From contig JAPPLJ010000016.1 of NCBI GenBank assembly GCA_028819475.1, positions 1 to 64,000 on the forward strand: a stretch of DNA of 64,000 bases. Direction: 5' to 3'. The position numbers and the translations under genes are program-made. Shown here piece by piece: positions 1 to 64,000 of the stretch (position 1 is its first letter; the number at the start of each line of letters is the position of its first letter). The DNA comes from Rhodospirillaceae bacterium (GTDB lineage: Bacteria; Pseudomonadota; Alphaproteobacteria; Bin65). A model generated the notes under the pieces. That model saw only the letters and a program-made list of their open reading frames with translations, was not told where the DNA came from and ran no database searches.

Positions 1-50
1 AACCCAGAGAATCACACTACGGACAGGTTGAGAATCCCCTTTCGCAGAGA

Positions 51-176
51 AATCCCTCCCCTTGGGGGAGGGGGTTAGGGGGAGGGGTCCGCGGACCCTG
101 TCGCGGCGCCGGGATCGGACGTCGGTGCGGCGGCGGCCGACCCCTCCCCTGGCCCCTCCCCCAAGGGGAGGGGGAT
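51..176. repeat. G/C-rich inverted repeat
   Basis: Two arms of roughly 38 bases (51-90 and 139-176) are near-perfect inverted copies built on the core CTCCCCTTGGGGGAGG. A shorter version of the same core lies at 16873-16894 behind malate synthase, so this looks like a dispersed intergenic element of this genome. It lies downstream of the oxidoreductase gene that ends at 258 and could fold as a bidirectional terminator. No coding sequence is seen in 1-257. Confidence 0.6.
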
Positions 177-257
177 TCGAGCGACGCCCCTCTTGCAGAG
201 GAAACCGCTGACGCGGGGAAGAACCGGGTAAAGGATCGAGCGAATTCGCGCCGACGG

Positions 258-1973
258 TTACCAGGCCGCCACGACCTCGTCCATCGCGGCGTTGACTTCG
301 GCGGCGTGCAGCCGGCCCGTCTTGTTGGTCGGCGCGAGCGGTTCGTGGAGGAAGAATTCGGGCAGTTCGTCGTCTTCGACCGTAAAGCCGGCCTGGCGGT
401 TGAATTCCTTCTCCAGCCTCAACGTCTCGATGCCGATCTCGTCGATGAAGTCCGGGGGTATGTCGATATTGTAGGAATCGTTGATCGCGTCGGCGATCAA
501 CTTGCGGTTGACGTCGGTCACCGTGCGGCCGAACACGCACAGGCCGAGGGAATCGGCGACCGCGCTGTTGATCTGGACCTGGTAGCTGCGCTCGGCCAGG
601 TCCTTCATCGGCTTGCCGGCGCTGTCGTAGTGCGGCAGGTTGCCGGCGGTGTGGTCGGCGCCCTGGGCAGTCAGCATCATGGAGACGCCGGTCACCTCGA
701 TGACCCGCGGATCGTAAGCGCTGATCGCCTGCTTCTTGATCACCGGCACCCGCTCGATGCCGTAATGCGCGCCGACCCGGGCGGTGCCCTGGGCGAGGAT
801 GCGGCCGCGCTCGTTGCCGACGCGGATATCCTCCAGCGCCCGCTCCATGAAGGCGACGTCGCCAAATTCGGCCTCGCCGTGATCCATCAGGATCGCCAGC
901 ATCGCGCCGACCTCGATGGTGTCGATGCCGAGATCGTTGGCGATGAAGTTGAGCCGGGCGATATCGTCCGGATCCTTGATGCCGCAGTTGGTGCCGAGCA
1001 GGCCGATGGTCTCGTATTCCAGCGGTGAGACGACCTCGTTGCCGTCCGCGTCGTTATAGATGTTGGAACATTTGATCAGACAGCCGGGCATGCAGGCGTG
1101 GGAGGGGTCGCCGCCGCGCTCGACATTCTGGTTGTAGATAAAGTCGCCGCCCGCCTCGAAGGTCTCCTCCTTCGGATCGACGATCTGGCCGGCGCTAAAA
1201 TTGCGCACCGGCAGGGCGCCGGTGGCATTGGTGTAGTCGGCCATCATGGCGGTGCCGTAGGTCGACATGTTCTGGACCGCCGGCTGCTCGCGCAACATCG
1301 CGCCGTATTGCTTGATCGCGCCCATCACCTTCGGGCGGTCGTGCAGCGGCGGCATCTTGGTCTTGTCGACGACGATCGCCTTGACCTTCTTGAGGCCCAT
1401 GACGGCGCCGACGCCGCCGCGCGCCGCGATGCGCACCGGGCGGTTCTCGGCGTCGCTCACCGCGATGCCGGCGAGCAGGCCGCAATATTCTCCGACCGGG
1501 CTGCACAGGGCGACGCTGGTCTTCCGGCCGTATTTCTCGTGCAGCAGGGCGGCGGCCTCGATATTGCCCTTGCCCATGTAGGGCTCGGCCGTGTCCCAGC
1601 TGAAATTGCCGTCCTTGTCGATATGGATGACGACCCAGTTGTCCGCCGCGCCGTGCAGCGTGAAGCCGGCGATCTGCAGATGGCCCATGGCGAGCGCGAA
1701 GGTGCCGCCGGCGTTGGATTCCTTGATCCCGCCGGTCAGCGGGCTCTTGCAGCCGATCGACAGCCGGTTGGCGTTCGAGAAGTTCGTGCCGGCGAAGGGG
1801 CCGGCGGAGAAGATCAGCGGGTTGTACGGCGACATCGGATCGACCGTGGCGACGCCGTCCTTCAGCAGGGTCTTGGCGATGAAATAGCGACCGGCCTCGG
1901 CGAACTCCCGCCCTTTCAGCTCGCGGGATGTGACGGTGCGGGTCGCAAGATCGATATCGAGATAATGGCGCAT
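258..1973 (-). CDS. Aldehyde:ferredoxin oxidoreductase (AOR) family protein
   Basis: The 571-residue product belongs to the tungsten/molybdopterin AOR family, whose members oxidise aldehydes or related substrates with ferredoxin-like acceptors. The N-terminal pterin-binding domain (about 1-205) contains the family's GPFAGT and SPLTGGIKESNAGG signatures. Cysteines 294, 298, 302 and a distal Cys479 are placed to bind the 4Fe-4S cluster. The spacing is CX3CX3C, where classical AOR has CX2CX3C. A family-typical QGADHT segment lies near 437-442. Length is slightly under the roughly 600 residues usual for the family. It stands alone, with no ferredoxin or pterin-biosynthesis gene beside it. Substrate and metal cannot be told from sequence. 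Confidence 0.85.
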   Translation of the reverse strand: MRHYLDIDLATRTVTSRELKGREFAEAGRYFIAKTLLKDGVATVDPMSPYNPLIFSAGPFAGTNFSNANRLSIGCKSPLTGGIKESNAGGTFALAMGHLQIAGFTLHGAADNWVVIHIDKDGNFSWDTAEPYMGKGNIEAAALLHEKYGRKTSVALCSPVGEYCGLLAGIAVSDAENRPVRIAARGGVGAVMGLKKVKAIVVDKTKMPPLHDRPKVMGAIKQYGAMLREQPAVQNMSTYGTAMMADYTNATGALPVRNFSAGQIVDPKEETFEAGGDFIYNQNVERGGDPSHACMPGCLIKCSNIYNDADGNEVVSPLEYETIGLLGTNCGIKDPDDIARLNFIANDLGIDTIEVGAMLAILMDHGEAEFGDVAFMERALEDIRVGNERGRILAQGTARVGAHYGIERVPVIKKQAISAYDPRVIEVTGVSMMLTAQGADHTAGNLPHYDSAGKPMKDLAERSYQVQINSAVADSLGLCVFGRTVTDVNRKLIADAINDSYNIDIPPDFIDEIGIETLRLEKEFNRQAGFTVEDDELPEFFLHEPLAPTNKTGRLHAAEVNAAMDEVVAAW

Positions 1974-2406
1974 GACAGCCCCGGTGTTTCCAGTCGTATG
2001 TCGCGGATATTAACGGCTCGGGCCGGCGGTGTGTGGGAAAATTATGACGCCCGCCCTTTCGCTCTCGACCGCTGGTGGCGATAACTCCTCCTCCGCAGAT
2101 GGAGGGACGCTCCGTGAGGCGCGGTCGATCAGCCGCTCGGTCAGCTAGATGAGCGGCATCAGACGGTCCCAGCGGCTCGCAGGTGACGGTTACATGCAGC
2201 CCTCAGCGCCTGTCACCGCCATCACAAGCCTGACAAGCGGGTGAACGATGAACTAGCGCACGAACAGCCAGCAGGCAATTATCGCGCAACAAATAAGAAA
2301 TGAATCTGAGGAGAGAGTCGGAAATGAAAAATTAATTTAGTTTTTTCAATGACTTAAATGATATTTTTTCTCTTGACATTGGAAATGAAGACGATATTTT
2401 CAAAAT
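1974..2406. other. Intergenic region, turning AT-rich
   Basis: No convincing gene is visible. The first 300 bases have the GC-rich composition of the chromosome. From about 2290 the sequence becomes strongly AT-rich and stays so through the following Fic gene, which marks the left edge of a likely acquired segment. The 9-mer GGAAATGAA occurs twice (about 2321 and 2381) and GATATTTT recurs near 2360 and 2393, possible regulator or direct-repeat sites. No inverted repeats or target duplication bounding the segment were found by eye. Confidence 0.5.
2373..2400 (+). promoter_or_regulatory. Sigma70-type promoter of the Fic gene, leaderless
   Basis: A perfect -35 TTGACA (2373-2378) is followed after 16 bases by a -10 TATTTT (2395-2400). 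A start site about 7 bases downstream would fall on or next to the ATG at 2407, and no Shine-Dalgarno sequence precedes that ATG. The transcript is therefore probably leaderless. Confidence 0.6.
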
Positions 2407-3618
2407 ATGACCATACAGTATCAGATACCTGATCGCTGGGTCGCTTACGATCCTGTGGCGATAATCGATGAGCTGACAGAGGCGAAGGCGGCCGTCCTAT
2501 CACTCACCAATATTCCGTTCCAACGATCTTGGGCGGAGAACCTTCAAGAAATGGAATTAAAGCGAGAGGTCGCTGGCACCTCACGCATTGAGGGCGCTGA
2601 CTTCACTGATCGGGAGTTTGAAGAGGCGGTATCGAGCGACACTCCAGACGCTCACTTTAGTCGATCCCAACGACAAGCACGAGCTGCAATCTACACTTAT
2701 CGCTGGATTGCAGCACTAGAATCAGACAGGCCACTGGATGAGAGCCTAATAAGAGAAATACATAGGCGGATTGTTACTGGGTGTGACGATGATCATTGCC
2801 CTCCTGGTCAGTTACGAGAATTTGGACAGAATGTGACTTTCGGTCGCCCGCGGCATCGAGGGGTTGAAGGGGGGACTACTTGTGAAGAGACCATAAAACG
2901 TTTTGTAGGAGCGGTAAACCAAGAGTTCCTCGGTCACGATCCCTTAATTCAAGCATTAGCAGTGCATTATCACATCGGAGCGATGCACCCTTTTCTTGAC
3001 GGGAACGGTAGAACGGCACGGGCACTCGAAGCTCTTATTCTCCGTCGTGCGAGATTGAAAGATGCTCTTTTCGTTTCAATGTCAAATTATTATTACGATG
3101 AAAAGAATACTTACCTTTTATGCTTAAGCGAATCACGACAAGGAGGCCATGACCTCACCCCATTTCTTAGATTTGGGCTTCGGGGAATTGCTATTCAATG
3201 TAATCGATTGTTAGGTGAAATTCGAATGCAATTGCAGAAAAGCCTTTTCCGAGATGTAATGGGACAAATGTATGATCGCTTGAGTTCTACTCGCAAGCGG
3301 GCTTTAGCGCGTCGGCAATGTGAGATATTAAACAAACTTCTCGACCTCGGAAGGGAAATTGAATATCGCGAATTGTATGAGAATTTAGGAAGAATATACA
3401 GCGGCTTAAAATCTCCGTTTAGAGCGTATATTCGTGATTTAAGTCATCTTATAGAACTGAAAGCTATTGACCTCAAATTTGAGAAAAATGAGTCCGATTT
3501 TAGTTTAATTCGTGTTAGGGTGCGATTAGAATGGGCAACCGAAATTACAGAAACTGAGTTTTATCGACATATAAACCAGCTTCCAAAGGCGAAAACTCGG
3601 CTCATTGCAACTATGTAA
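2407..3618 (+). CDS. Fic/DOC family protein (probable AMP-transferase)
   Basis: The 403-residue protein has a complete Fic active-site motif, HPFLDGNGRTAR, at 194-205. His194 is the expected catalytic base, and the loop binds nucleotide phosphates. An N-terminal inhibitory motif [S/T]XXXE[G/N] is present as T58-SRI-E62-G63, making this a self-inhibited class II Fic protein by family rules. The C-terminal ~120 residues resemble the winged-helix part seen in many such proteins. Such enzymes usually transfer AMP to target proteins; the target here is unknown. Base composition is much lower in G+C than all neighbours, indicating horizontal acquisition. It is monocistronic. The ATG at 2407 fits the start of the Fic N-terminal helical region and lies immediately downstream of the promoter. 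Confidence 0.88.
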   Translation: MTIQYQIPDRWVAYDPVAIIDELTEAKAAVLSLTNIPFQRSWAENLQEMELKREVAGTSRIEGADFTDREFEEAVSSDTPDAHFSRSQRQARAAIYTYRWIAALESDRPLDESLIREIHRRIVTGCDDDHCPPGQLREFGQNVTFGRPRHRGVEGGTTCEETIKRFVGAVNQEFLGHDPLIQALAVHYHIGAMHPFLDGNGRTARALEALILRRARLKDALFVSMSNYYYDEKNTYLLCLSESRQGGHDLTPFLRFGLRGIAIQCNRLLGEIRMQLQKSLFRDVMGQMYDRLSSTRKRALARRQCEILNKLLDLGREIEYRELYENLGRIYSGLKSPFRAYIRDLSHLIELKAIDLKFEKNESDFSLIRVRVRLEWATEITETEFYRHINQLPKAKTRLIATM

Positions 3619-3870
3619 TTCCCAAAATGTATTATTCCCCTTAACCGCCACATCGACTGGAGCGGATCTCGGAGCTGCGTAGCGGAAAATCATTCCGCGT
3701 TGTGCAAGGATCCGAAGTGCCGTGTGGTAAGACCTCTTTATGCGTTTCACTCGGTAGATATGACGGACCGGCATGCGCTTGAGTCGGCTGCCTCCAGAGT
3801 CACAGTATTGATTCTGTCCGAATGCAATTCGCGCTAAGAAGGGGTTCGTACAACCGAGGAGCGACGCCCC

Positions 3871-5043
3871 ATGCCCGTCATCAACCGCATCGCCGATTTC
3901 CACGACGACATGACCGCCTGGCGCCGGGACATCCATGCCCATCCGGAAACCGCCTTCGAGGAGAACCGGACGGCCGATATCGTCGCCGACAGGCTGGAGA
4001 GCTTCGGCATCGATGTGCATCGCGGGCTGGCGAGGACCGGCGTGGTCGGCCGGCTGAAGGCCGGCGCCTCGGACCGGACCATCGGGCTGCGGGCCGACCT
4101 CGACGCCCTCAACCTGCTCGAAAAGAACGACTTCGACTACCGCTCGAAGCACGACGGCAAGATGCACGCCTGCGGCCATGACGGCCACATCACCATGCTG
4201 CTCGGCGCGGCGCGCTACCTGGCCGAGACCCGGAATTTCGACGGCACCGTGCATTTCATCTTCCAGCCGGCAGAGGAAGGCGGCGTCGGCGGCAAGGTCA
4301 TGGTGGACGAGGGGCTGTTCGAGAAATTCCCCTGCACGGCGGTCTACGGCATGCACAACTGGCCCGGCATGGCGCGCGGCCGGATCGGCGTGCGCACCGG
4401 CGCGATGATGGCCTCGGCGGACATGTTCGAAATCCGCATCCACGGCCGGGGCGGCCATGCCGCGATGCCGCACCATGCCGTCGATCCGGTGGTGGTCGGC
4501 GCACAGATGGTCGGCGCCCTCCAGACCATCGCCAGCCGCACCAACGACCCGCTCGACAGCGTCGTGGTCAGCGTCACCCAGTTCCACGCCGGCACGGCGG
4601 ACAATGTGATCCCCGACGAGGCCGTGCTCTCCGGCACCTGCCGGGCGCTCTCGCCGGAAGGGCGGGACATGATCGAGCGGCGGATGCGGGAGACGGTCGC
4701 GGGCATCGCCGCGGCCCACGGCATAACCGCCGACCTCGACTACCGGCGCAACTATCCGGTGCTGGTCAACACGGCCGAAGAGACGCAGAGGGCCGCGTGC
4801 GCCGCCGCGAAGGTGGTCGGCGAGGCCAATGTCGCGGTCGACGATCCGCCGGTCATGGGCTCCGAGGATTTCGCCTTCATGCTCCAGGCCCGGCCGGGCA
4901 GCTATGTGTGGATCGGCAACGGCGTCGGTGCGGAGGGCGGCTGCATGGTGCACAATCCGCACTATGACTTCAGCGACGAGATCCTGCCGGTCGGCGCCAG
5001 CTACTGGGCCGCGCTGGTCGAACAGGAACTGCCCAGGGGGTAG
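3871..5043 (+). CDS. M20 family metallo-amidohydrolase (hippurate hydrolase/IAA-amino acid hydrolase type)
   Basis: The 390-residue protein is a full-length member of the M20D amidohydrolases, which remove acyl or aromatic groups from amino acids. Metal-binding signatures are all visible: RADLDAL (about 74-80), MHACGHDGH (99-107, with Cys101 and His103), the PAEEGG pair of glutamates near 135-140, and HNWPG. A C-terminal MGSEDF segment supplies the last metal ligand. No signal peptide is present, so it is cytoplasmic. The ATG at 3871 has a GGAG ribosome-binding site a few bases upstream (CGAGGAGCGACGCCCC). The physiological substrate is not predictable. It converges with the EI24-type gene just downstream. 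Confidence 0.9.
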   Translation: MPVINRIADFHDDMTAWRRDIHAHPETAFEENRTADIVADRLESFGIDVHRGLARTGVVGRLKAGASDRTIGLRADLDALNLLEKNDFDYRSKHDGKMHACGHDGHITMLLGAARYLAETRNFDGTVHFIFQPAEEGGVGGKVMVDEGLFEKFPCTAVYGMHNWPGMARGRIGVRTGAMMASADMFEIRIHGRGGHAAMPHHAVDPVVVGAQMVGALQTIASRTNDPLDSVVVSVTQFHAGTADNVIPDEAVLSGTCRALSPEGRDMIERRMRETVAGIAAAHGITADLDYRRNYPVLVNTAEETQRAACAAAKVVGEANVAVDDPPVMGSEDFAFMLQARPGSYVWIGNGVGAEGGCMVHNPHYDFSDEILPVGASYWAALVEQELPRG

Positions 5044-5048
5044 ACGAT

Positions 5049-5741
5049 CTAGGGCGTCCGTTCCCGGATGGCGTGGAATGTGTGGGTCATGTAGGCGGCG
5101 GCGACGACGGGCATGACCAGGTTGAGCACCGGCACGGTCATCAGCATGGCGATGACGAATCCGGTGCGGAAGACGCGCCCGCCGTTGGCGCGGCGCAGCG
5201 CCGTGCGATCGGCCTTCTCCAGCCGGCGCATGGCTACCACGTCGTAATATTCCCGGCCGGCCAGATAGCCGTTCAGGGTCCAGGAAATCAGGAAGTTCAG
5301 GCCGGGCAGCAGCAGGTAGAGCGGCAGCACGAGCAGGTTGAGCAGAAGCAGCAGCCCTGTGAAGCGCAGCACGCCGACGATATCCTCGCGCAGGGGAATG
5401 TCCCGCGCGGGCGGCAGGTGCGGATAGTGCCGGCGCTCGACCGCCGCGACGACCCAAGACAGGAAGAAGCCGGTGATCATCAGCAGGACCGCCGGCGCGA
5501 CCAGCAGCACGGCGAAGAAGATCGCCAGCCCGGTGAAGGTGTCGACGATCCAGTTGGCCCAGCCCCAGCGGAAAATCTCGAAGCCGGTGAGCAGCCAGGC
5601 CACGACAACCCACAGGACGGCGAGCGCCGCCACGGTCAGCAGGAGACTGACCAGCACGACCCAGCTTATGCGCGGGTTGAGCAGGGCGCCGAAGGCCCGG
5701 GCGAGCGACCCGGCGGTCTGAACGGCTTCGTTGGACGCCAT
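5049..5741 (-). CDS. EI24-domain (CysZ-like) integral membrane protein
   Basis: The 230-residue product has several strongly hydrophobic segments (VVLVSLLLTVAALAVLWVV, AIFFAVLLVAPAVLLMITGFF, LLLLLNLLVLPLYLLLPG and a C-terminal one) and the GLNFLISWTLNGYLAGREYY stretch typical of the EI24/CysZ family. CysZ transports sulfate in enterobacteria, but many alphaproteobacterial homologues have no assigned role. I chose the ATG at 5741, which is preceded by GGAAGGG. The frame stays open further upstream to 5879, but that extension would run through a tandem repeat and is low in family resemblance. The gene is convergent with the M20 amidohydrolase. Confidence 0.75.
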   Translation of the reverse strand: MASNEAVQTAGSLARAFGALLNPRISWVVLVSLLLTVAALAVLWVVVAWLLTGFEIFRWGWANWIVDTFTGLAIFFAVLLVAPAVLLMITGFFLSWVVAAVERRHYPHLPPARDIPLREDIVGVLRFTGLLLLLNLLVLPLYLLLPGLNFLISWTLNGYLAGREYYDVVAMRRLEKADRTALRRANGGRVFRTGFVIAMLMTVPVLNLVMPVVAAAYMTHTFHAIRERTP

Positions 5742-5782
5742 GGGCATTTCCCTTCCCGCAATCTTCCCTGCGCGAAATGCGG

Positions 5783-5833
5783 CCCCGCGTGAAATACCGC
5801 CCCGCGTGAAATACCGCCCCGCGTGAAATGCCG
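5783..5833. repeat. 17-bp tandem repeat, three copies
   Basis: The 17-base unit CCCCGCGTGAAATACCG occurs at 5783, 5800 and 5817, the third copy with one change. A degenerate fourth copy may precede it. It sits just upstream of the EI24-type gene, between divergent genes, and may affect promoter spacing or simply be slippage-prone DNA. Confidence 0.85.
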
Positions 5834-5947
5834 CGCAGCCTGCCGGCCGCAGGGACCGGCGCTCTTGCCGCCGCCGCATACTGCCTTTAGTTGGGGCTAC
5901 ATTTGGGAACGGGCCCGCACATTTCCACCGGAACGGACATATTCCCC

Positions 5948-6940
5948 ATGAGCGACGCCGCTTTCGACGTTGTCGGCCTCGGCAACGCCATCGTCGACGT
6001 GATCGCCCCGGCCGACGACGCCTTCATCGCACGGCACGGTCTGCGCAAGGGCGGCATGACGCTGGCGGATACGGCAGCGACCGAAACGCTTTATGCCGCC
6101 ATGGGTCCGGCAACGGAAATGTCCGGCGGCTCGGCGGCCAACACCATGGCAGGGATCGCCTCGCTCGGCGGCCGGCCGGCCTTTTTCGGCCGGGTGCGCG
6201 ACGACCAGCTCGGCGCGGTTTTCACCCACGACATCCGGGCCATCGGCGTCGGCTACCGGACTCCGCCGGCGCGCAATGGCGACGCGACCGGACGCTGCCT
6301 GATCCTGGTGACGCCGGACGCCGAGCGCACCATGCAGACCTGTCTCGGCGCGTCGGCGCAGTTCGAACCGGAGGACGTCGACGACGCCGTCGTCCGCAAC
6401 TCCGGGATCGTCTATCTGGAAGGCTATCTGTTCGATCCGCCGCCCGCCCGGGCGGCCTTCTACAAGGCGGCCGAGGCGGCCCACGCCGCCGGGCGCAAGG
6501 TCGCGCTGTCGCTTTCCGATGCCTTCTGCGTCGAGCGGCACCGGGCGGAAATCCGCGATCTTGTCGACGGCCATATCGATATCCTGTTCGCCAACGAGGA
6601 AGAGATCGTCTCGCTGTATGAAACGCGCGATTTCGCCGGCGCGCTGGACGCGGTGCGCGGCAAATGCGCCATCGCGGCGCTGACCCGGAGCGAGAAAGGC
6701 TCGGTCGTCGTCTCCGGCGCCGATGCCTTCGAGGTTGCCGCCGAGCCGGTCGCCGCCGTGGTCGATACCACCGGCGCGGGCGACCTGTACGCCGCTGGCT
6801 TCCTGCACGGCCTCAGCCGCGGCGCCAGCCTTGCCGAGTGCGCCCGGACCGGCGGCCTGTGCGCGGCCGAAATCATCAGCCATATCGGCGCCCGGCCGGC
6901 TGTGGCGCTCAGGGAACTGGTAACGCAAAAGTTGGGTTGA
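5948..6940 (+). CDS. PfkB family kinase (adenosine kinase-like)
   Basis: The 330-residue protein is a PfkB/ribokinase-fold kinase that phosphorylates a sugar or nucleoside hydroxyl with ATP. It opens with the first PfkB region (GLGNAIVDVIAP). It carries the substrate-binding MSGGSAANTMAGIASLGG and the second signature DTTGAGDLYAAGFLHG, whose Asp is the catalytic base. The overall pattern is that of the adenosine-kinase branch common in alphaproteobacteria. The start at ATG 5948 is preferred over a longer in-frame start at 5891 because the protein then begins directly at the conserved first strand. The AmpG-like gene follows 64 bases downstream on the same strand. Confidence 0.87.
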   Translation: MSDAAFDVVGLGNAIVDVIAPADDAFIARHGLRKGGMTLADTAATETLYAAMGPATEMSGGSAANTMAGIASLGGRPAFFGRVRDDQLGAVFTHDIRAIGVGYRTPPARNGDATGRCLILVTPDAERTMQTCLGASAQFEPEDVDDAVVRNSGIVYLEGYLFDPPPARAAFYKAAEAAHAAGRKVALSLSDAFCVERHRAEIRDLVDGHIDILFANEEEIVSLYETRDFAGALDAVRGKCAIAALTRSEKGSVVVSGADAFEVAAEPVAAVVDTTGAGDLYAAGFLHGLSRGASLAECARTGGLCAAEIISHIGARPAVALRELVTQKLG

Positions 6941-7004
6941 CGCTTGCCGGCTGCTGCCGGAAGCAGGCCCGCACCGGGACGAACGGGCCGTCAAGGAACG
7001 GGAC

Positions 7005-8423
7005 ATGACAAACGCGGCGGAAAAAACCGCGCCGACATGGCGGCAGGCGCTCGCCGCCTATCGCGACCCGCGGGTCATCGCCATGTTCTTCATGGGCATC
7101 TCGGCCGGGCTGCCGCTCATCCTGGTGTTTACCACGCTGTCGGTCTGGCTGCGCGACGTCGGCGTCAGCCGCACCGCCATCGGCTTCTTCAGCTGGGTCG
7201 CGCTGACCTACGGCTTCAAGTTCCTGTGGTCGCCGCTGGTCGACCGGTTGCTGCTTCCCGGGCCGCTCTCCCGGCTCGGCCGGCGCCGGAGCTGGGTCCT
7301 GCTGGCCATAGCCGGCGTGATCGCCGGCCTGATCGGCATGGCGCTCACCGATCCGAAGAGCGACCTGTGGCAGATGGCGCTGTTCGCCTTCATCGTCGCG
7401 TTCAGCAGCGCGACCCAGGACATTGCGCTCGACGCATTCCGCATCGAGAGCGCCCCCGACCACATGCAGGGCGCGACCGCCGGCGCCTACCAGGCCGGCT
7501 ACATGCTGGCAGTCAAGATCGTCGGCGGCGCGCTGGCGCTCTATCTGGCGGAATTCATCGACTGGGGCACGGCCTACGCCGCCATGGCCGCCTTCATGCT
7601 CATCGGCGTCGTCACCATCCTGATCCGGCCGGAGCCCGTGGCGGCCCGCACCGGGGCGACCGACGAGCTGCTGGCCAGACTCCAGGCGGCCGCCGGCCTG
7701 CGCGGCGGCCGGCAGACCGCCCTTACCCGGATCGCGACCTGGTTCAGCACCGCCGTGATCGGGCCGTTCACCGAATTCTTCACCCGCAACGGCAGCTGGA
7801 CCCTGCTGATCCTGCTGCTGATCGCGGTCTACCGCCTGTCCGACATCACGCTCGGCGTCATGGCGGGGCCCTTCTATATCGACCTCGGCTTTTCCAAGAC
7901 CGACATCGCCAACGCCACCAAGCTGTTCGGCCTGTTCGCGGCGATCGGCGGCGCCCTGTTCGGCGGCTTCGTCGTGGCCCGGATCGGCGTTCTGCCGGCG
8001 CTGATGACAGCGGCGCTCGCCGTGATCGCGACCAATCTGCTGTTCGGCTTCATGGCGCTGATCCAGACCGACAGCTTCTGGCTGCTCACGGCGATCGTCA
8101 GCGCCGACAGCATCGCCGCCGGCATGGCCGGATCGGCTTTCATCGCCTATCTGTCGTCGCTCACCAACGTCCAGTACACGGCGACGCAATATGCCCTGCT
8201 GACCTCGATCATGCTGCTGCCGGGCAAGCTGGTCGCCGGCTTTTCGGGCGTCGTCGTCGATGCCGCGGGCTATGTGCTGTTCTTCGCCTACGCCTCGGTG
8301 CTGGGCGCGCCGGCGGTCATCCTGATCCTGGTGCTGGCACGCCTGGAGCGGCGCGGCATCATCCGCCGCAAGCGCGAAGACGGCCGGGAAGCGACGGGAG
8401 AAGCGGTTACCGATCCGGCCTAG
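7005..8423 (+). CDS. AmpG-like MFS permease
   Basis: The 472-residue protein is a 12-to-14-helix major facilitator permease of the AmpG type. AmpG imports anhydro-muropeptides released by cell-wall turnover. Family features include the N-terminal FFMGISAGLPLILVFTTLSVWLR, the KFLWSPLVDR loop, and SATQDIALDAFRIE, matching the AmpG ATQDIAIDA(Y/W)R motif. The start at 7005 follows a good ribosome-binding site (AAGGAACGGGAC). Whether it serves peptidoglycan recycling is inference from the family, since no beta-lactamase or amidase gene is adjacent. It may be co-transcribed with the PfkB kinase. Confidence 0.88.
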   Translation: MTNAAEKTAPTWRQALAAYRDPRVIAMFFMGISAGLPLILVFTTLSVWLRDVGVSRTAIGFFSWVALTYGFKFLWSPLVDRLLLPGPLSRLGRRRSWVLLAIAGVIAGLIGMALTDPKSDLWQMALFAFIVAFSSATQDIALDAFRIESAPDHMQGATAGAYQAGYMLAVKIVGGALALYLAEFIDWGTAYAAMAAFMLIGVVTILIRPEPVAARTGATDELLARLQAAAGLRGGRQTALTRIATWFSTAVIGPFTEFFTRNGSWTLLILLLIAVYRLSDITLGVMAGPFYIDLGFSKTDIANATKLFGLFAAIGGALFGGFVVARIGVLPALMTAALAVIATNLLFGFMALIQTDSFWLLTAIVSADSIAAGMAGSAFIAYLSSLTNVQYTATQYALLTSIMLLPGKLVAGFSGVVVDAAGYVLFFAYASVLGAPAVILILVLARLERRGIIRRKREDGREATGEAVTDPA

Positions 8424-8510
8424 GCGAAAATCGCCGCCTCGCTTGTCGACGAAAACAGGAAGCGGGCGGCGGCTGCCGGTCCGCCGAAATATCGATCCGC
8501 AAAGGTAAAA

Positions 8511-8684
8511 TCACGCATCTTCGGCCTGGCGGCCGGTGCGTCCGGTGAAACCTTCAAAAAGCCCTTCGAGCTTCGCCATGCGCTCGCGCAGATCGGCGAT
8601 CTCGCGGCTCAACCGCCACAGGAACGCGATGATGGCGATGCCGATCACCATGTTGATCGTGTCAGGGGTGAGCAGGCCTTCCAT
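8511..8684 (-). CDS. Small membrane-anchored coiled-coil protein
   Basis: A 57-residue product starting at ATG 8684. After a short N-terminus comes one membrane segment (INMVIGIAIIAFLWRL), then a charged heptad-like helix (REIADLRERMAKLEGLFEGF) and a short polar tail. The family and function are not known to me. The architecture, including the EGLFEG/EGLLEG end of the helix, recurs in two other small proteins of this window (49977-50177 and 50156-50410), so they appear to be paralogues. It lies just downstream of phoB on the same strand but with a 143-base gap, so it may have its own promoter. Confidence 0.6.
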   Translation of the reverse strand: MEGLLTPDTINMVIGIAIIAFLWRLSREIADLRERMAKLEGLFEGFTGRTGRQAEDA

Positions 8685-8827
8685 CGTGCCGCTGTCCGCA
8701 ATAGTTCCATCGCTGCGTTTAATGGATATAACAAGAACGTATCGAATTGCAACGCCAATCGTCGGACTGGTGACATGCCGCGCTCTCCGGGGCGAGGCCG
8801 CCGTGTTCCGTCGGCCGCCATCGAGCG

Positions 8828-9514
8828 CTACTGCAGCTCCATCGCGTAACCGGCGGAGCGGACCGTGCGGATGACGTCGGGCGCCCGGCCGACATCGAGC
8901 GCCTTGCGCAACCGCCGGATATGCACGTCCACGGTCCGCGGCTCGACATAGACATCGTGGCCCCAGACCGAATCGAGCAGCTGCTCGCGCGAGAAGACCC
9001 GGCCCGGATGCTCCATGAAATGGCGCAGCAGGCGGAATTCGGTCGGGCCCAGATGGGTCGCCCTGCCGGCGCGCGTCACCCTGTGGGCAATCAGATCCAT
9101 CTCGATATCGGCGAATTTCAGGTTCTCGGCCGAAACGGCCGGCCGGGTCCGGCGCATGACGGCGCGAATCCGCGCGACGAGCTCCCTGGGCGAGAAGGGC
9201 TTGGTGAGATAGTCGTCGGCGCCGCTGTCCAGGCCCCGGATGCGGTCGGCTTCCTCCGATTTGGCGGTCAGCATGATCACCGGAACGTCGAGGGTCTCGC
9301 GGCGCCGGCGCAGCTGGCGGCACACCTCGATACCGGAGACCGCCGGCAGCATCCAGTCCAGGACGATCAGGTCCGGGCGGCGTTCGCGGACCGAGATCAG
9401 GGCATCCTCGCCATCCCGCGCGTCATCGACCTCGAAGCCCGCCTCTTCCAGATTGTAGCGGAGCAGCGTGACCAGCGGCGCCTCGTCTTCGACGACAAGG
9501 ATGTAGGGCTTCAT
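8828..9514 (-). CDS. phoB: Phosphate regulon response regulator PhoB
   Basis: The 228-residue response regulator has an N-terminal receiver domain, with phosphorylation site Asp53 in LIVLDWMLP, acidic residues near 10-11 and Lys in LTKPFS. A C-terminal OmpR/PhoB winged-helix domain ends RTVRSAGYAMELQ. PhoB activates phosphate-starvation genes by binding PHO boxes. The start at ATG 9514 has GGGGAAGG just upstream; longer in-frame extensions lie inside the phoU region and are not protein-like. Position as the last gene of pstSCAB-phoU-phoB fixes the identity. The cognate kinase PhoR is not in the window. Confidence 0.95.
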   Translation of the reverse strand: MKPYILVVEDEAPLVTLLRYNLEEAGFEVDDARDGEDALISVRERRPDLIVLDWMLPAVSGIEVCRQLRRRRETLDVPVIMLTAKSEEADRIRGLDSGADDYLTKPFSPRELVARIRAVMRRTRPAVSAENLKFADIEMDLIAHRVTRAGRATHLGPTEFRLLRHFMEHPGRVFSREQLLDSVWGHDVYVEPRTVDVHIRRLRKALDVGRAPDVIRTVRSAGYAMELQ

Positions 9515-9539
9515 CGGCCTTCCCCGGGGCGCCGCCGCG

Positions 9540-10259
9540 CTATTCGCCCGTCGGCGCTTCGACCTGGTCGTATTCCTCGTCGCCGCCCTTCGGGCGCGAT
9601 TGCAGCAGCGGGCGGCCCTCGACCAGATAATAGATGGATTCGGCGATGTTCGTCGCGTGATCGCCGACCCGTTCGATATTCTTGGCGATGAACAGGAGAT
9701 GGGTACAGGAGGAAATCCTGCGCGCATCCTCCATCATGTAGGTCAGCAGTTCGCGGAACAGGCTGACATACATTTCGTCCAGTTCCTCGTCGCGGCGCCA
9801 GACCGCGATCGCCTTCCGCGTATCCCGGTCCGAATAGGAATCGAGAACCTCGTTGATCATCGACAGGGCGAGCCGGACCATGCGCGGGATCGCGTGGGCG
9901 GGGCGGACCTGCGGATGCTGCGCCAGGGTGATCGTCCGTTTCGCGACGTTGGTCGCATAGTCGGCAATCCGCTCGAGGTCGCTGGCGATCTTGAGCGCGA
10001 CGATGATTTCGCGCAGGTCGGTCGCCATGGGCTGGCGCAGCGCCAGAAGCTGGACGACGAAGGCATCGATCTCGCGCTCCATCTCGTCGACCCGCCGGTC
10101 GCTCTCGACCGTGCGCGCCGCCAGATCGGTATCCCGGCGCTGCATCGCCTCCAGCGCATTGGCGAGTTGCGCCTCGGCAAGGCCGCCCATTTCGGACACC
10201 TTGTTCTTCAGTTCGTTCAATTCCTGGTCGAACGCGCTGACGATATGTTCCGATGCCAT
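9540..10259 (-). CDS. phoU: Phosphate transport regulator PhoU
   Basis: The 239-residue all-helical protein has the duplicated PhoU domain: an N-terminal half with DREIIVALKIASDLERIADYATNVAKR and a C-terminal half with IAKNIERVGDHATNIAESIYY, both carrying the metal-binding E/DXXXD signatures. PhoU restrains PstSCAB activity and PhoR/PhoB signalling when phosphate is ample. The start is ATG 10259, which gives the usual MASEHIVSAFDQEL beginning and is preceded by GGAAACC. It lies 59 bases downstream of pstB and 25 bases upstream of phoB in the same operon. Confidence 0.95.
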   Translation of the reverse strand: MASEHIVSAFDQELNELKNKVSEMGGLAEAQLANALEAMQRRDTDLAARTVESDRRVDEMEREIDAFVVQLLALRQPMATDLREIIVALKIASDLERIADYATNVAKRTITLAQHPQVRPAHAIPRMVRLALSMINEVLDSYSDRDTRKAIAVWRRDEELDEMYVSLFRELLTYMMEDARRISSCTHLLFIAKNIERVGDHATNIAESIYYLVEGRPLLQSRPKGGDEEYDQVEAPTGE

Positions 10260-10318
10260 TGCGGTTTCCTTCCGGCCGCCTTGCCGTCTGCCTGTCGCTG
10301 CGGCGCCGGCGCGCTTTC

Positions 10319-11158
10319 CTAGCCGAACCGGCCGGTGATGTATCCCTGGGTCTTCTCGTCCCGGGGATTGGTGAATATCTGCGGGGTCTCGCCCTGTTCG
10401 ATCAGATCGCCCAGATGGAAGAAGGCGGTTTTCTGCGAAACCCGCGCCGCCTGCTGCATCGAATGGGTGACAATGACGATCGTGTAGTTCTGGCGCAATT
10501 CGTCGATCAGCTCCTCGATCCGGGCCGTCGCGATCGGGTCGAGCGAGGAACAGGGCTCGTCCATCAGGATCACTTCGGGGCCCACGGCGATCGCCCGGGC
10601 GATGCACAGGCGCTGCTGCTGGCCGCCGGACAGGCTGGTGCCGGGATCGCCGAGCCGGTCCTTCACCTCGTCGAACAGGCCGGCCTTGAGCAAGCTCTGC
10701 TCGACAAGCTGTTCGAGACCGGCCCGGTCCGCGACAAGGCCGTGGACCCGCGGACCGTAGGCGACGTTGTCGAAGATCGACTTGGGAAACGGGTTCGGTT
10801 TCTGGAACACCATGCCGATGCTGGCGCGCAACTGCACCACATCCACGCTGTCGGCGTAGATGTCCTGGCCGTCAAGCTCCAGCCGGCCGGTGACCCGGCA
10901 GATGTCGATGGTGTCGTTCATCCGGTTCAGGCAGCGCAGGAAGGTCGACTTGCCGCAGCCCGACGGCCCGATCAGCGCGGTGACCTCCCGCTCGCCGATA
11001 TCGAGCGACACGTCGCGCAGGGCGTGCTTCTCGGCGTAATGCACGTTGACGCCGCGGGTCCGCATCTTGACCGGATTGCGGTCGGCGCCGGCGGGTTCCG
11101 CCTCCGCGGCCTCGGGCGGCGGTGCGGTCACGACATCCTCAACCGATTTCTCGTTCAT
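10319..11158 (-). CDS. pstB: Phosphate ABC transporter ATPase PstB
   Basis: The 279-residue ATPase powers the PstSCAB phosphate importer. It has Walker [10 protein letters not shown], the Q-loop, ABC signature [15 protein letters not shown], Walker [14 protein letters not shown] and the switch-loop His in [14 protein letters not shown]. The LNRMNDTI and [23 protein letters not shown] segments are characteristic of PstB among ABC ATPases. An acidic and alanine-rich N-terminal extension of about 30 residues precedes the domain. It lies 9 bases downstream of pstA. Confidence 0.96.
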
Positions 11159-11167
11159 GACGGCTCC

Positions 11168-12472
11168 TCACCAGCGGCGCTCGAATTTCTTGCGAAGATA
11201 CACGGCCGACGCGTTCATAACGACCAGGAAGGCCAGCAGCACGATAACCGCGCCGGACGTCTTCTCGACGAAGCCGCGTTCGGGGCTGTCGGCCCACAGG
11301 TAGATCTGCACCGGCATCACCGTCGACGCGTCGGTCGGCCCGCCGGGAATGTCGACGATGAAGGCGACCATGCCGATCATCAGCAGCGGCGCGGTTTCGC
11401 CCAGCGCCCGCGCCATGCCGATGATCGTCCCGGTCAGGATGCCCGGCATCGCCAGCGGCAGGACATGGTGGGAGACCACCTGCACCCGCGACGCGCCGAG
11501 GCCGAGCGCGGCTTCGCGCACTGACGGCGGCACCGCCAGGAGCGAGGCGCGGGCCGCGATGATGATGGTCGGCAGCGTCATCAGCGCCAGCACCATGCCG
11601 CCGACCAGCGGCGCGGAGCGCGGCAGTTCGAAAAAGTTCAGGAACACGGCCAGGCCGAGCAGGCCGAACACGATCGACGGCACCGCCGCCAGATTGTTGA
11701 TGTTGACCTCGATCAGGTCGGTTAGCCGGTTCTTCGGTGCGAACTCTTCCAGGTAGACCGCTGCGGCGAGGCCGACCGGGAAGGCCAGGATCAGGGTCAC
11801 GAGCATGGTCAGGAAGGAACCGACGATCGCGCCCCAGATGCCGGCCTGCTCCGGTTCGCGCGAATCGCCGGTGGAAAAGAAGCCGGTATTGAAGCGCGTC
11901 TCGATCCGGCCTTCCTGTTCCATCCGGTCGTACCAGCCGAGTTGCAGGTCCTTCACCTTCCGCCCCGATTCGGGCAGCTCGCGGCGGATCGCGCCCTTGG
12001 TCAACTGATCGATGTCGGAAGACGCCTTGACCCAGATTGAGACGGTCCTGCCGATCAGCTGCGGGTTCGCGATGACATTGCGTTGCAGGGTCCGCTCGGC
12101 GTCGGTGCTGAACATGGCGACGAGCCGGTTTTCCTTCTCGCGCCCGCGCACCCGGTAGCTGGCGACCAGCGATTCGATCAGCGCGCCGCGGAAGTCGCCG
12201 TCGTCGCGCAGCGTCTGCGGATCGGTCTTGCCGTCGGGCGCAATCAGTTCCGCGTCGAGGAAGACATCGACCTTGATCCAGGTCTGGTAAAAGGCCGAAT
12301 AGCCGTTCGCCGCGATGGTGCCGGCCAGGAACAGCAGCATCAGGATGGCGAGCACGATCGCGACGACGCCATAGGCCCGGAAGCGCCGCTCGGCGCGCAG
12401 ACGCCGGCTCAGGCCCTGCCGGACCTTCTCCTTCTGGCCCTCGATCAGCACGCTGTCGGCAGGATCAGTCAT
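11168..12472 (-). CDS. pstA: Phosphate ABC transporter permease PstA
   Basis: The 434-residue inner-membrane protein is the PstA half of the phosphate channel. After a cytoplasmic N-terminus and one helix (about 33-57), a long periplasmic insert extends to about residue 210. The BPD permease domain follows, with the EAA-type loop REAALGLGASRVQVVSHHVLPLAMPGILTGTI. The large periplasmic insert makes it longer than E. coli PstA (about 300 residues) and is typical of alphaproteobacterial PstA. Its start overlaps the end of pstC by 8 bases, indicating translational coupling. Confidence 0.94.
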   Translation of the reverse strand: MTDPADSVLIEGQKEKVRQGLSRRLRAERRFRAYGVVAIVLAILMLLFLAGTIAANGYSAFYQTWIKVDVFLDAELIAPDGKTDPQTLRDDGDFRGALIESLVASYRVRGREKENRLVAMFSTDAERTLQRNVIANPQLIGRTVSIWVKASSDIDQLTKGAIRRELPESGRKVKDLQLGWYDRMEQEGRIETRFNTGFFSTGDSREPEQAGIWGAIVGSFLTMLVTLILAFPVGLAAAVYLEEFAPKNRLTDLIEVNINNLAAVPSIVFGLLGLAVFLNFFELPRSAPLVGGMVLALMTLPTIIIAARASLLAVPPSVREAALGLGASRVQVVSHHVLPLAMPGILTGTIIGMARALGETAPLLMIGMVAFIVDIPGGPTDASTVMPVQIYLWADSPERGFVEKTSGAVIVLLAFLVVMNASAVYLRKKFERRW

Positions 12473-13874
12473 ATTTTTCGCGGTATTTCTGGACCACTTT
12501 GAGGGCGATGACGTTGAGGCACAGGGTGACCAGGAACAGCGCCAGGCCGAGGGCGAAGGCCGACAGGGTCTTGGGGCTGTCGAATTCCGGGTCGCCGGTC
12601 AGGTTGGTGACGATCTGCACGGTCACCGTGGTCACCGCGTCGAAGGGATTGACGGTCAGCCTGGCCGACAGGCCGGCCGCCATCACGACGATCATCGTCT
12701 CGCCGATGGCGCGGGATACGGCGAGCAGCACGGCGCCGACGATTCCCGGCAGGGCCGCCGGCAGCACCACCTGACGGATCGTTTCCGAGCGGGTCGCGCC
12801 CAGCCCGTAGGAGCCGTCGCGCAGGGCCTGGGGCACCGCGTTGATGATGTCGTCCGACAGCGAACTGACGAACGGGATGATCATGATGCCCATGATCATG
12901 CCGGCGGCGAGCGCGCTCTCCGAGGCGACCGACAGGCCGACCGCCGCGCCGGCATCGCGGATCATCGGCGCCACGGTGAGCGCGGCGAAGAAACCGTAGA
13001 CCACCGTCGGGATGCCGGCCAGCACCTCCAGAACCGGCTTCACCGCCGCCCGGACCCGGCGCGAGGCGTATTCCGACAGGTAGATCGCCGCAAACAGGCC
13101 GACAGGGACGGCCACGATCATCGCGATCACCGTGATCAGCATCGTGCCGGCAAAGACCGGAATCGCGCCGAACGCGCCGGATGCGCCGACCTGGTCCTCG
13201 CGGATCGCGGTCTGCGGGCTCCATTCCAGCCCGAACAGGAAATCGACCGGCGAGACCTTGGTAAAGAAGGCCAGCGCCTCGAACAGCAGGGAAAGAACGA
13301 TGCCGACGGTCGTCAGGATCGCGATGGTGGACGCGACCATCAGCAGCAGCAGCGCAACCCGTTCCACCCGGACGCGGGCGCGCATCGCCGGGGCGATGCT
13401 CCGGTAGGTCAGCAGCAGCCCGACCGCCGCCAGGATCGCCATGGCGGCCGCCAGGATCCACGAGGACAGGGCTTCCAGCCGCAGATAGTGCGCCGCACCC
13501 TGTTTCATCAGGGCGGTGACGTCCCCGCTCACCACGTCGCCGGTGGCGTAGTTGCGGATATTGTTGATCAGGAACTGCTTCTGTTCGGCCGGCAGCGCAT
13601 CCCTGGGCTTCGTCTCGCCCAGCACGGTCACCCTGTCGGGCAGGCCGTTCCAGACGATGCCCTCGACAATCGCGCCCTGGAACGAAATCCAGAACACGAA
13701 CAGGGTGAAGGCGGGCAGAGCCATCCAGATGGCGACATGGGCGCCGTAATATCCGGGCAGCGAATGCAGCCGGGACTGTCCGCGCCCGGCGGCGGCCCGG
13801 GCGCGGCCCCGGCCCAGATAGAAGCCGAGCACCGTCAGCGCCAGCAAGGCCGCCAGGATCGCGCCGTAGTTCAT
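12465..13874 (-). CDS. pstC: Phosphate ABC transporter permease PstC
   Basis: The 469-residue protein is the PstC permease partner of PstA. It has an N-terminal helix, a second helix near 45-70, a periplasmic region, and the C-terminal permease domain. That domain carries PVGLFAAIYLSEYASRRVR and the EAA-type loop LRDGSYGLGATRSETIRQVVLPAALPGI. ATG 13874 is preferred because GGAGAAGG lies directly before it; an in-frame GTG five codons upstream is possible. It overlaps pstA and follows pstS by about 115 bases, where some transcript processing or attenuation could occur. Confidence 0.93.
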   Translation of the reverse strand: MNYGAILAALLALTVLGFYLGRGRARAAAGRGQSRLHSLPGYYGAHVAIWMALPAFTLFVFWISFQGAIVEGIVWNGLPDRVTVLGETKPRDALPAEQKQFLINNIRNYATGDVVSGDVTALMKQGAAHYLRLEALSSWILAAAMAILAAVGLLLTYRSIAPAMRARVRVERVALLLLMVASTIAILTTVGIVLSLLFEALAFFTKVSPVDFLFGLEWSPQTAIREDQVGASGAFGAIPVFAGTMLITVIAMIVAVPVGLFAAIYLSEYASRRVRAAVKPVLEVLAGIPTVVYGFFAALTVAPMIRDAGAAVGLSVASESALAAGMIMGIMIIPFVSSLSDDIINAVPQALRDGSYGLGATRSETIRQVVLPAALPGIVGAVLLAVSRAIGETMIVVMAAGLSARLTVNPFDAVTTVTVQIVTNLTGDPEFDSPKTLSAFALGLALFLVTLCLNVIALKVVQKYREKYD

Positions 13875-13989
13875 CCTTCTCCGCCGCACGAATACGGCAA
13901 CCGCTGCGAACCTTCCGGGTCCGTTTCCCCGCCGGCCGCGCGTGCCGTTTCGATCGTCACATCGTCAAAAAAATAATGAACCGGGCCTT

Positions 13990-15033
13990 CTACATCGTCA
14001 GGTCGGGCAGGGATTTTCCGGCCGAGATAAAGTCTCTCATTTCGGCCCGCGGCAGCGGGATCAGGCCCTTGCCGATCAGGTAGCCGCGCTTGCCGATCGC
14101 CTTCCGGTTCATGAAGGCGCGGACATATTCCTGGATACCCGGAATCTGGCCGACATGGTTCTTCTTGACATAGAAGAACAGCGAGCGGCTGACCGGGTAT
14201 TTCTGCGCGGAAATGTTCTCGAAGGTCGGCGGGACGCCGTCGACGATCGAACCCTGGACCTTGTCGCCGTTCTGGTCGAGGAAGGAGAAGCCGAAGACGC
14301 CCAGCGCGTTCGGATCGGCCTCCAGCTTCTGGACGATCAGATTGTCGTTCTCGCCGGCCTCGACCCAGGCGCCGTCTTCGCGGATGCCGCGGCAGACGCC
14401 CTTGTACCGCTTCTTGTCCACCTTCTTCACCGCCTTCAGGCTCTCGAAGGTCCTGCAGCCGCCCTCCATGGCGAGTTCGTTGAAGGCGTCGCGGGTGCCG
14501 GAGGTCGGCGGCGGACCGAGAACCCTGATGGCGACATTCGGCAACGCCGGGTTGACGTCCTTCCAGGTCCTGTTCGGGTTCGGCACCAGCTTGCCGCCGT
14601 CCCTTTGGCCTTCGGGGACCAGCTTGGCGAGCGCCAGGAAGATGTCGCGGCGGCTCAGTTCGATCCGCCTGGTCTTCTTCGAATTGGCCAGCACGATGCC
14701 GTCATAGCCGATCTTGAACTCGGCGACCTTGATGCCGTTCCTCGTGCAGCGGTCGTATTCGCTCTTCTTGATGCGGCGCGACGCGTTGGTGATGTCCGGC
14801 GACTTCACGCCCAGGCCGGCGCAGAACAGCTTGAGGCCGCCGCCCGAGCCGGTGGCTTCGACGACCGGCGTCTTGAACTTGCTGCTCTTGCCGAAGCGTT
14901 CGGCGACGACGGTCGCGAACGGGTAGACCGTCGACGACCCGACGATGCGGACCTGGTCGCGCGCCGCGGCCTGTCCTGCCGCGCCGGCGAGGGCGAGCGC
15001 TCCGACGGTGGCGAGCGTGATTGTCTTTTTCAC
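13990..15033 (-). CDS. pstS: Phosphate-binding periplasmic protein PstS
   Basis: The 347-residue protein has an N-terminal signal peptide (MKKTITLATVGALALAGAAG, cut near QAAA-RD). It then has the PstS phosphate-loop motif GSSTVYPFA, the ATGSGGG segment, the SRRIKKSEYD region, and the PTSGTRDAFNELAM loop. It captures phosphate in the periplasm and delivers it to PstCA. It is the first gene of the operon and lies 70 bases downstream of PhoB-type repeats, so induction by phosphate starvation is expected. A GGAGAAAC ribosome-binding site precedes ATG 15033. Confidence 0.95.
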   Translation of the reverse strand: MKKTITLATVGALALAGAAGQAAARDQVRIVGSSTVYPFATVVAERFGKSSKFKTPVVEATGSGGGLKLFCAGLGVKSPDITNASRRIKKSEYDRCTRNGIKVAEFKIGYDGIVLANSKKTRRIELSRRDIFLALAKLVPEGQRDGGKLVPNPNRTWKDVNPALPNVAIRVLGPPPTSGTRDAFNELAMEGGCRTFESLKAVKKVDKKRYKGVCRGIREDGAWVEAGENDNLIVQKLEADPNALGVFGFSFLDQNGDKVQGSIVDGVPPTFENISAQKYPVSRSLFFYVKKNHVGQIPGIQEYVRAFMNRKAIGKRGYLIGKGLIPLPRAEMRDFISAGKSLPDLTM

Positions 15034-15102
15034 GGATGTTTCTCCAGATTGAAAGCCGCGCTGCGGACAATCCGGATGCTACCGGCGGCGCGCTGCCGAT
15101 TT

Positions 15103-15131
15103 ACTACAGTTTTGCGTCAGATTTGTTACGG
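15103..15131 (-). promoter_or_regulatory. PHO box, three tandem PhoB half-sites
   Basis: Read on the minus strand towards pstS, three 7-base units spaced every 11 bases are visible: CCGTAAC, CTGACGC and CTGTAGT, separated by AAAT and AAAA. The PHO box consensus is two CTGTCAT units separated by an A/T-rich tetramer. Spacing and A/T tracts fit well; the units match imperfectly. The site ends 70 bases upstream of the pstS start codon. Confidence 0.65.
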
Positions 15132-15241
15132 CGGCCGGTAGCGGCGGCTAAGTGCGCCGAAGCCGCCCTTGACCGGGCCGGCCATATGCCGTTGAACCGC
15201 CGCAGATCCGGCAGACCCACGAGATTCGGGAGGCCCCGACC

Positions 15242-16858
15242 ATGACGACTGTAGCGGGGACGACAGCGGCGGGCGTAACCCTGCACGGCGAACTCAAGCC
15301 CGGCTATGACGAGATCCTGACTCCGGAAGCCCTGGAGTTTATCGCCGACCTTCAGCGCACCTTCGGCCCGCGCCGGGCGGAGCTTCTGGCGCGCCGGGAG
15401 GAGGTGCAGGGCAAGCTGGACGACGGCTGGCTGCCGGACTTCCTGCCGGAGACGAAGCATGTGCGCGACGGCGACTGGACGGTCGCGCCGATCCCGGAGC
15501 CGCTGCTCGACCGGCGGGTCGAGATCACCGGCCCGGTCGACCGCAAGATGGTTATCAACGCGCTGAATTCCGGCGCGCGGGTCTTCATGGCGGATTTCGA
15601 GGATTCCAACGCGCCGACCTGGGACAACAACATCCAGGGCCATCTCAACGTGCGCGACGCCGTGCGCGGAACGATCGAGTATGACGATCCGGTCAGCGGC
15701 AAGCATTACGAGCTGGGCGAGAAGACCGCCGTTCTGATTATCCGGCCGCGCGGCTGGCACCTGCCCGACAACTATATCCGCGTGGACGGCGAGCCGATTT
15801 CCGGCAGCCTCGCCGATTTCGGCCTGGTGTTTTTCCACAATGCGAATGCGCAGATCGCCCGCGGCCTCGGCCCGTATTTCTACCTGCCCAAGCTGGAAAA
15901 CCATCTCGAGGCGCGGCTGTGGAACGACGTGTTCGTCCATGCGCAGGAGAGGCTCGGCCTGCCGGCCGGCACGATCAGGGCAACCGTGCTGATCGAGACG
16001 ATCATGGCCGTCTTCGAGATGGACGAGATCCTCTACGAACTGAAGGACCACATCGCCGGCCTGAACTGCGGCCGCTGGGACTATATCTTCAGCTACATCA
16101 AGCGCTTCCGGAACCGGGCGGATTTCACCCTGCCGGACCGCGCCCAGGTAACGATGACGGTGGGCTTCCTGCGCAGCTATTCGCTGGAGCTGATCCGCAC
16201 CTGCCACCGGCGCGGCGCCTTCGCCATGGGCGGTATGGCGGCGCAAATTCCGATCAGGAACGATCCCGAAGCCAGCGAGGCCGCCATCGGCATGGTGCGG
16301 GCCGACAAGGAGCGCGAGGCCGGCGACGGCCATGACGGCACCTGGGTCGCCCACCCCGGCCTGGTGCCGGTCGCCCTCGAGGTGTTCGACCGGCTGATGC
16401 CTGAGAGCAACCAGCTCGCCCGCCAGCGCCAGGACGTGCACACAAGGGCCGCCGACCTGCTCGCCGTGCCCGACGGCACGATCACCGAACAGGGCGTGCG
16501 CAACAACATTTCGGTCGGCATCCAGTACACGGAGGCCTGGCTGCGCGGTAACGGCTGCGTGCCGATCAACAACCTGATGGAAGATGCCGCGACGGCGGAG
16601 ATCTGCCGGTCCCAAATCTGGCAGTGGCGCAGGCACGGCGCGTCGATCACCGGCGGGCCGCCGATCGACGACGATCTGCTTGCCCGCCTGATCGCCGAAG
16701 AGGCGGAGCGGATTGCCGGGGCAAGGGGCGAGGACGCCGAAGCGCTCGCCGCCCTCGAAGAGGCGCGCGCCCTGTTCTGGGACATGACGGCGTCCGACGA
16801 GTTCCAGGAATTCCTGACCCTGCCCGCCTATCAGCGGATTTCGGCCGACGCGGCGTAG
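15242..16858 (+). CDS. aceB: Malate synthase A
   Basis: The 538-residue enzyme condenses glyoxylate with acetyl-CoA to malate, the second step of the glyoxylate shunt. Full family length and signatures are present: INALNSGARVFMADFEDSNAPTWDN near 101-125, LIIRPRGWHLPDN, and FYLPKLENHLEARLWNDVF. The magnesium/glyoxylate segment GRWDYIFSYIKRF is also present. A GGGAGG ribosome-binding site sits 9 bases before ATG 15242. The classical partner isocitrate lyase is not adjacent; the ICL-superfamily gene at 25343 is a different subfamily. It is transcribed divergently from pstS. Confidence 0.95.
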   Translation: MTTVAGTTAAGVTLHGELKPGYDEILTPEALEFIADLQRTFGPRRAELLARREEVQGKLDDGWLPDFLPETKHVRDGDWTVAPIPEPLLDRRVEITGPVDRKMVINALNSGARVFMADFEDSNAPTWDNNIQGHLNVRDAVRGTIEYDDPVSGKHYELGEKTAVLIIRPRGWHLPDNYIRVDGEPISGSLADFGLVFFHNANAQIARGLGPYFYLPKLENHLEARLWNDVFVHAQERLGLPAGTIRATVLIETIMAVFEMDEILYELKDHIAGLNCGRWDYIFSYIKRFRNRADFTLPDRAQVTMTVGFLRSYSLELIRTCHRRGAFAMGGMAAQIPIRNDPEASEAAIGMVRADKEREAGDGHDGTWVAHPGLVPVALEVFDRLMPESNQLARQRQDVHTRAADLLAVPDGTITEQGVRNNISVGIQYTEAWLRGNGCVPINNLMEDAATAEICRSQIWQWRRHGASITGGPPIDDDLLARLIAEEAERIAGARGEDAEALAALEEARALFWDMTASDEFQEFLTLPAYQRISADAA

Positions 16859-16872
16859 CACTCTGCCGGGTC

Positions 16873-16894
16873 CCCCCTCCCCTTGGGGAGGGGG
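16873..16894. repeat. G/C hairpin behind malate synthase
   Basis: A perfect palindromic core CCCCCTCCCC/GGGGAGGGGG with a two-base centre, followed by ATTT. It lies between the convergent malate synthase and EamA exporter genes and probably acts as a bidirectional terminator. The same core forms the arms of the repeat at 51-176. Confidence 0.5.
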
Positions 16895-16969
16895 ATTTGA
16901 GCAGCGGTTTAGCCCATTTTCGGCGGATTCCCGAAGCGGCGGAAATTCCGGTTTCCCGCAATATTCCGG

Positions 16970-17839
16970 TCACCCGCCCCCGGCCTTCGCTTCCCGGCGC
17001 ATGACGTAGAGGCCGACGACGATCAGCACGGCGGCGCCGGCGATCGTGACCGCGTCGGGGAATTCGCCGAAGAAGATCAGGCCCAGCAAAACAGCCCAGG
17101 GGAAGGTTGTGTAAACGAAGGGCTGCAACAGCGAGGCCGGCGCCGCGTTCAGCGCCAGGATCAGCGTGTAGTGGGCCACGGTGCCCAGGATGCCGGCCGC
17201 AATCAGCAGCAGCCAGGTCTCCGGGCTCGGCCAGACCCAGTCGATCCAGCCGATGAGGGTCGTGAACGCAAGGCCGGCGAGCACGGTCCACAGGAGCGTC
17301 GTATCCTGCCCGTCATAGTGCGCGGTCAGACGGATCAGCACCTGGTAGATCGCCCAGATCAACGCCCCGGCGACCGGCAGCAGGTGATACCAGTCCAGGT
17401 CCAGGAAACCGGGGCGGATGATCGCCAGCACCGCGAAGAACCCGACCCCGACGGCGATCCAGCGCCGCCAGCCGACCCGCTCGCCCAGCACCGGGACGGC
17501 CAGCGCCGTGACGATCAGCGGAACGGCGGCGGCGACGGCATGAACGTCGGCGACGGGCAGGTAGCGGAAGCTCAGCACGAAGATCGCGATCTCCGCCACC
17601 AGCACCATGCTGCGGACGAACTGCAGCCAGGGCTTCCGGCTCTTCAGCTTGGCGGGGACCGTGCGCGGTCCGGCGATCGCGACGACGATCGCGGCGAAGA
17701 TCACGAAGCGCACCCATAGGATCTGGCTGACCGCCAGGCGCTGGGTCAGTTCCCGGGCGAGCGTATCGACCGCGACGAAGAAGAACATCGACAGGCACAT
17801 GATCGCGATGCCGCGGACCGGGTTGTCCTGGGCGGTCAT
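16970..17839 (-). CDS. EamA/DMT superfamily exporter
   Basis: The 289-residue protein has ten predicted membrane helices arranged as two EamA repeats (about 10-140 and 150-285), the standard drug/metabolite transporter layout. Signatures include the first-repeat VLGERVGWRRWIAVGVGFFAVL and second-repeat FVYTTFPWAVLLGLIFFGEFPDAVTIAGAAVLIVVGLYV. Members export amino acids, metabolites or drugs; the substrate is not predictable. It lies 46 bases downstream of the FrdB-like gene on the same strand and may be co-transcribed with that pair. Confidence 0.9.
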   Translation of the reverse strand: MTAQDNPVRGIAIMCLSMFFFVAVDTLARELTQRLAVSQILWVRFVIFAAIVVAIAGPRTVPAKLKSRKPWLQFVRSMVLVAEIAIFVLSFRYLPVADVHAVAAAVPLIVTALAVPVLGERVGWRRWIAVGVGFFAVLAIIRPGFLDLDWYHLLPVAGALIWAIYQVLIRLTAHYDGQDTTLLWTVLAGLAFTTLIGWIDWVWPSPETWLLLIAAGILGTVAHYTLILALNAAPASLLQPFVYTTFPWAVLLGLIFFGEFPDAVTIAGAAVLIVVGLYVMRREAKAGGG

Positions 17840-17885
17840 CGCGGCGGCTGTCGGGGAGGATTGCCCAGGAGGCGCTCCGACGCGC

Positions 17886-18617
17886 CTATTCGGCGGCGGA
17901 CGGCAGCCGGTCGCCGGCGTCGTCGACCAGCGCCTTGACCACCAGGCCCTTCAGATCGATGCCGACGCCGCACTTGCAGCCGGGACAGCCGACGCATTCG
18001 TCGAGGCCGAGGTCGATGGCGTTGTCCAGCGCCGCCTCGCGGCCGGCCGCGGTCGTCAAGGGATCGATACGGATCATCTGCAGCTTCAGCAGCGAGAAGG
18101 GATTGCCCCAGCGATAACCCTCCGCCGGGTCCGGCAGGTCGGCCGGGTCCATGTCGCCGGGCAGGCCGCCACCGAAGTTGCGCATGTGCATCGGGCAGTT
18201 GTTGAGGCAGGCATAGCATTCGATGCACGACGTCAGCTCGTGATAGTCCGCCGGCGCCTCGACGTTCAGGTCGTTGCCCTGGGCGGTCTGCAGGCGCCCG
18301 CGCATCTGCCGGGCGATGCCGTCGCGGCGCACCACCAGGTCCGCGACCGCCGGCAGGGTCGCCACCGGGCTGATCCGGTCGCCGTCGCGCGCCCGGGCGC
18401 GGCAGGCGATACGTGGCCGGCCGTTGATGTCGATGGTGCAGACCCCGCAATTGCGCGCGCGGCAGCCGTAGCGGAAGGCGAGGTCCGGCATGGTCGTCGC
18501 CTGGGCCTGGAGGAGGACGTCGAGCACCATCGGCTTCTCGTCCTCCGAACGGCGGGCATAGTCGAACGCGACGACGGCCTCCTCGCCGTCGCGGACGGTG
18601 ACGATTTCCACTTTCAT
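17886..18617 (-). CDS. Fumarate reductase/succinate dehydrogenase-type iron-sulfur protein
   Basis: The 243-residue protein resembles SdhB/FrdB. A plant-type 2Fe-2S domain carries Cys52, 57, 60 and 72. A ferredoxin-like segment carries Cys131, 134, 137 and 141 (CIECYACLNNCP). A last group, Cys208, 211, 214 and 216 (CVGCPGCKC), differs from the usual SdhB third-cluster motif CX5CX3CP. It pairs with the flavoprotein encoded 9 bases upstream. No cytochrome b or membrane-anchor gene is adjacent, so the pair may be soluble and use another electron partner. The dicarboxylate specificity is not established; it could be a related FAD-dependent dehydrogenase system. Confidence 0.8.
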   Translation of the reverse strand: MKVEIVTVRDGEEAVVAFDYARRSEDEKPMVLDVLLQAQATTMPDLAFRYGCRARNCGVCTIDINGRPRIACRARARDGDRISPVATLPAVADLVVRRDGIARQMRGRLQTAQGNDLNVEAPADYHELTSCIECYACLNNCPMHMRNFGGGLPGDMDPADLPDPAEGYRWGNPFSLLKLQMIRIDPLTTAAGREAALDNAIDLGLDECVGCPGCKCGVGIDLKGLVVKALVDDAGDRLPSAAE

Positions 18618-18626
18618 GGCCCGCCC

Positions 18627-20612
18627 CTACGCCCGCGTGCTTTCGCCGATGGCGGCTTCCGTGCCGCCGATCGCCATCTCGGGCGCCTTGACCTCTTCGA
18701 CCGCGCCCTTGCCCATGATCGCCTGATAGCGCGCCAGCAGCTTCCTGTCCTTCACACCCCTGGGCAGCATGCGCAGCCATCTCAACTGAATCTTCCGCCT
18801 GGTCTCCTGGAGTTTGTAGGAGATCAGGCGTTTCACCGGCGTGCGCTCCCGTTCGAGCCGGGCGATCTGCCAGCCGTCGTCGTTGAGGCGGACCACCGTG
18901 GAGTAGGGCTTCGAAAAGGCGGAAACGGTCTTCCTGTCGAAGCGCACATGGCCGCCCAGGCTGCCGTCACGCTCCCGCGCCGCCGTGGCGACGGCCCTGG
19001 CGCAATCCAGCAGATTGCGCAATTCCTCGAACTCGATGAACGCCTGGTTCCACATGCCGTAGTCCGGGATCGCCACCTCGTCGAGCCTGGCCATCGATTC
19101 GGCGATCACCATATCCATCCGGTCCAGCTTCTCCGCCGTCCGCACGGGCCCGATATACTTCCAGGCCTCCTTCTGCAGCTCGAGCTTGAGGGTTGCCGCC
19201 GCCACGGTGCCTTTCTGGCCGAAGCGCCGGTTGACCCGGTCGATCAGGGGCTGGAAGGCCTCATCCCCGGTCCGGCCCCCGGTCCGGCCCTTTGCCTGGC
19301 GCGCATGGCTTGCCGCGGCAGCGCCGGAACGCCCGCCGAAGACCGCGCCTTCGGTCAGGGATGTCGAACCGAGGCGGTTCGCGCCGAAGACGCCGCCCAT
19401 GGCGCCCCCGGCAGTAAACAGGCCGGCGATGCCGTATTCCGCGTCGCCGTCGCCCGCGCCGCCGGCCGAGGCGCCGTGCGCGTCGGCCCGGATGCCGCCC
19501 ATGTGATAGTGGGCGCCCGGGCGCACTTCCCACGGTTCCTCGAACTTCGCCGCCTTCTTGCCCAGCGCCAGGCGCGCGTTGTTGTAGGAACTCGGCAGGC
19601 AGGTTTCCCCGAACCGCTGAAAGTAGGGGCCGGAGAGGGGCAGTTCCTTGTTGGCCGTCATATCCAGATAGGCGCCGCCGTTCGGGCTGCCGCGGCCGTC
19701 CTCGACCGCGCGCAGGATCGCCGACGCGCACTCGGCGCGGGTCCGGATGAAAACGCTGTCCAGGATGATCTTGCCGTTCTTGTCGCGCAGGACGCCCAGA
19801 TAGCTGGCCATCACCGGCTCGCCGGCGCACAGGCCCTCGTAGGCCGGCGGAGAGGCGAGGCAGAAGGGCAGGAACTGGATCTGTTCCATATCGACCAGGT
19901 CGGCGCCGGCGCGCAGCGCGACGGCGTAACCGTCGCCGGTATTGCCGCGCATGGTGTCGGTGTTCGGGAAATACAGGCTGGAGACGCCGCCGGCGGCGAT
20001 CACCACCGAGGGCGCGCGCACGGCGAGGAGAACGCCGCGCGCCGCGTGGTAGATCAGGCCGCCGGCGATTTTCTTCTTGGGCCCCGACCCGTTGGACACG
20101 TCCTCTGTGACCAGGTCGAGGAACCAGGCGTCTTCGATATAGTCGACGCGGTTGCCCTGGACGATCGCGTTCCAGTTGGCATGGCCGAAGGCGATGCCGC
20201 TGTTCTTGTGGCCGACCGAGCGCCGCCGCGTGTGCCCGCCGAACGGCAGGGGCAGGGGCTGCGGGCCGGACCGGTCTTCCTTGATCGGGGGGCGCAGGCC
20301 CTGGGTGCGGTAGCGGTCGTAGGCCGATGTGCTGTCGCTGGCGAAGGCGTCGGTGATCGCCCGCACGGGCAGGTCGCCGCCGGCCATCTTGAGGTTTTCC
20401 GAGAGCACCTCTTCCGAATCGTCCGCAGCGCCGGAGCCGCGCACCGTCGCGATGCCTTCCGAGATTTTCGTGTCGGACGCGCCGACCGGATCCTTCGAGA
20501 CCGACAGCACCCGCGCTCCCGCATCCGCCGCCGCCCGGGCGGCCTGGCCGCCGGAGCCGCCGGAGCCGACCACGATCACGTCATAATCCAGCCATTCGAT
20601 GTCTATCGTCAT
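18627..20612 (-). CDS. Fumarate reductase/succinate dehydrogenase-type flavoprotein
   Basis: The 661-residue flavoprotein opens with a dinucleotide-binding motif (VIVVGSGGSGGQAARAAADAG). It continues with an FrdA-like body including the FAD segment VVIAAGGVSSLY, a substrate-domain YHMGGIRADAHG, and the C-terminal LFTAGGAMGGVFGANRLGSTSLTEGAVFGGRSG, all typical of the SdhA/FrdA/L-aspartate oxidase superfamily. A helical C-terminal domain follows. ATG 20612 is chosen because GGGGCAGGAG lies 8 bases before it and the protein then starts next to the FAD fold. It forms a two-gene unit with the iron-sulfur protein downstream. The exact substrate is uncertain. Confidence 0.82.
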   Translation of the reverse strand: MTIDIEWLDYDVIVVGSGGSGGQAARAAADAGARVLSVSKDPVGASDTKISEGIATVRGSGAADDSEEVLSENLKMAGGDLPVRAITDAFASDSTSAYDRYRTQGLRPPIKEDRSGPQPLPLPFGGHTRRRSVGHKNSGIAFGHANWNAIVQGNRVDYIEDAWFLDLVTEDVSNGSGPKKKIAGGLIYHAARGVLLAVRAPSVVIAAGGVSSLYFPNTDTMRGNTGDGYAVALRAGADLVDMEQIQFLPFCLASPPAYEGLCAGEPVMASYLGVLRDKNGKIILDSVFIRTRAECASAILRAVEDGRGSPNGGAYLDMTANKELPLSGPYFQRFGETCLPSSYNNARLALGKKAAKFEEPWEVRPGAHYHMGGIRADAHGASAGGAGDGDAEYGIAGLFTAGGAMGGVFGANRLGSTSLTEGAVFGGRSGAAAASHARQAKGRTGGRTGDEAFQPLIDRVNRRFGQKGTVAAATLKLELQKEAWKYIGPVRTAEKLDRMDMVIAESMARLDEVAIPDYGMWNQAFIEFEELRNLLDCARAVATAARERDGSLGGHVRFDRKTVSAFSKPYSTVVRLNDDGWQIARLERERTPVKRLISYKLQETRRKIQLRWLRMLPRGVKDRKLLARYQAIMGKGAVEEVKAPEMAIGGTEAAIGESTRA

Positions 20613-20774
20613 CGGATATCTCCTGCCCCGATCGCGGCGCCGGCATGGGACGAACTGCGGTCGGTATAGCCCGCGAATACGCATGCGGGCAAATGCACGG
20701 GAAAGGGGTAGTGAGTCGGTTTGACTTTCCGCGCAGGACAAAGCCCGGAATTCTCTTCGAATCCCTCCCTTGTT

Positions 20775-20870
20775 ACCCCGGATGGAGCGAAGCGGAAATC
20801 CGGGGTCCAGAGTCGCACGGCACGGTCTTGCCTTGCGGTCCTGGGCCCCGGATTAAATCCGGGACGGCAA
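20775..20870. repeat. REP-like palindromic intergenic element, copy 1
   Basis: A 96-base element begins CCCCGGATGGAGCGAAGCGG, which folds on itself with AAATCCGGGG, and ends with a second palindrome CCCGGATTAAATCCGGG followed by ACGGCAA. A close copy lies at 31672-31768. It occupies the 360-base gap (20613-20972) between the flavoprotein gene and the FMN reductase gene; the rest of the gap shows no gene or other feature. Confidence 0.8.
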
Positions 20871-20972
20871 GGGGTGGGCGTTGGACGGCGGGCCGTTTTC
20901 AGGCCGCTGCGTGCGCGATAACGTCAAACTGACTCACCATCGGCAAATGCCGGGGCGGCCCTTCTTGCCGGG

Positions 20973-21518
20973 TTATCCCACCCGCTCGATCCAGGCCGCC
21001 AGCGCCTTCATGTAATCCGTCAGGATTTCCCGGGTCGCTTCGTCGGTCAGCGCGCCGGTCTCGTCGAACTTCGTGTGCGCGGCGCCGACGAAGATTTCCG
21101 GCCGGTTCATCACCAGGCCGTCCAGGAAGATGAACGACCGGCGCAGGTCGTATTGCGCCCGTGCAGTGCCCAGACCGCCCATCGCCGCCCCCATGACGCC
21201 GATCGGCTTATCCTTGAAGGGCTGGTCCGGCACGCGGGACACCCAGTCGATGGCGTTCTTCAGCACGCCCGAGACGCCGTAGTTGTATTCCGGCGTCGAA
21301 ATCAGCAGGCCGTCCGCGGCGCGGATCTCTTCTGCCAGCGCGGTCACCGCCGCCGGGATCGCCTTCTGCTTCTCGTCGTCGTTGTAGGGCGGAATTTCGC
21401 CGAGGCGGTCGAACGGGGTGACGCCGGCGCCGTCCGGCGCCGCGGTCGCCGCCGCCCGGATCAGGCTGCGGTTGAAGGAGCCGGCGCGCAGGCTGCCGGC
21501 GATGCCGAGAAGGTTCAT
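20973..21518 (-). CDS. NADPH-dependent FMN reductase family protein
   Basis: The 181-residue flavodoxin-fold protein has the FMN phosphate-binding loop GIAGSLRAGSFNRSLI at its start. It also has the family signature TPEYNYGVSGVLKNAIDWVSR and GVMGAAMGGLGTARAQYDLR. Such enzymes reduce flavins, quinones, azo dyes or chromate using NAD(P)H. ATG 21518 is chosen because it starts exactly at the first strand of the fold; the frame is open far upstream but without family resemblance. It is divergent from the ThDP enzyme gene. Confidence 0.92.
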   Translation of the reverse strand: MNLLGIAGSLRAGSFNRSLIRAAATAAPDGAGVTPFDRLGEIPPYNDDEKQKAIPAAVTALAEEIRAADGLLISTPEYNYGVSGVLKNAIDWVSRVPDQPFKDKPIGVMGAAMGGLGTARAQYDLRRSFIFLDGLVMNRPEIFVGAAHTKFDETGALTDEATREILTDYMKALAAWIERVG

Positions 21519-21755
21519 GCAATTCGCTCCGGGGTTTAGCCTTCGGGGTCGAGGCTTCGTCCGCCGTGACCTATCCGGCTTCGGGCGGACCGGCAAGATG
21601 ACCGGCCATCGCCGGAAGGCATGGGCCTGTTGCGGAATTCGCAACCGGAGCGTTTCCGCCGCTGCCCCCGAAGACGGCAGGGCGGGACGGACTGACGCTT
21701 CCGCCGCGCCCGCGAAGGGTGCTAACGGAGGATGCCAACCGACAGCGGAGAGATC

Positions 21756-23453
21756 ATGACCGGCGCAGCAACCGCTCCTTCCGACAATCTCAGGACCGGC
21801 GGACAAATCCTGATCGACCAGCTGCGCGTCCACCGCGTCGAGCGCGTGTTCTGCGTGCCCGGCGAGAGCTACCTTGCCGCGCTCGACGCCTTTGTCGACG
21901 CGCCGGAAATCCACGTCGTCACGGCGCGCCAGGAGGGCGGCGCGGCGATCATGGCGGAGGCCCACGGCAAGCTGACCGGCACGCCGGGCGTCTGCTTCGT
22001 CACCCGCGGACCGGGCGCGACCAACGCCAGCGCCGGCATGCATATCGCGTTCCAGGATTCGACGCCGATGGTCCTGTTCGTCGGCCAGGTCGCCCGCGCC
22101 ATGGCGGACCGGGAGGCCTTCCAGGAGATCGACTACCGGCGCATGTACGGCCAGCTCGCGAAATGGGTCGGCCAGATCGAGGACCCGGAGCGCATCCCGG
22201 AGATGGTCTCCCGCGCCTTCCACACGGCGGTCAACGGCCGGCCGGGCCCGGTCGTCCTCGCCCTGCCGGAAGACATGCTGGTGCAGCGCGCCGGGGTCGG
22301 CGACGCGCGCCGGTTCCGGGAGATGCCGCCCGCGCCGCCCCCGGAAGACATGGAACGGCTGCGCGGCCTGCTGTTCAAGGCCGAGCGGCCGATGGCACTG
22401 CTCGGCGGCGGCGGCTGGGACCGGCAGGCGGTCGCCGCCTTCGAGGCGTTTGCTCAGGCCTTCGACCTGCCGGTTGCGGTCTCGTTCCGCTGCCAGGCCT
22501 ATTTCGACAACCGGCTGGGCCAGTATGCCGGCCATGCCGGGGTCGGCGCGGACCCGGCGCTCAACGACCGGCTCGCCGCGGCGGACCTGCTGCTGGTCGC
22601 CGGCGCCCGTCTCGGCGAGGTGACGACCGGCGGCTACACCATCGTGCGCCCGCCGGTGCCGGAACAGACGCTCATTCACGTCCATCCCGGCGCCGAGGAA
22701 CTGGGCCGGGTCTACCAGCCGGCGCTCGGCATCAACGCCGGGATGACGCATTTCGCGGCAGCGGCCGCGGCGCTGGAGCCACCGGAAGCGATCCCCTGGA
22801 GCGAATGGCGCAGGGCCGCACACGACGACTACCTCGCCTTCCTCCGGCCGCTTGCAGTGCCCGGCGACGTCCAGATCGGCGAGATCGTCGTCTGGCTGAG
22901 CGACCGGCTGCCGGAAGACGCCATCGTCTGCAACGGCGCCGGCAACTACAACACCTGGCTGCACAGGAATTTCGTCTTCAAGGGTTACCGGACGCAGATC
23001 GGCGCGACCTCCGGCTCGATGGGCTACGGCACGCCGGCGGCCGTCGCAATCGCTCTGGCCGAACCGGATCGGGTCGTCGTGAACTGGACCGGCGACGGCT
23101 GCTTCCTGATGCACGGCCAGGAACTGGCGACGGCGATGCAGTACGGCGCGAAGGTCGTCAACATCGTCGTCAACAACGGCATGCTCGGCAGCATCCGGAT
23201 CCACCAGGAGCGGGATTATCCGACCCGCGTTTCGGCGACCGCCCTGCGCAACCCCGATTTCGTTGCGCTGGCCGAGGCCTACGGCCTGCACGGCGAGACG
23301 GTGCGCACGACCGACGACTTCGCGCCGGCCTTCGAGCGGTGCGCGGCGGCCGGACGGTCCTCCCTGATCGACCTCCAGGTCAGCCCGGACGCCGGCACGA
23401 CGACCCGCTCGATCAGCGAAATCCGCGACGCCGCCCTGGCACGGCAAGGCTGA
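21756..23453 (+). CDS. Thiamine-diphosphate-dependent enzyme (acetolactate synthase-like)
   Basis: The roughly 565-residue protein has the three-domain ThDP layout. The N-terminal pyrimidine-binding domain carries the catalytic Glu in TARQEGGAAIMAEAHGK and GPGATNASAG. A central Rossmann-like domain follows. The C-terminal diphosphate-binding domain has GDGCFLMHGQELATAMQ through VVNNGMLG. It resembles the biosynthetic acetolactate synthase large subunit and related decarboxylases. It has no adjacent small regulatory subunit, so a catabolic role is as likely. ATG 21756 has GCGGAGAG at ideal distance; ATG 21732 is an alternative with a crowded GGAGG. The isochorismatase-family gene follows 76 bases downstream. 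Confidence 0.87.
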   Translation: MTGAATAPSDNLRTGGQILIDQLRVHRVERVFCVPGESYLAALDAFVDAPEIHVVTARQEGGAAIMAEAHGKLTGTPGVCFVTRGPGATNASAGMHIAFQDSTPMVLFVGQVARAMADREAFQEIDYRRMYGQLAKWVGQIEDPERIPEMVSRAFHTAVNGRPGPVVLALPEDMLVQRAGVGDARRFREMPPAPPPEDMERLRGLLFKAERPMALLGGGGWDRQAVAAFEAFAQAFDLPVAVSFRCQAYFDNRLGQYAGHAGVGADPALNDRLAAADLLLVAGARLGEVTTGGYTIVRPPVPEQTLIHVHPGAEELGRVYQPALGINAGMTHFAAAAAALEPPEAIPWSEWRRAAHDDYLAFLRPLAVPGDVQIGEIVVWLSDRLPEDAIVCNGAGNYNTWLHRNFVFKGYRTQIGATSGSMGYGTPAAVAIALAEPDRVVVNWTGDGCFLMHGQELATAMQYGAKVVNIVVNNGMLGSIRIHQERDYPTRVSATALRNPDFVALAEAYGLHGETVRTTDDFAPAFERCAAAGRSSLIDLQVSPDAGTTTRSISEIRDAALARQG

Positions 23454-23529
23454 CGGACGGCCGCCAAAGCTGTATGTATGGATGGCGGGCGAAGGCACTT
23501 GCCGCAAAATGAGGGGAAGGACCGCTTCG

Positions 23530-24177
23530 ATGAGCGACGTCGATATCTACAAGACCCAGAATTTCGGCAACAGCAGCGGATGGGGCCGGGCGCCGGCGCT
23601 GCTGATCGTCGATTTCGTCAACGGCTTCACCGATCCGGCGCGTTTCGGCGGCGGCAACATCCAGGAGGCGATCGCCAACACGGCGGTTCTGCTCGACGCG
23701 TGCCGCAGCTACGGCCTGCCCATCGTGTTCACCCGGGTGATCTACGCCGACGACGGCGCGGACGCCGGCGTGTTCTGCCTCAAGGCGCCGAGCCTCGTGA
23801 CGCTGACCGAGGACAATCCGGAGAGCCACGTCGTCGATGCGCTAAAGCCGCGCGCCGGCGAACTGATCGCGCGCAAGCAGCAGCCGTCGGCCTTCTTCGG
23901 CACCAACCTGCATTCCTGGCTCACCATGCGCGGCGTCGACACGATCATCCAGACCGGCTGCACGACCTCGGGCTGCGTCCGCGCCTCGGTGATCGATGCG
24001 CTGAGCTACAACTACCGCAACATCGTCGTGACCGACTGCGTCGGCGACCGCGCCATCGGCCCGCACGAGGCCAACCTGTTCGACATGGGCCAGAAATACG
24101 CCGACCTGCTGACCTGCGAGGAGACGCTGGCCGCGCTCGCCGGGCTCATGGGCGTGCGCGCGGAAGCGGCGGAATAA
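23530..24177 (+). CDS. Isochorismatase-family amidohydrolase (N-carbamoylsarcosine amidase-like)
   Basis: The 215-residue cysteine hydrolase has the family triad: Asp in LLIVDFVNGF, Lys in ARKQQPSAFFGTNL, and the nucleophile Cys in QTGCTTSGCVRASVIDA, preceded by the usual cis-peptide region. The closest described relatives by pattern are N-carbamoylsarcosine amidase and other N-carbamoyl or maleamate amidases. The start at 23530 has GGGGAAGGA upstream. It probably forms an operon with the ThDP enzyme before it; the pathway the two share is not clear. Confidence 0.87.
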   Translation: MSDVDIYKTQNFGNSSGWGRAPALLIVDFVNGFTDPARFGGGNIQEAIANTAVLLDACRSYGLPIVFTRVIYADDGADAGVFCLKAPSLVTLTEDNPESHVVDALKPRAGELIARKQQPSAFFGTNLHSWLTMRGVDTIIQTGCTTSGCVRASVIDALSYNYRNIVVTDCVGDRAIGPHEANLFDMGQKYADLLTCEETLAALAGLMGVRAEAAE

Positions 24178-24204
24178 GGCCGACGGCGGCCGCGCTCAGG
24201 GCGG

Positions 24205-25305
24205 CTAACGGGCCACCGGTGCGTAGGACACGCTCAGGCCGAGGAACTTCTGGAGCGGGTCCAGATCGATTTTCCGCCCTTTCATCCGCTCGACGGCTGT
24301 GGCGAATCCCTCCGCAAATCCAGCCAGACGGGTCATCGACAGCGGCTGGCCGGGCTTCGCCGCGACGGTCAGCGTCCCCGGCACCATGACGAACCGCCCC
24401 GCTTCCCGCAAAGCCTGCGCTGCCAAAATGCCCGAAAAGCGCGCGCCGAATCCGGCCAGAATGCCGGCCGCCATGTCGCGCATCGAGTCGGGGGTCAGCC
24501 TGGGACGGTCCGGGTTCTCTTTCGACCGCTGTTCCTCGGCATAGGCCATCGCCCGTTCGACGCCGCCCAGATCGGTCAGCGAAACGGACAGCGCATGAAG
24601 ACGTAGCCGGGGTACGGCGGCCATCAGAACGGTATCGACAGCGGCGAGCCGCTTTCTTTTCCCGGGGTGCCGTTCCCGCAGGAGCAGTCTTTCCCAGACA
24701 TCCGGGTCCGACAGTCCGGCGAAATCGATCCCGTCCAGGCGAACCGCCAGACCGAGGGTGGCCACGCCGCGCAGCGCAACCGAAAAATTCCGGAAATCCA
24801 GCGAACCGGCCGCCAAGTCCAGCGCGTAGTTCTGCGCGATGTCCAGAACGATGTCGTCCCGGCCGAATATCGACCGGAAAACGCTCCGTTCCCGTTCATT
24901 GACCGCGTTTCCGCCGGGACGCACGCCCGTTATCGCCAGATCGGCGAAGCGCGGCAGGTCCGGGTTCCGGTAGTCGAAGCAGCGGACAAGCATCGTCTCC
25001 GCCGTCACCGTCAATTTTCCGGCGCGCCCCCGAATCGACAGTCTGTCCACCGGCGCCGGGATTTCGAGTTTCAAATCCCGGATCGTCAGAGCGCGGTTCC
25101 CGCCGGCGACAGAGCCGTAGCGGGCCCTGCCGCCGAATTTCCGGAAAGCGGTGAACAGCAAAGCGGCCTTCTGCGCCGGGGTCAGGGCTTCTTGTGCCTG
25201 CGCCGCGCCCGAAACAGGGCCGGTGGCCAGTCCGGTGCCGGCGAGTAGTCCGCTGGCCAGGGCCAGGACCGCTGCGCCCGGCCGGCGTCGCGCCGCGGTC
25301 AGCAT
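24205..25305 (-). CDS. Secreted protein of unknown function
   Basis: The 366-residue product begins with a signal peptide (basic residues, AAVLALASGLLAGTGLATG, then an AQA-type cleavage region near 40). The mature part alternates beta-like segments (LTIRDLKLEIPA, LSIRGRAGKLTVTAETML, LRLHALSVSLTDLGGVERAM) with helices. It resembles periplasmic proteins that bind or scaffold envelope components, but I do not recognise the family. ATG 25305 is taken as the start because it opens the signal peptide. The gene follows the ICL-superfamily gene by 37 bases on the same strand. Confidence 0.65.
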   Translation of the reverse strand: MLTAARRRPGAAVLALASGLLAGTGLATGPVSGAAQAQEALTPAQKAALLFTAFRKFGGRARYGSVAGGNRALTIRDLKLEIPAPVDRLSIRGRAGKLTVTAETMLVRCFDYRNPDLPRFADLAITGVRPGGNAVNERERSVFRSIFGRDDIVLDIAQNYALDLAAGSLDFRNFSVALRGVATLGLAVRLDGIDFAGLSDPDVWERLLLRERHPGKRKRLAAVDTVLMAAVPRLRLHALSVSLTDLGGVERAMAYAEEQRSKENPDRPRLTPDSMRDMAAGILAGFGARFSGILAAQALREAGRFVMVPGTLTVAAKPGQPLSMTRLAGFAEGFATAVERMKGRKIDLDPLQKFLGLSVSYAPVAR

Positions 25306-25342
25306 CGCGTTAGTATTCTGTTCTGTCCGGCCACGCGGGGCC

Positions 25343-26230
25343 TTACACGGCTTCGGCCCACTTCTTCTCGAATTCCCAGACATCCTCGAAGCCCATCAGC
25401 CGGCTGAAATCCTGGAAGTCGTAGAGCGGCGCGCCCGTGCCGATGCTCGATCCGGTCTCGCGGATCTGCGCGTAGACCCGGCGCAGCGCCTCGCCCGCCG
25501 CCAGGAAGCCCGCCGCCGGATAGATTGCCATCGTGTAGCCGATCGCCCGGTAGTCGGCGATCGGCAGGACCGGCGTGCTGCCGCCCTCGACGACATTCAC
25601 GAGCAGGGGCTTGCCCCGGAAGGCCGCGCCGATCCGCTGCATCTCCTGTTCGTTCTCAGGCGATTCGATGAACAGGATGTCGGCGCCCGCCTCGGCGAAG
25701 GCCGCGCCGCGGCGCAACGCCTCGTCCAGCCCGTACAGGCCGCGCGCGTCGGTCCGCGCGACGATCAGGAAATCCTTCGAGGCCCGCGACGCCGCGGCGA
25801 CCCTGAGCTTGGCGACCGCATCCTCGAGCGGGATGACCCGGCGGCCCGGCGTGTGGCCGCATTTCTTGGGAAACTCCTGGTCCTCGAGCTGAATCGCCGC
25901 GGCGCCGGCCGCCTCGTAGCCGCGCACCGTGCGCTCCACGTTGAGCAGGCCGCCATAGCCGGTGTCGCCGTCGGCGATCAGCGGGGTCCCGGTCACGCCG
26001 ACGAACTGGCCGACGCGGCCGACCATGTCGGTGTAGGTCGCCAGCCCGGCGTCGGGAATGCCCAGGTGGCTCGCGACGGTGCCGTAGCCGGTCATGTAAA
26101 GCGCGTCGAAGCCCATCGCGTCGGCGACGCGCGCCGAGATCATCTCGAACACCCCCGGCATCGACATCCATTCGCGCCTGCGGATCTTCCCGGCCAGCGC
26201 CGCATTGGCCGCCTTTCGATCTGCCGTCAT
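25343..26230 (-). CDS. Isocitrate lyase/PEP mutase superfamily enzyme
   Basis: The 295-residue TIM-barrel protein has the superfamily's active-site KKCGH motif, the DGDTGYGG loop that binds Mg2+ through Asp residues, and VARTDAR. The length matches methylisocitrate lyase, oxaloacetate decarboxylase/hydrolase and carboxyphosphonoenolpyruvate mutase, not the longer AceA. The start is placed at ATG 26230, where the protein begins with the usual N-terminal helix; the frame is open further upstream. Reaction and substrate cannot be assigned by sequence alone; cleavage of a C-C bond in a 2-methylisocitrate-like acid is the leading guess. Confidence 0.85.
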   Translation of the reverse strand: MTADRKAANAALAGKIRRREWMSMPGVFEMISARVADAMGFDALYMTGYGTVASHLGIPDAGLATYTDMVGRVGQFVGVTGTPLIADGDTGYGGLLNVERTVRGYEAAGAAAIQLEDQEFPKKCGHTPGRRVIPLEDAVAKLRVAAASRASKDFLIVARTDARGLYGLDEALRRGAAFAEAGADILFIESPENEQEMQRIGAAFRGKPLLVNVVEGGSTPVLPIADYRAIGYTMAIYPAAGFLAAGEALRRVYAQIRETGSSIGTGAPLYDFQDFSRLMGFEDVWEFEKKWAEAV

Positions 26231-26324
26231 CGCCGAACAGCAGCTTTGCGGACGTCCGGGCGGCGCTTTCCGGCAGCCGCGCCGGACCGGCCGTTGCATC
26301 TTCCATCAGTCATCGAAGGGCCCT

Positions 26325-26864
26325 TTATCCGTGATGGTGGCGCACGAAGGCAATGACGCTGCCGTAGGTCTGCTTCACGCGGGTTTGCACCTTCGGCATC
26401 ATATCCCGGCCGCGCTCGGGCCAGTCGTGCGCTTCGAACAGTTTGGTGAAGTTTCCGTATTTCTCTCTTGCCGTCTCGGCGATCGCCTTGGAGTCCCAAC
26501 CGGGCGTCCGGTATTGCCTTGCGGTTGCCCCGACGCCGCGCGACGACGCCGGTTGCCCGGCGGGAAGTGCGAGGCGGCTGTTCATATACATCCGCAAAGC
26601 CGCATTGATACGGGTCTGATACCCCGGCCCGCCGGCTTTGAAGAATTCGAGAATATCCGTGTCCAGCCGGACCGAGATGGCCCGTTTCCGGCACGGCATG
26701 ACAACCCTGGCCCGGGCCTCGTCGAATTCGCCTTCATCGAGGTCGGCCGCAGGCTCGAAGCCCGCGGCCTGCTGTTTGCGAAGGCGGTCCCAGTCGGTCC
26801 GGTTCTCACCCCGCCGAAGGAGGGCTTCGTTCAGGGACATGCGCTCGATATTGTTCTCGTTCAT
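26325..26864 (-). CDS. brnA: BrnA-type antitoxin with a long C-terminal extension
   Basis: The 179-residue product carries the BrnA DNA-binding core KRAISVRLDTDILEFFK followed by GPGYQTRINAALRMYM, a ribbon-helix-helix fold that binds the operator and neutralises BrnT. The N-terminal TDWDRLRKQ region is also family-like. BrnA is normally about 80-110 residues; here about 70 extra residues follow the core (from about 110 on), of no recognised family. Its start overlaps the end of brnT by 59 bases (or 35 from the internal ATG at 26840), an unusually long overlap. Order toxin-then-antitoxin is standard for brnTA. Confidence 0.82.
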   Translation of the reverse strand: MNENNIERMSLNEALLRRGENRTDWDRLRKQQAAGFEPAADLDEGEFDEARARVVMPCRKRAISVRLDTDILEFFKAGGPGYQTRINAALRMYMNSRLALPAGQPASSRGVGATARQYRTPGWDSKAIAETAREKYGNFTKLFEAHDWPERGRDMMPKVQTRVKQTYGSVIAFVRHHHG

Positions 26865-27114
26865 TTCGTTTCGCCGGTCTTGCAGAGATGATTCGGCGTC
26901 TGCCGTTTCTGCGGGTGTAGACGAGGGTTACAAGGATGTCCGCGCATCGCCCGACAGCTTTCCACCTGTCTTCGTTCGACCTGACCGATGGCGTCTCCAC
27001 GACCGCTTCGTCAAATATCGTGATCGCATCCCTGAAGTCGATTCCATGTTTGTCGATATTGGCGAGGCGCTTCGCCTCGTCCCATTCGAAGCGGGCCTCT
27101 TCATCCGGCCGCAT
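26806..27114 (-). CDS. brnT: BrnT-type ribonuclease toxin
   Basis: The 102-residue protein matches BrnT: FEWDEAKRLANIDKHGIDFRDA at the N-terminus, and RRIISARPAKRNEREQY at the C-terminus, with the basic and acidic residues associated with ribonuclease activity. BrnT folds like RelE-type toxins and cleaves RNA when unbound. The start at 27114 has GAGG upstream. It is the first gene of the pair and lies about 115 bases downstream of a good promoter. The acidic FDEAVVETPSVRSNEDRW loop is typical of the family. Confidence 0.88.
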   Translation of the reverse strand: MRPDEEARFEWDEAKRLANIDKHGIDFRDAITIFDEAVVETPSVRSNEDRWKAVGRCADILVTLVYTRRNGRRRIISARPAKRNEREQYRAHVPERSPPSAG

Positions 27115-27229
27115 TCGACGCGCCTCGGTGCGCGGCGGTGGGTCGGCCGCTTCCCGGAGTCACGGTACGGCAGGTCTCTTGTGCGGACGGCGATCCGTCC
27201 GCCGCGGAGATCGGGTTTGCCGACGCGAT

Positions 27230-27259
27230 TGTATATACGAAGGGGCCTGTCCCGGTCAA
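27230..27259 (-). promoter_or_regulatory. Promoter and possible operator of brnTA
   Basis: On the minus strand TTGACC (27254-27259) precedes TATATA/TATACA (27230-27237) by 16-18 bases. The -10 lies inside the short palindrome GTATATAC, a plausible BrnA operator because BrnA represses its own operon. The region 27115-27229 downstream contains no gene. Confidence 0.5.
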
Positions 27260-27288
27260 GTATCCCTCGGGCCCGCGCGAAGGAGAAT

Positions 27289-29277
27289 TCAACCCTTCAG
27301 CACCGCGCCGACCGCCGGCCGGCCGGCGATGTCTTCGAACCATGCGGCCAGCGCCGGCCAGGCCGCCCGCCAGTCCTCGCCGGGCAGCTGCCGGTCGAGA
27401 TGCGCCAGCATGGCCGCGAGCGCGATATCGCTGCGCGAGAATTGCGCGCCCACGGTGAAGGACCGGTCGCCCAGCATGGCGGCGGCGGTCGCCAGGCCGT
27501 CCCGCACCCGGGTGCGCCGGCGCGCGATCCAGTCCCCGTCCCCTCCAGGGTTTTCAGCCGGTTCCCCGCGGGCGCCGGCGATGTAGAGATCGACCGCGGC
27601 GGCGTTCACGCCTTCGGTGAGCGCTTCCCAGGTCTTGACCTCGAAGACCTCGGCCGGGTCCGACGGCATCAGGGCGGGCACGGGCCGGACGGTTTCCAGA
27701 TAGTCCAGGATGGTCCGCGGATCGTAGAGCGCGAATCCGCCCCCGAAGCGGACCAGCGGGTTCCGGTTCAACGGGTTTTCCGACACGCCCTCGCCGGGGC
27801 GCCACGTCATGTCTTCGACCAGCCGGTAGGCCAGCCCCTTTTCGCGCAGCGCGATCAGCACCCGGCTTGTATCCGGCCCCGGCGCGGGCGAGATTACGGC
27901 GATCGGGCCGCCGGGCAGCTGCCCGGCGTCGGCCGGCGTGCGCCCCGGCCCCGGCCCGCTCAGCGCCTTGGGCGCCGGCGTTTGCGTATCCGCGGCTTCT
28001 TTCTCGTCCTGCCGGGGCGGCGCGGGCGCCCCGTTGCCGGCGGCGATCAGCTCGGCATAGTCCCGGCGTTCGAGCAGGAGCGAGGTCGCCGCGCCGAAGA
28101 CCAGCCCCCAGAAGGGCGCGCCGATGCCGAGCAGGTTGACATTCACGCCCGGGATCAGGTCGGTCACCGTCACGATCAGGCTGACCGTCGCGCCAATGGC
28201 GAAACGGCCGCCGAAACCGGCGGTAAAGGCCTGCTGCAGCACCGGCAGCATGGCCAGCCCGCCGATGATGTAGATGAAGGATTCCGGCACCGAAAGCGCG
28301 AGCCTGGTGACGACCGGCGACAGCAGGCCGAAGGCGACCGCCAGCGCCGCCCACAGATAGGCGCCGACGAAATGGAAACGCACCGGGCCGGACGACGACA
28401 GGATTGCGTTGACCGGCCCGGTCATGCAGGTGTTGACGCTGCCATAGGCGCCGAACAGCAGCGAGCCGGCGCCGCACATGAAGGTGCTGGTGTTGGTCGG
28501 CGGATCGTGGCCGGCGACGCGCAGGATGGCGATGCCCTGGGCGTTCTGCAACGCCAGCACGGAAACCAGCAGCGGCAGGACAAGATCGAGCAGCGCGGCC
28601 TTCGAGAACACCGGGTGGATGGCGTCGGGCCGGGCGATCTGAAGTGTCAGCTCTTCCTCAAGTGCGAACTGGCCGCCCTCGACCGCCATGTAGCCGGCGG
28701 CGAGCAGCGCCATCAGCACCGGCGGCAGGACGCGGGCGACCGGCTTCCAGAAGGAAAACACGACCCAGGCGATCAGCGCGGCCAGCGCGATCTTCAGTTC
28801 CTTGTCGAATGCGTCGACCGCCAGGAGGCCGAACTTCAGGAATACGCCGGCGACCATGGCCATGACGATCGGCTGAGGCACGAAGCGCATGATCGCCTTG
28901 AAGCCGCCGCTGAGGCCGAGCAGGATCATCACGGCGCCGGTCACCATGTAGGCGCCGACGATTTCCGCGAAGGGGTATTTGAGCAGGGCCTGGCCGGCGA
29001 TGGCCGTGCCGGAGATCGTCCAGGCGAAGGCGAGCGGCTGCTTGTAGAGCCAACTCATCGCGAAGGTGATGGCGCCGCCGGCGACGAAGCCGATGAAGAT
29101 CCACGACGACAGGGTCTCGGTCGAGAGCCCTCCGGCGATCCCGATGGTCAGGATCAGCGCGACCGGCCCGGTCGAGGCGAAGAGAAACGCGACGACGGCG
29201 TTCGCCAGATGGTGCGGACGGACGGCCAGCAGCGTCTCGGCAATTTTCGGGCGGTCGCGGGTTGGCAGTTCGAACAC
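27289..29277 (-). CDS. BenE-type permease fused to a glutathione S-transferase domain
   Basis: The 662-residue protein joins two domains rarely seen together. Residues 1-405 form a multi-helix BenE/benzoate:H+ symporter, with FLFASTGPVALILTIG, FGAYGSVNTCMTGPVNAIL and a Pro-Gly helix PGVNVNLLGIGAPFWG. A proline- and alanine-rich linker (about 410-457) leads to a GST-like region. That region has a thioredoxin-fold half near 458-535 (VISPAPGPDTSRVLIALREKGLAY, ending ALYDPRTILDYLE) and an all-helical C-terminal half (540-662). The usual GST Ser/Tyr/Cys is not obvious. No stop codon separates the parts. Benzoate-like uptake coupled to glutathione chemistry is inference. An aromatic-type monooxygenase gene is divergent next door. 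Confidence 0.8.
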   Translation of the reverse strand: MFELPTRDRPKIAETLLAVRPHHLANAVVAFLFASTGPVALILTIGIAGGLSTETLSSWIFIGFVAGGAITFAMSWLYKQPLAFAWTISGTAIAGQALLKYPFAEIVGAYMVTGAVMILLGLSGGFKAIMRFVPQPIVMAMVAGVFLKFGLLAVDAFDKELKIALAALIAWVVFSFWKPVARVLPPVLMALLAAGYMAVEGGQFALEEELTLQIARPDAIHPVFSKAALLDLVLPLLVSVLALQNAQGIAILRVAGHDPPTNTSTFMCGAGSLLFGAYGSVNTCMTGPVNAILSSSGPVRFHFVGAYLWAALAVAFGLLSPVVTRLALSVPESFIYIIGGLAMLPVLQQAFTAGFGGRFAIGATVSLIVTVTDLIPGVNVNLLGIGAPFWGLVFGAATSLLLERRDYAELIAAGNGAPAPPRQDEKEAADTQTPAPKALSGPGPGRTPADAGQLPGGPIAVISPAPGPDTSRVLIALREKGLAYRLVEDMTWRPGEGVSENPLNRNPLVRFGGGFALYDPRTILDYLETVRPVPALMPSDPAEVFEVKTWEALTEGVNAAAVDLYIAGARGEPAENPGGDGDWIARRRTRVRDGLATAAAMLGDRSFTVGAQFSRSDIALAAMLAHLDRQLPGEDWRAAWPALAAWFEDIAGRPAVGAVLKG

Positions 29278-29495
29278 GGGATGCGGCGGGCTCGTTCGCT
29301 ATGTCCTGCGCCGCGCGGTCAACGGCAGCGCGCGGCCGGCGCACGTTAGCGGCGGCGGCAACGGCCGGTCAACGCGCCATGACCGGTCCGCCGCGGTGCG
29401 GGGACCGGGCCCGGGAACCGGACCGGGAGATTGGACCTGCCGGCGGACCGGCTCTATTCTGCCGGCGCAAATCCAACGGATCCGGGGAGGGCGAC

Positions 29496-30707
29496 ATGGC
29501 GGTCGGCACGCTCGACAAAGAGGCTGTAACGGAGATTCCGTCCCACGACGAAATCGTGGCGCGCGCCGAGCGGGTCGCGATTGCGCTCCGGGACAACGCG
29601 GCCGAGGCCGACGACCTGCGCCGGGTGCCCGACGACTCGGTCCGGATGATGAAGGAGCAGGGGCTGCTCAGGGTCATCCAGCCGCGCCGGGCCGGCGGCT
29701 GGGAAATGTCGCTGCGCGCCCATCTCGACGTTGTCGGCGCGCTGGCCGAGGGCTGCGGCTCGGCCGCCTGGGTCGCCGGCGTCGCCCACGCGCACAGCTG
29801 GATGCTCGGCCATTTCCCGGAGCAGGCGCTCCAGGAAGTCTACGGCCCGGACCCGACAAACCTGGTCGCCGCCGTGATCGGTCCGCGCGGCCGGGCGGTG
29901 CGCCGCGCCGACGGCAGCCACACGCTGGAGGGGTTCTGGCCCTTCGGTTCCGGCTGCCACCACGCCGACTGGCTGATCCTGGGCGCCGAGGTGTTCGACG
30001 AGGCCGGCGAGCTGATCGAACCCGGCGATTTCGTCGTTCCGGCCGGCGCTGTCGAAATCCGCGACGACTGGTATGTCGCCGGCCTCCAGGGCACCGGCAG
30101 CAATTCGCTCACCTGCAAGGGCCTGGAAATCCCGGCCCACCGCTTCCTCTCGATGCCGAAGCTGTTCGATCTCGATACGCCGGGCCTGGAGGGCTATGAC
30201 GGCTGGCTCTACCGGGCGGAGGCGGTGCCGGTGCTCGCCCTGTGCATCACCGGCAGTTCGCTGGGCATCGCCCGGGCCGCCCTGCCGGAATATCTGCGCG
30301 TCGTGCCCGGCAAGGCGCTGGCCTATACCCACTATACGGCGGAGGAATTCGTCGGCACCCAGATCGGCGTCGCCGAGGCCGCGACCCTGATCGACTGCGC
30401 CCATTTCCTGCTCTACCGCATCGCCGACGATATCGACCGCTACGCGAAGGCCGGCGACCGGATGCCGATGGAGATGCGCGGCCGCATCCGCATGGACTGC
30501 GCCCAGGGCGTGCGCTTCTGCATGGAGGCGGTGGACAAGCTGTTCCACACCGCCGGCGCCTCGGGCCTGTCGCTCAAGGGCTCGCTGCAACGCGCATGGC
30601 GCAACCTGCACGCCATCAACATGCATGGCCTGCTGGCCTACGACACCAGCGCGGAACTCTACGGCCGGGTCATGCTCGGCCTTGAGCCGAACACCGAGAT
30701 CATCTGA
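29496..30707 (+). CDS. Flavin-dependent monooxygenase of the acyl-CoA dehydrogenase fold (HsaA/HpaB-like)
   Basis: The 403-residue protein has the acyl-CoA dehydrogenase fold in the variant used by two-component flavin monooxygenases such as HsaA and p-hydroxyphenylacetate hydroxylase. Visible features are the N-terminal helical domain with IQPRRAGGWE, the central beta domain GFWPFGSGCHHADWLILGA, and the C-terminal helices with DKLFHTAGASGLSLKGSLQRAWRNLHAINMH. These oxygenases hydroxylate phenols or related rings using reduced flavin from a partner reductase. A partner is not adjacent. A GGGGAGGG ribosome-binding site precedes ATG 29496. The BenE-GST gene is divergent, suggesting a shared aromatic substrate. 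Confidence 0.82.
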   Translation: MAVGTLDKEAVTEIPSHDEIVARAERVAIALRDNAAEADDLRRVPDDSVRMMKEQGLLRVIQPRRAGGWEMSLRAHLDVVGALAEGCGSAAWVAGVAHAHSWMLGHFPEQALQEVYGPDPTNLVAAVIGPRGRAVRRADGSHTLEGFWPFGSGCHHADWLILGAEVFDEAGELIEPGDFVVPAGAVEIRDDWYVAGLQGTGSNSLTCKGLEIPAHRFLSMPKLFDLDTPGLEGYDGWLYRAEAVPVLALCITGSSLGIARAALPEYLRVVPGKALAYTHYTAEEFVGTQIGVAEAATLIDCAHFLLYRIADDIDRYAKAGDRMPMEMRGRIRMDCAQGVRFCMEAVDKLFHTAGASGLSLKGSLQRAWRNLHAINMHGLLAYDTSAELYGRVMLGLEPNTEII

Positions 30708-30740
30708 GCCGCCGGGGCCGCTCGGGCCGGGGGCGGCCCG

Positions 30741-31529
30741 CTATTTCCTGTCGAAGCGGATGTCCTGCTTGGCGAGGAAGGCTTCGATGCCGCGCCTTGC
30801 CTCCTCGCTGGTCTGCGACAGGGCGGCCGCGACGGCCTCGGCGAAGCTGCCGCCCATCCGGTCCATGTCGGCGATGCGCGGCAGGGCGTTGATCATCATG
30901 TAGTTGCTGATCTTCGCGTTGCCGGCGATGTCGTCGGCGAGCGCCATCGCCTTGTCGAAGGCGGTCCCGGCCGGCTCGACATAGTGGCTGAGGCCAAGGC
31001 GCCGGCCTTCCTCGGCGTCGTAGCGCCGGCCCGTCAGCATCATCTCGCGCATCCGGTCGAAGCCGATGATGCGCTGGACCCGGACGCTGGCGCCGCCGCC
31101 GACATAGATGCCGCGCCGGCCTTCCGGCAGCTGGTAGAAGGCGGTCGGCTCCGAGACCCGGACATGGCAGGCCGTCGCGATCTCCAGCCCGCCGCCGATC
31201 ACCCCGCCCTGCATCGCCGCGACGACCGGCACCGGGCCGAACTCGAGCAGGTCCAGCGTCTCGTGCCAGAAGCGCGAATGGAGCACGCCGTCGAAGGCCG
31301 AGCGCTCCTTGTGCTCGGCGAGGTCGAGGCCGGCGCAGAAATGGCTGCCGGCGCCGCGCAGCACGATGGCGCTGGTCTCCTCCGGGTCCAGGGCGTCGAC
31401 GAAGGCGCGGATATCGCGGATCAGCCCGTCGCACACCGCGTTGCGCTTCTCCTCCCGGTCCAGGGTCAGAACGGCGATCCGCTCCTGCCGGGAAACGGTG
31501 ACATAGTCGGTGGCGTAAACCTGTTCCAT
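30741..31529 (-). CDS. Enoyl-CoA hydratase/isomerase family protein
   Basis: The 262-residue crotonase-fold protein carries the CoA and oxyanion-hole segments GAGSHFCAGLDLAEH and VVAAMQGGVIGGGLEIATACHVRV, plus PEGRRGIYVGGGASVRVQRIIG. The typical crotonase C-terminal helices follow. These enzymes hydrate enoyl-CoA or do related reactions in fatty-acid and aromatic catabolism. The position normally held by the second catalytic glutamate reads GGGAS, so the exact reaction may differ from simple hydration. The start at 31529 begins just before the first strand. It converges with the flavin monooxygenase gene. Confidence 0.88.
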   Translation of the reverse strand: MEQVYATDYVTVSRQERIAVLTLDREEKRNAVCDGLIRDIRAFVDALDPEETSAIVLRGAGSHFCAGLDLAEHKERSAFDGVLHSRFWHETLDLLEFGPVPVVAAMQGGVIGGGLEIATACHVRVSEPTAFYQLPEGRRGIYVGGGASVRVQRIIGFDRMREMMLTGRRYDAEEGRRLGLSHYVEPAGTAFDKAMALADDIAGNAKISNYMMINALPRIADMDRMGGSFAEAVAAALSQTSEEARRGIEAFLAKQDIRFDRK

Positions 31530-31671
31530 CGGGCGCCCGCTCGTTCGTGCCGGTTGAGGGGCACAGGCTATAGACAATGCCGCCGCGGGTGAGAAGGGGC
31601 GTGTCGCGGAGTCGGGCCGCCGGACCAGGCGGCGAAAGTTACCTCGGTGTCTTACACCATCCGACAGTGTC

Positions 31672-31768
31672 ACCCCGGATGGAGCGCAGCGGAAATCCGG
31701 GGTCCAGGAGCCACAGGCTGACGAATTTCGGGATGGCCCTGGGCCCCGGATCAAGTCCGGGGCGGCAA
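31672..31768. repeat. REP-like palindromic intergenic element, copy 2
   Basis: A close copy of the element at 20775-20870: ACCCCGGATGGAGCGCAGCG at the left, and CCCCGGATCAAGTCCGGGG followed by CGGCAA at the right. It lies in a 413-base gap (31530-31942) between the enoyl-CoA hydratase and the TRAP genes. The remainder of the gap, including an A/T-richer stretch at 31770-31910, shows no gene; it could hold the terminator of the TRAP operon. Confidence 0.8.
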
Positions 31769-31942
31769 TTTTTGATTGATTTTGTAAAAATGCTGCGCAT
31801 TAGAGGCAATTCGGGCGTTCGGTCCGGATATTGGTCTAATTCACGAACCGGGGCGTGGCCGGGCAGGACAGCCAATAATTGAATAATCGCTCATAAATAT
31901 CGCAGAACGCATCGGTACCGGCGCCAGGCCGCGCCGCCGCCC

Positions 31943-33250
31943 TCAATACAGCAGCCCCGGCAGCCACAGCGCGAGGCCGGGGACGAGGACGAGCAGGACG
32001 ACCAGCGCCGTATCGGCGAAAAGGAAGGGCACGATACCGCGATAGACCGCGCCGAGGTCGATATCCGGCAGCTGGGCGCGGATGACGAAGATGTTCATGC
32101 CGACCGGCGGCGTGATCAGGCCGGCCTCCGCCACGACGACCACGAAAATCCCGAACCAGACCTTGTCGTAGCCGATGCCCTCGGCGAGCGGCAGGAAGAC
32201 CGGCACCGTGATCAGGATCATGCTGAGCGAATCGAGGAAGCAGCCGAGCACCAGATAGACCGCGAGCATCAGCAGGATGACCAGCCAGGGATGCAGCGAG
32301 CCGGCGCCGAACAGGTCGGTCACCGCCTTGGGCAGCTGGGTCAGGACGATGAATTCCTTGAACAGGAAGGCGCCGAGCACGATGAAGAACAGCATCGCCG
32401 TGGTCGACACCGTCTCGGCCAGGCTGGCCCGGAAGCCGGCCCAGTCGAGGGTCCGGGTCGCCACGGCGATCGCGATGGCGGTCAGGGCGCTGACCGCGGC
32501 CGCCTCGGTCGGGCTGAACACGCCGAGATAGATGCCGCCCACGGCGATGCCGAACAGCAGGACGATCTTCCACAGGCCGAACAGGGGCAAAAGCCGCTCG
32601 GCGAGCGCCAGGCCGGGCATTTTCGGCACCCGGCCCGGCGCGACCCAGCCGATGATCGCGATCACCAGGACATGCAGGGCCGCCAGCGCAAGACCGGGCA
32701 GCAGGGCGGCGGCGAACAGCTCCGGCACGCCGGCCTCGGCAATGATGGCGTAGAAAATCAGGATGACCGAGGGCGGGATCAGGATGCCGAGGGTGCCGCC
32801 GGAGGCCACCGTCCCGGTCGCCAGCTTCTCGTCGTAGCCGAACTTGCGCATTTCGGGGATCGAGACGCGCGACATGGTGGCGGCGGTGGCCAGCGACGAG
32901 CCGCAGATCGCGCCGAAGCCGGCGCAGGCGCCGATCGTGCCCATGGCGAGCGCGCCGCGCAGGCCGCTGAACAGGGCGTTGGCCGCCCGGTAGAGGTCGC
33001 CCGACATGCCGGAGCGGGTCGCGACGACGCCCATCAGGATGAACAGCGGCACGACGGTCAGCCCGTAGGCGTCCTCGCCGACCAGGTAGGAGGAGGTTTC
33101 GCCCGCCGCCAGCCCGGCGTTGCGCCAGCCGTCCATGACCGTGTAGCCGAGCAGGCCGGTGATGCCGAGGGCGGCGCCGACCGGAATCCGGACCAGGATC
33201 AGTCCGAAAACCGCCAGCAGGCCGAGGACGCCGTAGACCTCATCCGGCAT
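31943..33250 (-). CDS. TRAP transporter large permease (DctM family)
   Basis: The 435-residue inner-membrane protein has the twelve-helix DctM layout. Signatures include VPLFILMGVVATRSGMSGDLYRAANALFSGLRGALAMGTI, the CGSSLATAATM re-entrant region, GTLGILIPPSVILIFYA, and the C-terminal LITPPVGMNIFVI. It moves an organic acid or similar solute with Na+, driven by the ion gradient, using the binding protein and small permease encoded upstream. It is the last gene of the P-Q-M operon, 59 bases after DctQ. Substrate is unknown. Confidence 0.94.
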   Translation of the reverse strand: MPDEVYGVLGLLAVFGLILVRIPVGAALGITGLLGYTVMDGWRNAGLAAGETSSYLVGEDAYGLTVVPLFILMGVVATRSGMSGDLYRAANALFSGLRGALAMGTIGACAGFGAICGSSLATAATMSRVSIPEMRKFGYDEKLATGTVASGGTLGILIPPSVILIFYAIIAEAGVPELFAAALLPGLALAALHVLVIAIIGWVAPGRVPKMPGLALAERLLPLFGLWKIVLLFGIAVGGIYLGVFSPTEAAAVSALTAIAIAVATRTLDWAGFRASLAETVSTTAMLFFIVLGAFLFKEFIVLTQLPKAVTDLFGAGSLHPWLVILLMLAVYLVLGCFLDSLSMILITVPVFLPLAEGIGYDKVWFGIFVVVVAEAGLITPPVGMNIFVIRAQLPDIDLGAVYRGIVPFLFADTALVVLLVLVPGLALWLPGLLY

Positions 33251-33309
33251 CGGGAATCGCCCGAATCCGCTCGTTTCCGGTTTTTGAACGAATCATCGTT
33301 AATGTGCGG

Positions 33310-33867
33310 TCAGAGCGCCGCGCCGCCGCCCTGGTCGGGCGGCCCGCGGCGCAGCCAGTGGACCGCGACCGCCACGCCGGCGAGCGCGGCGCAGCCGAGG
33401 CCGATCAGCATGGGCAGCCAGAACCAGAAGCGGTTGATGTCCAGCGACATCGTGTTTTCGCCGAATTCGAGCTTTTCCAGCGCGACCGGTAGTGACTGGA
33501 AGAAGGACACCGCCAGGAAAACGATAATCAGGAGCAGGCCGATCCAGCGCATCGCCCGGATCGGCCGGCCCGGCGCGATCTGGTCGATCAGGTCGACGGC
33601 GACATGCTCGTCGCGCAGGGTGACCGCGGGCAGGGCGATGAAGATGCAGGTCGCGAACGCCCACACCATGATGTCGACATCGTTCTCCCCGGTCCAGTTC
33701 GCGACGTAGCGCAATGTCACCGAGACCGTGGTGAACAGCATCATGAATACAAGGAACAGGGCGGCGGCGAGGGAAAACACCCCCGCCGCCCGGTTCAGCC
33801 CGGTCGGCGGCCCGGTTGGCGGCCCGGTTGGCGGCCCGGTCGGCGGCCCGGCTTGATCCCGGGACAA
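33310..33867 (-). CDS. TRAP transporter small permease (DctQ family)
   Basis: The 185-residue protein has the four-helix DctQ pattern: VFSLAAALFLVFMMLFTTVSVTLRYV, the VWAFATCIFIALPAVTLRDEHVAVDLI loop typical of the family, and two later helices. It forms the membrane complex with DctM. The first 23 residues contain a GPPT tandem repeat encoded by four 12-base units at 33802-33849, so the real start could be downstream of them; repeat number may vary between strains. It lies 42 bases downstream of the binding-protein gene. Confidence 0.9.
   Translation of the reverse strand: MSRDQAGPPTGPPTGPPTGPPTGLNRAAGVFSLAAALFLVFMMLFTTVSVTLRYVANWTGENDVDIMVWAFATCIFIALPAVTLRDEHVAVDLIDQIAPGRPIRAMRWIGLLLIIVFLAVSFFQSLPVALEKLEFGENTMSLDINRFWFWLPMLIGLGCAALAGVAVAVHWLRRGPPDQGGGAAL
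33802..33849. repeat. 12-bp tandem repeat inside dctQ, four copies
   Basis: Four consecutive 12-base units of the form GGTCGGCGGCCC or GGTTGGCGGCCC encode GPPT repeats at the N-terminus of the small TRAP permease. Because 12 is a multiple of three, copy-number change would keep the frame. Confidence 0.9.
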
Positions 33868-33909
33868 GAGCCGGAGTCCGACCGATTTGGGCCTGAACGT
33901 CGGCCGGCG

Positions 33910-34953
33910 CTAGTTCCTCAGGAAGTTGCGCGAGGTCTTTTCGTGCTTCGCGGCCAGCGATTTCATCATGGTGTAGACCGCGCGCGCCGGCAGGCCCTTC
34001 TTCTCCAGGGCGGCGATCCGGGCTTCGGTCACCTTGGCGCCGACGTCGCGGAACTTCTTCGCTTCGGCGTCGGACAGCTGGATCGGCGTCATGCCGGCCT
34101 TCATCATGATCTTCTTGCCGATCGCGTCCAACTTGTCCCACTCATGGCCGATTTCCTTCTCCCGGCCGGTCACCGTGTCGTCGATGACCTTCTTCAGTTT
34201 GGCCGAAAGGGAATCGTACCGCTTGGCGTTCATGTTGACCGAGAAGCTGGCGACATAGCTGTACATCTCGGTGGTGTATTTGGTCACCGGGCCCATGCGG
34301 AAGGCGATGCCGGCGCCGCCATAGTCGATAAACGCACCGTCCAGCGTGCCTTTCTGCATCTGCTCGACGATCTGGGTCGGCGGCAGGCCGCGCGGCGTGG
34401 CGCCCAGGGCCCGGATGAAGTCCCGGATCGTCTGGGAGGCGAAGCGCAGGCGCAGCCCCTTCATGTCCGCGGTCGTGCGCACCGGCTTCTTGGCCGTGTG
34501 GATGTTGCCCGGCTGGTGGGTCAGCAGCACCAGCACCTTCACGCCCTTGTGCTCCCCGTCGAGATACTTGGCGCGCAATCCCGCATCGTTCAGCACCTTG
34601 GTGCCGATCTCGGCGCTGCCGATCAGGAACGGCATGTTGGACATTTCGGTCAGGGGGAAGCGGCCGGGCGTGAAGCCGTGGACCGACCAGGTCACGTCGG
34701 CCCGGCCGGTGCGGGCGATGTCGTAGTATTTCGGCGGCGGGCCCATCTGGGCGCCGGGGAAGAGCTTGAAGGCGATCTCGCCGCCGGATTTCTGCTCGAC
34801 CTCCTTGGCCCAGCGCGCGAGCCACTGGGAAAACGAGTGTTTCGGCGTCACGAAATGCGCCAGCTTCATCTCGATCTTGGCGCTGGCCGATGCGGACCAG
34901 AGCACCGCGCCGGCGAGGGCCGCAACTGCGGCCGCTGTTTTCAGATGATGCAT
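33910..34953 (-). CDS. TRAP transporter solute-binding protein (DctP family)
   Basis: The 347-residue periplasmic protein has a signal peptide (MHHLKTAAAVAALAGAVLWSAS, cut near SASA-KI) and the DctP fold. Visible features are KLAHFVTPKHSFSQWLARWAKEVEQKSGGEIAFKLFPGAQMG, and the central LRLRFASQTIRDFIRALGATPRGLPPTQIVEQMQKGTLDGAF helix-strand region with the conserved arginine that usually binds the substrate carboxylate. ATG 34953 has GGGAGG upstream. It is the first gene of the TRAP operon. The ligand is unknown, probably a carboxylate. Confidence 0.93.
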   Translation of the reverse strand: MHHLKTAAAVAALAGAVLWSASASAKIEMKLAHFVTPKHSFSQWLARWAKEVEQKSGGEIAFKLFPGAQMGPPPKYYDIARTGRADVTWSVHGFTPGRFPLTEMSNMPFLIGSAEIGTKVLNDAGLRAKYLDGEHKGVKVLVLLTHQPGNIHTAKKPVRTTADMKGLRLRFASQTIRDFIRALGATPRGLPPTQIVEQMQKGTLDGAFIDYGGAGIAFRMGPVTKYTTEMYSYVASFSVNMNAKRYDSLSAKLKKVIDDTVTGREKEIGHEWDKLDAIGKKIMMKAGMTPIQLSDAEAKKFRDVGAKVTEARIAALEKKGLPARAVYTMMKSLAAKHEKTSRNFLRN

Positions 34954-35055
34954 GTTTTTCCTCCCGTCGCGCCCGGGCACCGTTGCCCGTACAGGCGCTT
35001 TGCAGATTTTAGCCGGGCGCCGGCAACGGTCCGGATGCCGGCAGGCGGCGGGCCC

Positions 35056-35664
35056 TCAACCGTCCAGCAAAGGCATGCGGTCCAGCCATTTTTCCACGTC
35101 CGCCGGATCGTCGAACAGGGTTTCCAGTTCCGCCTTCGCCGTGGACCGGGTCTGTCTTGCCGACTGTACTACAGAGGGATCGTAGCCTTCCACCCTCGTG
35201 CTGATTTCCAGCCGGATGCCGTTGTTGTCGTAGAAGTAGACCGACAGGAACCCGTCGCCGAGGTCGATCGGCTCGGTGATCTCCACGCCGCTGTCCCGGA
35301 CGTGGGCGCGGATTTCGTCGAAGCGCCGGTGCGGCGCGTGAAACGCGACATGCTGCATGCCGCCGATATGGTCCCGGTCCGCCTTCGGTACGCCTTTCGG
35401 ATACTCGAACACGGCGAACAGCGAATCGTTGCCCATGTCGAAGAAGTAATGGCGCAACTGATCGTAGGGCGGCTGGCCGCGGTCGGCCGCATAGGGCACC
35501 CGGCGGACATGCACCAGCTCCATGCGCAGCACACGGGTGTAGAAATCCAGCGTCCCTTCGAGGTCGTCGGTAACGATCGCCAGATGGTCGATGCCGCGCA
35601 GCGGCATGCCGGCCGGCGCGCCGCTGCGATCGGTGTCCCGGGCCGATTGCGGGGTTCCGTCCAT
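35056..35664 (-). CDS. VOC (glyoxalase/extradiol dioxygenase superfamily) protein
   Basis: The 202-residue protein has paired beta-alpha-beta-beta-beta modules of the vicinal oxygen chelate fold. It begins GIDHLAIVTDDLEGTLDFYTRVL, with the metal-ligand His, and has later ligands in HVAFHAPHRRFDEI and the FYDNNGIRLEIST Glu. Members include glyoxalases, dioxygenases and isomerases. The start at ATG 35664 has AGGTGAGGAC just upstream. It lies 102 bases upstream of the TRAP operon on the same strand and may act on the imported compound. Confidence 0.85.
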   Translation of the reverse strand: MDGTPQSARDTDRSGAPAGMPLRGIDHLAIVTDDLEGTLDFYTRVLRMELVHVRRVPYAADRGQPPYDQLRHYFFDMGNDSLFAVFEYPKGVPKADRDHIGGMQHVAFHAPHRRFDEIRAHVRDSGVEITEPIDLGDGFLSVYFYDNNGIRLEISTRVEGYDPSVVQSARQTRSTAKAELETLFDDPADVEKWLDRMPLLDG

Positions 35665-35855
35665 TGTCCTCACCTGTGCTATGGCCGGCAAAGCGGCTTG
35701 CGCTTACGGTAGACCGGAGAAAGCCTAGGAGTCCCGGCGAATTCAGTCAAATTTCCGTGCCGGGTCATGGCACGCCCTACGCAACCGGGCGGACCGGCGA
35801 TACCGGGCGTCCGCAGGGCGACGAGCCGGAAAAGGGGCGAGCGAAAGGGGGAGCC

Positions 35856-36671
35856 ATGTTGATCGGCAAGGCGCGTCCGCTCAGAAGCGCAATCTGCACG
35901 GCGGACGAGACCAGCATCGCGGTGCGCGGACGCGACCTGTGCGGCGACCTGATGGGCGGCCTGTCCTTCACGGAGTTTTTCCTGCTCCATCTGACCGGCA
36001 AGGCGCCGAGCGCAGACCAGGCCTTCTTCCTCGACGCCATGCTGGTCGGCCTTGCCGAACACGGCGTGACGCCGAGCGTCCAGGCGGCGCGCATGACGCT
36101 CGCCGCGGCGCCGGAATCGCTACAGGGCGCGGTGGCGGCCGGGATCGCCGGCGCCGGCTCTGTTGTGCTCGGCGCGGCGGAAGAGGCCGGCCGGCTGCTG
36201 GCGCGCGGCGTTGCCGAGGCAGGCGAGGAGGCGGACGCCTTCGAAACTGCCGCCCGGCGCATTGCGGAGGAAATCCGCGCGGCGCGCCGGCCGATCCCCG
36301 GCTTCGGCCACCCCTTGCACAGGCCCGACGATCCGCGCGCGACGCGCCTGCTCGCCCTGGCGCGCGACCGCGGCGCGGCCGGCGACCACACCCGTTTTCT
36401 CGAAACCCTGGCACCGGTCGTGAACGAGGTCTGGCAGCGCAATCTGCCGGTCAACATCAACGGCGCCATCGCTTCCATCATGCTGGATCTGGAATTCCCG
36501 ATGGAGGCCCTGCGCGGCGTGCCGATCCTGGCGCGGACCGCCGGCCTGCTCGGCCATCTGTACGAGGAGAGCCAGCGGCCGATGGGCTTCCTGCTCGCCC
36601 ACCACGCCGAAGCGGCGGTCGAGTATGACGGCGAACCGCCACCGCCGGACAAAATGGCAGGGCGGGAGTGA
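35856..36671 (+). CDS. Citryl-CoA lyase/citrate synthase-like protein
   Basis: The 271-residue protein matches the short citrate-synthase-like proteins annotated as citryl-CoA lyases. It keeps the catalytic surroundings: GFGHPLHRPDDPRATRLLALA (His and Arg) and NINGAIASIMLDLEFP (the Asp). It is shorter than citrate synthase (about 430 residues). Cleavage or formation of a citryl-CoA-like thioester is the family expectation; the real substrate is unknown. A GGGGGAG ribosome-binding site precedes ATG 35856. The PaaK-like CoA ligase follows almost immediately, and an alpha/beta hydrolase was next before the transposon arrived. Confidence 0.8.
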   Translation: MLIGKARPLRSAICTADETSIAVRGRDLCGDLMGGLSFTEFFLLHLTGKAPSADQAFFLDAMLVGLAEHGVTPSVQAARMTLAAAPESLQGAVAAGIAGAGSVVLGAAEEAGRLLARGVAEAGEEADAFETAARRIAEEIRAARRPIPGFGHPLHRPDDPRATRLLALARDRGAAGDHTRFLETLAPVVNEVWQRNLPVNINGAIASIMLDLEFPMEALRGVPILARTAGLLGHLYEESQRPMGFLLAHHAEAAVEYDGEPPPPDKMAGRE

Positions 36672-36678
36672 CCGGTCC

Positions 36679-37992
36679 GTGACGGGATTCCTGCACAATC
36701 CCGCGGTCGAAACCCGGGATCCGGCGGAACAGGCGTCGCGCGACGCCGCCCGCTATCCCGAGCAGATCGGCTATCTGCTCGAAAAGTCGGACTTTTACCG
36801 CGCCAAGCTGGCCGAAGCCGGCATTGCAAGCGCCGCGGACGCCGGCGGCCTCGACGCCATCGCGAACCTGCCGTTCACGGAAAAGGACGAATTGCGCAAG
36901 AGCCAGGCGGACCATCCGCCGCTCGGCAGCCATGTCGCCGCGTCGTGGGACGAGATCGTCCGGGTCTATTCCACCAGCGGCACCAGCGGCGACCCCTGCT
37001 ACATCGCGATCACGCCGGCCGACCTCGACGTCTGGACCGAAATCTCGGCGCGCAGCTACGCCGCCTGCGGCATCCACCGCGGCCGCCGCGTGGTGCACAA
37101 TTACGGCGCCGGCCCCTTCGTCGCGGCAGCGGCCACGGACATGCTGACCCGCAACCGCATCGCCCACATCCCGGTCGGCACGGGCAATACCGAACGCTAC
37201 GTCGCCGGCATCCGCAAAATGGGCGCAACGGCGATCATGGCGACGCCCTCCTTCGCCCTGTACCTGATCGACTGGCTGGAGGAACGCGGCATCGCGCCCC
37301 GGTCGCTCTGCATCGAGCGCATGGCGGTCGCCGGCGAGCCCGGCGGCGGTGATCCGGTGATCCGCAACCGGATCGAGACGGCGTTCGGCTGCACGGCGAA
37401 CGAGGCGATGGGCATCGGCGATATGTCGATCACCCTGTGGGGCGAGTGCGAAGACCAGGGCGGCATGCATTTCAGCGGCCGGGACTTCGTCCATGTCGAG
37501 TTGATCGACCCGGAGAGCGGCGCGGCCCTGCCGTTCGAGGACGGCGCGGAAGGCGAGCTGGTCTACACCGCCCTGCGGCGCGAGGCGATGCCGTTGCTGC
37601 GCTTCCGCAGCCGCGACCATGTCACGGTCAATGCGAAACCCTGCACCTGCGGCCGGACGAGCGTGCGCGTGCGCTGCATCGGGCGGACCGACGACATGCT
37701 GATCGTGCGCGGCGTCAACCTGTTCCCCTCGGCGTTGCGGGCGGTCGTGAACCGGTTCGCGCCCCATGTCGGCGAAGTCGTGATGATCCGCCCCAGGACG
37801 CGCGGCGTGATGCAGGAGCCGCCGTTGCCGGTCGCGATCGAACTGGCCGCCGGCGCGGAGCCGCCGCCGGACCTTGCCGAGCGCATCCGGGCGGCGATCC
37901 GCAGCGAACTCATCGTCGCGACCGAGATCGAACTGGTGCCGCACCTCTCCCTGCCGCGCAGCGAATACAAAGGGAATTATACGCTATCCTAG
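36679..37992 (+). CDS. PaaK-like acyl/aryl-CoA ligase, C-terminus replaced by transposon insertion
   Basis: The 437-residue adenylate-forming enzyme resembles phenylacetate-CoA ligase. It has the phosphate loop YSTSGTSGDP, the YGAGPF region, and the A5-like EAMGIGD. The C-terminal GRTDDMLIVRGVNLFPSALRAVV is the hinge and mobile domain. GTG 36679 is the likely start; an in-frame ATG at 36625 lies inside the preceding gene. The IS1595-type transposon entered at codon AAA of SEYK. The protein now ends GNYTLS; joining the flanks across the insertion gives SRLVDFGKAG and a stop. Only about ten C-terminal residues are lost, so activity may remain. Confidence 0.86.
   Translation: MTGFLHNPAVETRDPAEQASRDAARYPEQIGYLLEKSDFYRAKLAEAGIASAADAGGLDAIANLPFTEKDELRKSQADHPPLGSHVAASWDEIVRVYSTSGTSGDPCYIAITPADLDVWTEISARSYAACGIHRGRRVVHNYGAGPFVAAAATDMLTRNRIAHIPVGTGNTERYVAGIRKMGATAIMATPSFALYLIDWLEERGIAPRSLCIERMAVAGEPGGGDPVIRNRIETAFGCTANEAMGIGDMSITLWGECEDQGGMHFSGRDFVHVELIDPESGAALPFEDGAEGELVYTALRREAMPLLRFRSRDHVTVNAKPCTCGRTSVRVRCIGRTDDMLIVRGVNLFPSALRAVVNRFAPHVGEVVMIRPRTRGVMQEPPLPVAIELAAGAEPPPDLAERIRAAIRSELIVATEIELVPHLSLPRSEYKGNYTLS
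37964..37971. repeat. Target-site duplication, left copy
   Basis: AATACAAA directly abuts the left inverted repeat and is repeated exactly at 42232-42239 outside the right one. Eight bases is the duplication length known for the IS1595 family. Confidence 0.93.
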
Positions 37993-37996
37993 CCAA
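37972..37996. repeat. Left terminal inverted repeat
   Basis: The 25 bases beginning GGGAATTATACGCTATCC match the reverse complement of 42207-42231 perfectly. Translation of the ligase runs into it and stops at TAG within the repeat. Confidence 0.95.
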
Positions 37997-38004
37997 GCGC
38001 CCGA

Positions 38005-38184
38005 TTATCGGGCCGGTTTTTCCTTGCGGTTGTAGGCTTTCGGGAGACGCAACGACGGGTCCGGGCGCTTGACCCCGGAGAAGATCGCGCGGGCGACCTG
38101 TTCAGGCGTCGCATCAATCCGGGGCATGGGACGCGGCGGGCGACCGCGGGGCTTCTTGTGCGGGTCTGGTCTGTCGTCGGTCAT
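38005..38184 (-). CDS. Small basic AT-hook-like protein, last gene of the transposon
   Basis: A 59-residue product (ATG 38184, TAA 38005) rich in Arg, Lys and Pro. The segment KKPRGRPPRP contains the GRP core of AT-hook DNA-binding motifs, and MPRIDATPEQVARAIFSG follows. No family is assigned by me. Short proteins with an ATPE-VARA helix are often seen near insertion sequences, but I cannot verify this. It starts 11 bases after the endonuclease stop codon and ends 8 bases before the left inverted repeat. It may bind the A/T-richer transposon ends or act as a controller-like protein. Confidence 0.6.
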   Translation of the reverse strand: MTDDRPDPHKKPRGRPPRPMPRIDATPEQVARAIFSGVKRPDPSLRLPKAYNRKEKPAR

Positions 38185-38195
38185 GGCGAGTCTCC

Positions 38196-39116
38196 CTAGA
38201 TCACCCGGACGGCATGGTGGAAGACCTCATTCGTGAAGTCGTTCCAATGGTCGTCGTCTTGGTCAAGATCGTCGAGCATGTAGACCTTGACGTTGCCGAG
38301 CGCGTCGAGTCTGGCCTGCATCTCTGGGGTGACGACGCCCGCAATAAGGAAGTTCTGGCAGCCCGGCGGCGTCTCGGCGAAGCTCTTTGACATAGCGCCA
38401 AGGCGTTCAAGCGCCCCGGCCGGGTCGCGACCGCCCTTGATCTCGATTGTGGCAATCAGCCGACCGTCCCGCACGAAGTCAATGTCCGGTTCCGAGCCGT
38501 AACGCATGATCGTGTCTTTGGGCAGGCTGTACTGCCCGATTTCGGGCGCATCCGGGGCAAGTGTGCCGCGCTTCTTCAGCCAAGCTACGATCCTGTCCTT
38601 GACCAGCGCCTCGGCCATGTCGCCGATCCGGTTTCGGAACATGCCATCAAGGGTTATTCCCATCGTCGCGACGATGTTCCGGTAGCCGTTTTCAAGCGCC
38701 CAATCGACCTTGCCCTCTATGATCGAGGAAATGGCGAGATTGTAGAAGCGGGCCGCCCGGCTGGCCCTGTCGAACGAGATTTGAGTCCTTCCCCCGGTCT
38801 CCCACGATTTGACATCAACCCGCGCTTCCTGAACCACCCGCTTGAGCGGCAAAAGGGCGATCCCTCGATAGTACGCGGACGTGCGGGGATGGGCTTGAAG
38901 CATGTCCGGGTGCGCAAAGACCATCTTCGGCGCGACGCCCAGACCGGCGACATGATTCCATGCGCCGCCACTGATCATGCGCTCCTCAATAGGTTCGAAG
39001 GCGAGGGGCGCAGCGTAGCCCTCAATGACCCGGCGCTGTGCATCGTCGTCCCGCCGCGCGATGATCTCGGCGAACAGTTGCGACCGATGCCGGGTTGCAT
39101 CCGACAGTTCAGGCAC
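38196..39116 (-). CDS. Type II restriction endonuclease-like protein (PD-(D/E)XK)
   Basis: The 306-residue product has a plausible nuclease core: EPDIDFV (Pro210, Asp211), followed by ATIEIKGG with Glu225 and Lys227, a PD-X13-EXK arrangement. It is followed by RDPAGALERLGAM. This context resembles my memory of XcyI-type enzymes (CCCGGG), but the match needs a profile search. The GTG at 39116 overlaps the methyltransferase stop by 8 bases; the frame continues upstream but only inside the methyltransferase gene. Placement directly behind an m4C-type methyltransferase supports a restriction role. The region before residue 50 is weakly constrained. Confidence 0.75.
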   Translation of the reverse strand: MPELSDATRHRSQLFAEIIARRDDDAQRRVIEGYAAPLAFEPIEERMISGGAWNHVAGLGVAPKMVFAHPDMLQAHPRTSAYYRGIALLPLKRVVQEARVDVKSWETGGRTQISFDRASRAARFYNLAISSIIEGKVDWALENGYRNIVATMGITLDGMFRNRIGDMAEALVKDRIVAWLKKRGTLAPDAPEIGQYSLPKDTIMRYGSEPDIDFVRDGRLIATIEIKGGRDPAGALERLGAMSKSFAETPPGCQNFLIAGVVTPEMQARLDALGNVKVYMLDDLDQDDDHWNDFTNEVFHHAVRVI

Positions 39117-40506
39117 TGGACCGCCGCCACCTGTAGACGCACTTGCGCAACTCTTTCCGACCGAACCGGGCCATCTGCTGACTCGAATTGCCCTTGCCGC
39201 GTGCGAGCGCCCAAATCGCTTCGCACTCGAAACCGGATTGCTCGGCAAAGTCCGACAAGATGAAATCGACCGGCAATTCTTCGCCGTGATACTGCACGTT
39301 GTCGTTGACCATGATCACGGTCCCGCCGGGGCGGACGACCCGGCCCAGTTCGGCGACGACGACGGCCATTTCGAGGAAATAGGAATCGACCAGGCGAATG
39401 ACGTGGCGGTTGCTCAACTCGCCTTCATGCTCCCGGAGAATTGCCAGCGCCTCATGCAGCGCGCCCTGGGCGGCGTGCATTTCGGCGGCATGGGCCAACG
39501 TGTCCGACGCATCGGCATACTGCGCTTCCAGCCATTCCGTCTTTGCCCGGTTTTCGACGGTCGCCGAAAGCATACTTTGGCGCAAATCGGAAAAGCCGTC
39601 CCGGTCGTAGCCCATCCATGCGAGCTCAAGCGCGTAGGTCCGGGTGTAATCGTAGCGGTTCGCGTACGGCGGCGACGTTATCACCATGTCGAAAGACGCC
39701 GCCGGCAACTGCCGCAGAAGCTCAAGGCAGGACCCCACCCGAAGATCGGGGCGCCCTTCCCCGTATTCGTCCTTGAGCGGCCCTATATCCGCCACGATCT
39801 CGGCGATCCGGTCTTCCAGCGCGTCGCTGAACCGGGCCACGTCGCCCTTGTGCACGCCGGATCGAAGTGGCCGCCCCGAACGGCTATCCCATCGGAGATA
39901 CTGGCCGTCCTTCCGGGTGTAGCTCGCATCTTCAAGGACCGAAACGCAGGCCAGATCCAACAAGGCCCTGTGCGCTTCGTTATCGACGCTCGCCAGAAAG
40001 GCGCGGGCCGTCGCAATTTCTTCTTCTGTCTCCGCCGGGAACGCGCGCTCGGTGATCCGCACATGCGGAAACTCGAAACCGTCGCGGTCGCAGCGCCGCC
40101 CCCGGACGCATTGCACCATCTTGCGCCCGGCACGGGCAAAGCTATCGGGGCAAAGCCCGTTCGACGCCTCGGCGATCGCGTTGCCCGCCAACACGCCGAC
40201 AGGCATTATCTCGATCCCCGTCCCGGCCTTGCCGCTTCCGGCCGCAACCAGAGGGGCCGTCCCGATCCCGGCAAAGGGGTCGAGCACGTCATCCGGGTCA
40301 TGCGCCGCCAGAAAATCGGCGACCAACTGCCGGGAGAATCCCTCCTTGTATTTCAGCCAGCGGAAGCCGGGAACATCGCGGTTTCCTTGGTAGGAGACCA
40401 GCCGCCGGTTGAGACCGTCATTGACGGACAGGCGCGGCGAAAATCTGTCGGATAGCCTCTGGCGCTCCCCTGTCGGGCCACCATTGGGCGACAGTGCCGC
40501 GCTCAT
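39109..40506 (-). CDS. DNA methyltransferase, probable N4-cytosine type
   Basis: The 465-residue enzyme has the S-adenosylmethionine-binding motif DPFAGIGT at 76-83 and the catalytic motif TSPPY at 277-281. TSPPY is characteristic of N4-cytosine methyltransferases (adenine enzymes usually have DPPY or NPPY). About 195 residues between the two motifs probably hold target recognition. A later PGGTVIMVND strand belongs to the catalytic fold. It would protect host DNA against the endonuclease encoded immediately downstream, and its start touches the stop of a 24-residue peptide gene. Recognition sequence is unknown. Confidence 0.87.
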   Translation of the reverse strand: MSAALSPNGGPTGERQRLSDRFSPRLSVNDGLNRRLVSYQGNRDVPGFRWLKYKEGFSRQLVADFLAAHDPDDVLDPFAGIGTAPLVAAGSGKAGTGIEIMPVGVLAGNAIAEASNGLCPDSFARAGRKMVQCVRGRRCDRDGFEFPHVRITERAFPAETEEEIATARAFLASVDNEAHRALLDLACVSVLEDASYTRKDGQYLRWDSRSGRPLRSGVHKGDVARFSDALEDRIAEIVADIGPLKDEYGEGRPDLRVGSCLELLRQLPAASFDMVITSPPYANRYDYTRTYALELAWMGYDRDGFSDLRQSMLSATVENRAKTEWLEAQYADASDTLAHAAEMHAAQGALHEALAILREHEGELSNRHVIRLVDSYFLEMAVVVAELGRVVRPGGTVIMVNDNVQYHGEELPVDFILSDFAEQSGFECEAIWALARGKGNSSQQMARFGRKELRKCVYRWRRSSA

Positions 40507-40581
40507 CTACTCATCTCGATCTTCGCGGATCAGATGCCCAACGCCTTGATCCTTCGGCTTCTTCGGGGTTTTGGCGGTCAT
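40507..40581 (-). CDS. 24-residue peptide, partial duplicate of the coiled-coil gene end
   Basis: ATG 40581 to TAG 40507 encodes MTAKTPKKPK followed by DQGVGHLIREDRDE. The second half is nearly identical to the C-terminus of the protein encoded at 40880-41200 (DQGVGHLIREDRE). The DNA of 40518-40552 repeats 40899-40933. Its stop codon abuts the methyltransferase ATG, so it may act as a leader coupling translation rather than as a functional protein. Confidence 0.45.
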   Translation of the reverse strand: MTAKTPKKPKDQGVGHLIREDRDE

Positions 40582-40586
40582 CGGTT

Positions 40587-40883
40587 TCAACTCCCGGCGA
40601 TCAGGCCGTCCAGACGAAACTCCTTGAGCTGCACGCTCAACATCCGGCGGGCTTCATACGCGGCTTCCAAATCCTCCCGGCTCTTGTGCGTTTCGCCATG
40701 AGCAAAATCGGACAGATCGGATGCTTCGACCAGTGCAGGGTCTTGCTCAAGACGCGGCCCCAACCGGGCCATTGTCTTGCCTAGCCGCCGCAGCTTGCAT
40801 TCCAGCGCGGCGATCTTCTCTTCATTGGTCGAATATTCCCGCACAACCCGAAGAATCTCTGCGTCCCGGTCGCCGTCGGTCAT
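40587..40883 (-). CDS. Transposon coiled-coil protein B
   Basis: The 98-residue product begins MTDGDRDAEILRVVREYSTN and continues as a charged helix with heptad spacing (IAALECKLRRLGKTMARL), then a second helix (EDLEAAYEARRMLSVQLKEF). It is homologous to protein A encoded directly upstream: TGDEKDTEIGRTLREY aligns with TDGDRDAEILRVVREY. The two probably arose by tandem duplication and may form a heterodimer. ATG 40883 overlaps the stop of protein A as ATGA. No known family is recognised; a role in transposition or in the R-M system is open. Confidence 0.7.
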   Translation of the reverse strand: MTDGDRDAEILRVVREYSTNEEKIAALECKLRRLGKTMARLGPRLEQDPALVEASDLSDFAHGETHKSREDLEAAYEARRMLSVQLKEFRLDGLIAGS

Positions 40884-41200
40884 CGGTTTGTCTCCCGGTC
40901 TTCGCGGATCAGATGGCCAACGCCTTGATCCTGTAGCGCCTTGTACAACCGCCGCTTGGCCGCGTCCGCCTTGGCGATCTCCATCAGCAGATCGCGGATC
41001 GACACGTCGCCGGCTTCCTCCGCAGCCGATTGCGCCTTCGCGGCCACTGAACCTGACTTGGCGGCAATGGCTTCCTGCACATTCTCGATACGGTCGAACA
41101 GCCGACTCAGCTTCGACGCCAGACAACCGAGTCGATCCGACTCCGCCTGATACTCCCGGAGCGTGCGCCCGATCTCGGTGTCTTTTTCGTCGCCGGTCAC
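40880..41200 (-). CDS. Transposon coiled-coil protein A
   Basis: The 106-residue product starts at GTG 41200, which overlaps the transposase stop as GTGA, so translation is coupled to the transposase. An N-terminal long helix (GRTLREYQAESDRLGCLASKLSRLFDRIENVQEAI) is followed by an alanine-rich linker and a second helix (DLLMEIAKADAAKRRLYKAL) ending DQGVGHLIREDRETNR. It is the paralogue of protein B. Family unknown. Position next to the transposase suggests an accessory transposition factor, but this is inference. Confidence 0.7.
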   Translation of the reverse strand: MTGDEKDTEIGRTLREYQAESDRLGCLASKLSRLFDRIENVQEAIAAKSGSVAAKAQSAAEEAGDVSIRDLLMEIAKADAAKRRLYKALQDQGVGHLIREDRETNR

Positions 41201-42147
41201 GCCACCAAGTCCCGGTAGCGGAGCCGCTTGCCGACCATGCCGCGGGCCAGCAGGGACATCTGCGCCAGCGTGTCGAGGTCGCGGATATTGTGGCGTCCGG
41301 CAAATTCGCGAACGTAGCGGGGCAGGTGCTTTTCCGACACATGGTGAAACGTGCCGTGCAGGCCGCGCTTGAAGATGGCCCAAAGGGCTTCGATCCCCTG
41401 CGTGTGCGCTTCGCCTCGCACATATTCGCCCGCGCTGTGCCGGACGGTCGCGTGCGCCCGGTCCTTCATGCCCCGATAGGCGCGGGCATCGTCGGTGTAG
41501 ACCGTCGCGCCCTTTTCCGTGCGCTCCGCCACGAAGCCCTTGAGGGTGTCGCCGTCGGTATTCTCGACAACGGCGGCGCTGACCTGTTTCGAGTCACGGT
41601 CCCGGACGCCAGCGACGGCAACCTTCCCGCCGGTCCCGCCGCCGACCTTCAGCTTTTTCGAGGCGTGCTTGTTTTTCTCTTTGCCGCCGATATAGGTTTC
41701 GTCGGCTTCGACCGGGCCGGGGAATGGCAGGCCCGCGTTGTCGTCAAAGGCTTCCCGGATGCGGTGCATCAGGTGCCATGCCGTCGCCTGCCGCATTCCG
41801 ATGTCCCGATAGACCTTCATGCTGGCCGTGCCCTTGATGCCGGTCGTCGCTAAGTACAGGGCAATCGCCCATTTTTGCAGGCCGAGATTGCTGGACTGCA
41901 TGACTGTTCCCTTCTTGACCGAGAAATGCGCCCGGCAGTCGCGGCAGCGGTAGGGCATGGGTTTCCGGCTTTTAACCGGAACGGTGTTGACCGAACCGCA
42001 TTCGGGGCAGTAGCGGCCTGTCGGCCAACGCTGCGACTCGAACCAGCGTTCGGCGGCAGCATCGTCGGGGAACATCCGAAGCAACTGGACAACGGTGAGT
42101 CCCTCACGGTGCGAGCGTCCGGGGCCATTCTTCGCCATTTCTGCCAT
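41197..42147 (-). CDS. IS1595-family (ISXO2-like) transposase
   Basis: The 316-residue transposase has an N-terminal zinc ribbon (Cys47, Cys50, Cys68, Cys71). A helical region follows, with IRE preceding the ISXO2-like DDE nuclease domain: Asp149 in VEADETYIGG, Asp219/220 in VYTDDARAY, and Glu253 in HTQGIEALWAIFKRG. Full family length and no disruption suggest it is active. The N-terminal start could be ATG 42147 or ATG 42138. It lies 59 bases inside the right inverted repeat, with a promoter in between, and heads the cargo operon. Confidence 0.95.
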   Translation of the reverse strand: MAEMAKNGPGRSHREGLTVVQLLRMFPDDAAAERWFESQRWPTGRYCPECGSVNTVPVKSRKPMPYRCRDCRAHFSVKKGTVMQSSNLGLQKWAIALYLATTGIKGTASMKVYRDIGMRQATAWHLMHRIREAFDDNAGLPFPGPVEADETYIGGKEKNKHASKKLKVGGGTGGKVAVAGVRDRDSKQVSAAVVENTDGDTLKGFVAERTEKGATVYTDDARAYRGMKDRAHATVRHSAGEYVRGEAHTQGIEALWAIFKRGLHGTFHHVSEKHLPRYVREFAGRHNIRDLDTLAQMSLLARGMVGKRLRYRDLVA

Positions 42148-42171
42148 CCGTCAATCGGTTTCTATGGCTAG

Positions 42172-42200
42172 AATATGGCGATTAAATCGGCAGTTGTCAA
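42172..42200 (-). promoter_or_regulatory. Promoter of the transposon operon
   Basis: On the minus strand a perfect TTGACA (42195-42200) is followed after 17 bases by CATATT (42172-42177). Transcription would begin about 18 bases before the transposase ATG and could run through all seven genes. The -35 lies 6 bases inside the right inverted repeat, so bound transposase could repress it. Confidence 0.55.
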
Positions 42201-42206
42201 GCGATT

Positions 42207-42231
42207 TTGGCTAGGATAGCGTATAATTCCC
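42207..42231. repeat. Right terminal inverted repeat
   Basis: Perfect 25-base inverted match to 37972-37996, ending GCGTATAATTCCC, immediately followed by the AATACAAA duplication. Confidence 0.95.
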
Positions 42232-42239
42232 AATACAAA
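42232..42239. repeat. Target-site duplication, right copy
   Basis: AATACAAA, identical to 37964-37971. Immediately after it the original ligase reading frame resumes (AGCCGGCTGGTCGATTTCGG) and ends in TAG at 42269-42271. Confidence 0.93.
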
Positions 42240-42304
42240 AGCCGGCTGGTCGATTTCGGCAAGGCCGGATAGCCTTGCACCGCAACCCTTCAGGAGACGA
42301 GCCC

Positions 42305-43204
42305 GTGAACGCACCCGTCACCCTGCCGGACCACCGGACCGGCACCGTCGAGTCCGGCGACGTCACGATCTTCTACCGGCATTTCGGCGCGCGCCCTCCC
42401 GACTCCGGGGCCGGCACGCCGATGATCGTTTTGCACGGCCAGTCTTACTTTTCCTACGACTGGATCGGCATCGCCGACGAACTGGCCCGCGACTCCGACG
42501 GCGGCCGCGAGATCGCCGCTATGGACATGCGCGGCTTCGGCAGCTCCGGCTGGAGTCCGGGCCAGGCCTACAAGGTGCAGGATTTCGCCGCCGACGTGCT
42601 GGCGGTCGCCGACAGCCTGGGCTGGGACCGCTTCGTCCTCGCCGGGCATTCGATGGGCGGGCGCAACGCCACCTACACCGCCTCGGCCCATCCCGGCCGG
42701 GTCGAGAAGCTGATTTTGATTGATTACTCACCAACAAACGCGAAGGCGGGATCGATGCGGGTGATGAACCAGTCGGTCGACATGCCCGAATCGTTTTCGG
42801 GGCTGGATCAGGCGCTGCGCTATTTCGGCCTGGATCCGGCGACAGTGGACGCAAGGAAGCGCGCGCGCTTCGCGGCCTATCTCGGCACTTTCGGCGGCAA
42901 CTACACCGTGTCCCGCGATCCCTATTTCAGAGAGGTTTTCAGAAAAACCCGCGACGAGGGCATCAAGCCCGACCACGGCGCCGACCTGTGGGACTGCCTC
43001 GGCCGGGTCGCCTGCCCGATTCTCGCGGTGCGCGGCCGGCAGTCCGACATGTTCGCGCCGGAAACCGCCGAGAAGGTCAGGGCGGCGAACGCCAACGTCA
43101 CGCTGGTCGAGGTCGAGGGCGGCCACAACGTCCCCGGCGACAACCCGGCCGGCCTGATTGCGGCGCTGCGCCCGTTCCTCACGAGCCGGGCCGCGGCCGC
43201 CTGA
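42305..43204 (+). CDS. Alpha/beta hydrolase
   Basis: The 299-residue hydrolase has the oxyanion region VLHGQSYFSYDW, the nucleophile elbow AGHSMGG (Ser116), an acid in VRGRQSDMF, and the His in VEGGHNVPGD. These make a standard catalytic triad for esters, thioesters or C-C bonds. GTG 42305 is chosen because AGGAGAC lies 6 bases upstream. Before the transposon inserted, this gene sat 33 bases after the CoA ligase stop and almost certainly belonged to the citryl-CoA-lyase-like/ligase operon. It is now cut off from that promoter unless the transposon supplies one. Confidence 0.88.
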   Translation: MNAPVTLPDHRTGTVESGDVTIFYRHFGARPPDSGAGTPMIVLHGQSYFSYDWIGIADELARDSDGGREIAAMDMRGFGSSGWSPGQAYKVQDFAADVLAVADSLGWDRFVLAGHSMGGRNATYTASAHPGRVEKLILIDYSPTNAKAGSMRVMNQSVDMPESFSGLDQALRYFGLDPATVDARKRARFAAYLGTFGGNYTVSRDPYFREVFRKTRDEGIKPDHGADLWDCLGRVACPILAVRGRQSDMFAPETAEKVRAANANVTLVEVEGGHNVPGDNPAGLIAALRPFLTSRAAAA

Positions 43205-43418
43205 ACCGCGCCCTGACGCCGCCCGCGCGCCGCATTCGCAGCGCGAAGCAATCTCCTGTATACATCACGCCGAATTTCAGGGGCGCCGCCAGATCGTCCG
43301 ACCGTGGAACCGGCGCCGAATTCCGGCATACATCGCACCTGTGTCATTAAAATACTGTATACTGAATTCCGAAAAGGCGGATGGTCCATTGTGTACATCC
43401 CGCCGGACCGGCGCCGCG

Positions 43419-44537
43419 TCAGGCCCAGGCGTCCCTTGCAACCCGTACGATGGTCTCCAGCTTCGCCCTCTCGTCCTCTTCGCGCACCGGATTGCCGGCA
43501 ACCGTCGAGGCGAAACCGCATTGCGGGCTCAGCGACAGGCGCTCGCGGTCGATATGGCGCGCCGCCTCGTCGATCCGGCGTTTCAGGTCGTCCGCCCCCT
43601 CGAGATCCGGGACTTTCGAGCTGACGATGCCGAGAACGACGCTCTTGTCGTCCGGAACATGGCGCAGGGGCTCGAAACCGCCGGACCGCTCCGTATCGTA
43701 TTCCAGCATGAAGGTATCGACCTCGACGTATTGGAACACCCGTTCAGAAATCAGGTCGTAACCGCCTTCGGAGAGCCATTTTCCGCGGAAATTGCCCCGG
43801 CACATATGCATGCCGGCAACGACGTCGCCCCGCCCGCGCACGGCGGCGTTCATCGCCTCGATATACAGCTCCAGCAGCCGGTTCGGATCGCCGCCCAGGG
43901 CGCGCACCCGCTCGCACACCGCCGGGCTGCCGAGCATGATGAGCGGCACCTCGTCAAGCTGGACATAGCGGCAGCCCAAAGCGGCAAGATCGGCAATTTC
44001 CTGCCGGAAAATCGCGCACAGATCGTCGAAAAACGCCTCGTCCGTGGCGTAGCCGGAGCCTTCGATCGTTTTCGACAACCGCCAGAAATGCAGGGTGGAC
44101 GGCGACGGCATGGTGATCTTCGGCTCGGCGGCTTTCGCCGCGGTCTTGAGGAAAGCGAACTCTTCGGTCGAAATCGGCGCCGCCTTGCGCAACGGGCCGA
44201 CGCAATCGGCCGCGATGAAGTCCTGTTCCGCGCCGGATTCGTCGTGGAAGGTGAACAGGGACGGCGCGACATCGAAGCCGTCGATCGCGTCGACCCAGTG
44301 GCCCCAGTAGGATTTGCGCCGGAATTCGCCGTCGGTCACCATTTCGAGGCCCAGGCCCTCCTGCATCGCCACGACATCGCGGATCGCCGCCCGTTTGGCC
44401 GCCTCGAAGGCCGCATCGCCGATCTCCCCCGCGCTATGGGCCTTGAAGGCGTCCTTGAGCGCCCGCGGGCGCAGCAGGCTGCCGATATGCTCGGCGCGGA
44501 ACGGCGGGTTGCGTCTCGCTTTCGTCGGGGCGGTCAT
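43419..44537 (-). CDS. MetE-like (cobalamin-independent methionine synthase C-terminal domain) protein
   Basis: The 372-residue protein resembles the catalytic half of MetE and the epoxyalkane:CoM transferase group, TIM-barrel enzymes that use zinc to activate a thiol. Zinc-type ligands are visible: His244 and Cys246 in HMCRGNF, and Cys340 in SPQCGF. It has no N-terminal MetE duplicate, so it probably does not use the polyglutamyl folate in the usual way. N-terminal motifs include RAEHIGSLLRP and TDGEFRR. ATG 44537 is the likely start. It follows pyruvate kinase on the same strand after 83 bases. Confidence 0.85.
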   Translation of the reverse strand: MTAPTKARRNPPFRAEHIGSLLRPRALKDAFKAHSAGEIGDAAFEAAKRAAIRDVVAMQEGLGLEMVTDGEFRRKSYWGHWVDAIDGFDVAPSLFTFHDESGAEQDFIAADCVGPLRKAAPISTEEFAFLKTAAKAAEPKITMPSPSTLHFWRLSKTIEGSGYATDEAFFDDLCAIFRQEIADLAALGCRYVQLDEVPLIMLGSPAVCERVRALGGDPNRLLELYIEAMNAAVRGRGDVVAGMHMCRGNFRGKWLSEGGYDLISERVFQYVEVDTFMLEYDTERSGGFEPLRHVPDDKSVVLGIVSSKVPDLEGADDLKRRIDEAARHIDRERLSLSPQCGFASTVAGNPVREEDERAKLETIVRVARDAWA

Positions 44538-44620
44538 CGTTACGGCCTTGTCTCGATTATTATTGAAGGAACGCTCATTCATTTCGGAAGCGACCGGCAA
44601 TGCGCAAGACGCGCGCCGGG

Positions 44621-46042
44621 CTAGCCGCCGACCCAGGCGATGCGCAGCATGTTGGTGGCGCCGGGGGTGCCGAAGGGCATGCCGGCGGTAATGACGATCG
44701 GCTGGCCGGCCTCGGCAAACCCGTGCGTCTTCGCCATGTCGACGGCGTAATCGACCATTTCCTCGACGCTGTTGGCATCGTGGGAGAAGAAGCAGGACAC
44801 GCCCCAGGCGAGCACCAGCTTGCGCGCCGTCCGGTCGCTGCCGGTCAGGCACAGGATCGGCGCCGCCGGCCGGGCGCGCGAAGCGCGCAGCGCCGTCGAG
44901 CCCGACATGGTGTAGGTGACGATCGCCGCGGCGCCCACGGTATCGGCGACCTGCCGGGCCGCCGCCGTGATCGCGTCCGACGCCGTCGGATCCGGGATCG
45001 CGGCGCCGGCGTCGATCACGCTGCGCCAGGTCGGGTCGGCCTCGGTCCGGCGCACGATCCGGCTCATGACATCGACCGAGCGGACGGCATGGCGGCCGAC
45101 CGCCGTTTCCGCCGAGAGCATCACCGCGTCCGCGCCTTCGTACACGGCGTTGGCGACATCGGAGGCCTCGGCGCGGGTCGGCGTCGGCGCGGCGACCATC
45201 GATTCCAGCATCTGGGTGGCGACGATGACCGGCTTGCCGGCCGCCCGGCAGGCCCGCACGATCCGCTTCTGGACGCTCGGCACCTCCTCCGGCGGCAGTT
45301 CGACGCCGAGATCGCCGCGCGCCACCATGACGGCGTCCGACAGGTCGACGATCTGGGCCAGGTTATCGAGTGCCGACGGTTTTTCGATCTTGGCCAGCAC
45401 GCTCGCCCGGTTGCCGGCGAGCGTGCGCAGCTCGGCGACATCGTCCGGCCGCTGCACGAAGGAGAGCGCGATCCAGTCCACCCCCTGGTCGAGCGCGAAG
45501 GACAGATCCATGCGGTCCTTCTCCGTCATCGCGGAAAGGGGCAGCACCGCGCCGGGCAGGTTGACGCCCTTGCGGTCGCCGATCGGGCCGCCGGCGCGCA
45601 CCGTCGCCGCGATATGGCTGTCCGAACAGTCGGCGATCTCGAGCCGCAGCCGCCCGTCGTCGACCAGCATCTGCTGGCCCGGCGCCACGGCGCGGTAGAC
45701 CTCCAGATGGGGCAGGCAGACCCGGCCGGCGTCGCCGGGCGCCGGGTCGGTGTCGAAGCGGAAGGCCGCGCCCTCGGACAGATCGACCGGGCCGGCGGCA
45801 AATTCGCCGATACGGATTTTCGGCCCCTGCAGGTCGGCCATGATGCCGATCGGCCGCTGGACCTCGCGTTCGACGGCGCGGACGGCGCGGATGCGCGCCC
45901 GGTGGTCCTCTCGGCCGCCATGGCTGAAATTGATCCGGAACACCGCGACGCCCGCCTCGTACAGGGCGCGCACGGTCTCGGGCGCGCTGCTCGCCGGGCC
46001 CAACGTCGCGACGATCTTGGCGTTGGCGCGTAATCTCGGCAT
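44621..46042 (-). CDS. pyk: Pyruvate kinase
   Basis: The 473-residue enzyme converts phosphoenolpyruvate and ADP to pyruvate and ATP. Signatures include KIVATLGPASS, FRINFSHGG, MADLQGPKIRIG, the active-site region VLAKIEKPSALDN with its Lys, MVARGDLGVELP, and VATQMLESM. The C-terminal allosteric-like domain is present and complete. ATG 46042 opens the canonical MPRLRANAKIVATLGP start and has AGGAC upstream. It is 63 bases downstream of the glycerate kinase gene, and the pairing of a TtuD kinase with pyruvate kinase is a known arrangement for glycerate catabolism. Confidence 0.96.
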   Translation of the reverse strand: MPRLRANAKIVATLGPASSAPETVRALYEAGVAVFRINFSHGGREDHRARIRAVRAVEREVQRPIGIMADLQGPKIRIGEFAAGPVDLSEGAAFRFDTDPAPGDAGRVCLPHLEVYRAVAPGQQMLVDDGRLRLEIADCSDSHIAATVRAGGPIGDRKGVNLPGAVLPLSAMTEKDRMDLSFALDQGVDWIALSFVQRPDDVAELRTLAGNRASVLAKIEKPSALDNLAQIVDLSDAVMVARGDLGVELPPEEVPSVQKRIVRACRAAGKPVIVATQMLESMVAAPTPTRAEASDVANAVYEGADAVMLSAETAVGRHAVRSVDVMSRIVRRTEADPTWRSVIDAGAAIPDPTASDAITAAARQVADTVGAAAIVTYTMSGSTALRASRARPAAPILCLTGSDRTARKLVLAWGVSCFFSHDANSVEEMVDYAVDMAKTHGFAEAGQPIVITAGMPFGTPGATNMLRIAWVGG

Positions 46043-46105
46043 CGCGTCCTGCACTCCCGGCCTGCCCTTCCGGCCGGCTTTTCCCATGATTGGGCCGGCG
46101 GCCGG

Positions 46106-47410
46106 TCAGGCGATCAGAATCGCCCGGAAATCGTTGACATTGGTGTGTGTCGGCCCTGTGACGACGAGGTCATCCAGGGCGTCGAAGAAGCTCCAGGCAT
46201 CGTTGTCGGCCAGAAAGGCGGCTGGACGCAAGCCCCGTCGCCCGGCCCTGTCCAGTGTGTCGGGCCGGACGATGGCGCCGGCATTGTCCTCGCTGCCGTC
46301 TGCGCCGTCGGTATCGGCCGCCAGCGCCCACACGCCCGGCATGCCGTCCAGCGCCCCGGCAAGACCGAGCAGGTATTCCGTGTTCGGCCCGCCCTTTCGC
46401 GTTTCGGGCCCGCCGCCGGCAAGCGTGACGGTGGTTTCGCCGCCCGAGAGCAGCAGCACCGGCCGGTCGTCCTGCCGCCGGGCGGCCCGCTCCCGCGCCA
46501 GCGCGGCATGGTCCCGGCCCAGGTCGCGGGCCTCGCCGGTCAGGTCGTCGCCCAGCATCTCGACGGCGAGTCCCTCGGCCTTCGCCAGCCGGGCGGCGGC
46601 GGCGAGCGATTGCGCCGGCGTTGCGATCAGCCGGTAGTGCGCCCCGGCAAGCCGCGGATCGCCCGGCTTCACCGTTTCGTTTGCCGGATCGTCGAGCGCC
46701 GCGGTCACCTCCGGGCCGGGCGCGATGTCGTAATGTTCGAGCACCCGGCGGGCGTCGGCCAGCGTGGTCGGGTCGGCGACGGTCGGGCCCGAGCCTATGG
46801 TCGCCGGATCGTCGCCCGCCACGTCCGATATGGCGAGCGTCGTCAGGCGCGCCGGCGCGGCCCCGGCGGCGAGCCGGCCGCCCTTGATCGCCGACAAGTG
46901 CTTGCGCACCGCGTTGAGCTCGTGGATGTCGGCGCCCGCCGCCAGCAGGGCCCGGGTGACGGCCTGTTTGCCGGCGAGCGTCAGGCCCGGCGCGGGCAGG
47001 CTGAGCAGGGCCGAGGCGCCGCCGGACAGCAGGAACAGCACCGCATCCTCCGCCCCGGCGCCGCGCGCCAGCTCCGAAATTTGCGCGGCGGCCTCTGCAC
47101 CGGCCCGGTCCGGCACCGGGTGGGCCGCTTCGAGGACGCGGATGCGACGGCAGGGAACGGCGTGGCCGTAGCGGGTGACGACCAGGCCTTCGAGGTCGCG
47201 CTCCGGCCATGCCCGTTCGACCGTCTGCGCCATGGCGGCGGCGGCCTTCCCCGCACCGAGAACGAGCATCCGGCCCGCCGGCTCGAAGCCCCGACTTCGT
47301 TCCAGTTCGGCCAGGACCGGCGGCAGGCAGCGCTCCGGGCGCGCCACCGCGACGGCTTCGTCGAGCAGGCGGCGCAGCAGCGCCGGCGGATCGGAGACCG
47401 GCGCGGTCAT
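46106..47410 (-). CDS. Glycerate 2-kinase (GckA/TtuD, MOFRL family)
   Basis: The 434-residue protein has the two-domain glycerate-kinase fold. It has GKAAAAMAQ, LFLLSGGASALLSLPAPGLTL, HLSAIKGGRLA and DVAGDDPATIGSGPT in the first part. In the MOFRL C-terminal domain it has LLLSGGETTVTLAG, GGPNTEYLLGLA and ADTDGADGSEDNAGA. It phosphorylates glycerate to 2-phosphoglycerate, feeding enolase and the pyruvate kinase encoded next. Older annotation calls the family hydroxypyruvate reductase TtuD. The start at 47410 is sensible, being the only Met before the domain. The gap 47411-47696 upstream contains a G/C hairpin near 47621-47643 and no gene. Confidence 0.93.
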   Translation of the reverse strand: MTAPVSDPPALLRRLLDEAVAVARPERCLPPVLAELERSRGFEPAGRMLVLGAGKAAAAMAQTVERAWPERDLEGLVVTRYGHAVPCRRIRVLEAAHPVPDRAGAEAAAQISELARGAGAEDAVLFLLSGGASALLSLPAPGLTLAGKQAVTRALLAAGADIHELNAVRKHLSAIKGGRLAAGAAPARLTTLAISDVAGDDPATIGSGPTVADPTTLADARRVLEHYDIAPGPEVTAALDDPANETVKPGDPRLAGAHYRLIATPAQSLAAAARLAKAEGLAVEMLGDDLTGEARDLGRDHAALARERAARRQDDRPVLLLSGGETTVTLAGGGPETRKGGPNTEYLLGLAGALDGMPGVWALAADTDGADGSEDNAGAIVRPDTLDRAGRRGLRPAAFLADNDAWSFFDALDDLVVTGPTHTNVNDFRAILIA

Positions 47411-47696
47411 GGCGTTCGCCGAAATCGAAATCCGCCAATCACGACGGGCCGCCGCCGCAAATCGCCTTTTGTTGAAGGAGGAGATTCTCCTGCGGCGAAT
47501 ACCTGTTCTGCTGCGAAAACGTACCGCCGGACCCGTTGCGCGTCCCTCGATACGGCGCTTGCGCGCCTACTCGGGATGAGGGTGTGTAGTGAATTCACCC
47601 CCCTTCACCCTCACCCTGAGTAGCCCCGGCCCCCGGCCGGGGCGTATCGAAGGGCGGCGGTTTCCGCATTGTCCGGTCATTCGCGAAAAATCCGGA

Positions 47697-49091
47697 TTAC
47701 TCCGGCCCGTTCTCGCGCACCCAGTCTTCGGTATCCTCCAGCGCGGCGCCGAACCGGTCGACGAGATCGTCGATGCCCGCCTCGTCGATCACGAGCGGCG
47801 GGCACAGGGCGATCGCGTCTACGATGTTGCGCAGGATCAGCCCGTGTTTTTCGGCATTCTTGCGGAACACGGTGCCGACGACGCCCGGCCTGGCGAAGCC
47901 CTTGTGGGCGGCCTTGTCCCGGACCAGTTCGATACCGGCGATCAGGCCGACGCCGCGCACCTCGCCGACCAGGTCGCTGCTCCCGAACTGGCGCAGCCGG
48001 GCCTGGAAGCGGTCCTGCACGCTGCGGACATGGGCGCCGATATCGGTCTCGCGGTAAATCTTCTGGGCCTCGATGGCGACCGCCGCGGCGACCGGATGGC
48101 CGGAATAGGTGTAGCCGTGGCCGAAGGTGCCGATCCGCGCGCTCGCCTCGACCATGGCGGCCCAGATCCGTTCGTTCACCAGCAGGGCCGAGATCGGCAG
48201 GTAGGAGGCCGACAGCGCCTTCGCCATGGAGATCATGTCCGGCTCGATATAGAAGGTCTGGCAGCCCCACGGGTTGCCGGTGCGGTGGAAGCCGCAGATC
48301 ACCTCGTCGGCGACGAACAGGATGTCGTATTTCTTCAGCACCGCCTGGATTTTCGGGAAATAGCCGCGCGGCGGCACGACCACACCGCCGGCGCCCATGA
48401 TCGGCTCGGCGAACATGCCGCCGATCGTTTCCGGGCCTTCATTCAAAATCAGTTTTTCCAGGTCTTCCGCGCATCTGGTGGCGAAGGCGTCGTCGTCCTC
48501 GCCGTCCCGCGCCTCGAAATAGTGGTGCGGGCAGGTCGTGTGGACGATCCGGTCGATCGGCAGGTCGAAGTCCATATGGTTGGGCGGCAGGCCGGTCAGG
48601 CTGGCCGAGGCGATGGTGACGCCGTGATAGGCGCGGCGCCGGGAAACGATCTTCTTCTTCTCCGGCTTGCCCATCGCGTTCCAGTAGTACCAGATCAGCT
48701 TCATGGCCGTGTCGTTGGCCTCGGAGCCCGAGTTCGAGAACAGGGCCTTGGACATCGGCACCGGCGCCATTTCCAGCAGGATCTCCGCCAGCTCGACGCC
48801 GGGCATGTGCGACTTGTGGGTGAACTGGTGGTAGAAGGGCAGGGTCCGCAGGGCCTCGGCCGCCGCCTCCACGAGTCGGCTGTTGTCGAAGCCGAGCGCG
48901 GCGCACCACAGGCCGGCCATCCCCTCGATATACTGCTTGCCGTCATCGTCCCAGACATGGATGCCCCGGCCGCGCCGGATCATCAGCGGGCCTTCTTCCT
49001 GGTGCAGCTTCAGGTTGGTGTAGGGGTGGACGACGGCGGCGATGTCGCGGGCCGCCGGCGAGTTGGCGGCGTGGCGGTCGGGTGCGGACAT
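47697..49091 (-). CDS. Class III aminotransferase
   Basis: The 464-residue PLP enzyme has the class III signatures: GMAGLWCAALGF, SNSGSEANDTAMKL, RRRAYHGVTIASASLTG, VADEVICGFHRTG and the PLP lysine in MISMAKALSASYLPISALLV. It resembles omega-amino acid/pyruvate aminotransferases acting on amines such as putrescine, beta-alanine or taurine; specificity is not predictable. ATG 49091 has GGAGACC upstream. It is monocistronic, and its promoter region contains the inverted repeat at 49154-49314. Confidence 0.93.
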   Translation of the reverse strand: MSAPDRHAANSPAARDIAAVVHPYTNLKLHQEEGPLMIRRGRGIHVWDDDGKQYIEGMAGLWCAALGFDNSRLVEAAAEALRTLPFYHQFTHKSHMPGVELAEILLEMAPVPMSKALFSNSGSEANDTAMKLIWYYWNAMGKPEKKKIVSRRRAYHGVTIASASLTGLPPNHMDFDLPIDRIVHTTCPHHYFEARDGEDDDAFATRCAEDLEKLILNEGPETIGGMFAEPIMGAGGVVVPPRGYFPKIQAVLKKYDILFVADEVICGFHRTGNPWGCQTFYIEPDMISMAKALSASYLPISALLVNERIWAAMVEASARIGTFGHGYTYSGHPVAAAVAIEAQKIYRETDIGAHVRSVQDRFQARLRQFGSSDLVGEVRGVGLIAGIELVRDKAAHKGFARPGVVGTVFRKNAEKHGLILRNIVDAIALCPPLVIDEAGIDDLVDRFGAALEDTEDWVRENGPE

Positions 49092-49153
49092 GAAGGTCTC
49101 CAGGCTGGAACGGCGGAATCGCGGCAATATAGGCCGGGCCGCGTGACGCGCCA

Positions 49154-49314
49154 GTGCCCTTCGAGACGGGGCTTCGAGACGCGATCCTTCGGATCGCTCC
49201 TCAGCCCCTCCTCAGGATGAAGCTGATGAGGAGACCAATCACAACCCTTCATCCTGAGGAGGCCATTGAGGAGGCGCGTCAGCGCCGTCTCGAAATGGCC
49301 GTCTCGAAGGGCAC
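49154..49314. repeat. Nested inverted repeat
   Basis: Outer arms of 16 perfect bases (GTGCCCTTCGAGACGG at 49154-49169 and its complement at 49299-49314) enclose inner arms, also 16 perfect bases (CCTCCTCAGGATGAAG at 49207-49222, complement at 49247-49262). The structure could fold into a cruciform or long RNA hairpin. It lies between divergent genes and looks like a dispersed intergenic element; related CTTCGAGAC sequence also recurs inside it. Confidence 0.85.
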
Positions 49315-49353
49315 GCCCTTGCAAACCGCGGCCGGGCGCGCCTAATCAGCCTC

Positions 49354-49896
49354 ATGCCCGAGAACGAACCCCTTGGGGCCGTACGGCGCTGGCGCCACCC
49401 GAACGCGCTCGCCGGCCGGCCCGGCGCCTTCTGGATCGGGCCGCTCGCCGCGGCCAATCTGGCGCTGCTGGTCGCGGCCTGGTTCCTGCCGATCATGACG
49501 CTGACCCGGTTCTGGTTCTGGAGCGACCGGGTCTCGCTCTGGGAAACGGCGGCGGGCCTGCTGGAAGAGGGCGAAATCCTGCTGTTCCTGATCGTCGCGG
49601 GCTTCTCGATGGTCTTCCCGTCGGCCAAGCTGCTCGCCGCTGGCTGGGTCTGGGCGCGGGTCGATGCGGCCAGCGGCGGCGGCCACCGGGCCGTGCGCCT
49701 CATGGAGGCGTTGGGCCGCTGGTCGATGATCGACGTCTTCGTCGCTGCGCTGATCGTCGTCGCGGTGAAAGTCTCGCTGGTCGCCGATGTCGGCGTGCAC
49801 AGCGGCATCTACGTCTTCGCCGCCGCTGCGGCCCTGTCGATCGCGCTGATGGCCTGGATCGGCCGGGCGCTCAAGCGCGCCGCGGCGGATGCCTGA
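49354..49896 (+). CDS. PqiA-like membrane protein
   Basis: The 180-residue protein has four membrane segments and the PqiA-type stretches VAAWFLPIMTLTRFWFWSDRVSLWETAAGLLEEGE, and the GRWSMIDVFVAALIVVAVKV region. PqiA proteins are inner-membrane partners of MCE-domain lipid-transport systems, with two similar domains; this has just one, so it is a half-size member. No PqiB or MCE gene is adjacent. The start at 49354 is the first Met in frame after the inverted repeat. Confidence 0.8.
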   Translation: MPENEPLGAVRRWRHPNALAGRPGAFWIGPLAAANLALLVAAWFLPIMTLTRFWFWSDRVSLWETAAGLLEEGEILLFLIVAGFSMVFPSAKLLAAGWVWARVDAASGGGHRAVRLMEALGRWSMIDVFVAALIVVAVKVSLVADVGVHSGIYVFAAAAALSIALMAWIGRALKRAAADA

Positions 49897-49976
49897 CGCG
49901 CCGGAGAGCCGGGTCCCGGCCGCGGTGCCCGCCGCCGGGCAGCGACTGGCGACGGCGAAGATAAGCAGGATGGGCG

Positions 49977-50177
49977 TTATTCGGCGGGTTCGCCTTCGCC
50001 CTTGCCGCGAGCGCGCCCCGTCAGGCCGAGTCCTTCGAGCAGACCGGCCAGCCGCGCGGTTTCCTTTTCGACGGCGGTCAGCCGCGCGCCCAGCCGCCCG
50101 GACGTGGTAAGAATCAGCCCGGCCAGCGCCACGCCGACGGCGCAAATGGCAACGATTATCGCGGTATCGCCTTCCAT
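49977..50177 (-). CDS. Small membrane-anchored coiled-coil protein
   Basis: The 66-residue product has an N-terminal membrane segment (AIIVAICAVGVALAGLIL), a basic turn and a helix with heptad spacing (LTAVEKETARLAGLLEGLGL), ending in a charged tail. It shares layout and the EGLLEG-like helix end with 8511-8684 and with the protein encoded immediately upstream, whose end it overlaps by 22 bases. Function unknown. Confidence 0.6.
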   Translation of the reverse strand: MEGDTAIIVAICAVGVALAGLILTTSGRLGARLTAVEKETARLAGLLEGLGLTGRARGKGEGEPAE

Positions 50178-50410
50178 GCGCCTTGCAATGTTCGACGATG
50201 GAAAATGGTGTCAGGCGGTGTCGTAACGGCGTCGACCGAGGCGCGGGCACCCGAGAGTATGCCCTCGACATGGGCAACGCATTCCTTGATCGCGCTCAGC
50301 TCCTTCTGCATGTCGTTGAAGCGGTCCTGCCAGCGTGCGTCTACCCGCCACATGAAGCCGAGAATGGCCAGCGCCGTCGCAATCACGGTGAGGATCGTCG
50401 GATATTCCAT
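50156..50410 (-). CDS. Small membrane-anchored coiled-coil protein
   Basis: The 84-residue product begins MEYPTILTVIATALAILGFMWRVD, a single membrane helix. An amphipathic helix follows (RFNDMQKELSAIKECVAHVEGIL), with a tail of about 30 residues. An in-frame ATG at 50455 would add 15 residues but has no ribosome-binding site; ATG 50410 has only a weak one. The gene overlaps the next small one and resembles it and 8511-8684 in architecture, so the pair is a likely tandem duplication. Function unknown. Confidence 0.55.
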   Translation of the reverse strand: MEYPTILTVIATALAILGFMWRVDARWQDRFNDMQKELSAIKECVAHVEGILSGARASVDAVTTPPDTIFHRRTLQGAWKAIPR

Positions 50411-50599
50411 ACGGCGCGCTATCCCGGTGCCGGTGCAGTGCCCGAACCAAAACATTTGCAGTACAAAATAGCGCCTTGCGGTTAATCCGTCAACCTGCCT
50501 GTCGTCCCCGCGCTGCGGCGGGCCGGAAGCGTCTCGAAACCGAAATTGCCCCGGAGCGGGACGCCCCGCCGCCGCGGCTCAACCTGAGGCGGACAGGCT

Positions 50600-51091
50600 C
50601 TAGAAGAACACCATCAGCAGCACGATGCCGGCCACACCGCCCAGAATGAAGGCGATGGCGCTGACGATGCCGGTCAGCGTCGCCCAGTCGGCGGCGCGCC
50701 AGGTCTGTCCTTCGATGTTGAACATGACCTCGGACCGGTCGCCGTCGCCGTCGACAAAGCGCTTCAGCGCGGTCTCGCTGCCATGCGCTTCCTTGATGGA
50801 AACGACGGTCACCAGAAACATCGTCAGGGCCGACGTCAGCGTGCCGATGCCGAATATCAACACGGTCGCCAGCGCGAACCAGTGGAACACGCCCTCGACC
50901 CCGCCGGTCGTGGCGCCGCTCATGAAGCCGATGATCAGCGCCGTGCCGGCGCCGTTGCCGAACAACAGGAAACGCGTCGACTCGAGCAGATTCCGGAACA
51001 TGATGTTCCGCCGCATGGAGACGACCTTGTAGCCCTCGCGGAGCCACTCCTCGGCGGTTTCCTCGCGTTCGAATTCGTCGATTTTCTTCAC
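50600..51091 (-). CDS. Conserved-looking membrane protein of the SPFH/metal operon
   Basis: The 163-residue product has a charged N-terminal helix (about 1-40) and at least three membrane segments: ALIIGFMSGATTGGVEG with VFHWFALATVLIFGIGTL, LTMFLVTVVSIKE, and the C-terminal IVSAIAFILGGVAGIVLLMVFF. I do not recognise the family. Its ATG overlaps the stop codon of the binding-protein gene as ATGA, so it belongs to the same operon as its last gene. Perhaps it anchors or senses the binding protein. Confidence 0.65.
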   Translation of the reverse strand: MKKIDEFEREETAEEWLREGYKVVSMRRNIMFRNLLESTRFLLFGNGAGTALIIGFMSGATTGGVEGVFHWFALATVLIFGIGTLTSALTMFLVTVVSIKEAHGSETALKRFVDGDGDRSEVMFNIEGQTWRAADWATLTGIVSAIAFILGGVAGIVLLMVFF

Positions 51092-52275
51092 TCGGCCGTC
51101 ACCTTGTCAGGATTGTCGTTCGAATATTCGATGAGCCGCACATAGTCGGAACCCGCATTGCTGCCGGCGGCGAAGGAAATGACCCAGTCATCGATGCCGA
51201 CGGGCTTCGTCGCCAGCGCGGACGCCAGGAATTTCTCGCGGGTCGGTTCATCCGGCATCCGTTCCAGGACCGCTATGACGAACCGGCCGACGATATAGCC
51301 TTCCAGGCTGTACGGCCCGGCGACGCGGGCGGCAGCCTCCGGGCTGGCCCGCCTGTACCGTGCAAGCGCCGACCGGAACCGCCGTACCAGTGCAATGCTC
51401 CCCTTGCGGACGTCTGGCGTTATCCTGGCGACGACCGCCGGTTCGAAGGAGCGGTCCAGCGATCTCCTGAGCAGATCGGTATTCACGATGGACAGCAGCC
51501 CCACGGCATAGGTGTCGCCGAGGGTCCGCGCCATGTTGATCGCATCCACGGCGTTCGTCGTGGTTGTCGCGAGCATGACGACGTCCAGGTCGGCCTTCTG
51601 CAGCAGAAACACGCTGCTATGAACCGAATGCGAGTGCCAGGAATAGGACGCCTTGGCCAGTATGGGCAGACCCAGGGCCTTCAGCGCTTCGTGGTAACTG
51701 TTCAGGACGGACCGGCCGAACGCATCGTCCTGATAGATGACGCCGAACCGGCGGGCGCCCAACTTGTTGAACATGTGGGAAACCAGCCGGCGCGTTTCCT
51801 CGCCATAGGAGGTCCGCAGGTTGACCACGTTCGGAAATCGCTTGCGGTCACGCAGGAAATCCGCGCCCGACACGATTCCGACGAACGGCATTTTCGCGCG
51901 GCGCAGTATCGGAGCCATGCGCCGCGCCGTCGGAGAGCCGATGCCGCCGACGATCGCGAACACGTTGTTGTCGGAGACAAACTTCATCGCATCGGCAGCG
52001 GCCTTTTCCGCCTGATACTCGTGGTCCCGCGACACCAGCTCGAGTCTCCGGCCGTTGACGCCGCCCTGCAGGTTGCGTTCGTGGAAAGCGGCAAGAATGC
52101 CGGCGCTGACCTGCAGACCGGCGTGCCCGCACGGGCCGGAGAGACAACTGCTTTGACCGAATGTAATCGAATTGGCCGTCACGCCCGGCGCCTTGGCCCC
52201 GGAGCCTCCCGAACCGCCGACTAGGAAAAGCAACACAAGCATGAACACTGAAATCGGCCTAGCGGCTACGGCCAT
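51088..52275 (-). CDS. Periplasmic branched-chain amino acid-type binding protein (PBP1)
   Basis: The 395-residue protein has a signal peptide (ISVFMLVLLFLVGGSGGSGA). It then has a type I periplasmic-binding fold as in LivK: ITFGQSSCLSGPCGHAGLQVSAGILAAFHERN, VFAIVGGIGSPTARRMAPIL, and the FGVIYQDDAFGRSVLNSYHEAL Rossmann half. It would bind a small ligand in the periplasm. No ABC permease or ATPase is present, so it may be a sensor for the SPFH complex rather than an importer. ATG 52275 is one base after the stop of the HflK-like gene. Confidence 0.8.
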   Translation of the reverse strand: MAVAARPISVFMLVLLFLVGGSGGSGAKAPGVTANSITFGQSSCLSGPCGHAGLQVSAGILAAFHERNLQGGVNGRRLELVSRDHEYQAEKAAADAMKFVSDNNVFAIVGGIGSPTARRMAPILRRAKMPFVGIVSGADFLRDRKRFPNVVNLRTSYGEETRRLVSHMFNKLGARRFGVIYQDDAFGRSVLNSYHEALKALGLPILAKASYSWHSHSVHSSVFLLQKADLDVVMLATTTTNAVDAINMARTLGDTYAVGLLSIVNTDLLRRSLDRSFEPAVVARITPDVRKGSIALVRRFRSALARYRRASPEAAARVAGPYSLEGYIVGRFVIAVLERMPDEPTREKFLASALATKPVGIDDWVISFAAGSNAGSDYVRLIEYSNDNPDKVTAE

Positions 52276-52276
52276 C

Positions 52277-53722
52277 TCATTTCTCTGACTTCGCAGTTGC
52301 GGTTTTCGCCCGCTTTTCTTTTCCCGGCTTTGCCTTCGGCGGTTTCCCCGGCTTGGCACCCGCCGTTTTTGCCGGCTTGGGCCCGGCTTTCCTTGCCCGG
52401 GCGGGTGCCTCATCGTCTTCTTCGTCGGTCCGGACGGTCGTTCGGGTCACCAGCGGCTGCTCGTTTTTCTCCGCCGATGCCGCGACGCCGGTCGATGCGA
52501 CATGGCGATGGCTGAAGATGGAGAGATCGTCGAAGATCAGAGACCGCGGCCGGGCGCTGCTCAGATGGTGGCGTTCGCTGCCCGCTGCGTGAAGGCGGCC
52601 GCTGATCAGGAAACGGTCCGCCCCGGTATTCTCGAAACCGTGGCGGCGTTTCTCGCTGGCCGTGGTCAGGGAACGGCGCCCGCCCACCAGCTGGTCTCTT
52701 ACGGTCGCAGGCCGCCCGGAAGCGCCGGCCGATGCGACCGCAGCCGGCATGCGGCCGACACCCGGCACGAATCCGTCGACCATATTGATGTCGATCGCCG
52801 AAGCATCGCCGGGATTTACCGCCGAAAGCGTCGCGTCGCGGAAAATACTGCGCATCCGCTGCCAATAGCGCGTCACCGTCACCGAAGAGGACTGCTTGCG
52901 ATAGACGGCCAGCAGATCCGAAAACATCTTGGCGCTGCTTCCCGCCTGCATCACACGCTCCTTCGCCCTGGCCCTGGCGTTCGTCACCACGGCCTCGGCC
53001 TGGCCCCTGCTGCGGGCCAGAAGCTGTTCCGTTCTCCGTCTCGCGTCGCTGACCGACTGGATGCTCTCGGCGATTGCGTCGCTGACGTCCCGGAATGCCG
53101 CGACGGTTTCCTCGATGGGCCGCAAATCGACGATATTGAGCGCCAGCAGTTCGATGCCGATATCGTTGGCCTTCAGATAGGCCGTGGTGCTCTTGAACAG
53201 GTGCGCCTGGATGACGTCGCGGTTATTGGTAAAAATCAGGTCGATATAGTTCCTGCCCATAATGTCGATCAGGCGTTCGCGCACGATCAACGTCAGGACG
53301 GTTTCCGGATCGACCGTTGCGTAGAGGTATTTTCTCAGGTCTCCGATTTTGAACTGCAGCGCCACATCGGCTTCGAAGAGGTTCGCGTCGCCCGAGAGCA
53401 TCGAAAAGGAGACACTGCCCTTTTCGCCCTGCGTCGCAACATTGCTTCGGGTTATGCGCATGACCTTGCGGACATGGGCCCGTTCGACGAACGGCAGGGC
53501 GTAGTGCAGCCCCGGCGGAACTTTCGGGACCACCACCTTGCCGAAACGGGTGAGGACCGCTTCTTCTTCTTTCTTTACGACGTAGAATCCGCTCGCCAGG
53601 AACGCCAGCACCGCGACGGCCGACAGCGACGCGAGGATGATCCTCTTCCGCGCGCCCAGAAAATCGAAAACCGCGTAGATGGCGCGTGTGCTCGGCGCCA
53701 GATCTTCGGGAATTTCCGGCAT
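52277..53722 (-). CDS. HflK-like SPFH domain protein with Lys/Pro-rich tail
   Basis: The 481-residue protein has an N-terminal membrane helix (about 28-48) and an SPFH/prohibitin domain (about 55-260) opening with EEEAVLTRFGKVVVPKVPPGLHYALPF, as in HflK. A coiled-coil segment follows (ESIQSVSDARRRTEQLLARSRGQAEAVV). From about 290 the sequence is poorly conserved and low in complexity, and the last 50 residues are Lys-, Ala- and Pro-rich (repeats of AKPGK), reminiscent of nucleic acid- or peptidoglycan-binding tails. HflK/C proteins form large membrane rings that control FtsH. It is separated from the HflC-like gene by 12 bases. Confidence 0.82.
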   Translation of the reverse strand: MPEIPEDLAPSTRAIYAVFDFLGARKRIILASLSAVAVLAFLASGFYVVKKEEEAVLTRFGKVVVPKVPPGLHYALPFVERAHVRKVMRITRSNVATQGEKGSVSFSMLSGDANLFEADVALQFKIGDLRKYLYATVDPETVLTLIVRERLIDIMGRNYIDLIFTNNRDVIQAHLFKSTTAYLKANDIGIELLALNIVDLRPIEETVAAFRDVSDAIAESIQSVSDARRRTEQLLARSRGQAEAVVTNARARAKERVMQAGSSAKMFSDLLAVYRKQSSSVTVTRYWQRMRSIFRDATLSAVNPGDASAIDINMVDGFVPGVGRMPAAVASAGASGRPATVRDQLVGGRRSLTTASEKRRHGFENTGADRFLISGRLHAAGSERHHLSSARPRSLIFDDLSIFSHRHVASTGVAASAEKNEQPLVTRTTVRTDEEDDEAPARARKAGPKPAKTAGAKPGKPPKAKPGKEKRAKTATAKSEK

Positions 53723-53734
53723 GGCTTCGGCCCG

Positions 53735-54655
53735 CTATTCCTGCGCCTGGCCCGGCGGCTGGCCCGGCGACGGAACTGTCCTGCCGTCGAGATATTTGAA
53801 CAGCTCGTTGTCGGCGGGCAGGATCAGGGTTGTGTTCTTGTCGATGATCGAATCGTAGCTGTCGAGCGCCCGGATGAACTTGTAGAAGGCCGGATCCTTG
53901 CGGTAGGCCGCGGACAGCGTTTTCAGGGCATCGGCCTCGGCGCGGCCGAGGATGGCGGTCGCTTCGGCATGGGCCGCCGCCATGATCTTCTGATGTTCGT
54001 TGATCGCGAACGCCTCGATACCGATGGCCCGTTCCTCGCCTTCGCTGCGGTAGCGCGCGGCGATGCGGGCGCGTTCGGAAATCATCCGCTTGATGACGCT
54101 GGGGCGGTTTTCCGCCGGCAGGGTGTATTCGACCAGTCCGGCGCGCAGCACGTCGATGCCGTAATCCGATGCGGCGACGGATTTGATCTGATCGAGAATT
54201 TCCCCGGCGATCTTGGCCATGTCCTCATGCGCCAGGCCGAGGCTGACGAATGCGTCCCGCGACTTGTTGCTGACGACGATGCCGACGCTCGACCTGTACA
54301 GGTCGCTCAGCCGCTTCACGGCATTGGTTTCGGTCCGGATGGCCTCGACGAAGCGAACGGGATTGGAGACGCGCCACAACAGATAGCCGTCCACCAGGAC
54401 GTTCTTCTGATCTTCGGTGATGAACTCCTGCTTGAGGCCCGTCAACGGGCGCACGCGCCGGTCGATCTTGTAGACCATCGAAATCGGCGTCGGCAGCTTG
54501 AAGTGGAGGCCCGGACCTTTGACCGGCGGAACGATCCTGCCGAAATTGGTCAGGACGCCCTGCTCCGATTCGTCGATCACATAGTGTATGTCCCAGGCGA
54601 TGACGCCCGCGAACAGGACCGCGGCAGCGGCGGCGATGGTCTTGCGCCTGCTCAT
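53735..54655 (-). CDS. HflC-like SPFH domain protein
   Basis: The 306-residue protein has a short N-terminal membrane helix (TIAAAAAVLFAGVIAWDIHYV) and an SPFH domain beginning DESEQGVLTNFGRIVPPVKGPGLHFKLP, the HflC pattern. The stretch RMISERARIAARYRSEGEERAIGI and the HAEATAILGRAEADALKTLS helix are typical of HflC. In E. coli HflC pairs with HflK and FtsH; no ftsH is nearby. The start overlaps the end of the permease-SPFH fusion gene as ATGA, so translation is coupled. Three SPFH domains are thus encoded in a row. Confidence 0.87.
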   Translation of the reverse strand: MSRRKTIAAAAAVLFAGVIAWDIHYVIDESEQGVLTNFGRIVPPVKGPGLHFKLPTPISMVYKIDRRVRPLTGLKQEFITEDQKNVLVDGYLLWRVSNPVRFVEAIRTETNAVKRLSDLYRSSVGIVVSNKSRDAFVSLGLAHEDMAKIAGEILDQIKSVAASDYGIDVLRAGLVEYTLPAENRPSVIKRMISERARIAARYRSEGEERAIGIEAFAINEHQKIMAAAHAEATAILGRAEADALKTLSAAYRKDPAFYKFIRALDSYDSIIDKNTTLILPADNELFKYLDGRTVPSPGQPPGQAQE

Positions 54656-57009
54656 GGCCGGCCTCCGGTAGTCTGGGTCTTGTGTCCGGCCTTGCCTGCG
54701 TGCCCCGGACGCTTCAGGCGCCGGTGCCCCGCGCCGGCTGCGCCGTTCGAGGATTTCCACACGGCGACCTTTTTCAGCGTTTCTTCGCTGGGCACGATGA
54801 TCTTGCTCCGGCCGGCGAGCGACGTCTCCAGCTTTTCGCGCCACAACATGTAGTGGAGCACGTCGGGCGCTGTCCGGACGGCGCCGGCAACGTCGCGGAT
54901 CGCCTTGCTCTCCGCCGCCGATGTCACCGATCTCCGCGCGGCTTCGCCCTTCGCCTGCTGGACTTCGTAGACGGCGTTGCCGTGGGCCCGGGGAATCAGC
55001 GAGACGGTCAGGCGCTGGGCGTTGACGATGATGCGCTCTCGGTCGTCCTGGGAACTCGAGACCTCGCGGAACGCACTCATCGAATCGTTGACCGGGTTGA
55101 CCGACAGCAGACTGACCTTCACCAGTTCGATGGCGTCGAGCATGGCGCTGTCCCCGCCGGCCATCAGGTTCTTGAACACCCGCTCGATATGGGATTGCAA
55201 TTGCGCCCGCTCGACGTTGAGCAGCGTGTCGAGCGTCCGCCCGGCCACGAACTTGCGCAATTCCTTGCGAACATTGTCGCCGATCACCTGCTCCGGATTC
55301 GCGACCCGATAGTAGTAGGTGTAGGGGTCCTTGACCCGATACTGCACGTTCAGCGACATCGACATGAGGTTGACGTCGCCGGTGAGATATTCGTTCGCCG
55401 TGCCGCTGGTGACGGACTTCACCACCCGCACCGGCCAGCGGTCCGCCTGCGCAAAGGGCCAGGGCGCGAGATAGTGGAGGCCGGGCGGCAGGTCGCGCCA
55501 CACGACCGCGCCGAACAGCCGCCCGTAGCCGACCTCGCCGTGCCGCACGACCATGAGGCCGCTCGCCAGGAAGGCGACGGCCAGCGCGGCCAGGATGCCG
55601 GCGCCGGCCGGCGTGCGCGGGCGGAACAGGCCCCTGACGGGCTCGTTGCCCGTGAGCCGGGCCCACCAGCCCGCCAGCGGCGTCGTGACCGGGCGCAGGT
55701 TGGAAAACAGGTCCTGATAGCCGGTCTTGAACGCGCCGGCCCGGAAGCGCCAGAGCATGAGGGCGAAGAGGCCGAGCGCGCCGGCCCATTGCAGGGTCAG
55801 GAGCGCCGGCGAATCGGACGCGTCGAGATTCACCGCAAGCGACAGGCCGAAGGCGATCATCAGGAGGTCGACGGCGATACCCAACGCCAGCGTTACGGCG
55901 ATCACGGAACCGACATAGACCGAGGCGAAACGCGCGCCGAACTGGCTCGCGACGATGGCGATGGTGCCGGTATTGGTCGCCGGGCCGGTCATCAGGAAGA
56001 TGAGCGCAGCGCCCGGGCTGAATCCCTTGGCCACCAGGGCTGCGGCGATCGGGGTGCTGGCCGAGGCGCAGATGTACAGCGGGATCCCGACGAGGACCAT
56101 GACCGGATAGGAGAGCCAGCGGGCGTATTCGTAGGCCATGAGGTCGCTGGGAATGGCGAGGTAGATGACGCCGCCCAGCAGCACGCCGACGAGCAGGGCG
56201 AAGAGAATGTCGTCCGCGACCTCGATGAAGCCGTAGCGCAGAATGTGTCTGCAGACGGTGCTGAAGGAGAGGCCGCTGAGATCGCGCCCGCCGACCGTCG
56301 GCGGCTCGGTGCGCACTTCGGGAAGCGACAGGAACTCCCGGTAGAATTCGGGCTTGATCCAGGTCATGGACCGGGCGCGCCCGACGCCCTGGTTCAACCG
56401 CGCCAGCCAGGTCACGAAGAAGGCCTTGAAGGCGGCCGGGCTGATGTAGCAGTCGTCGTCGCCCGGGATCAGCGTCTTGTGGCTGTGATCGTGCCCGTCA
56501 TGGTCGTGGGAATGATCGTGGTCGTGGCCGAGGTGGTCGTGATCGTGATGGTCGTGATCGTGGCTGTCGCCGGCCGCCGGCTCGTCGGCGTCGGCGCCGC
56601 GGATCATCCCGATGCAGAAGATGCCCGCTACGACGCCGGTAATGAAGCTGATGAACGGCCGGACCACCGCAGCCACGGGGCCGAAGAACGCGTTGGTGAC
56701 GAGGATCGAATCCGCGCCCGTCTCCGGCGCGGTGATCAGGAACGACATGCAGGACGAACGCGAGGCCCCCTTGCGCCGCATTTCGGCGACGACCGGGACC
56801 ACGGAACAGCTGCAGAGCGGCATCGGCACGCCGATGGCGGCGCTGGACGCGACGGATTTCAGGCTGTCATGGCGCAGCCATTTCAGGACCGCGTCCCGCG
56901 AAATGAAGACGTGAATCAGCCCTGCCAGGAACAGGCCGAGCAGAAGCATCGGCCCGAGCAGCAGAAAAGAAGACCAGAGAAAATCAAGAAAAAGGATTAA
57001 GTTTTCCAC
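54652..57009 (-). CDS. Metal permease (SO_0444/ArsP-like) fused to an HflK-like SPFH domain
   Basis: The 785-residue product starts at GTG 57009, or GTG 57012, with AGGAAAG just upstream. Residues 1-395 form a permease of the SO_0444-type Cu/Zn efflux family, with the signature MPLCSCSVVPVV at 63-74, EMRRKGASRSSCMSFLITAPETGADSI, and GPATNTGTI. A cytoplasmic or periplasmic loop at about 149-177 has 14 histidines in 29 residues (HDHDHHDHD type), a zinc or copper chelator. After a linker and a new membrane helix (470-488) comes an SPFH domain (about 490-735) beginning VRHGEVGYGRLFGAVVW, then a basic tail. It is the first gene of a five-gene operon. I know of no described protein with this fusion. 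Confidence 0.87.
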   Translation of the reverse strand: MENLILFLDFLWSSFLLLGPMLLLGLFLAGLIHVFISRDAVLKWLRHDSLKSVASSAAIGVPMPLCSCSVVPVVAEMRRKGASRSSCMSFLITAPETGADSILVTNAFFGPVAAVVRPFISFITGVVAGIFCIGMIRGADADEPAAGDSHDHDHHDHDHLGHDHDHSHDHDGHDHSHKTLIPGDDDCYISPAAFKAFFVTWLARLNQGVGRARSMTWIKPEFYREFLSLPEVRTEPPTVGGRDLSGLSFSTVCRHILRYGFIEVADDILFALLVGVLLGGVIYLAIPSDLMAYEYARWLSYPVMVLVGIPLYICASASTPIAAALVAKGFSPGAALIFLMTGPATNTGTIAIVASQFGARFASVYVGSVIAVTLALGIAVDLLMIAFGLSLAVNLDASDSPALLTLQWAGALGLFALMLWRFRAGAFKTGYQDLFSNLRPVTTPLAGWWARLTGNEPVRGLFRPRTPAGAGILAALAVAFLASGLMVVRHGEVGYGRLFGAVVWRDLPPGLHYLAPWPFAQADRWPVRVVKSVTSGTANEYLTGDVNLMSMSLNVQYRVKDPYTYYYRVANPEQVIGDNVRKELRKFVAGRTLDTLLNVERAQLQSHIERVFKNLMAGGDSAMLDAIELVKVSLLSVNPVNDSMSAFREVSSSQDDRERIIVNAQRLTVSLIPRAHGNAVYEVQQAKGEAARRSVTSAAESKAIRDVAGAVRTAPDVLHYMLWREKLETSLAGRSKIIVPSEETLKKVAVWKSSNGAAGAGHRRLKRPGHAGKAGHKTQTTGGRP

Positions 57010-57797
57010 CACGCTTTCCTGCGCAGTTTGCGCCCGAAAAAATGCACTATGTCGCGACAACGGGAGCGATGTCAACAATTGCCGCGCGAGGACAATTTCC
57101 GTTCTCGAAAACCGAAAAAAATTCCATTAGTTGCAGACAATAGATCGCCGGGTTGCAGAAAGTTTTTGCACTTCAGAACAGAAATTGCGTTATAATATAA
57201 AATATTAATTCTGAAAATAGGATAGTGAAGGACATTTGCGGCAGTCGGCGCGCTTGTCCGAACCGGCAGGCCGGGAGGCCCGTTCGACCGTTTCCCGCGG
57301 CCAATCTTCCGACCGCACCGCGGCTATCCGCAATCCGCCGGCGAAGGCTGCTTCCGCGCACTGCGTTCGGCATTTCTGCGCCGCCCGGCGTTTCCCGGTT
57401 GCCGACACCGATACGGCATCCTGCATTCCGCCCGGCCGCGTCCGCATGAGACCCGGCGAAGCCGCAGAGTTCCGATCTGCGTGTTTCGATCTGCATGATG
57501 CGCGCGGAAGATTCAGGGCTGCATGCAGACAAAAGTTATGTTATCTTGTAATGAAACAATTTTCGTGTTCGGCATTTTTCATTATCGGGAAACAATGATA
57601 TTGGCTTGCACAGGGAGCCACCCCTCGAATCCGGAATATTCCGGTGTACGGGCGCCGACTAGGTCCGCCTTACGGCGGGAATGGTGGAGCATTCGGCCCC
57701 GGTCCTGCCGGTCGGAGTGACTTGCGAACCGGCAGAAGTTCTGATCGAAACCGGCCGGGACCGATGCGAGTCGTCCGGCCGAACGGCACGGGCAGCC
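57010..57797. other. Divergent control region between the SPFH/metal operon and znuA-like gene
   Basis: A 788-base gap without a convincing gene. 57010-57230 is strongly AT-rich and holds the likely promoters. A palindrome centred at 57195 is annotated separately. From 57240 to 57520 the sequence is GC-rich; open frames there have no protein-like composition. A second A/T-rich patch at 57530-57610 (GTTATGTTATCTTGTAATG) may hold the znuA promoter. TTGCAC (57166-57171) and TATAAT (57191-57196) could form a plus-strand promoter but with a long 19-base spacer. Confidence 0.5.
57189..57200. promoter_or_regulatory. Zur-like palindrome
   Basis: GTTATAATATAA contains the 11-base palindrome TTATA-A-TATAA, which fits the GTTATA-N-TATAAC core described for Zur sites in proteobacteria. 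The outer bases do not match well. It lies between two divergent units with metal-related genes, but could equally be just a -10 element. Confidence 0.35.
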
Positions 57798-58736
57798 ATG
57801 AAATATCTACTCCTTCTCGCCGCCTTTTTTTCTCTGGCGACCCTGCATGCGCCGCAGGCGCGCGCCGTCGAAGTCGTCGTCAGCATCAAGCCGGTCCATT
57901 CCCTCGTCGCCGCTGTGATGGGCAAGACCGGCAAGCCGCGCCTGCTGCTGGGCGGCGACGTGTCCCCGCACACATACCCGTTGCGCCCGTCCGAGGCCCG
58001 GGCGCTGACCGGGGCCGGTCTCGTCGTCTGGATCGGCAGGAATTTCGAGAAATTCCTCGATCGCCCGATCGCCGGTCTCGGCTCCGGCGCGAGAGTCCAG
58101 ACCTTGCGCGACGCGGCGGGGATGCGGTTGCTGCCGGCCCGCGGCGGCGGCATATGGGAGGCCGGCCGGAGCCGGGTTCATGTCGACGAGACCGAGGAAC
58201 CCGGCCACGATCACAGCGGGTTCGACATGCATATCTGGCTCGATCCCGCCAACGCCCGCCGCATCGTCGAGGTCGTCGCCGAATCGCTCGTCCGCATCGA
58301 TCCCGGCCGCACCGACACCTATCGAAAGAATGCCGCGGCCACGCGAAAGCGGATCGCCGCGCTCGAGGAATCGTTGCGAGCGCGGCTGGAGCCGGTCCGG
58401 CGGCGTGCGTTCATCGTATTCCACGATGCCTTCCAGTATTTCGAGTTCGCGTTCGGCCTCAACAGCAAGGGCGCCATCGCCGTCGATCCGGCACAACCGC
58501 CCGGCGCCAGACGGCTGGCGGAGCTGCGCGCCGCCCTTGCCGATTACAATATCGGTTGCGTGTTTTCCGAACCGCAGTTCGAGCCGGACCTCGTTCGGAC
58601 CGTCATCGAGGGGACGCGAATCAGGACAGGAACGCTCGATCCGCTGGGCTTCGGCGTCGAGCCGGGCCCGGACGCCTGGTTCGCGATCATGCGCCGCCTG
58701 GGCGACGCCATCGCGGAATGTCTCGGCAGGCCCTGA
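57798..58736 (+). CDS. ZnuA-like zinc ABC transporter binding protein
   Basis: The 312-residue protein has a signal peptide (MKYLLLLAAFFSLATLHAPQ, cut near ARA-VE) and the cluster A-I metal-binding fold. Expected metal ligands are His58 in SPHTYPLRPSEA, His145 in FDMHIWLDP and His209 in FHDAFQYFE. The flexible loop is short (HDH at 137-139), unlike the long His-rich loop of E. coli ZnuA. The C-terminal EPQFEP segment and a hydrophobic helix complete it. ATG 57798 begins the signal peptide. No znuB or znuC is beside it, so the partner permease must be elsewhere. Confidence 0.88.
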   Translation: MKYLLLLAAFFSLATLHAPQARAVEVVVSIKPVHSLVAAVMGKTGKPRLLLGGDVSPHTYPLRPSEARALTGAGLVVWIGRNFEKFLDRPIAGLGSGARVQTLRDAAGMRLLPARGGGIWEAGRSRVHVDETEEPGHDHSGFDMHIWLDPANARRIVEVVAESLVRIDPGRTDTYRKNAAATRKRIAALEESLRARLEPVRRRAFIVFHDAFQYFEFAFGLNSKGAIAVDPAQPPGARRLAELRAALADYNIGCVFSEPQFEPDLVRTVIEGTRIRTGTLDPLGFGVEPGPDAWFAIMRRLGDAIAECLGRP

Positions 58737-58844
58737 TTTCTCCGGTGCCGTCCTTCGTTCCGCAGGCCGGGCGGCGTCTACTGATTTTTCCGCGGCGCTC
58801 CTCTAGATTGGGGAGGCCCGATCCCGAACGGAGAGAAATCCCGG

Positions 58845-59984
58845 ATGGCTCCCGAGACCCGGAGATCCGGCTGGTACCGGATCCTTTCCTGGCTCGTCCT
58901 TGCGGCGGCACTCTACGCTTTGCTCGTGGCAGTCGGCGTCGTCGGCAAGGGCTTCCGCCTGGCGTTCGGCGGTGCGGAGGGGGTTGGGGCGCTGTTCGAA
59001 TTCGCGACGAACCCGTTCATCGGGCTGGTTCTCGGCATCCTTGCAACCGCCCTGATCCAGTCGTCCAGCACCGTCACGTCGATCATCGTCGGCCTCGTGG
59101 CGGGCGGCATGCCGATCGCCATGGCGATCCCCATGGTGATGGGCGCCAATGTCGGAACGACGGTGACCAACACGCTTGTCAGCTTCGGCCATATCAAGCG
59201 GCCGGCGGAGTTCAGAAAGGCGTTTGCCGCCGCCACCATTCACGACTTCTTCAATCTGCTCAGCATCGCGATTTTCCTGCCGCTGGAGCTCGCCTTCGGC
59301 CTGCTCGAAAAACTGAGCGGCGCGGTGAGCCATGTCGTCGAAAGCATCGGGACGGTCGACGCCGGCGGGAAGGGCGTCTTCAAGACCGTCATCGGCGCCG
59401 GGACGGAATTCATCGAGTCGCTGACGGCGCCGCTGCCCGACGTCTGGGCCGGTTCGGTCCTGATCGTCGGCGGAATCGCGCTGATCCTGCTGTCGATCCT
59501 GTATCTCGGCAATGCCCTGAAGACCGTATTCGTGGGCAGAGCCAGGAGAATCCTGCAGGCGGCGGTCGCCAGGGGGCCGGTGACCGGGATCTGCTCCGGC
59601 ACCCTGGTCACGGTGCTCGTGCAATCGTCGTCGACCACCACGAGCATCATCGTGCCGCTGGCGGGAAGCGGCGTGATCGGGCTGCGCCACGCCTACCCGT
59701 TCACGCTTGGCGCCAACATCGGCACGACCGTGACCGCGCTGCTCGCCGCGACGGCGATCGTCGGCCCGACCCATGCCGTCGCGCACCAGATCGCAATTGC
59801 GCATTTTCTCTACAATCTGATGGGCGTCGCCGTGATCTACAGCATCCCCTGGCTGCGCGAGATCCCGATTGCGGGCGCGGAGTGGATCGCACGGCTCGGC
59901 AGCGAACGGAAATGGGCGGCCATGGCGTACATCCTCTCGGTATTTTTCGGCATTCCGGGCGCCCTCGTGTATGTGACGGCATAG
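58845..59984 (+). CDS. Na/Pi cotransporter family protein
   Basis: The 379-residue membrane protein has the inverted-repeat fold of SLC34-type sodium/phosphate cotransporters. The QSSS motif appears twice (ALIQSSSTVTSIIVG about 70 and VLVQSSSTTTSIIV about 265), each followed by GANVGTTVTN or GANIGTTVTA. Both are the family's core substrate-binding signatures. There is no PhoU-like C-terminal domain, as seen in many bacterial members. The start at 58845 has GAGAGAAATCCCGG upstream. It lies 108 bases after the ZnuA-like gene, possibly in one transcript; a role in phosphate export or import is open. Confidence 0.9.
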   Translation: MAPETRRSGWYRILSWLVLAAALYALLVAVGVVGKGFRLAFGGAEGVGALFEFATNPFIGLVLGILATALIQSSSTVTSIIVGLVAGGMPIAMAIPMVMGANVGTTVTNTLVSFGHIKRPAEFRKAFAAATIHDFFNLLSIAIFLPLELAFGLLEKLSGAVSHVVESIGTVDAGGKGVFKTVIGAGTEFIESLTAPLPDVWAGSVLIVGGIALILLSILYLGNALKTVFVGRARRILQAAVARGPVTGICSGTLVTVLVQSSSTTTSIIVPLAGSGVIGLRHAYPFTLGANIGTTVTALLAATAIVGPTHAVAHQIAIAHFLYNLMGVAVIYSIPWLREIPIAGAEWIARLGSERKWAAMAYILSVFFGIPGALVYVTA

Positions 59985-60154
59985 GATTGCCGGCAGAGGG
60001 CCGCGCGTCCGGACGCGGATGAAGGGCCCCGATCGTGCGCATCGCGCTCACCGGCGGCGCCAAATGGGCCGAGATGAACGCCATGCTGCACGGCGACCTC
60101 CGGACGAACCTCGAATTGACCGGGACTGGGCGCGAGACATCGGATTGACAGCGG

Positions 60155-60289
60155 TCGACATTACCAGCCGCTCTGCTTGCCACGGCCCAACGTGTCGATA
60201 TATTCTCTCTATATCGACACGTTGGAGCGAAGTGTCGATGCGATCGACATGTCCGGATCATGTGTCGACGGGAGCAGGATATATCGACA
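60155..60289. promoter_or_regulatory. Array of TGTCGA motifs and hairpin upstream of the Fic gene
   Basis: Seven TGTCGA hexamers occur in 135 bases, at 60155, 60193, 60214, 60233, 60244, 60263 and 60284 in both orientations. Two pair as a perfect 16-base inverted repeat (60187-60202 and 60210-60225, CCAACGTGTCGATATA, loop of 7), and two others form TGTCGAT-GCG-ATCGACA (60233-60249). The last overlaps the ATG. It occupies the 304-base gap between the Na/Pi gene and the Fic gene. A dedicated repressor, or the RNA hairpin, probably controls Fic expression. Confidence 0.65.
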
Positions 60290-61374
60290 TGGCGTTCGAT
60301 CCCGATCGACCCTTCAACGACCTTCCAGACCTACCACCGGCCTCCGAAACCGAGACAAAGGCCATTCTTCGGAGTTGCATTACCGCGCGCGCGGCACTGG
60401 CGGAGCTCCGCGTCTCCGGGACTCTCATCCCGAACCAGGCGATGCTGATCAACTCGATCCCCCTGCTCGAAGCGCAGGCGAGTTCCGAGATCGAGAACAT
60501 CGTCACGACGGCAGACCGGCTGTTCCGCTATGCCAACGACGCGGCGGGTCGAGCCGACCCTGCCACCAGGGAAGCTCTGCGCTACCGCACCGCCTTGCAC
60601 AGCGGTTTCGAGATGCTGAACCAACGGCCGGTTTCGACCGCTATCGCGGTCGAAGTCTGTCGAACGATCAAGGGCGTCGAGCTGGACATTCGCAACACGC
60701 CGGGAACGGCGTTGGTGAACGATGCGACCGACGAGGTCATCTACACGCCGCCGGAGGGAGAGGATGTTCTCCGGAGCAAGCTGGCCAACTGGGAGCGCTA
60801 CATTCACGAGACCGAGGAGATCGATCCGCTGATCCGGCTTGCGGTCATGCACTACCAGTTCGAGGCGATCCACCCGTTCGTCGACGGAAACGGCCGGACC
60901 GGACGCGTGCTGAACCTGCTCTATCTCGTTGACAAGGGCCTGCTCGACATTCCGGTCCTCTATCTCAGCCGGCACATCATCCGGAACAAGGCGCTCTACT
61001 ACCGGCACCTGCTCGAGGTGACGACCCGGCAGGACTGGGAAGCATGGATACTGTTCATACTGGAGGCTGTCAGAACGACGGCGGAATGGACCACGGCGAA
61101 AATCCGCGCGATCCGTGAGCTTCTCGACGAGACGGGCGCCGCAATTCGACGGAGGATGCCGAGAATCTACTCCCGGGAGCTGACGGAACTGATCTTCGTG
61201 CATCCCTACTGCCGGATCGGCGACGTGGTCAAAGCGGATATCGCCAAGCGCCAGACGGCCGCCGTTTACCTGAAGGCCCTCGCAGCCGAAGGCATCCTCC
61301 AGCAAATCAAGGCGGGGCGCGAGAACCTCTACATCAACCCGCCGCTTCTGGCGCTTCTGGCCGAGGACGCGTGA
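60289..61374 (+). CDS. Fic/DOC family protein
   Basis: The 361-residue protein has the active-site motif HPFVDGNGRTGR at 195-206 and an N-terminal inhibitory helix with S65-SEI-E69-N70, matching [S/T]XXXE[G/N], the class II Fic rule. The C-terminal third is a winged-helix domain (AVYLKALAAEGILQQIKAGRENLYINP), which is typical of the Fic proteins that bind DNA and sometimes regulate themselves. AMP transfer to an unknown target is the family expectation. ATG 60289 lies 10 bases after AGGA. It is unrelated in base composition to the AT-rich Fic gene at 2407, so they are independent copies. Confidence 0.9.
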   Translation: MAFDPDRPFNDLPDLPPASETETKAILRSCITARAALAELRVSGTLIPNQAMLINSIPLLEAQASSEIENIVTTADRLFRYANDAAGRADPATREALRYRTALHSGFEMLNQRPVSTAIAVEVCRTIKGVELDIRNTPGTALVNDATDEVIYTPPEGEDVLRSKLANWERYIHETEEIDPLIRLAVMHYQFEAIHPFVDGNGRTGRVLNLLYLVDKGLLDIPVLYLSRHIIRNKALYYRHLLEVTTRQDWEAWILFILEAVRTTAEWTTAKIRAIRELLDETGAAIRRRMPRIYSRELTELIFVHPYCRIGDVVKADIAKRQTAAVYLKALAAEGILQQIKAGRENLYINPPLLALLAEDA

Positions 61375-61646
61375 CCATGCGCAACGCGGCAGCACCCTGA
61401 CCGTGCCCGCATACTGTCGAACGGCGCTCGGGCAGGATGCCAATCGGGACCGTAACGCTTTGGTTTTCCGGATCGAACGGGATCAGGAACGGAAGGCGGA
61501 ACAACATGCGCGACACGCATCTTCCGCCGCACCCTGCATTCCGATGATCCGGCAGCAATGATTATGTATCTTCAGGTTTGCGTGACCGCAGGGCGGCCGT
61601 TCGGGTCTATCCGGCCGCCGTATCTCTTCTAACCCATTGATTTATT

Positions 61647-61722
61647 TGGTGCCGCAAGAGGGACTCGAACCCCCGACCTCCTGATTACAAATCAGATGCT
61701 CTACCGGCTGAGCTATTGCGGC
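61647..61722 (-). tRNA. tRNA-Thr (UGU)
   Basis: On the minus strand the 76-base molecule has a 7-bp acceptor stem (GCCGCAA pairing with TTGCGGC), a D arm, the anticodon loop TTTGTAA with anticodon TGT, and the T arm GGGGGTTCGAGTCCC. The 3' end is discriminator A and a template-encoded CCA (61647-61649). TGT reads ACA and other ACN threonine codons. There is no integration signature (no direct repeat of its 3' end seen nearby). Confidence 0.96.
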
Positions 61723-61825
61723 GCCGCGCTCCCCCGCCCTCGGCAAATTCGGGTTGGGGGCGGTTCCGGGCCGCCGGCGATATCGGGCGGGCGCCCCGAA
61801 ACATCAAGAGATGATCGAGAGACTA

Positions 61826-62290
61826 TCAGGCGGCCAGCCAGCGGGCGAGCGCCTTGTCCGGGTCGGCGAGGCCGTCGACCGAATCGTACCAGTGGTCTTC
61901 CCAGCCCTGCTCCGGCAGGCCGGCGAACACCATCAGGTTGAGCGGATAGGCCTCGCTGTCGGTGCAGCGGCGGAAATCGTCGCGGAACAGGAAGACCGGC
62001 TTCTCCCAGGCGATCGCCATGCCGAGCTCGACCATCACACCCTCGTCGGGCGGGCAGCCGTTGACCACGGCGAAAATCCCGTCGCTGTCGCGCACGTCGC
62101 GCAGGTCGGCCTGGCCGATGCGCCAGGCCCAGCCGGGCGCCGCCTTGTCGACCTGGTTGTTGCGCGCGAACGGCTCCCAGACCTCGGCGCCGATGGCTTC
62201 GAGCGCGGCGGCGAGCTCCGCCAGCGGGCCGGCGCGCTGCTGGCCGGAAAAGCCGTAGGGATTGGCGAGATACAGGGTTTTCCGGGCCAT
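61826..62290 (-). CDS. Nucleoside 2-deoxyribosyltransferase-like protein
   Basis: The 154-residue protein has the Rossmann-like fold of nucleoside 2-deoxyribosyltransferases: YLANPYGFSGQQR at the start, the DSDGIFAVVNGCPPDEGVMVELGMAIAWEKPVFLFRDDFR core with the catalytic-type Glu in DEGVMVELG, and a C-terminal Tyr. Such enzymes move or hydrolyse deoxyribose from purines and pyrimidines; many relatives are hydrolases of unclear substrate. It is divergent from ilvD with 184 bases between, which contain no gene. Confidence 0.85.
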   Translation of the reverse strand: MARKTLYLANPYGFSGQQRAGPLAELAAALEAIGAEVWEPFARNNQVDKAAPGWAWRIGQADLRDVRDSDGIFAVVNGCPPDEGVMVELGMAIAWEKPVFLFRDDFRRCTDSEAYPLNLMVFAGLPEQGWEDHWYDSVDGLADPDKALARWLAA

Positions 62291-62474
62291 GACGCCGCGT
62301 CCTGGAAATTTCGCAATCGGCCGAACCGCCCGGACGATAGGTCATGCCCGTCCGCCGGTCCATGGCATCCCGCCCCTGCGCCACCCGTGCCGCTTGTCCG
62401 CTCCGGGCGCGCGCCGGTAATGTCGCCGCCTGACAGGCCATCATCGAAACATCATTGATTTTGGGGAGTCCGCC

Positions 62475-64000
62475 ATGACCGGCAACGGCGCCTTCGACAA
62501 GTCCAAGATGCCCTCCCGCCACACCACGGTCGGGCCGGAGCGCGCGCCCCACCGGGCGTTCCTCTACGCCATGGGCGTGACCGAGGAGGAGGTCGCGCAA
62601 CCGCTGGTCGGTGTGGCGGCGGCGTGGAACGAAGCCGCGCCCTGCAACATCTCCCTGCACCGCCAGGCCCAGGCCGTGAAGCACGGCGTCGCCGCGGCCC
62701 GGGGCACGCCGCGCGAATTCGCCACCATCACCGTGACCGACGGCATCGCCATGGGCCACGAGGGCATGAAGGCCTCGCTGGTCAGCCGCGAGATCATCGC
62801 CGATTCGGTCGAGCTGACCATGCGCGGCCACGGCTATGACGCGCTGGTGACGCTCGCCGGCTGCGACAAGAGCCTGCCGGGCATGATGATGGCGATGTGC
62901 CGGCTCAACGTGCCGGCCGTGTTCATCTACGGCGGCTCGATCCTGCCCGGCCGCTACCGCGGCAAGGACGTCACCATCGTCGACGTCTTCGAAGGCGTCG
63001 GCCAGCACGCTGCCGGCCATTGCGAAGACGAGGATCTGCGCGAACTGGAGCTGGTCGCCTGCCCGTCGGCCGGCTCGTGCGGCGGCCAGTTCACCGCCAA
63101 CACGATGGCCTGCGTGTCCGAGGCAATCGGCCTGGCGCTGCCCGGCTCGGCCGGCGCGCCGGCGGCCTTCGAATCCCGCGACCAGCTGTGCGAAAAGTCC
63201 GGCGAGGCGGTGATGGAGCTGCTGCGGCTCAACCTGCGGCCGCGGGATATCGTGACCCGCGCGGCGCTGGAGAATGCCGCGGCGGTGGTCGCGGCGACCG
63301 GCGGCTCGACCAACGCCGGCCTGCATCTGCCGGCGATCGCCAACGAGTGCGGCATCGACTTCGACCTCTACGACGTCGCCGAGATTTTCCGCAAGACGCC
63401 CTACATCGCCGACCTCAAGCCGGGCGGAAAATACGTCGCCAAGGACATGTACGAGGTCGGCGGCGTGCAGGTGGTCATCCGGGAACTGCTGGATGCCGGC
63501 CTTCTGCACGGCGATTGCCTGACCGTCACGGGCCGGACGCTGGCGGAGAACTGCGCCGGCGTGACATTCCCCGAGGGGCAGGACGTCGTCTACCGGGTGA
63601 AGGAGGCGCTGGCGCCGACCGGCGGCGTCGTCGGCCTCAAGGGCAACCTGGCGCCGGAGGGCGCGATCGTGAAGGTCGCCGGCATCGCGCCGGAAGGCCA
63701 GACCTTCACCGGCCCGGCCCGGGTCTTCGAGTGCGAGGAGGACTGTTTCGACTATGTCACCAAGGGCGGCGTGCAGGAGGGCGATTGCCTGGTCATCCGC
63801 TACGAGGGGCCGAAGGGCGGGCCCGGCATGCGCGAGATGCTGGCGACCACGGCGGCGCTCTACGGCCTCGGCATCGAGAATGTCGCGCTGATCACCGACG
63901 GCCGCTTCTCCGGCGGCACCCGCGGCCTGTGCGTCGGCCATATCGGGCCGGAGGCCGCGGTCGGCGGCCCCATCGGCCTGTTGCGGGACGGCGACATCGT
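62475..64000 (+). CDS. ilvD: Dihydroxy-acid dehydratase (partial, runs off the window)
   Basis: About 508 codons are present of a usual 555-575. The enzyme dehydrates dihydroxy-isovalerate and -methylvalerate in branched-chain amino acid synthesis, using an iron-sulfur cluster. Visible signatures are the first Cys in [33 protein letters not shown], the second cluster Cys in [16 protein letters not shown], and the C-terminal [20 protein letters not shown]. It starts at ATG 62475 with GGGGAG upstream (TTGGGGAGTCCGCC). The last ~50 residues lie beyond base 64000, so the stop codon is not seen. An IlvD/Edd paralogue acting on sugar acids is the main alternative, though the cysteine pattern favours IlvD. 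Confidence 0.93.

Follow-up and report, generated by a model that had tools for sequence, protein, structure and literature searches.

A probably autonomous IS1595-type transposon carrying an XcyI-type restriction-modification pair in a Rhodospirillaceae bacterium

Passenger genes in IS1595 elements and restriction-modification (R-M) systems on transposons are both established (PMC5704250, PMC3129680, PMC4081073, PMC8649781, PMC3031569). Among IS1595 elements, tISCpe8 and MTnSag1/tISSag10 are known examples of transporter ISs, which carry passenger genes (Siguier et al. 2009, as cited in PMC5704250 and PMC3129680), and an 8-bp target duplication is typical of the family. As to R-M systems, composite-type and IS1/IS5-linked movement has been described for PaeR7I (Takahashi et al. 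2011, PMC3031569), PluTI is reportedly linked to insertion sequences (Khan et al. 2010), and R-M systems are the most frequent defence cargo of Tn7-like transposons (PMC8649781). The XcyI/Cfr9I R-M family (PF09571) has also been found in SGI1-related islands (PMC9035990).

Here we describe a 4,260-bp unit at positions 37972-42231 of the window, by which we mean the whole stretch of 64,000 nucleotides of contig JAPPLJ010000016.1 that was analysed. Most likely, this unit is a complete, probably autonomous IS1595 transposon (a transporter IS) that carries an intact XcyI-type R-M pair, was inserted after the split from the sister species and belongs to a recurrent type; its transposition and the activity of its enzymes are inferred. 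Like tISCpe8 and MTnSag1/tISSag10, it combines an IS1595 transposase, inverted ends of about 25 bp, a target duplication and unrelated passengers in one unit, but their cargo consists of drug-resistance or mobilisation genes, whereas here a Type II R-M pair lies behind the transposase. As in the XcyI/Cfr9I family, an endonuclease scoring over the PF09571 cut-off is adjacent to a Type II methyltransferase; unlike in that family, the pair is carried by an IS1595 unit (neither its recognition sequence nor its methylated base has been shown). As with PaeR7I and PluTI, R-M genes move with the help of an IS, but those are flanked by ISs, adjacent to one or plasmid-borne, whereas these are enclosed in one unit that encodes its own transposase. 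Tn7-like transposons likewise have R-M systems as cargo, but they are large, multi-protein and site-selecting, in contrast to the IS1595 elements described here, which measure 1.6-4.6 kb and have one DDE transposase. No link between IS1595/ISXO2 and R-M cargo was found in the open-access literature searched, which did not cover the papers defining IS1595 or ISfinder, nor in the bearing sections of PMC9296519, PMC6563490 and PMC10273834. What may be new is the location of R-M genes inside one IS1595 unit, although absence from print has not been shown. The features of the locus are as follows:

36625-37992, plus strand: interrupted host gene, last codons replaced by element sequence
37964-37971: target-site duplication, left copy, AATACAAA; empty site in sisters
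37972-37996: terminal inverted repeat, transposase-distal, 25 bp, perfect
38005-38184, minus strand: small tail ORF, 59 aa, ATPE.VARA-like motif type
38196-39116, minus strand: XcyI-family restriction endonuclease (R), 306 aa, GTG start (inferred), PF09571
39109-40506, minus strand: Type II DNA methyltransferase (M), 465 aa, assigned by PADLOC and motifs
40587-40883, minus strand: small ORF, 98 aa, no recognised function
40880-41200, minus strand: small ORF, 106 aa, GTG start, no recognised function
41197-42147, minus strand: IS1595 transposase, 316 aa, zinc ribbon and ISXO2-like DDE domain
42172-42200, minus strand: promoter-like site TTGACA-17-CATATT ahead of the transposase, consensus match only
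42207-42231: terminal inverted repeat, transposase-proximal, 25 bp, perfect
42232-42239: target-site duplication, right copy, AATACAAA; empty site in sisters

All genes of the element lie on one strand, with the transposase first; its 25-nt arms are 100% complementary, and the 8-bp duplication is exact at both edges. For the interrupted host gene, which we take by eye to be CoA-ligase-like, five of the six other genus genomes searched gave an orthologue, with 91-95% identity. The site was empty in all five, each orthologue continuing uninterrupted across the junction (97.6% nucleotide identity without a gap in the nearest one) and having AATACAAG at the position of the window's duplication. 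Since the sister orthologues are empty at this site, the 4,260 bp and a further 8 bp were gained in the lineage of the window, and therefore M, R and the rest of the element arrived together. When up to three mismatches were allowed, the ends gave one forward and one reverse match in the draft genome, both the element's own, and no second copy; the element is single-copy in this draft. With M and R, which are not needed for transposition, located inside the ends of a single IS, the criterion of a transporter IS is met.

An earlier note, made from the sequence alone, had claimed a complete IS1595-type transposon with perfect 25-bp ends and an exact 8-bp duplication, and this held in every detail. 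Its placing of a transposase, a TSPPY methyltransferase and a PD-X13-EXK endonuclease candidate inside these ends held as well, by profiles and motifs (the motifs reading SPPY and PD-X13-EIK), and its view of the R-M pair as cargo of a mobile unit is supported, and strengthened by the empty sites in five of five sisters. The three small ORFs were absent from it.

The transposase matched PF12762 (2.2e-38) and, at its N-terminal zinc ribbon, PF12760 (2.2e-8), both over the cut-off, as well as the NCBIfam IS1595 model NF033547 (1.2e-54). A PF12762 domain with a zinc ribbon, short inverted ends and an 8-bp duplication together meet the criteria of the IS1595 family. The promoter-like site is located just within the transposase-proximal end, and similar sites are visible, partly by eye, in many other IS1595 elements. 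The genes are arranged in the order transposase, 106-aa ORF, 98-aa ORF, M, R and 59-aa ORF, with overlaps between neighbours of 4, 4 and 8 nt (the last between the M and R frames) and gaps of 80 and 11 nt. Profile searches, including Pfam, PADLOC and NCBIfam, gave nothing over the cut-off for the 106-aa and 98-aa ORFs, which are also without a relative in the other IS1595 elements fetched; the 59-aa ORF has no Pfam match. Small ORFs with an ATPE.VARA-like motif are found repeatedly at the end away from the transposase, whether or not the IS1595 element has R-M genes, and 7 of the 13 new matches to a profile of this ORF in a search of the genus (E <1e-3, sequences used in building the profile excluded, places compared by hand) lay within or beside IS1595 elements. 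Separately, a 40-nt direct repeat (93%; 40514-40553 and 40893-40932) repeats the 3' end of the 106-aa ORF ahead of the methyltransferase gene, and could be a scar of cargo exchange.

R matched PF09571 (RE_XcyI) at 6.8e-13 and 49 bits against a cut-off of 25, in a scan that used the longer TTG frame 38196-39248, and matched a BsoBI profile weakly. Its nuclease motif is PD-X13-EIK, with P, D, E and K invariant in all five R proteins aligned. The structure model of R was moderate (pLDDT 78.6, pTM 0.54), and Foldseek returned no match to it at E 0.001 or below; in VIA-align, BsoBI came top, with Z 11.9 over 211 residues and an rmsd of 5.8 (next row 9.0), so that this restriction enzyme is the best solved relative of the predicted fold. 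M matched the PADLOC model MTase_II (PDLC03224) at 2e-110 and has motif I, DPFAGIG, followed by motif IV, SPPY. With a PF09571 endonuclease that has a PD...(D/E)xK motif and an adjacent methyltransferase, the criteria of an XcyI-type R-M system are met, and the enzyme activities are inferred. BsoBI cuts CYCGRG and XcyI cuts CCCGGG, and XcyI-type systems methylate to m4C; such cut sites might fit the fold and family of the window's R, whose specificity is not shown. The element has no CCCGGG against 7.3 expected, but this avoidance was rejected as proof of specificity: 26 other IS1595 elements are depleted too (5 vs 44.4), and the M and R genes of five XcyI-type relatives show no depletion (4 vs 4.95).

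Relatives of R were found in 5 of 385 genomes of the class, the window's genome included, and at two Latescibacterota loci; the R protein also matched one plasmid record (Nostoc, 31%) and one phage record (29%). M lies beside R in five of the six relatives, the sixth being a weak match with stops. The closest relative, that of genome G261, has the remnant of an IS1595 transposase immediately 5' of M and in the same orientation; the remnant shows 36-45% identity, with a best E of 1e-14 in a comparison with a very small sequence set. The other four relatives with adjacent M have no IS1595 transposase in the fetched flanks, one contig ending close by, and thus the XcyI-type pair is not tied to IS1595. 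The G261 unit with its remnant is flanked by a 300-nt direct repeat of host sequence (99%; 8952-9251 and 11962-12261 of L010), which is perhaps reminiscent of R-M insertion with a long target duplication.

The window's draft genome has 11 IS1595 transposases. Transposase searches gave 27 places at the level of the family, 36 of the class and 12 of the phylum (the latter two partly overlapping earlier ones), and their surroundings were fetched. To be delimited, an element had to show an 8-bp duplication without mismatch, ends agreeing at 13 or more of 18 bases, and one end near the transposase start. This rule was passed by 35 of 59 transposase hits, vs 11 of 1,180 shuffled-sequence trials; reversed sequence gave 1 hit, and a random anchor 0 hits in only 10 trials. 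A 36th element, L118, was accepted under a looser rule only, its end being 387 bp from the transposase hit. The 36 include two elements nested in L132. A 7.5-kb boundary call at L107 was spurious and was left out of the counts. Of the 398 genomes of the phylum, 8 have the transposase at E <=1e-60; all 8 belong to the one class, and other classes are thus not covered; no plasmid match was obtained at 1e-60.

A DNA methyltransferase is encoded in 13 of the 36 delimited elements, nearly always with a nuclease, and the cargo types comprise XcyI, BglII, NotI and GIY-YIG pairs, IIG-like systems and methyltransferase-HNH fusions. All four pairs made up of two genes have M after the transposase and R after M. 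The cargo of the relatives is:

L060: m5C methyltransferase and GIY-YIG
L106: D12 methyltransferase and NotI family (1e-39)
L110: methyltransferase and BglII family (1.7e-32; PADLOC 3.3e-84)
L105: IIG-like and specificity subunit, nuclease part from PADLOC IIG models
L075: IIG-like with S domain, nuclease part from PADLOC IIG models
L027, L028, L029, L032, L124: methyltransferase-HNH (L124 identified by eye, without a profile; in L028 the methyltransferase is a PF01555 hit and the HNH part is inferred from equality with L029)
L031: methyltransferase and a weak match to the Mrr profile Mrr_cat (E 0.0022, short of the cut-off)
L072: methyltransferase alone, transposase broken

The variety of these cargoes suggests that IS1595 elements of this type are a recurrent vehicle of R-M systems. 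In the window's genome, the delimited elements make up 0.5% of the sequence yet contain 5 of the 9 PF01555 hits, as against 1 hit of 20 across the six further genomes of the genus. In 23 of the 36 elements, there was no methyltransferase and the cargo was of another kind or was not recognised, which indicates that R-M genes are not required by the element. Such cargo includes a proteasome-like protein, a P63C protein, what we take by eye to be an EamA-like transporter, and, in L114, a GIY-YIG protein without a methyltransferase. The proteasome-like protein (PF00227, 3.7e-12) of the element at L066:9040-10242 has as its neighbour a protein of 148 aa that matches nothing in Pfam and that we take by eye to resemble a Panacea-type antitoxin.

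One relative has multiplied. Genome G300 has a BglII-type element in four copies, L125-L128, identical over 2,746-2,748 bp, which probably reflects the movement of such elements as a unit. The duplication of L125, TTAAAATT, is exact; that of L128 is exact, by eye, once a single base change near the end is tolerated. L126-L128 fail the strict delimitation rule. The flanks of L126 and L127 do not match and both share TATGGATT, as recombination between copies might leave them, suggesting a chromosomal rearrangement. Cargo may also be altered within an element: in two sister elements with methyltransferase-HNH genes in the window's genome (L028:7126-8358, minus strand, and L029:5842-7200, plus strand), the N-terminal ~145 residues of the methyltransferase are nearly identical and the C-terminal ~160 identical, with unrelated central parts, which has the look of a target-recognition domain exchange. 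On the tree of transposases, the R-M label has to change 8 times, and strong branch support makes at least 3 of these changes unavoidable, which indicates repeated capture or loss of R-M genes. Clustering of the label was not beyond chance, 62 of 500 shuffles being as low. The broken L072 (left out for length) and L118 are absent from this tree, and the L114 row, a wrong frame with a branch length of 10, should be disregarded.

Two outcomes that the earlier note had named as refuting it were not borne out. The doubt about the nuclease fold is countered by the XcyI match above the Pfam cut-off and by BsoBI as the best structural relative, and related ends enclose not unrelated genes only but unrelated genes or other R-M systems. 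Its suggestion that the module could move itself is supported, as to movement as a unit, by the four near-identical BglII-type copies. The m4C type that it gave to the methyltransferase is expected of methyltransferases of this type with SPPY but is not shown.

The elements are also poor in palindromes. In 27 IS1595 elements, 6-bp palindromes had an observed/expected ratio of 0.59, vs 0.85 in their own flanks, and 24 of the 27 elements had a lower ratio than their flank (sign test 5e-5); the most depleted were CCCGGG, GCATGC, GGATCC and GGGCCC, and non-palindromic control words were not depleted in these elements. In the set of 36, fewer palindromes than in the flanks were found in 30, ratios were lower in the 13 R-M-bearing elements than in the remaining 23 (p 0.005), and the window's element had the lowest ratio of all (0.29). 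These p-values are optimistic because related elements are not independent. Such avoidance fits DNA that is frequently brought into cells whose restriction systems are foreign to it.

In the mechanism that we propose, the element would have been inserted after its lineage split from the sister species. Through its action on the 25-bp ends, the transposase would move the whole 4.26-kb unit and leave the 8-bp duplication. The promoter just inside the end would probably drive one operon of transposase, two small ORFs, M, R and tail ORF, in which the methyltransferase is encoded ahead of the endonuclease; expression from this single promoter is inferred. Because the promoter sits inside the element end, each new copy would bring its own expression. 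IS1595 elements of the class would have taken up R-M systems on several separate occasions. The R-M pair, by inference, would aid the persistence of the element, through harm to cells from which it is lost and through cleavage of rival DNA. Post-segregational killing has been proposed to favour joint movement of R-M systems and ISs, and on that ground (Takahashi et al. 2011, PMC3031569), without data of our own, the addictive module envisaged by the earlier note is plausible only.

The rival that survives best is that of neutral passengers, which remains possible: IS1595 elements of the class would take up any genes, R-M genes being frequent by chance and useless to the element. In its favour, 23 of the 36 elements have other cargo or none recognised, and R-M-bearing elements do not cluster on the transposase tree more than chance allows. 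Against it stand the concentration of PF01555 hits in the elements of the window's genome, the recurrence of several unrelated R-M types, and the stronger palindrome avoidance in the R-M-bearing elements. It is unlikely that the system is decayed or serves modification only, with R inactive and M acting as a solitary epigenetic regulator or a shield against host restriction. Solitary methyltransferases are common, and L072 keeps one in a unit with a broken transposase, but in the window both frames are of full length and overlap, and the nuclease residues are kept as in all five aligned relatives. Very improbable is movement in trans by a related transposase, for which speak the ten other IS1595 transposases in the genome and the similar outer end GGGAATTATA of several elements, but against which speak the element's own full-length transposase with both domains and an inner end unlike that of any other element and without a second match in the genome. 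A composite transposon, with cargo between two whole IS copies, was ruled out by the single transposase gene of the unit and, further, by the presence in the draft of only two end sequences, both its own.

Beyond the preferred reading of a transporter IS with an R-M pair, a bolder one can be put forward, against which the balance tips slightly at present: that IS1595 elements of the class are minimal selfish R-M transposons, transposase-led operons that would repeatedly capture and exchange R-M systems and target-recognition domains, travel between hosts under restriction pressure, and use R-M activity to hold their place and attack rival DNA.

The proposal that R-M systems are selfish mobile units is an old one, with a plasmid, phage, large island or flanking IS pair as the usual vehicle. 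Here, an R-M system lies within one of the smallest kinds of self-moving unit; its ends are precise, its site is empty in sister genomes, and a relative exists in four near-identical copies. The ends of IS1595 elements offer a simple way of finding further R-M systems, and such units allow a direct test of whether a transposon spreads better with restriction activity.

Follow-up and report, generated by a model that had tools for sequence, protein, structure and literature searches.

A gene in the window (the whole 64,000-nucleotide stretch of DNA analyzed here) joins an SO_0444/ArsP_1-type metal permease to an HflK-like SPFH subunit in one protein, and this fusion is real, conserved, and old. 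It is the first gene of a run that encodes, in order, permease-HflK, HflC, and HflK. Our overall reading, to which we give an even chance of being right, is that the run serves under zinc starvation and that its permease, of the elevator type, is covalently built into a periplasmic cage like that of HflK/C.

One protein from permease to SPFH domain

The fusion is read on the minus strand as 785 codons with zero internal stops, in agreement with the single uninterrupted frame proposed in an earlier, sequence-only reading of this DNA. Its parts follow each other as permease, positively charged linker, one membrane helix, and HflK-like SPFH domain (Table 1). Both permease motifs singled out in that reading, MPLCSCSVVPVV and GPATNTGTI, are present in the sequence, and its 14-histidine loop is borne out by the count, with the number of histidines differing from relative to relative. 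Pfam places ArsP_1 (PF03773) at residues 7–380 (E 3.6e-42) and Band_7/SPFH (PF01145) at residues 499–657 (E 3.1e-11), and both hits clear the curated cut-offs. Against NF033936, the NCBIfam model of the SO_0444 Cu/Zn efflux transporter, the fusion scores 319.5 bits and eight other fusions score 308–386 bits, so that 9/9 scored fusions exceed the curated cut-off of 300. The permease motifs are invariant across fusions and unfused relatives.

The permease is tentatively predicted to adopt an elevator fold with an inverted repeat and re-entrant hairpins. Its AF2 model resembles ArsB, CNT, DASS, and TRAP transporters (Z 12.5 to about 8), and nearly all of the top 30 VIA-align rows belong to this elevator-fold class. 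The alignment to ArsB 10tp spans 285 residues with an rmsd of 4.9 and a Z of 12.5, a Z of about 12 being close to what is quoted as noise for models made of helices. A Foldseek search of the PDB with the permease model returned no significant match (best E 0.39).

For the remainder of the protein, Pfam, phmmer, and Foldseek agree on an HflK-like SPFH domain, and topology prediction and the AF2 model place a membrane helix before it, as had been suggested. The SPFH part matches E. coli HflK (7vhp) in phmmer with an E of 2.8e-19, and its top Foldseek match is HflK 9cz2 (E 1.4e-12). The fusion also has the layout of TIGR01933-type proteins, in which an SPFH domain is followed by a long helix and an HflC gene adjoins. 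Since it scores 119 bits against TIGR01933 hflK in the window (fusion scores of 119–123 bits overall), under the curated cut-off of 159.4, and the second HflK-like protein of the run also falls under it (138–140 bits), we term both HflK-like rather than HflK. The linker before the last helix holds 4–9 or more K/R and few acids in 11/11 fusions, and from this charge bias the SPFH part is predicted to lie outside, in the periplasm, as in HflK.

A search for the same architecture, which the sequence-only reading had proposed, finds the fusion in 16 genomes from at least four phyla (Pseudomonadota, Acidobacteriota, Planctomycetota, and Rokuibacteriota), one of which is a Bradyrhizobium isolate (B. 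erythrophlei GAS478, with the clade II fusion). Three congeners carry it as a single frame at 97, 92, and 88% identity and 12 further genomes also have it, while it is missing from three other congeners. Within the Bradyrhizobium family, 1/111 genomes contains the fusion, namely the seed itself, and a search for plasmid- or phage-type carriage returned no plasmid record covering 80% of the SO_0444 fusion. Close unfused permeases (L101, L103, L105, and L106; 53–64% identity) have no SPFH neighbours. Among G000, G001, G003, and G004, every part of the fusion has a dN/dS below 1, with the lowest values in the permease core (about 0.02–0.06), followed by the coiled coil (about 0.06–0.13) and the linker (about 0.27–0.43); by these ratios, purifying selection acts through the linker. 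A lost stop codon in a fusion without relatives, the weakness foreseen at the outset, is ruled out as an artefact by the 16 genomes together with the dN/dS values.

Table 1 Features of the fusion gene and its surroundings in the window.
Feature	Position	Strand	Details
163-aa protein	50600..51091	minus	No Pfam match; beside binding protein in L096-L099
Periplasmic substrate-binding protein (Peripla_BP_6)	51088..52269	minus	Pfam; start codon uncertain
Second HflK-like gene (P0006)	52277..53722	minus	PF01145; TIGR01933 138.1 bits, under cut-off 159.4
HflC-like gene (P0005)	53735..54655	minus	TIGR01932 hflC 155.8 bits, over cut-off 134.4; overlaps fusion stop by 4 bases
Permease-SPFH fusion gene (P0007)	54652..57009	minus	785 aa; GTG at 57009, stop at 54652
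HflK-like SPFH domain (residues 485-640) with long helix and C-terminal strands (641-752)	54754..55557	minus	PF01145; phmmer; Foldseek
Membrane helix before SPFH domain, residues 467-484	55558..55611	minus	Topology prediction, AF2 model
Positively charged linker, residues 424-466	55612..55740	minus	Predicted cytosolic (charge bias, AF2 model)
SO_0444/ArsP_1 permease part, residues 1-423	55741..57009	minus	PF03773 and NF033936 above cut-off; AF2 helices 2-136 and 249-423
His-rich loop, residues 137-192	56434..56601	minus	14 His; low pLDDT
Zur-type box CGTTATAATATAAAA	57188..57202		GTTA-N5-TAAA; two mismatches
Weaker Zur-like match TATGTTATCTTGTAATGAA	57537..57555		Closer to znuA; shuffle p about 0.02
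znuA-like zinc-binding protein gene	57798..58736	plus	PF01297 E 5.4e-63; divergent from fusion
Na/Pi cotransporter	58845..59984	plus	Also neighbours fusion cluster in L104

The gene run and its zinc-related surroundings

An HflC-like and then an HflK-like gene lie downstream of the fusion in each of the 16 genomes. The clade I subtrees of the fusion (K1), the HflC-like protein (C), and the second HflK-like protein (K2) branch in the same order, which indicates that the three travel as a unit. In the tree, HflC proteins from the triplets separate from canonical HflC, with weak support. Canonical hflK and hflC are present elsewhere in the same genomes, and the triplet is therefore an addition to the genome. 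When genomes best matching a triplet-HflC profile were searched for further triplets, the 19 loci opened proved to be ordinary two-gene hflK-hflC pairs.

The surroundings point to a link between the triplet and zinc, through the divergent znuA-like gene, a znu gene run in L098, Zur-type boxes, and a Zur homologue. In L098, one strand carries znuA, the fusion, HflC, HflK, the binding protein, a 162-aa protein, an ABC ATPase with a His-rich tail, and an ABC-3 permease, which places the triplet within a znuA...znuCB run. ABC-3/ABC ATPase genes adjoin the cluster in L096 and L097, the latter of which also has znuA, and the Peripla_BP_6 gene is kept downstream in clade I loci L096–L100 and L104.

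Compared with the consensus GTTA-N5-TAAC (PMC4176598), Zur-type boxes are found upstream of the fusion in the window, G001, G003, L097, and L104 (shuffle p < 0.004), with one mismatch to the 15-mer in G003 and two in the window. G000 contains only four distinct sites with at most two mismatches to TGTTATAWTATAACA; one is that of the window, and another, a perfect match, precedes an ABC ATPase gene, with ABC-3 following in the G003 counterpart. A different TGTTATAWTATAACA-type site in G003 precedes znuA. Upstream of L098, L099, L100, the clade II loci, and the Aquibium locus described below, the search for a Zur box gave nothing above chance, so that it is the motif, and in clade I alone, that argues for zinc control. 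The Zur homologue scores 105.5 bits against the Zur model, under its cut-off, versus at most 42 bits against the Fur/PerR models, and E. coli Zur is among its best solved relatives.

A proposed caged transporter and its rivals

The genomic context strongly indicates that the run belongs to zinc homeostasis under Zur control, and it would thus be made when zinc is short. The fused HflK part would then join its two partners, the HflC-like and the second HflK-like protein, in a periplasmic cage of the HflK/C type, and this cage would hold the permease within or next to the membrane patch that it encloses. In the least certain steps, the permease may import zinc, or a complex of zinc, out of the cage space in cooperation with ZnuABC and the binding protein encoded alongside, and the cytosolic His-rich loop may buffer zinc on the inside. 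Of the transporter built into a membrane ring that the sequence-only reading had envisaged, the conserved fusion, the HflK-like SPFH part, and its predicted periplasmic placement stand, and ring membership is a sound but putative inference. The most telling facts lie beyond that reading: the HflC-like and HflK-like genes that follow, the zinc-uptake neighbours, the Zur-type box, and the existence of another fusion with a different transporter family.

The caged permease could also work outward, exporting zinc, copper, or cadmium, in which case the metal leaving the cell would be shielded or routed by the cage or by its periplasmic space. Efflux is a serious rival to import because the permease scores as a member of a Cu/Zn efflux family, as do all nine scored fusions. 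In addition, growth under excess Zn or Cu requires SO_0444 (PMC3219624), a relative in Nitratiruptor is metal-induced (PMC10092412), RND/HlyD-type efflux genes adjoin the cluster in L099 and L100, and the Aquibium cluster has a CDF domain and a ZntA-like ATPase. However, clade I has Zur-type boxes and znuABC company, and in P. aeruginosa the triplet is switched on by a lack of zinc and has an importer as its partner (PMC4542158). On this evidence, we hold export to be unlikely.

FtsH is a zinc protease, and the triplet might instead be a zinc-starvation HflK/C that targets it, so that proteolysis is redirected when zinc is short and the permease part serves only as an anchor or a zinc sensor. 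The HflC-like protein does exceed the hflC cut-off, HflK/C enclose FtsH (PMC12048511), and canonical hflK/hflC are kept elsewhere, making the triplet additional; yet no protease gene was found in the clusters examined, and the invariant motifs and the lowest dN/dS in the permease core argue for a working transporter, which makes this explanation improbable. Cleavage of SPFH proteins is known in some systems (PH1511, as cited in PMC13086221), and the two domains might accordingly be made as, or cut into, separate proteins, or the frame might be an artefact, in either case leaving no caged transporter. Such a scenario is very hard to credit, as the single frame recurs in unrelated assemblies, including that of an isolate, and the linker is under purifying selection, which also speaks against an assembly error.

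Comparison with known systems

In the open-licence literature searched, no transporter-SPFH fusion was found in print. The earlier statement that no example had been described thus holds for the covalent fusion, but not for non-covalent association, since in a solved structure the stomatin dome encloses aquaporin-1 or UT-B (PMC12407830). As in the system proposed here, a transport protein sits in a membrane patch beneath an SPFH dome; the stomatin dome is non-covalent, homo-oligomeric, and human and holds water or urea transporters, whereas the window's link is covalent and to a metal permease. The stomatin structures suggest that SPFH rings can corral transporters, beyond holding FtsH (PMC12407830), and because a covalent fusion names its cargo without doubt, ring encapsulation of a transporter and its effect on transport become directly testable.

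The E. coli HflK/HflC cage around FtsH shares with the window the SPFH domain order, the long helix, the single N-terminal membrane helix, and the periplasmic location (predicted for the window) of the SPFH domain, and E. coli HflK is the best sequence and fold match of the window's SPFH part. No transporter is attached to the E. coli proteins, whereas the window adds a second HflK-like subunit and has hflK scores under the cut-off. Known SO_0444/ArsP_1 permeases stand alone, unlike that of the window, which is fused to SPFH in a zinc-starvation context.

The P. aeruginosa PA2434–PA2439 cluster contains hmtA and an SPFH triplet also named PaFlo5-6-7 (PMC13086221). Likened to the window by annotation and context, PA2437–2439 form a three-SPFH run annotated as HflK, HflC, and HflC family, but their transporter partner HmtA, a zinc importer of the P-type ATPase class, is a protein of its own, whereas the window's permease is fused. 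PA2439–PA2437, beside HmtA, are 9–14 fold up in a znuA mutant (PMC4542158), the PA2439 promoter is bound by Zur (PMC8531726), and the proteins are raised under zinc depletion (PMC11761036). The P. aeruginosa SPFH study (PMC13086221) reports growth, virulence-factor, motility, biofilm, and oxidative-stress assays, with no zinc test seen among them. This Zur-bound, zinc-starvation-induced unfused triplet was already known, and the fusion offers a starting point for explaining why P. aeruginosa has HflK/HflC genes under the control of Zur.

An Aquibium oceanicum plasmid (NZ_CP018172.1) encodes a CDF-HflK fusion (WP_072608301.1) annotated merely as HflK. As in the window, a metal transporter is joined to an HflK-like SPFH domain and HflC-like and HflK-like genes follow, but the transporter is of the Cation_efflux/CDF family rather than SO_0444/ArsP_1, and a ZntA-like P-type ATPase adjoins. 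This fusion is rare, as none was found elsewhere among the 385 alphaproteobacterial and 398 Pseudomonadota genomes sampled; a 653-aa candidate frame in G407 is a normal HflK whose extension is non-coding. The occurrence of two independent fusions, each to another kind of metal transporter, speaks for a functional connection of SPFH cages with metal transport and against a chance event. We tentatively propose, at a little under even chance, that unrelated metal transporter families (ArsP_1/SO_0444 and CDF) have repeatedly been fused to the leading subunit of an SPFH cage with three components to give self-encapsulated transporters, and that zinc-starvation triplets such as PA2437–2439 would be counterparts of this device that lack the fusion.

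A permease and an HflK-like SPFH domain in one frame

The gene model bears out the sequence-only reading, which had proposed that an SO_0444-type permease and an SPFH domain share a single frame with a 14-His loop. The 785-aa protein carries 14 His within residues 137–192, a count that differs among congeners. Its first part scores 319.5 bits against the SO_0444 Cu/Zn efflux transporter family of NCBIfam, above the cut-off of 300, and its second part scores 119 bits against hflK, under the cut-off of 159.

Features of the fusion locus and of related loci (L numbers; positions without one are in the window)
Feature	Location	Strand	Details
Fusion gene	GTG 57009, stop 54652	minus	785 aa
ArsP_1 (PF03773)	fusion residues 7-380		Pfam E 3.6e-42
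Band_7/SPFH (PF01145)	fusion residues 499-657		Pfam E 3.1e-11
HflC-like gene	54655-53735	minus	TIGR01932 hflC 155.8 bits, above cut-off
Second HflK-like gene	53722-52277	minus	TIGR01933 138 bits, under cut-off
Conserved 163-aa operon protein	50600-51091	minus	probable membrane protein, no Pfam or NCBIfam match
znuA	57798-58736	plus	divergent from fusion
Single-frame fusion	L096 (probably genome G003), L097, L098		alphaproteobacterial MAGs
Single-frame fusion	L099		Bryobacterales MAG
Single-frame fusion	L100		Pseudomonadales MAG
Single-frame fusion	L104		Gammaproteobacteria MAG
Single-frame fusion	L107		Bradyrhizobium erythrophlei GAS478, isolate, 8.65 Mb contig
Single-frame fusion	L108		Rokuibacteriota MAG
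Single-frame fusion	L112, L158		Acidobacteriota MAGs
Single-frame fusion	L135		Phycisphaerae MAG
Additional HflC-like gene	L107:7734-8678, L108:6805-7707		clade II
Secreted FmdA/AmdA-family gene	L107:8824-9834, L108:7814-8827		clade II
PiT phosphate transporter and GPP34 pair	L097:19557-21469, L096:7595-9597, L098:4339-6284		
ORF after znuB	L098:16004-16810		
CDF-HflK fusion	L035:5272-6816		Aquibium

The fusion is present once in its own genome and, at full length, in three of six congeners (97, 92 and 88% identity). A scan of 84,980 species genomes, which used an alignment of the fusion together with plain SO_0444 permeases and was followed by profile searches, returned at least the single-frame fusions in the table; two more (G928, G1045) came from searching 199 Acidobacteriota genomes. 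Pfam detects both ArsP_1 and Band_7 in all eight of the more divergent fusions that were examined. Taxonomic labels of the MAGs can be wrong, though not in every case. Within the genus, purifying selection acts on every part of the gene, linker included; together with the single-frame fusions in many genomes, this rules out an artefact. A search of the open-licence literature found no account of a transporter–SPFH fusion, in agreement with the earlier claim; the component parts are already known.

An AlphaFold2 model of the fusion (53 sequences; mean pLDDT 79.9, pTM 0.56) is confident in the permease and SPFH domain, with a disordered His loop. The top match of the SPFH domain is E. coli HflK, both by sequence (7vhp, E 2.8e-19) and by fold (9cz2, E 1.4e-12). 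All 11 fusions examined have a strongly positive linker ahead of the last helix. The positive-inside rule would put this linker in the cytosol and the SPFH domain in the periplasm, where HflK has its own, and would likewise place the His loop in the cytosol. Modeled alone (pLDDT 81, pTM 0.77), the permease consists of two halves that resemble each other, and its helices are broken near CSCS and GPATN. Foldseek returned no significant match of this model to known structures; the top matches from a structural aligner were ArsB (Z 12.5, 285 residues, rmsd 4.9) and CNT, DASS and TRAP transporters. Based on the two-halves model and these matches, the permease is probably an elevator-type transporter.

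The SPFH triplet and a second transporter family

Every fusion is followed by an HflC-like gene and then an HflK-like gene; in L135, L247 and L248 the contig or locus ends within the HflK-like gene. Ordinary hflK/hflC genes lie elsewhere in the window's genome (contig C36, 104172 and 105229), and 14 of 15 genomes searched likewise have an hflK above cut-off. In a maximum-likelihood tree of 56 SPFH sequences, the fusion's HflK-like part, the HflC-like protein and the second HflK-like protein show the same branching in clade I: L104, then L100, L099, L098, then the window with L097. Because this order is shared, we conclude that the triplet has moved as one. HflC proteins of the triplets, including that of Aquibium, separate from canonical HflC with weak support (89/62). 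Downstream of the triplet, clade I loci encode a Peripla_BP_6 binding protein and mostly also the conserved 163-aa protein. The clade II loci L107 and L108 have four SPFH genes, because the fusion there is preceded by a further HflC-like gene.

A tblastn search on plasmids led to Aquibium oceanicum NZ_CP018172.1, where an annotated hflK (WP_072608301.1, 515 aa) joins a Cation_efflux/CDF domain (PF01545, residues 8–198, E 4.5e-25) to Band_7 (residues 243–414) and scores above cut-off for both TIGR01297 CDF and TIGR01933 hflK. Next come HflC-like and HflK-like genes, and after them genes for a peptidylprolyl isomerase and for a ZntA-like P-type ATPase. No CDF-HflK fusion was met among 783 sampled genomes, so it is rare. 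RefSeq names the protein only HflK, and name searches can therefore overlook such fusions. As fusion recurs with two transporter families, a wider class of transporter–SPFH fusions is plausible.

Zinc genes and Zur-type boxes

In L098, a single strand carries znuA, the fusion, HflC, HflK, the binding protein, a 162-aa protein, an ABC ATPase with a His-rich tail and an ABC-3 permease. ABC-3 and ABC ATPase genes adjoin the cluster in L096 and L097, joined in L097 by znuA. The L098 zinc gene run closes, after znuB, with an ORF whose end resembles Cu/Zn superoxide dismutase by eye. The alphaproteobacterial MAGs have a PiT/GPP34 pair near the cluster; its place is taken by a Na/Pi cotransporter in the window and in L104.

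The Zur box GTTA-N5-TAAC is kept across many proteobacteria (PMC4176598). Zur-type boxes lie 5' of the fusion in the window (CGTTATAATATAAAA) and in the congener G003 (TGTTATTTTATAACA), with related sites in the congener G001, L097 and L104 (shuffle p ≤ about 0.003 for all); none was found upstream of the fusion in L099, L100, clade II or Aquibium, nor in L098, where the fusion comes after znuA. Allowing two mismatches to TGTTATAWTATAACA, the window's genome contains just four distinct sites. Besides the window's own, one precedes an ABC ATPase gene, whose counterpart in G003 has an ABC-3 permease gene after it; a perfect box precedes an FmdA/AmdA formamidase-family gene (C67:152003, L181); and the last lies between Peripla_BP_6 binding protein and LysR-type genes (C54:5911, L184). 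Together with another Peripla_BP_6 gene, the fourth after the fusion, this last site hints that an amino-acid-like zinc ligand is taken up. In clade II (Bradyrhizobium, Rokuibacteriota), a secreted FmdA/AmdA-family gene is directly 5' of the fusion. G003 has a further site before znuA, about 3 kb from its Zur-like gene. Of three Fur-family proteins, the third is Zur-like, with 105.5 bits against the Zur model (under the cut-off of 167) versus at most 42 against the Fur and PerR models, and its best solved relatives include E. coli Zur (4mtd). A zinc role and Zur control are strongly indicated for clade I only.

Proposed assembly and comparison with known SPFH systems

We infer that the fusion and the two other SPFH proteins would assemble as a cage, with the permease kept at the enclosed membrane. 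Two known systems serve as precedents: stomatin forms an SPFH dome over the transport proteins aquaporin-1 or UT-B (PMC12407830), and HflK/C forms a cage around the membrane protein FtsH (PMC12048511). The direction of transport is least certain. Uptake would be consistent with the Zur-type boxes and znu neighbors, while efflux would match the permease's family name (SO_0444 Cu/Zn efflux), the SO_0444 phenotype (PMC3219624), the efflux genes adjoining the L099 and L100 clusters, and the CDF domain and ZntA-like neighbor in Aquibium.

The hmtA cluster of Pseudomonas aeruginosa opens with PA2439 (HflK), PA2438 (HflC) and PA2437 (HflC family), which are up 9.0, 10.6 and 14.4 fold in a znuA mutant and have a weak Zur site (PMC4542158). 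Zur binds the PA2439 promoter (PMC8531726), and the PA2439–PA2437 proteins increase under zinc depletion (PMC11761036). Judging by gene numbering, the three-gene SPFH operon PaFlo5-6-7 (PA14_33070, 33080, 33110; PMC13086221) is probably the same locus. Like the window, the hmtA cluster has a run of three HflK/HflC-type SPFH genes.
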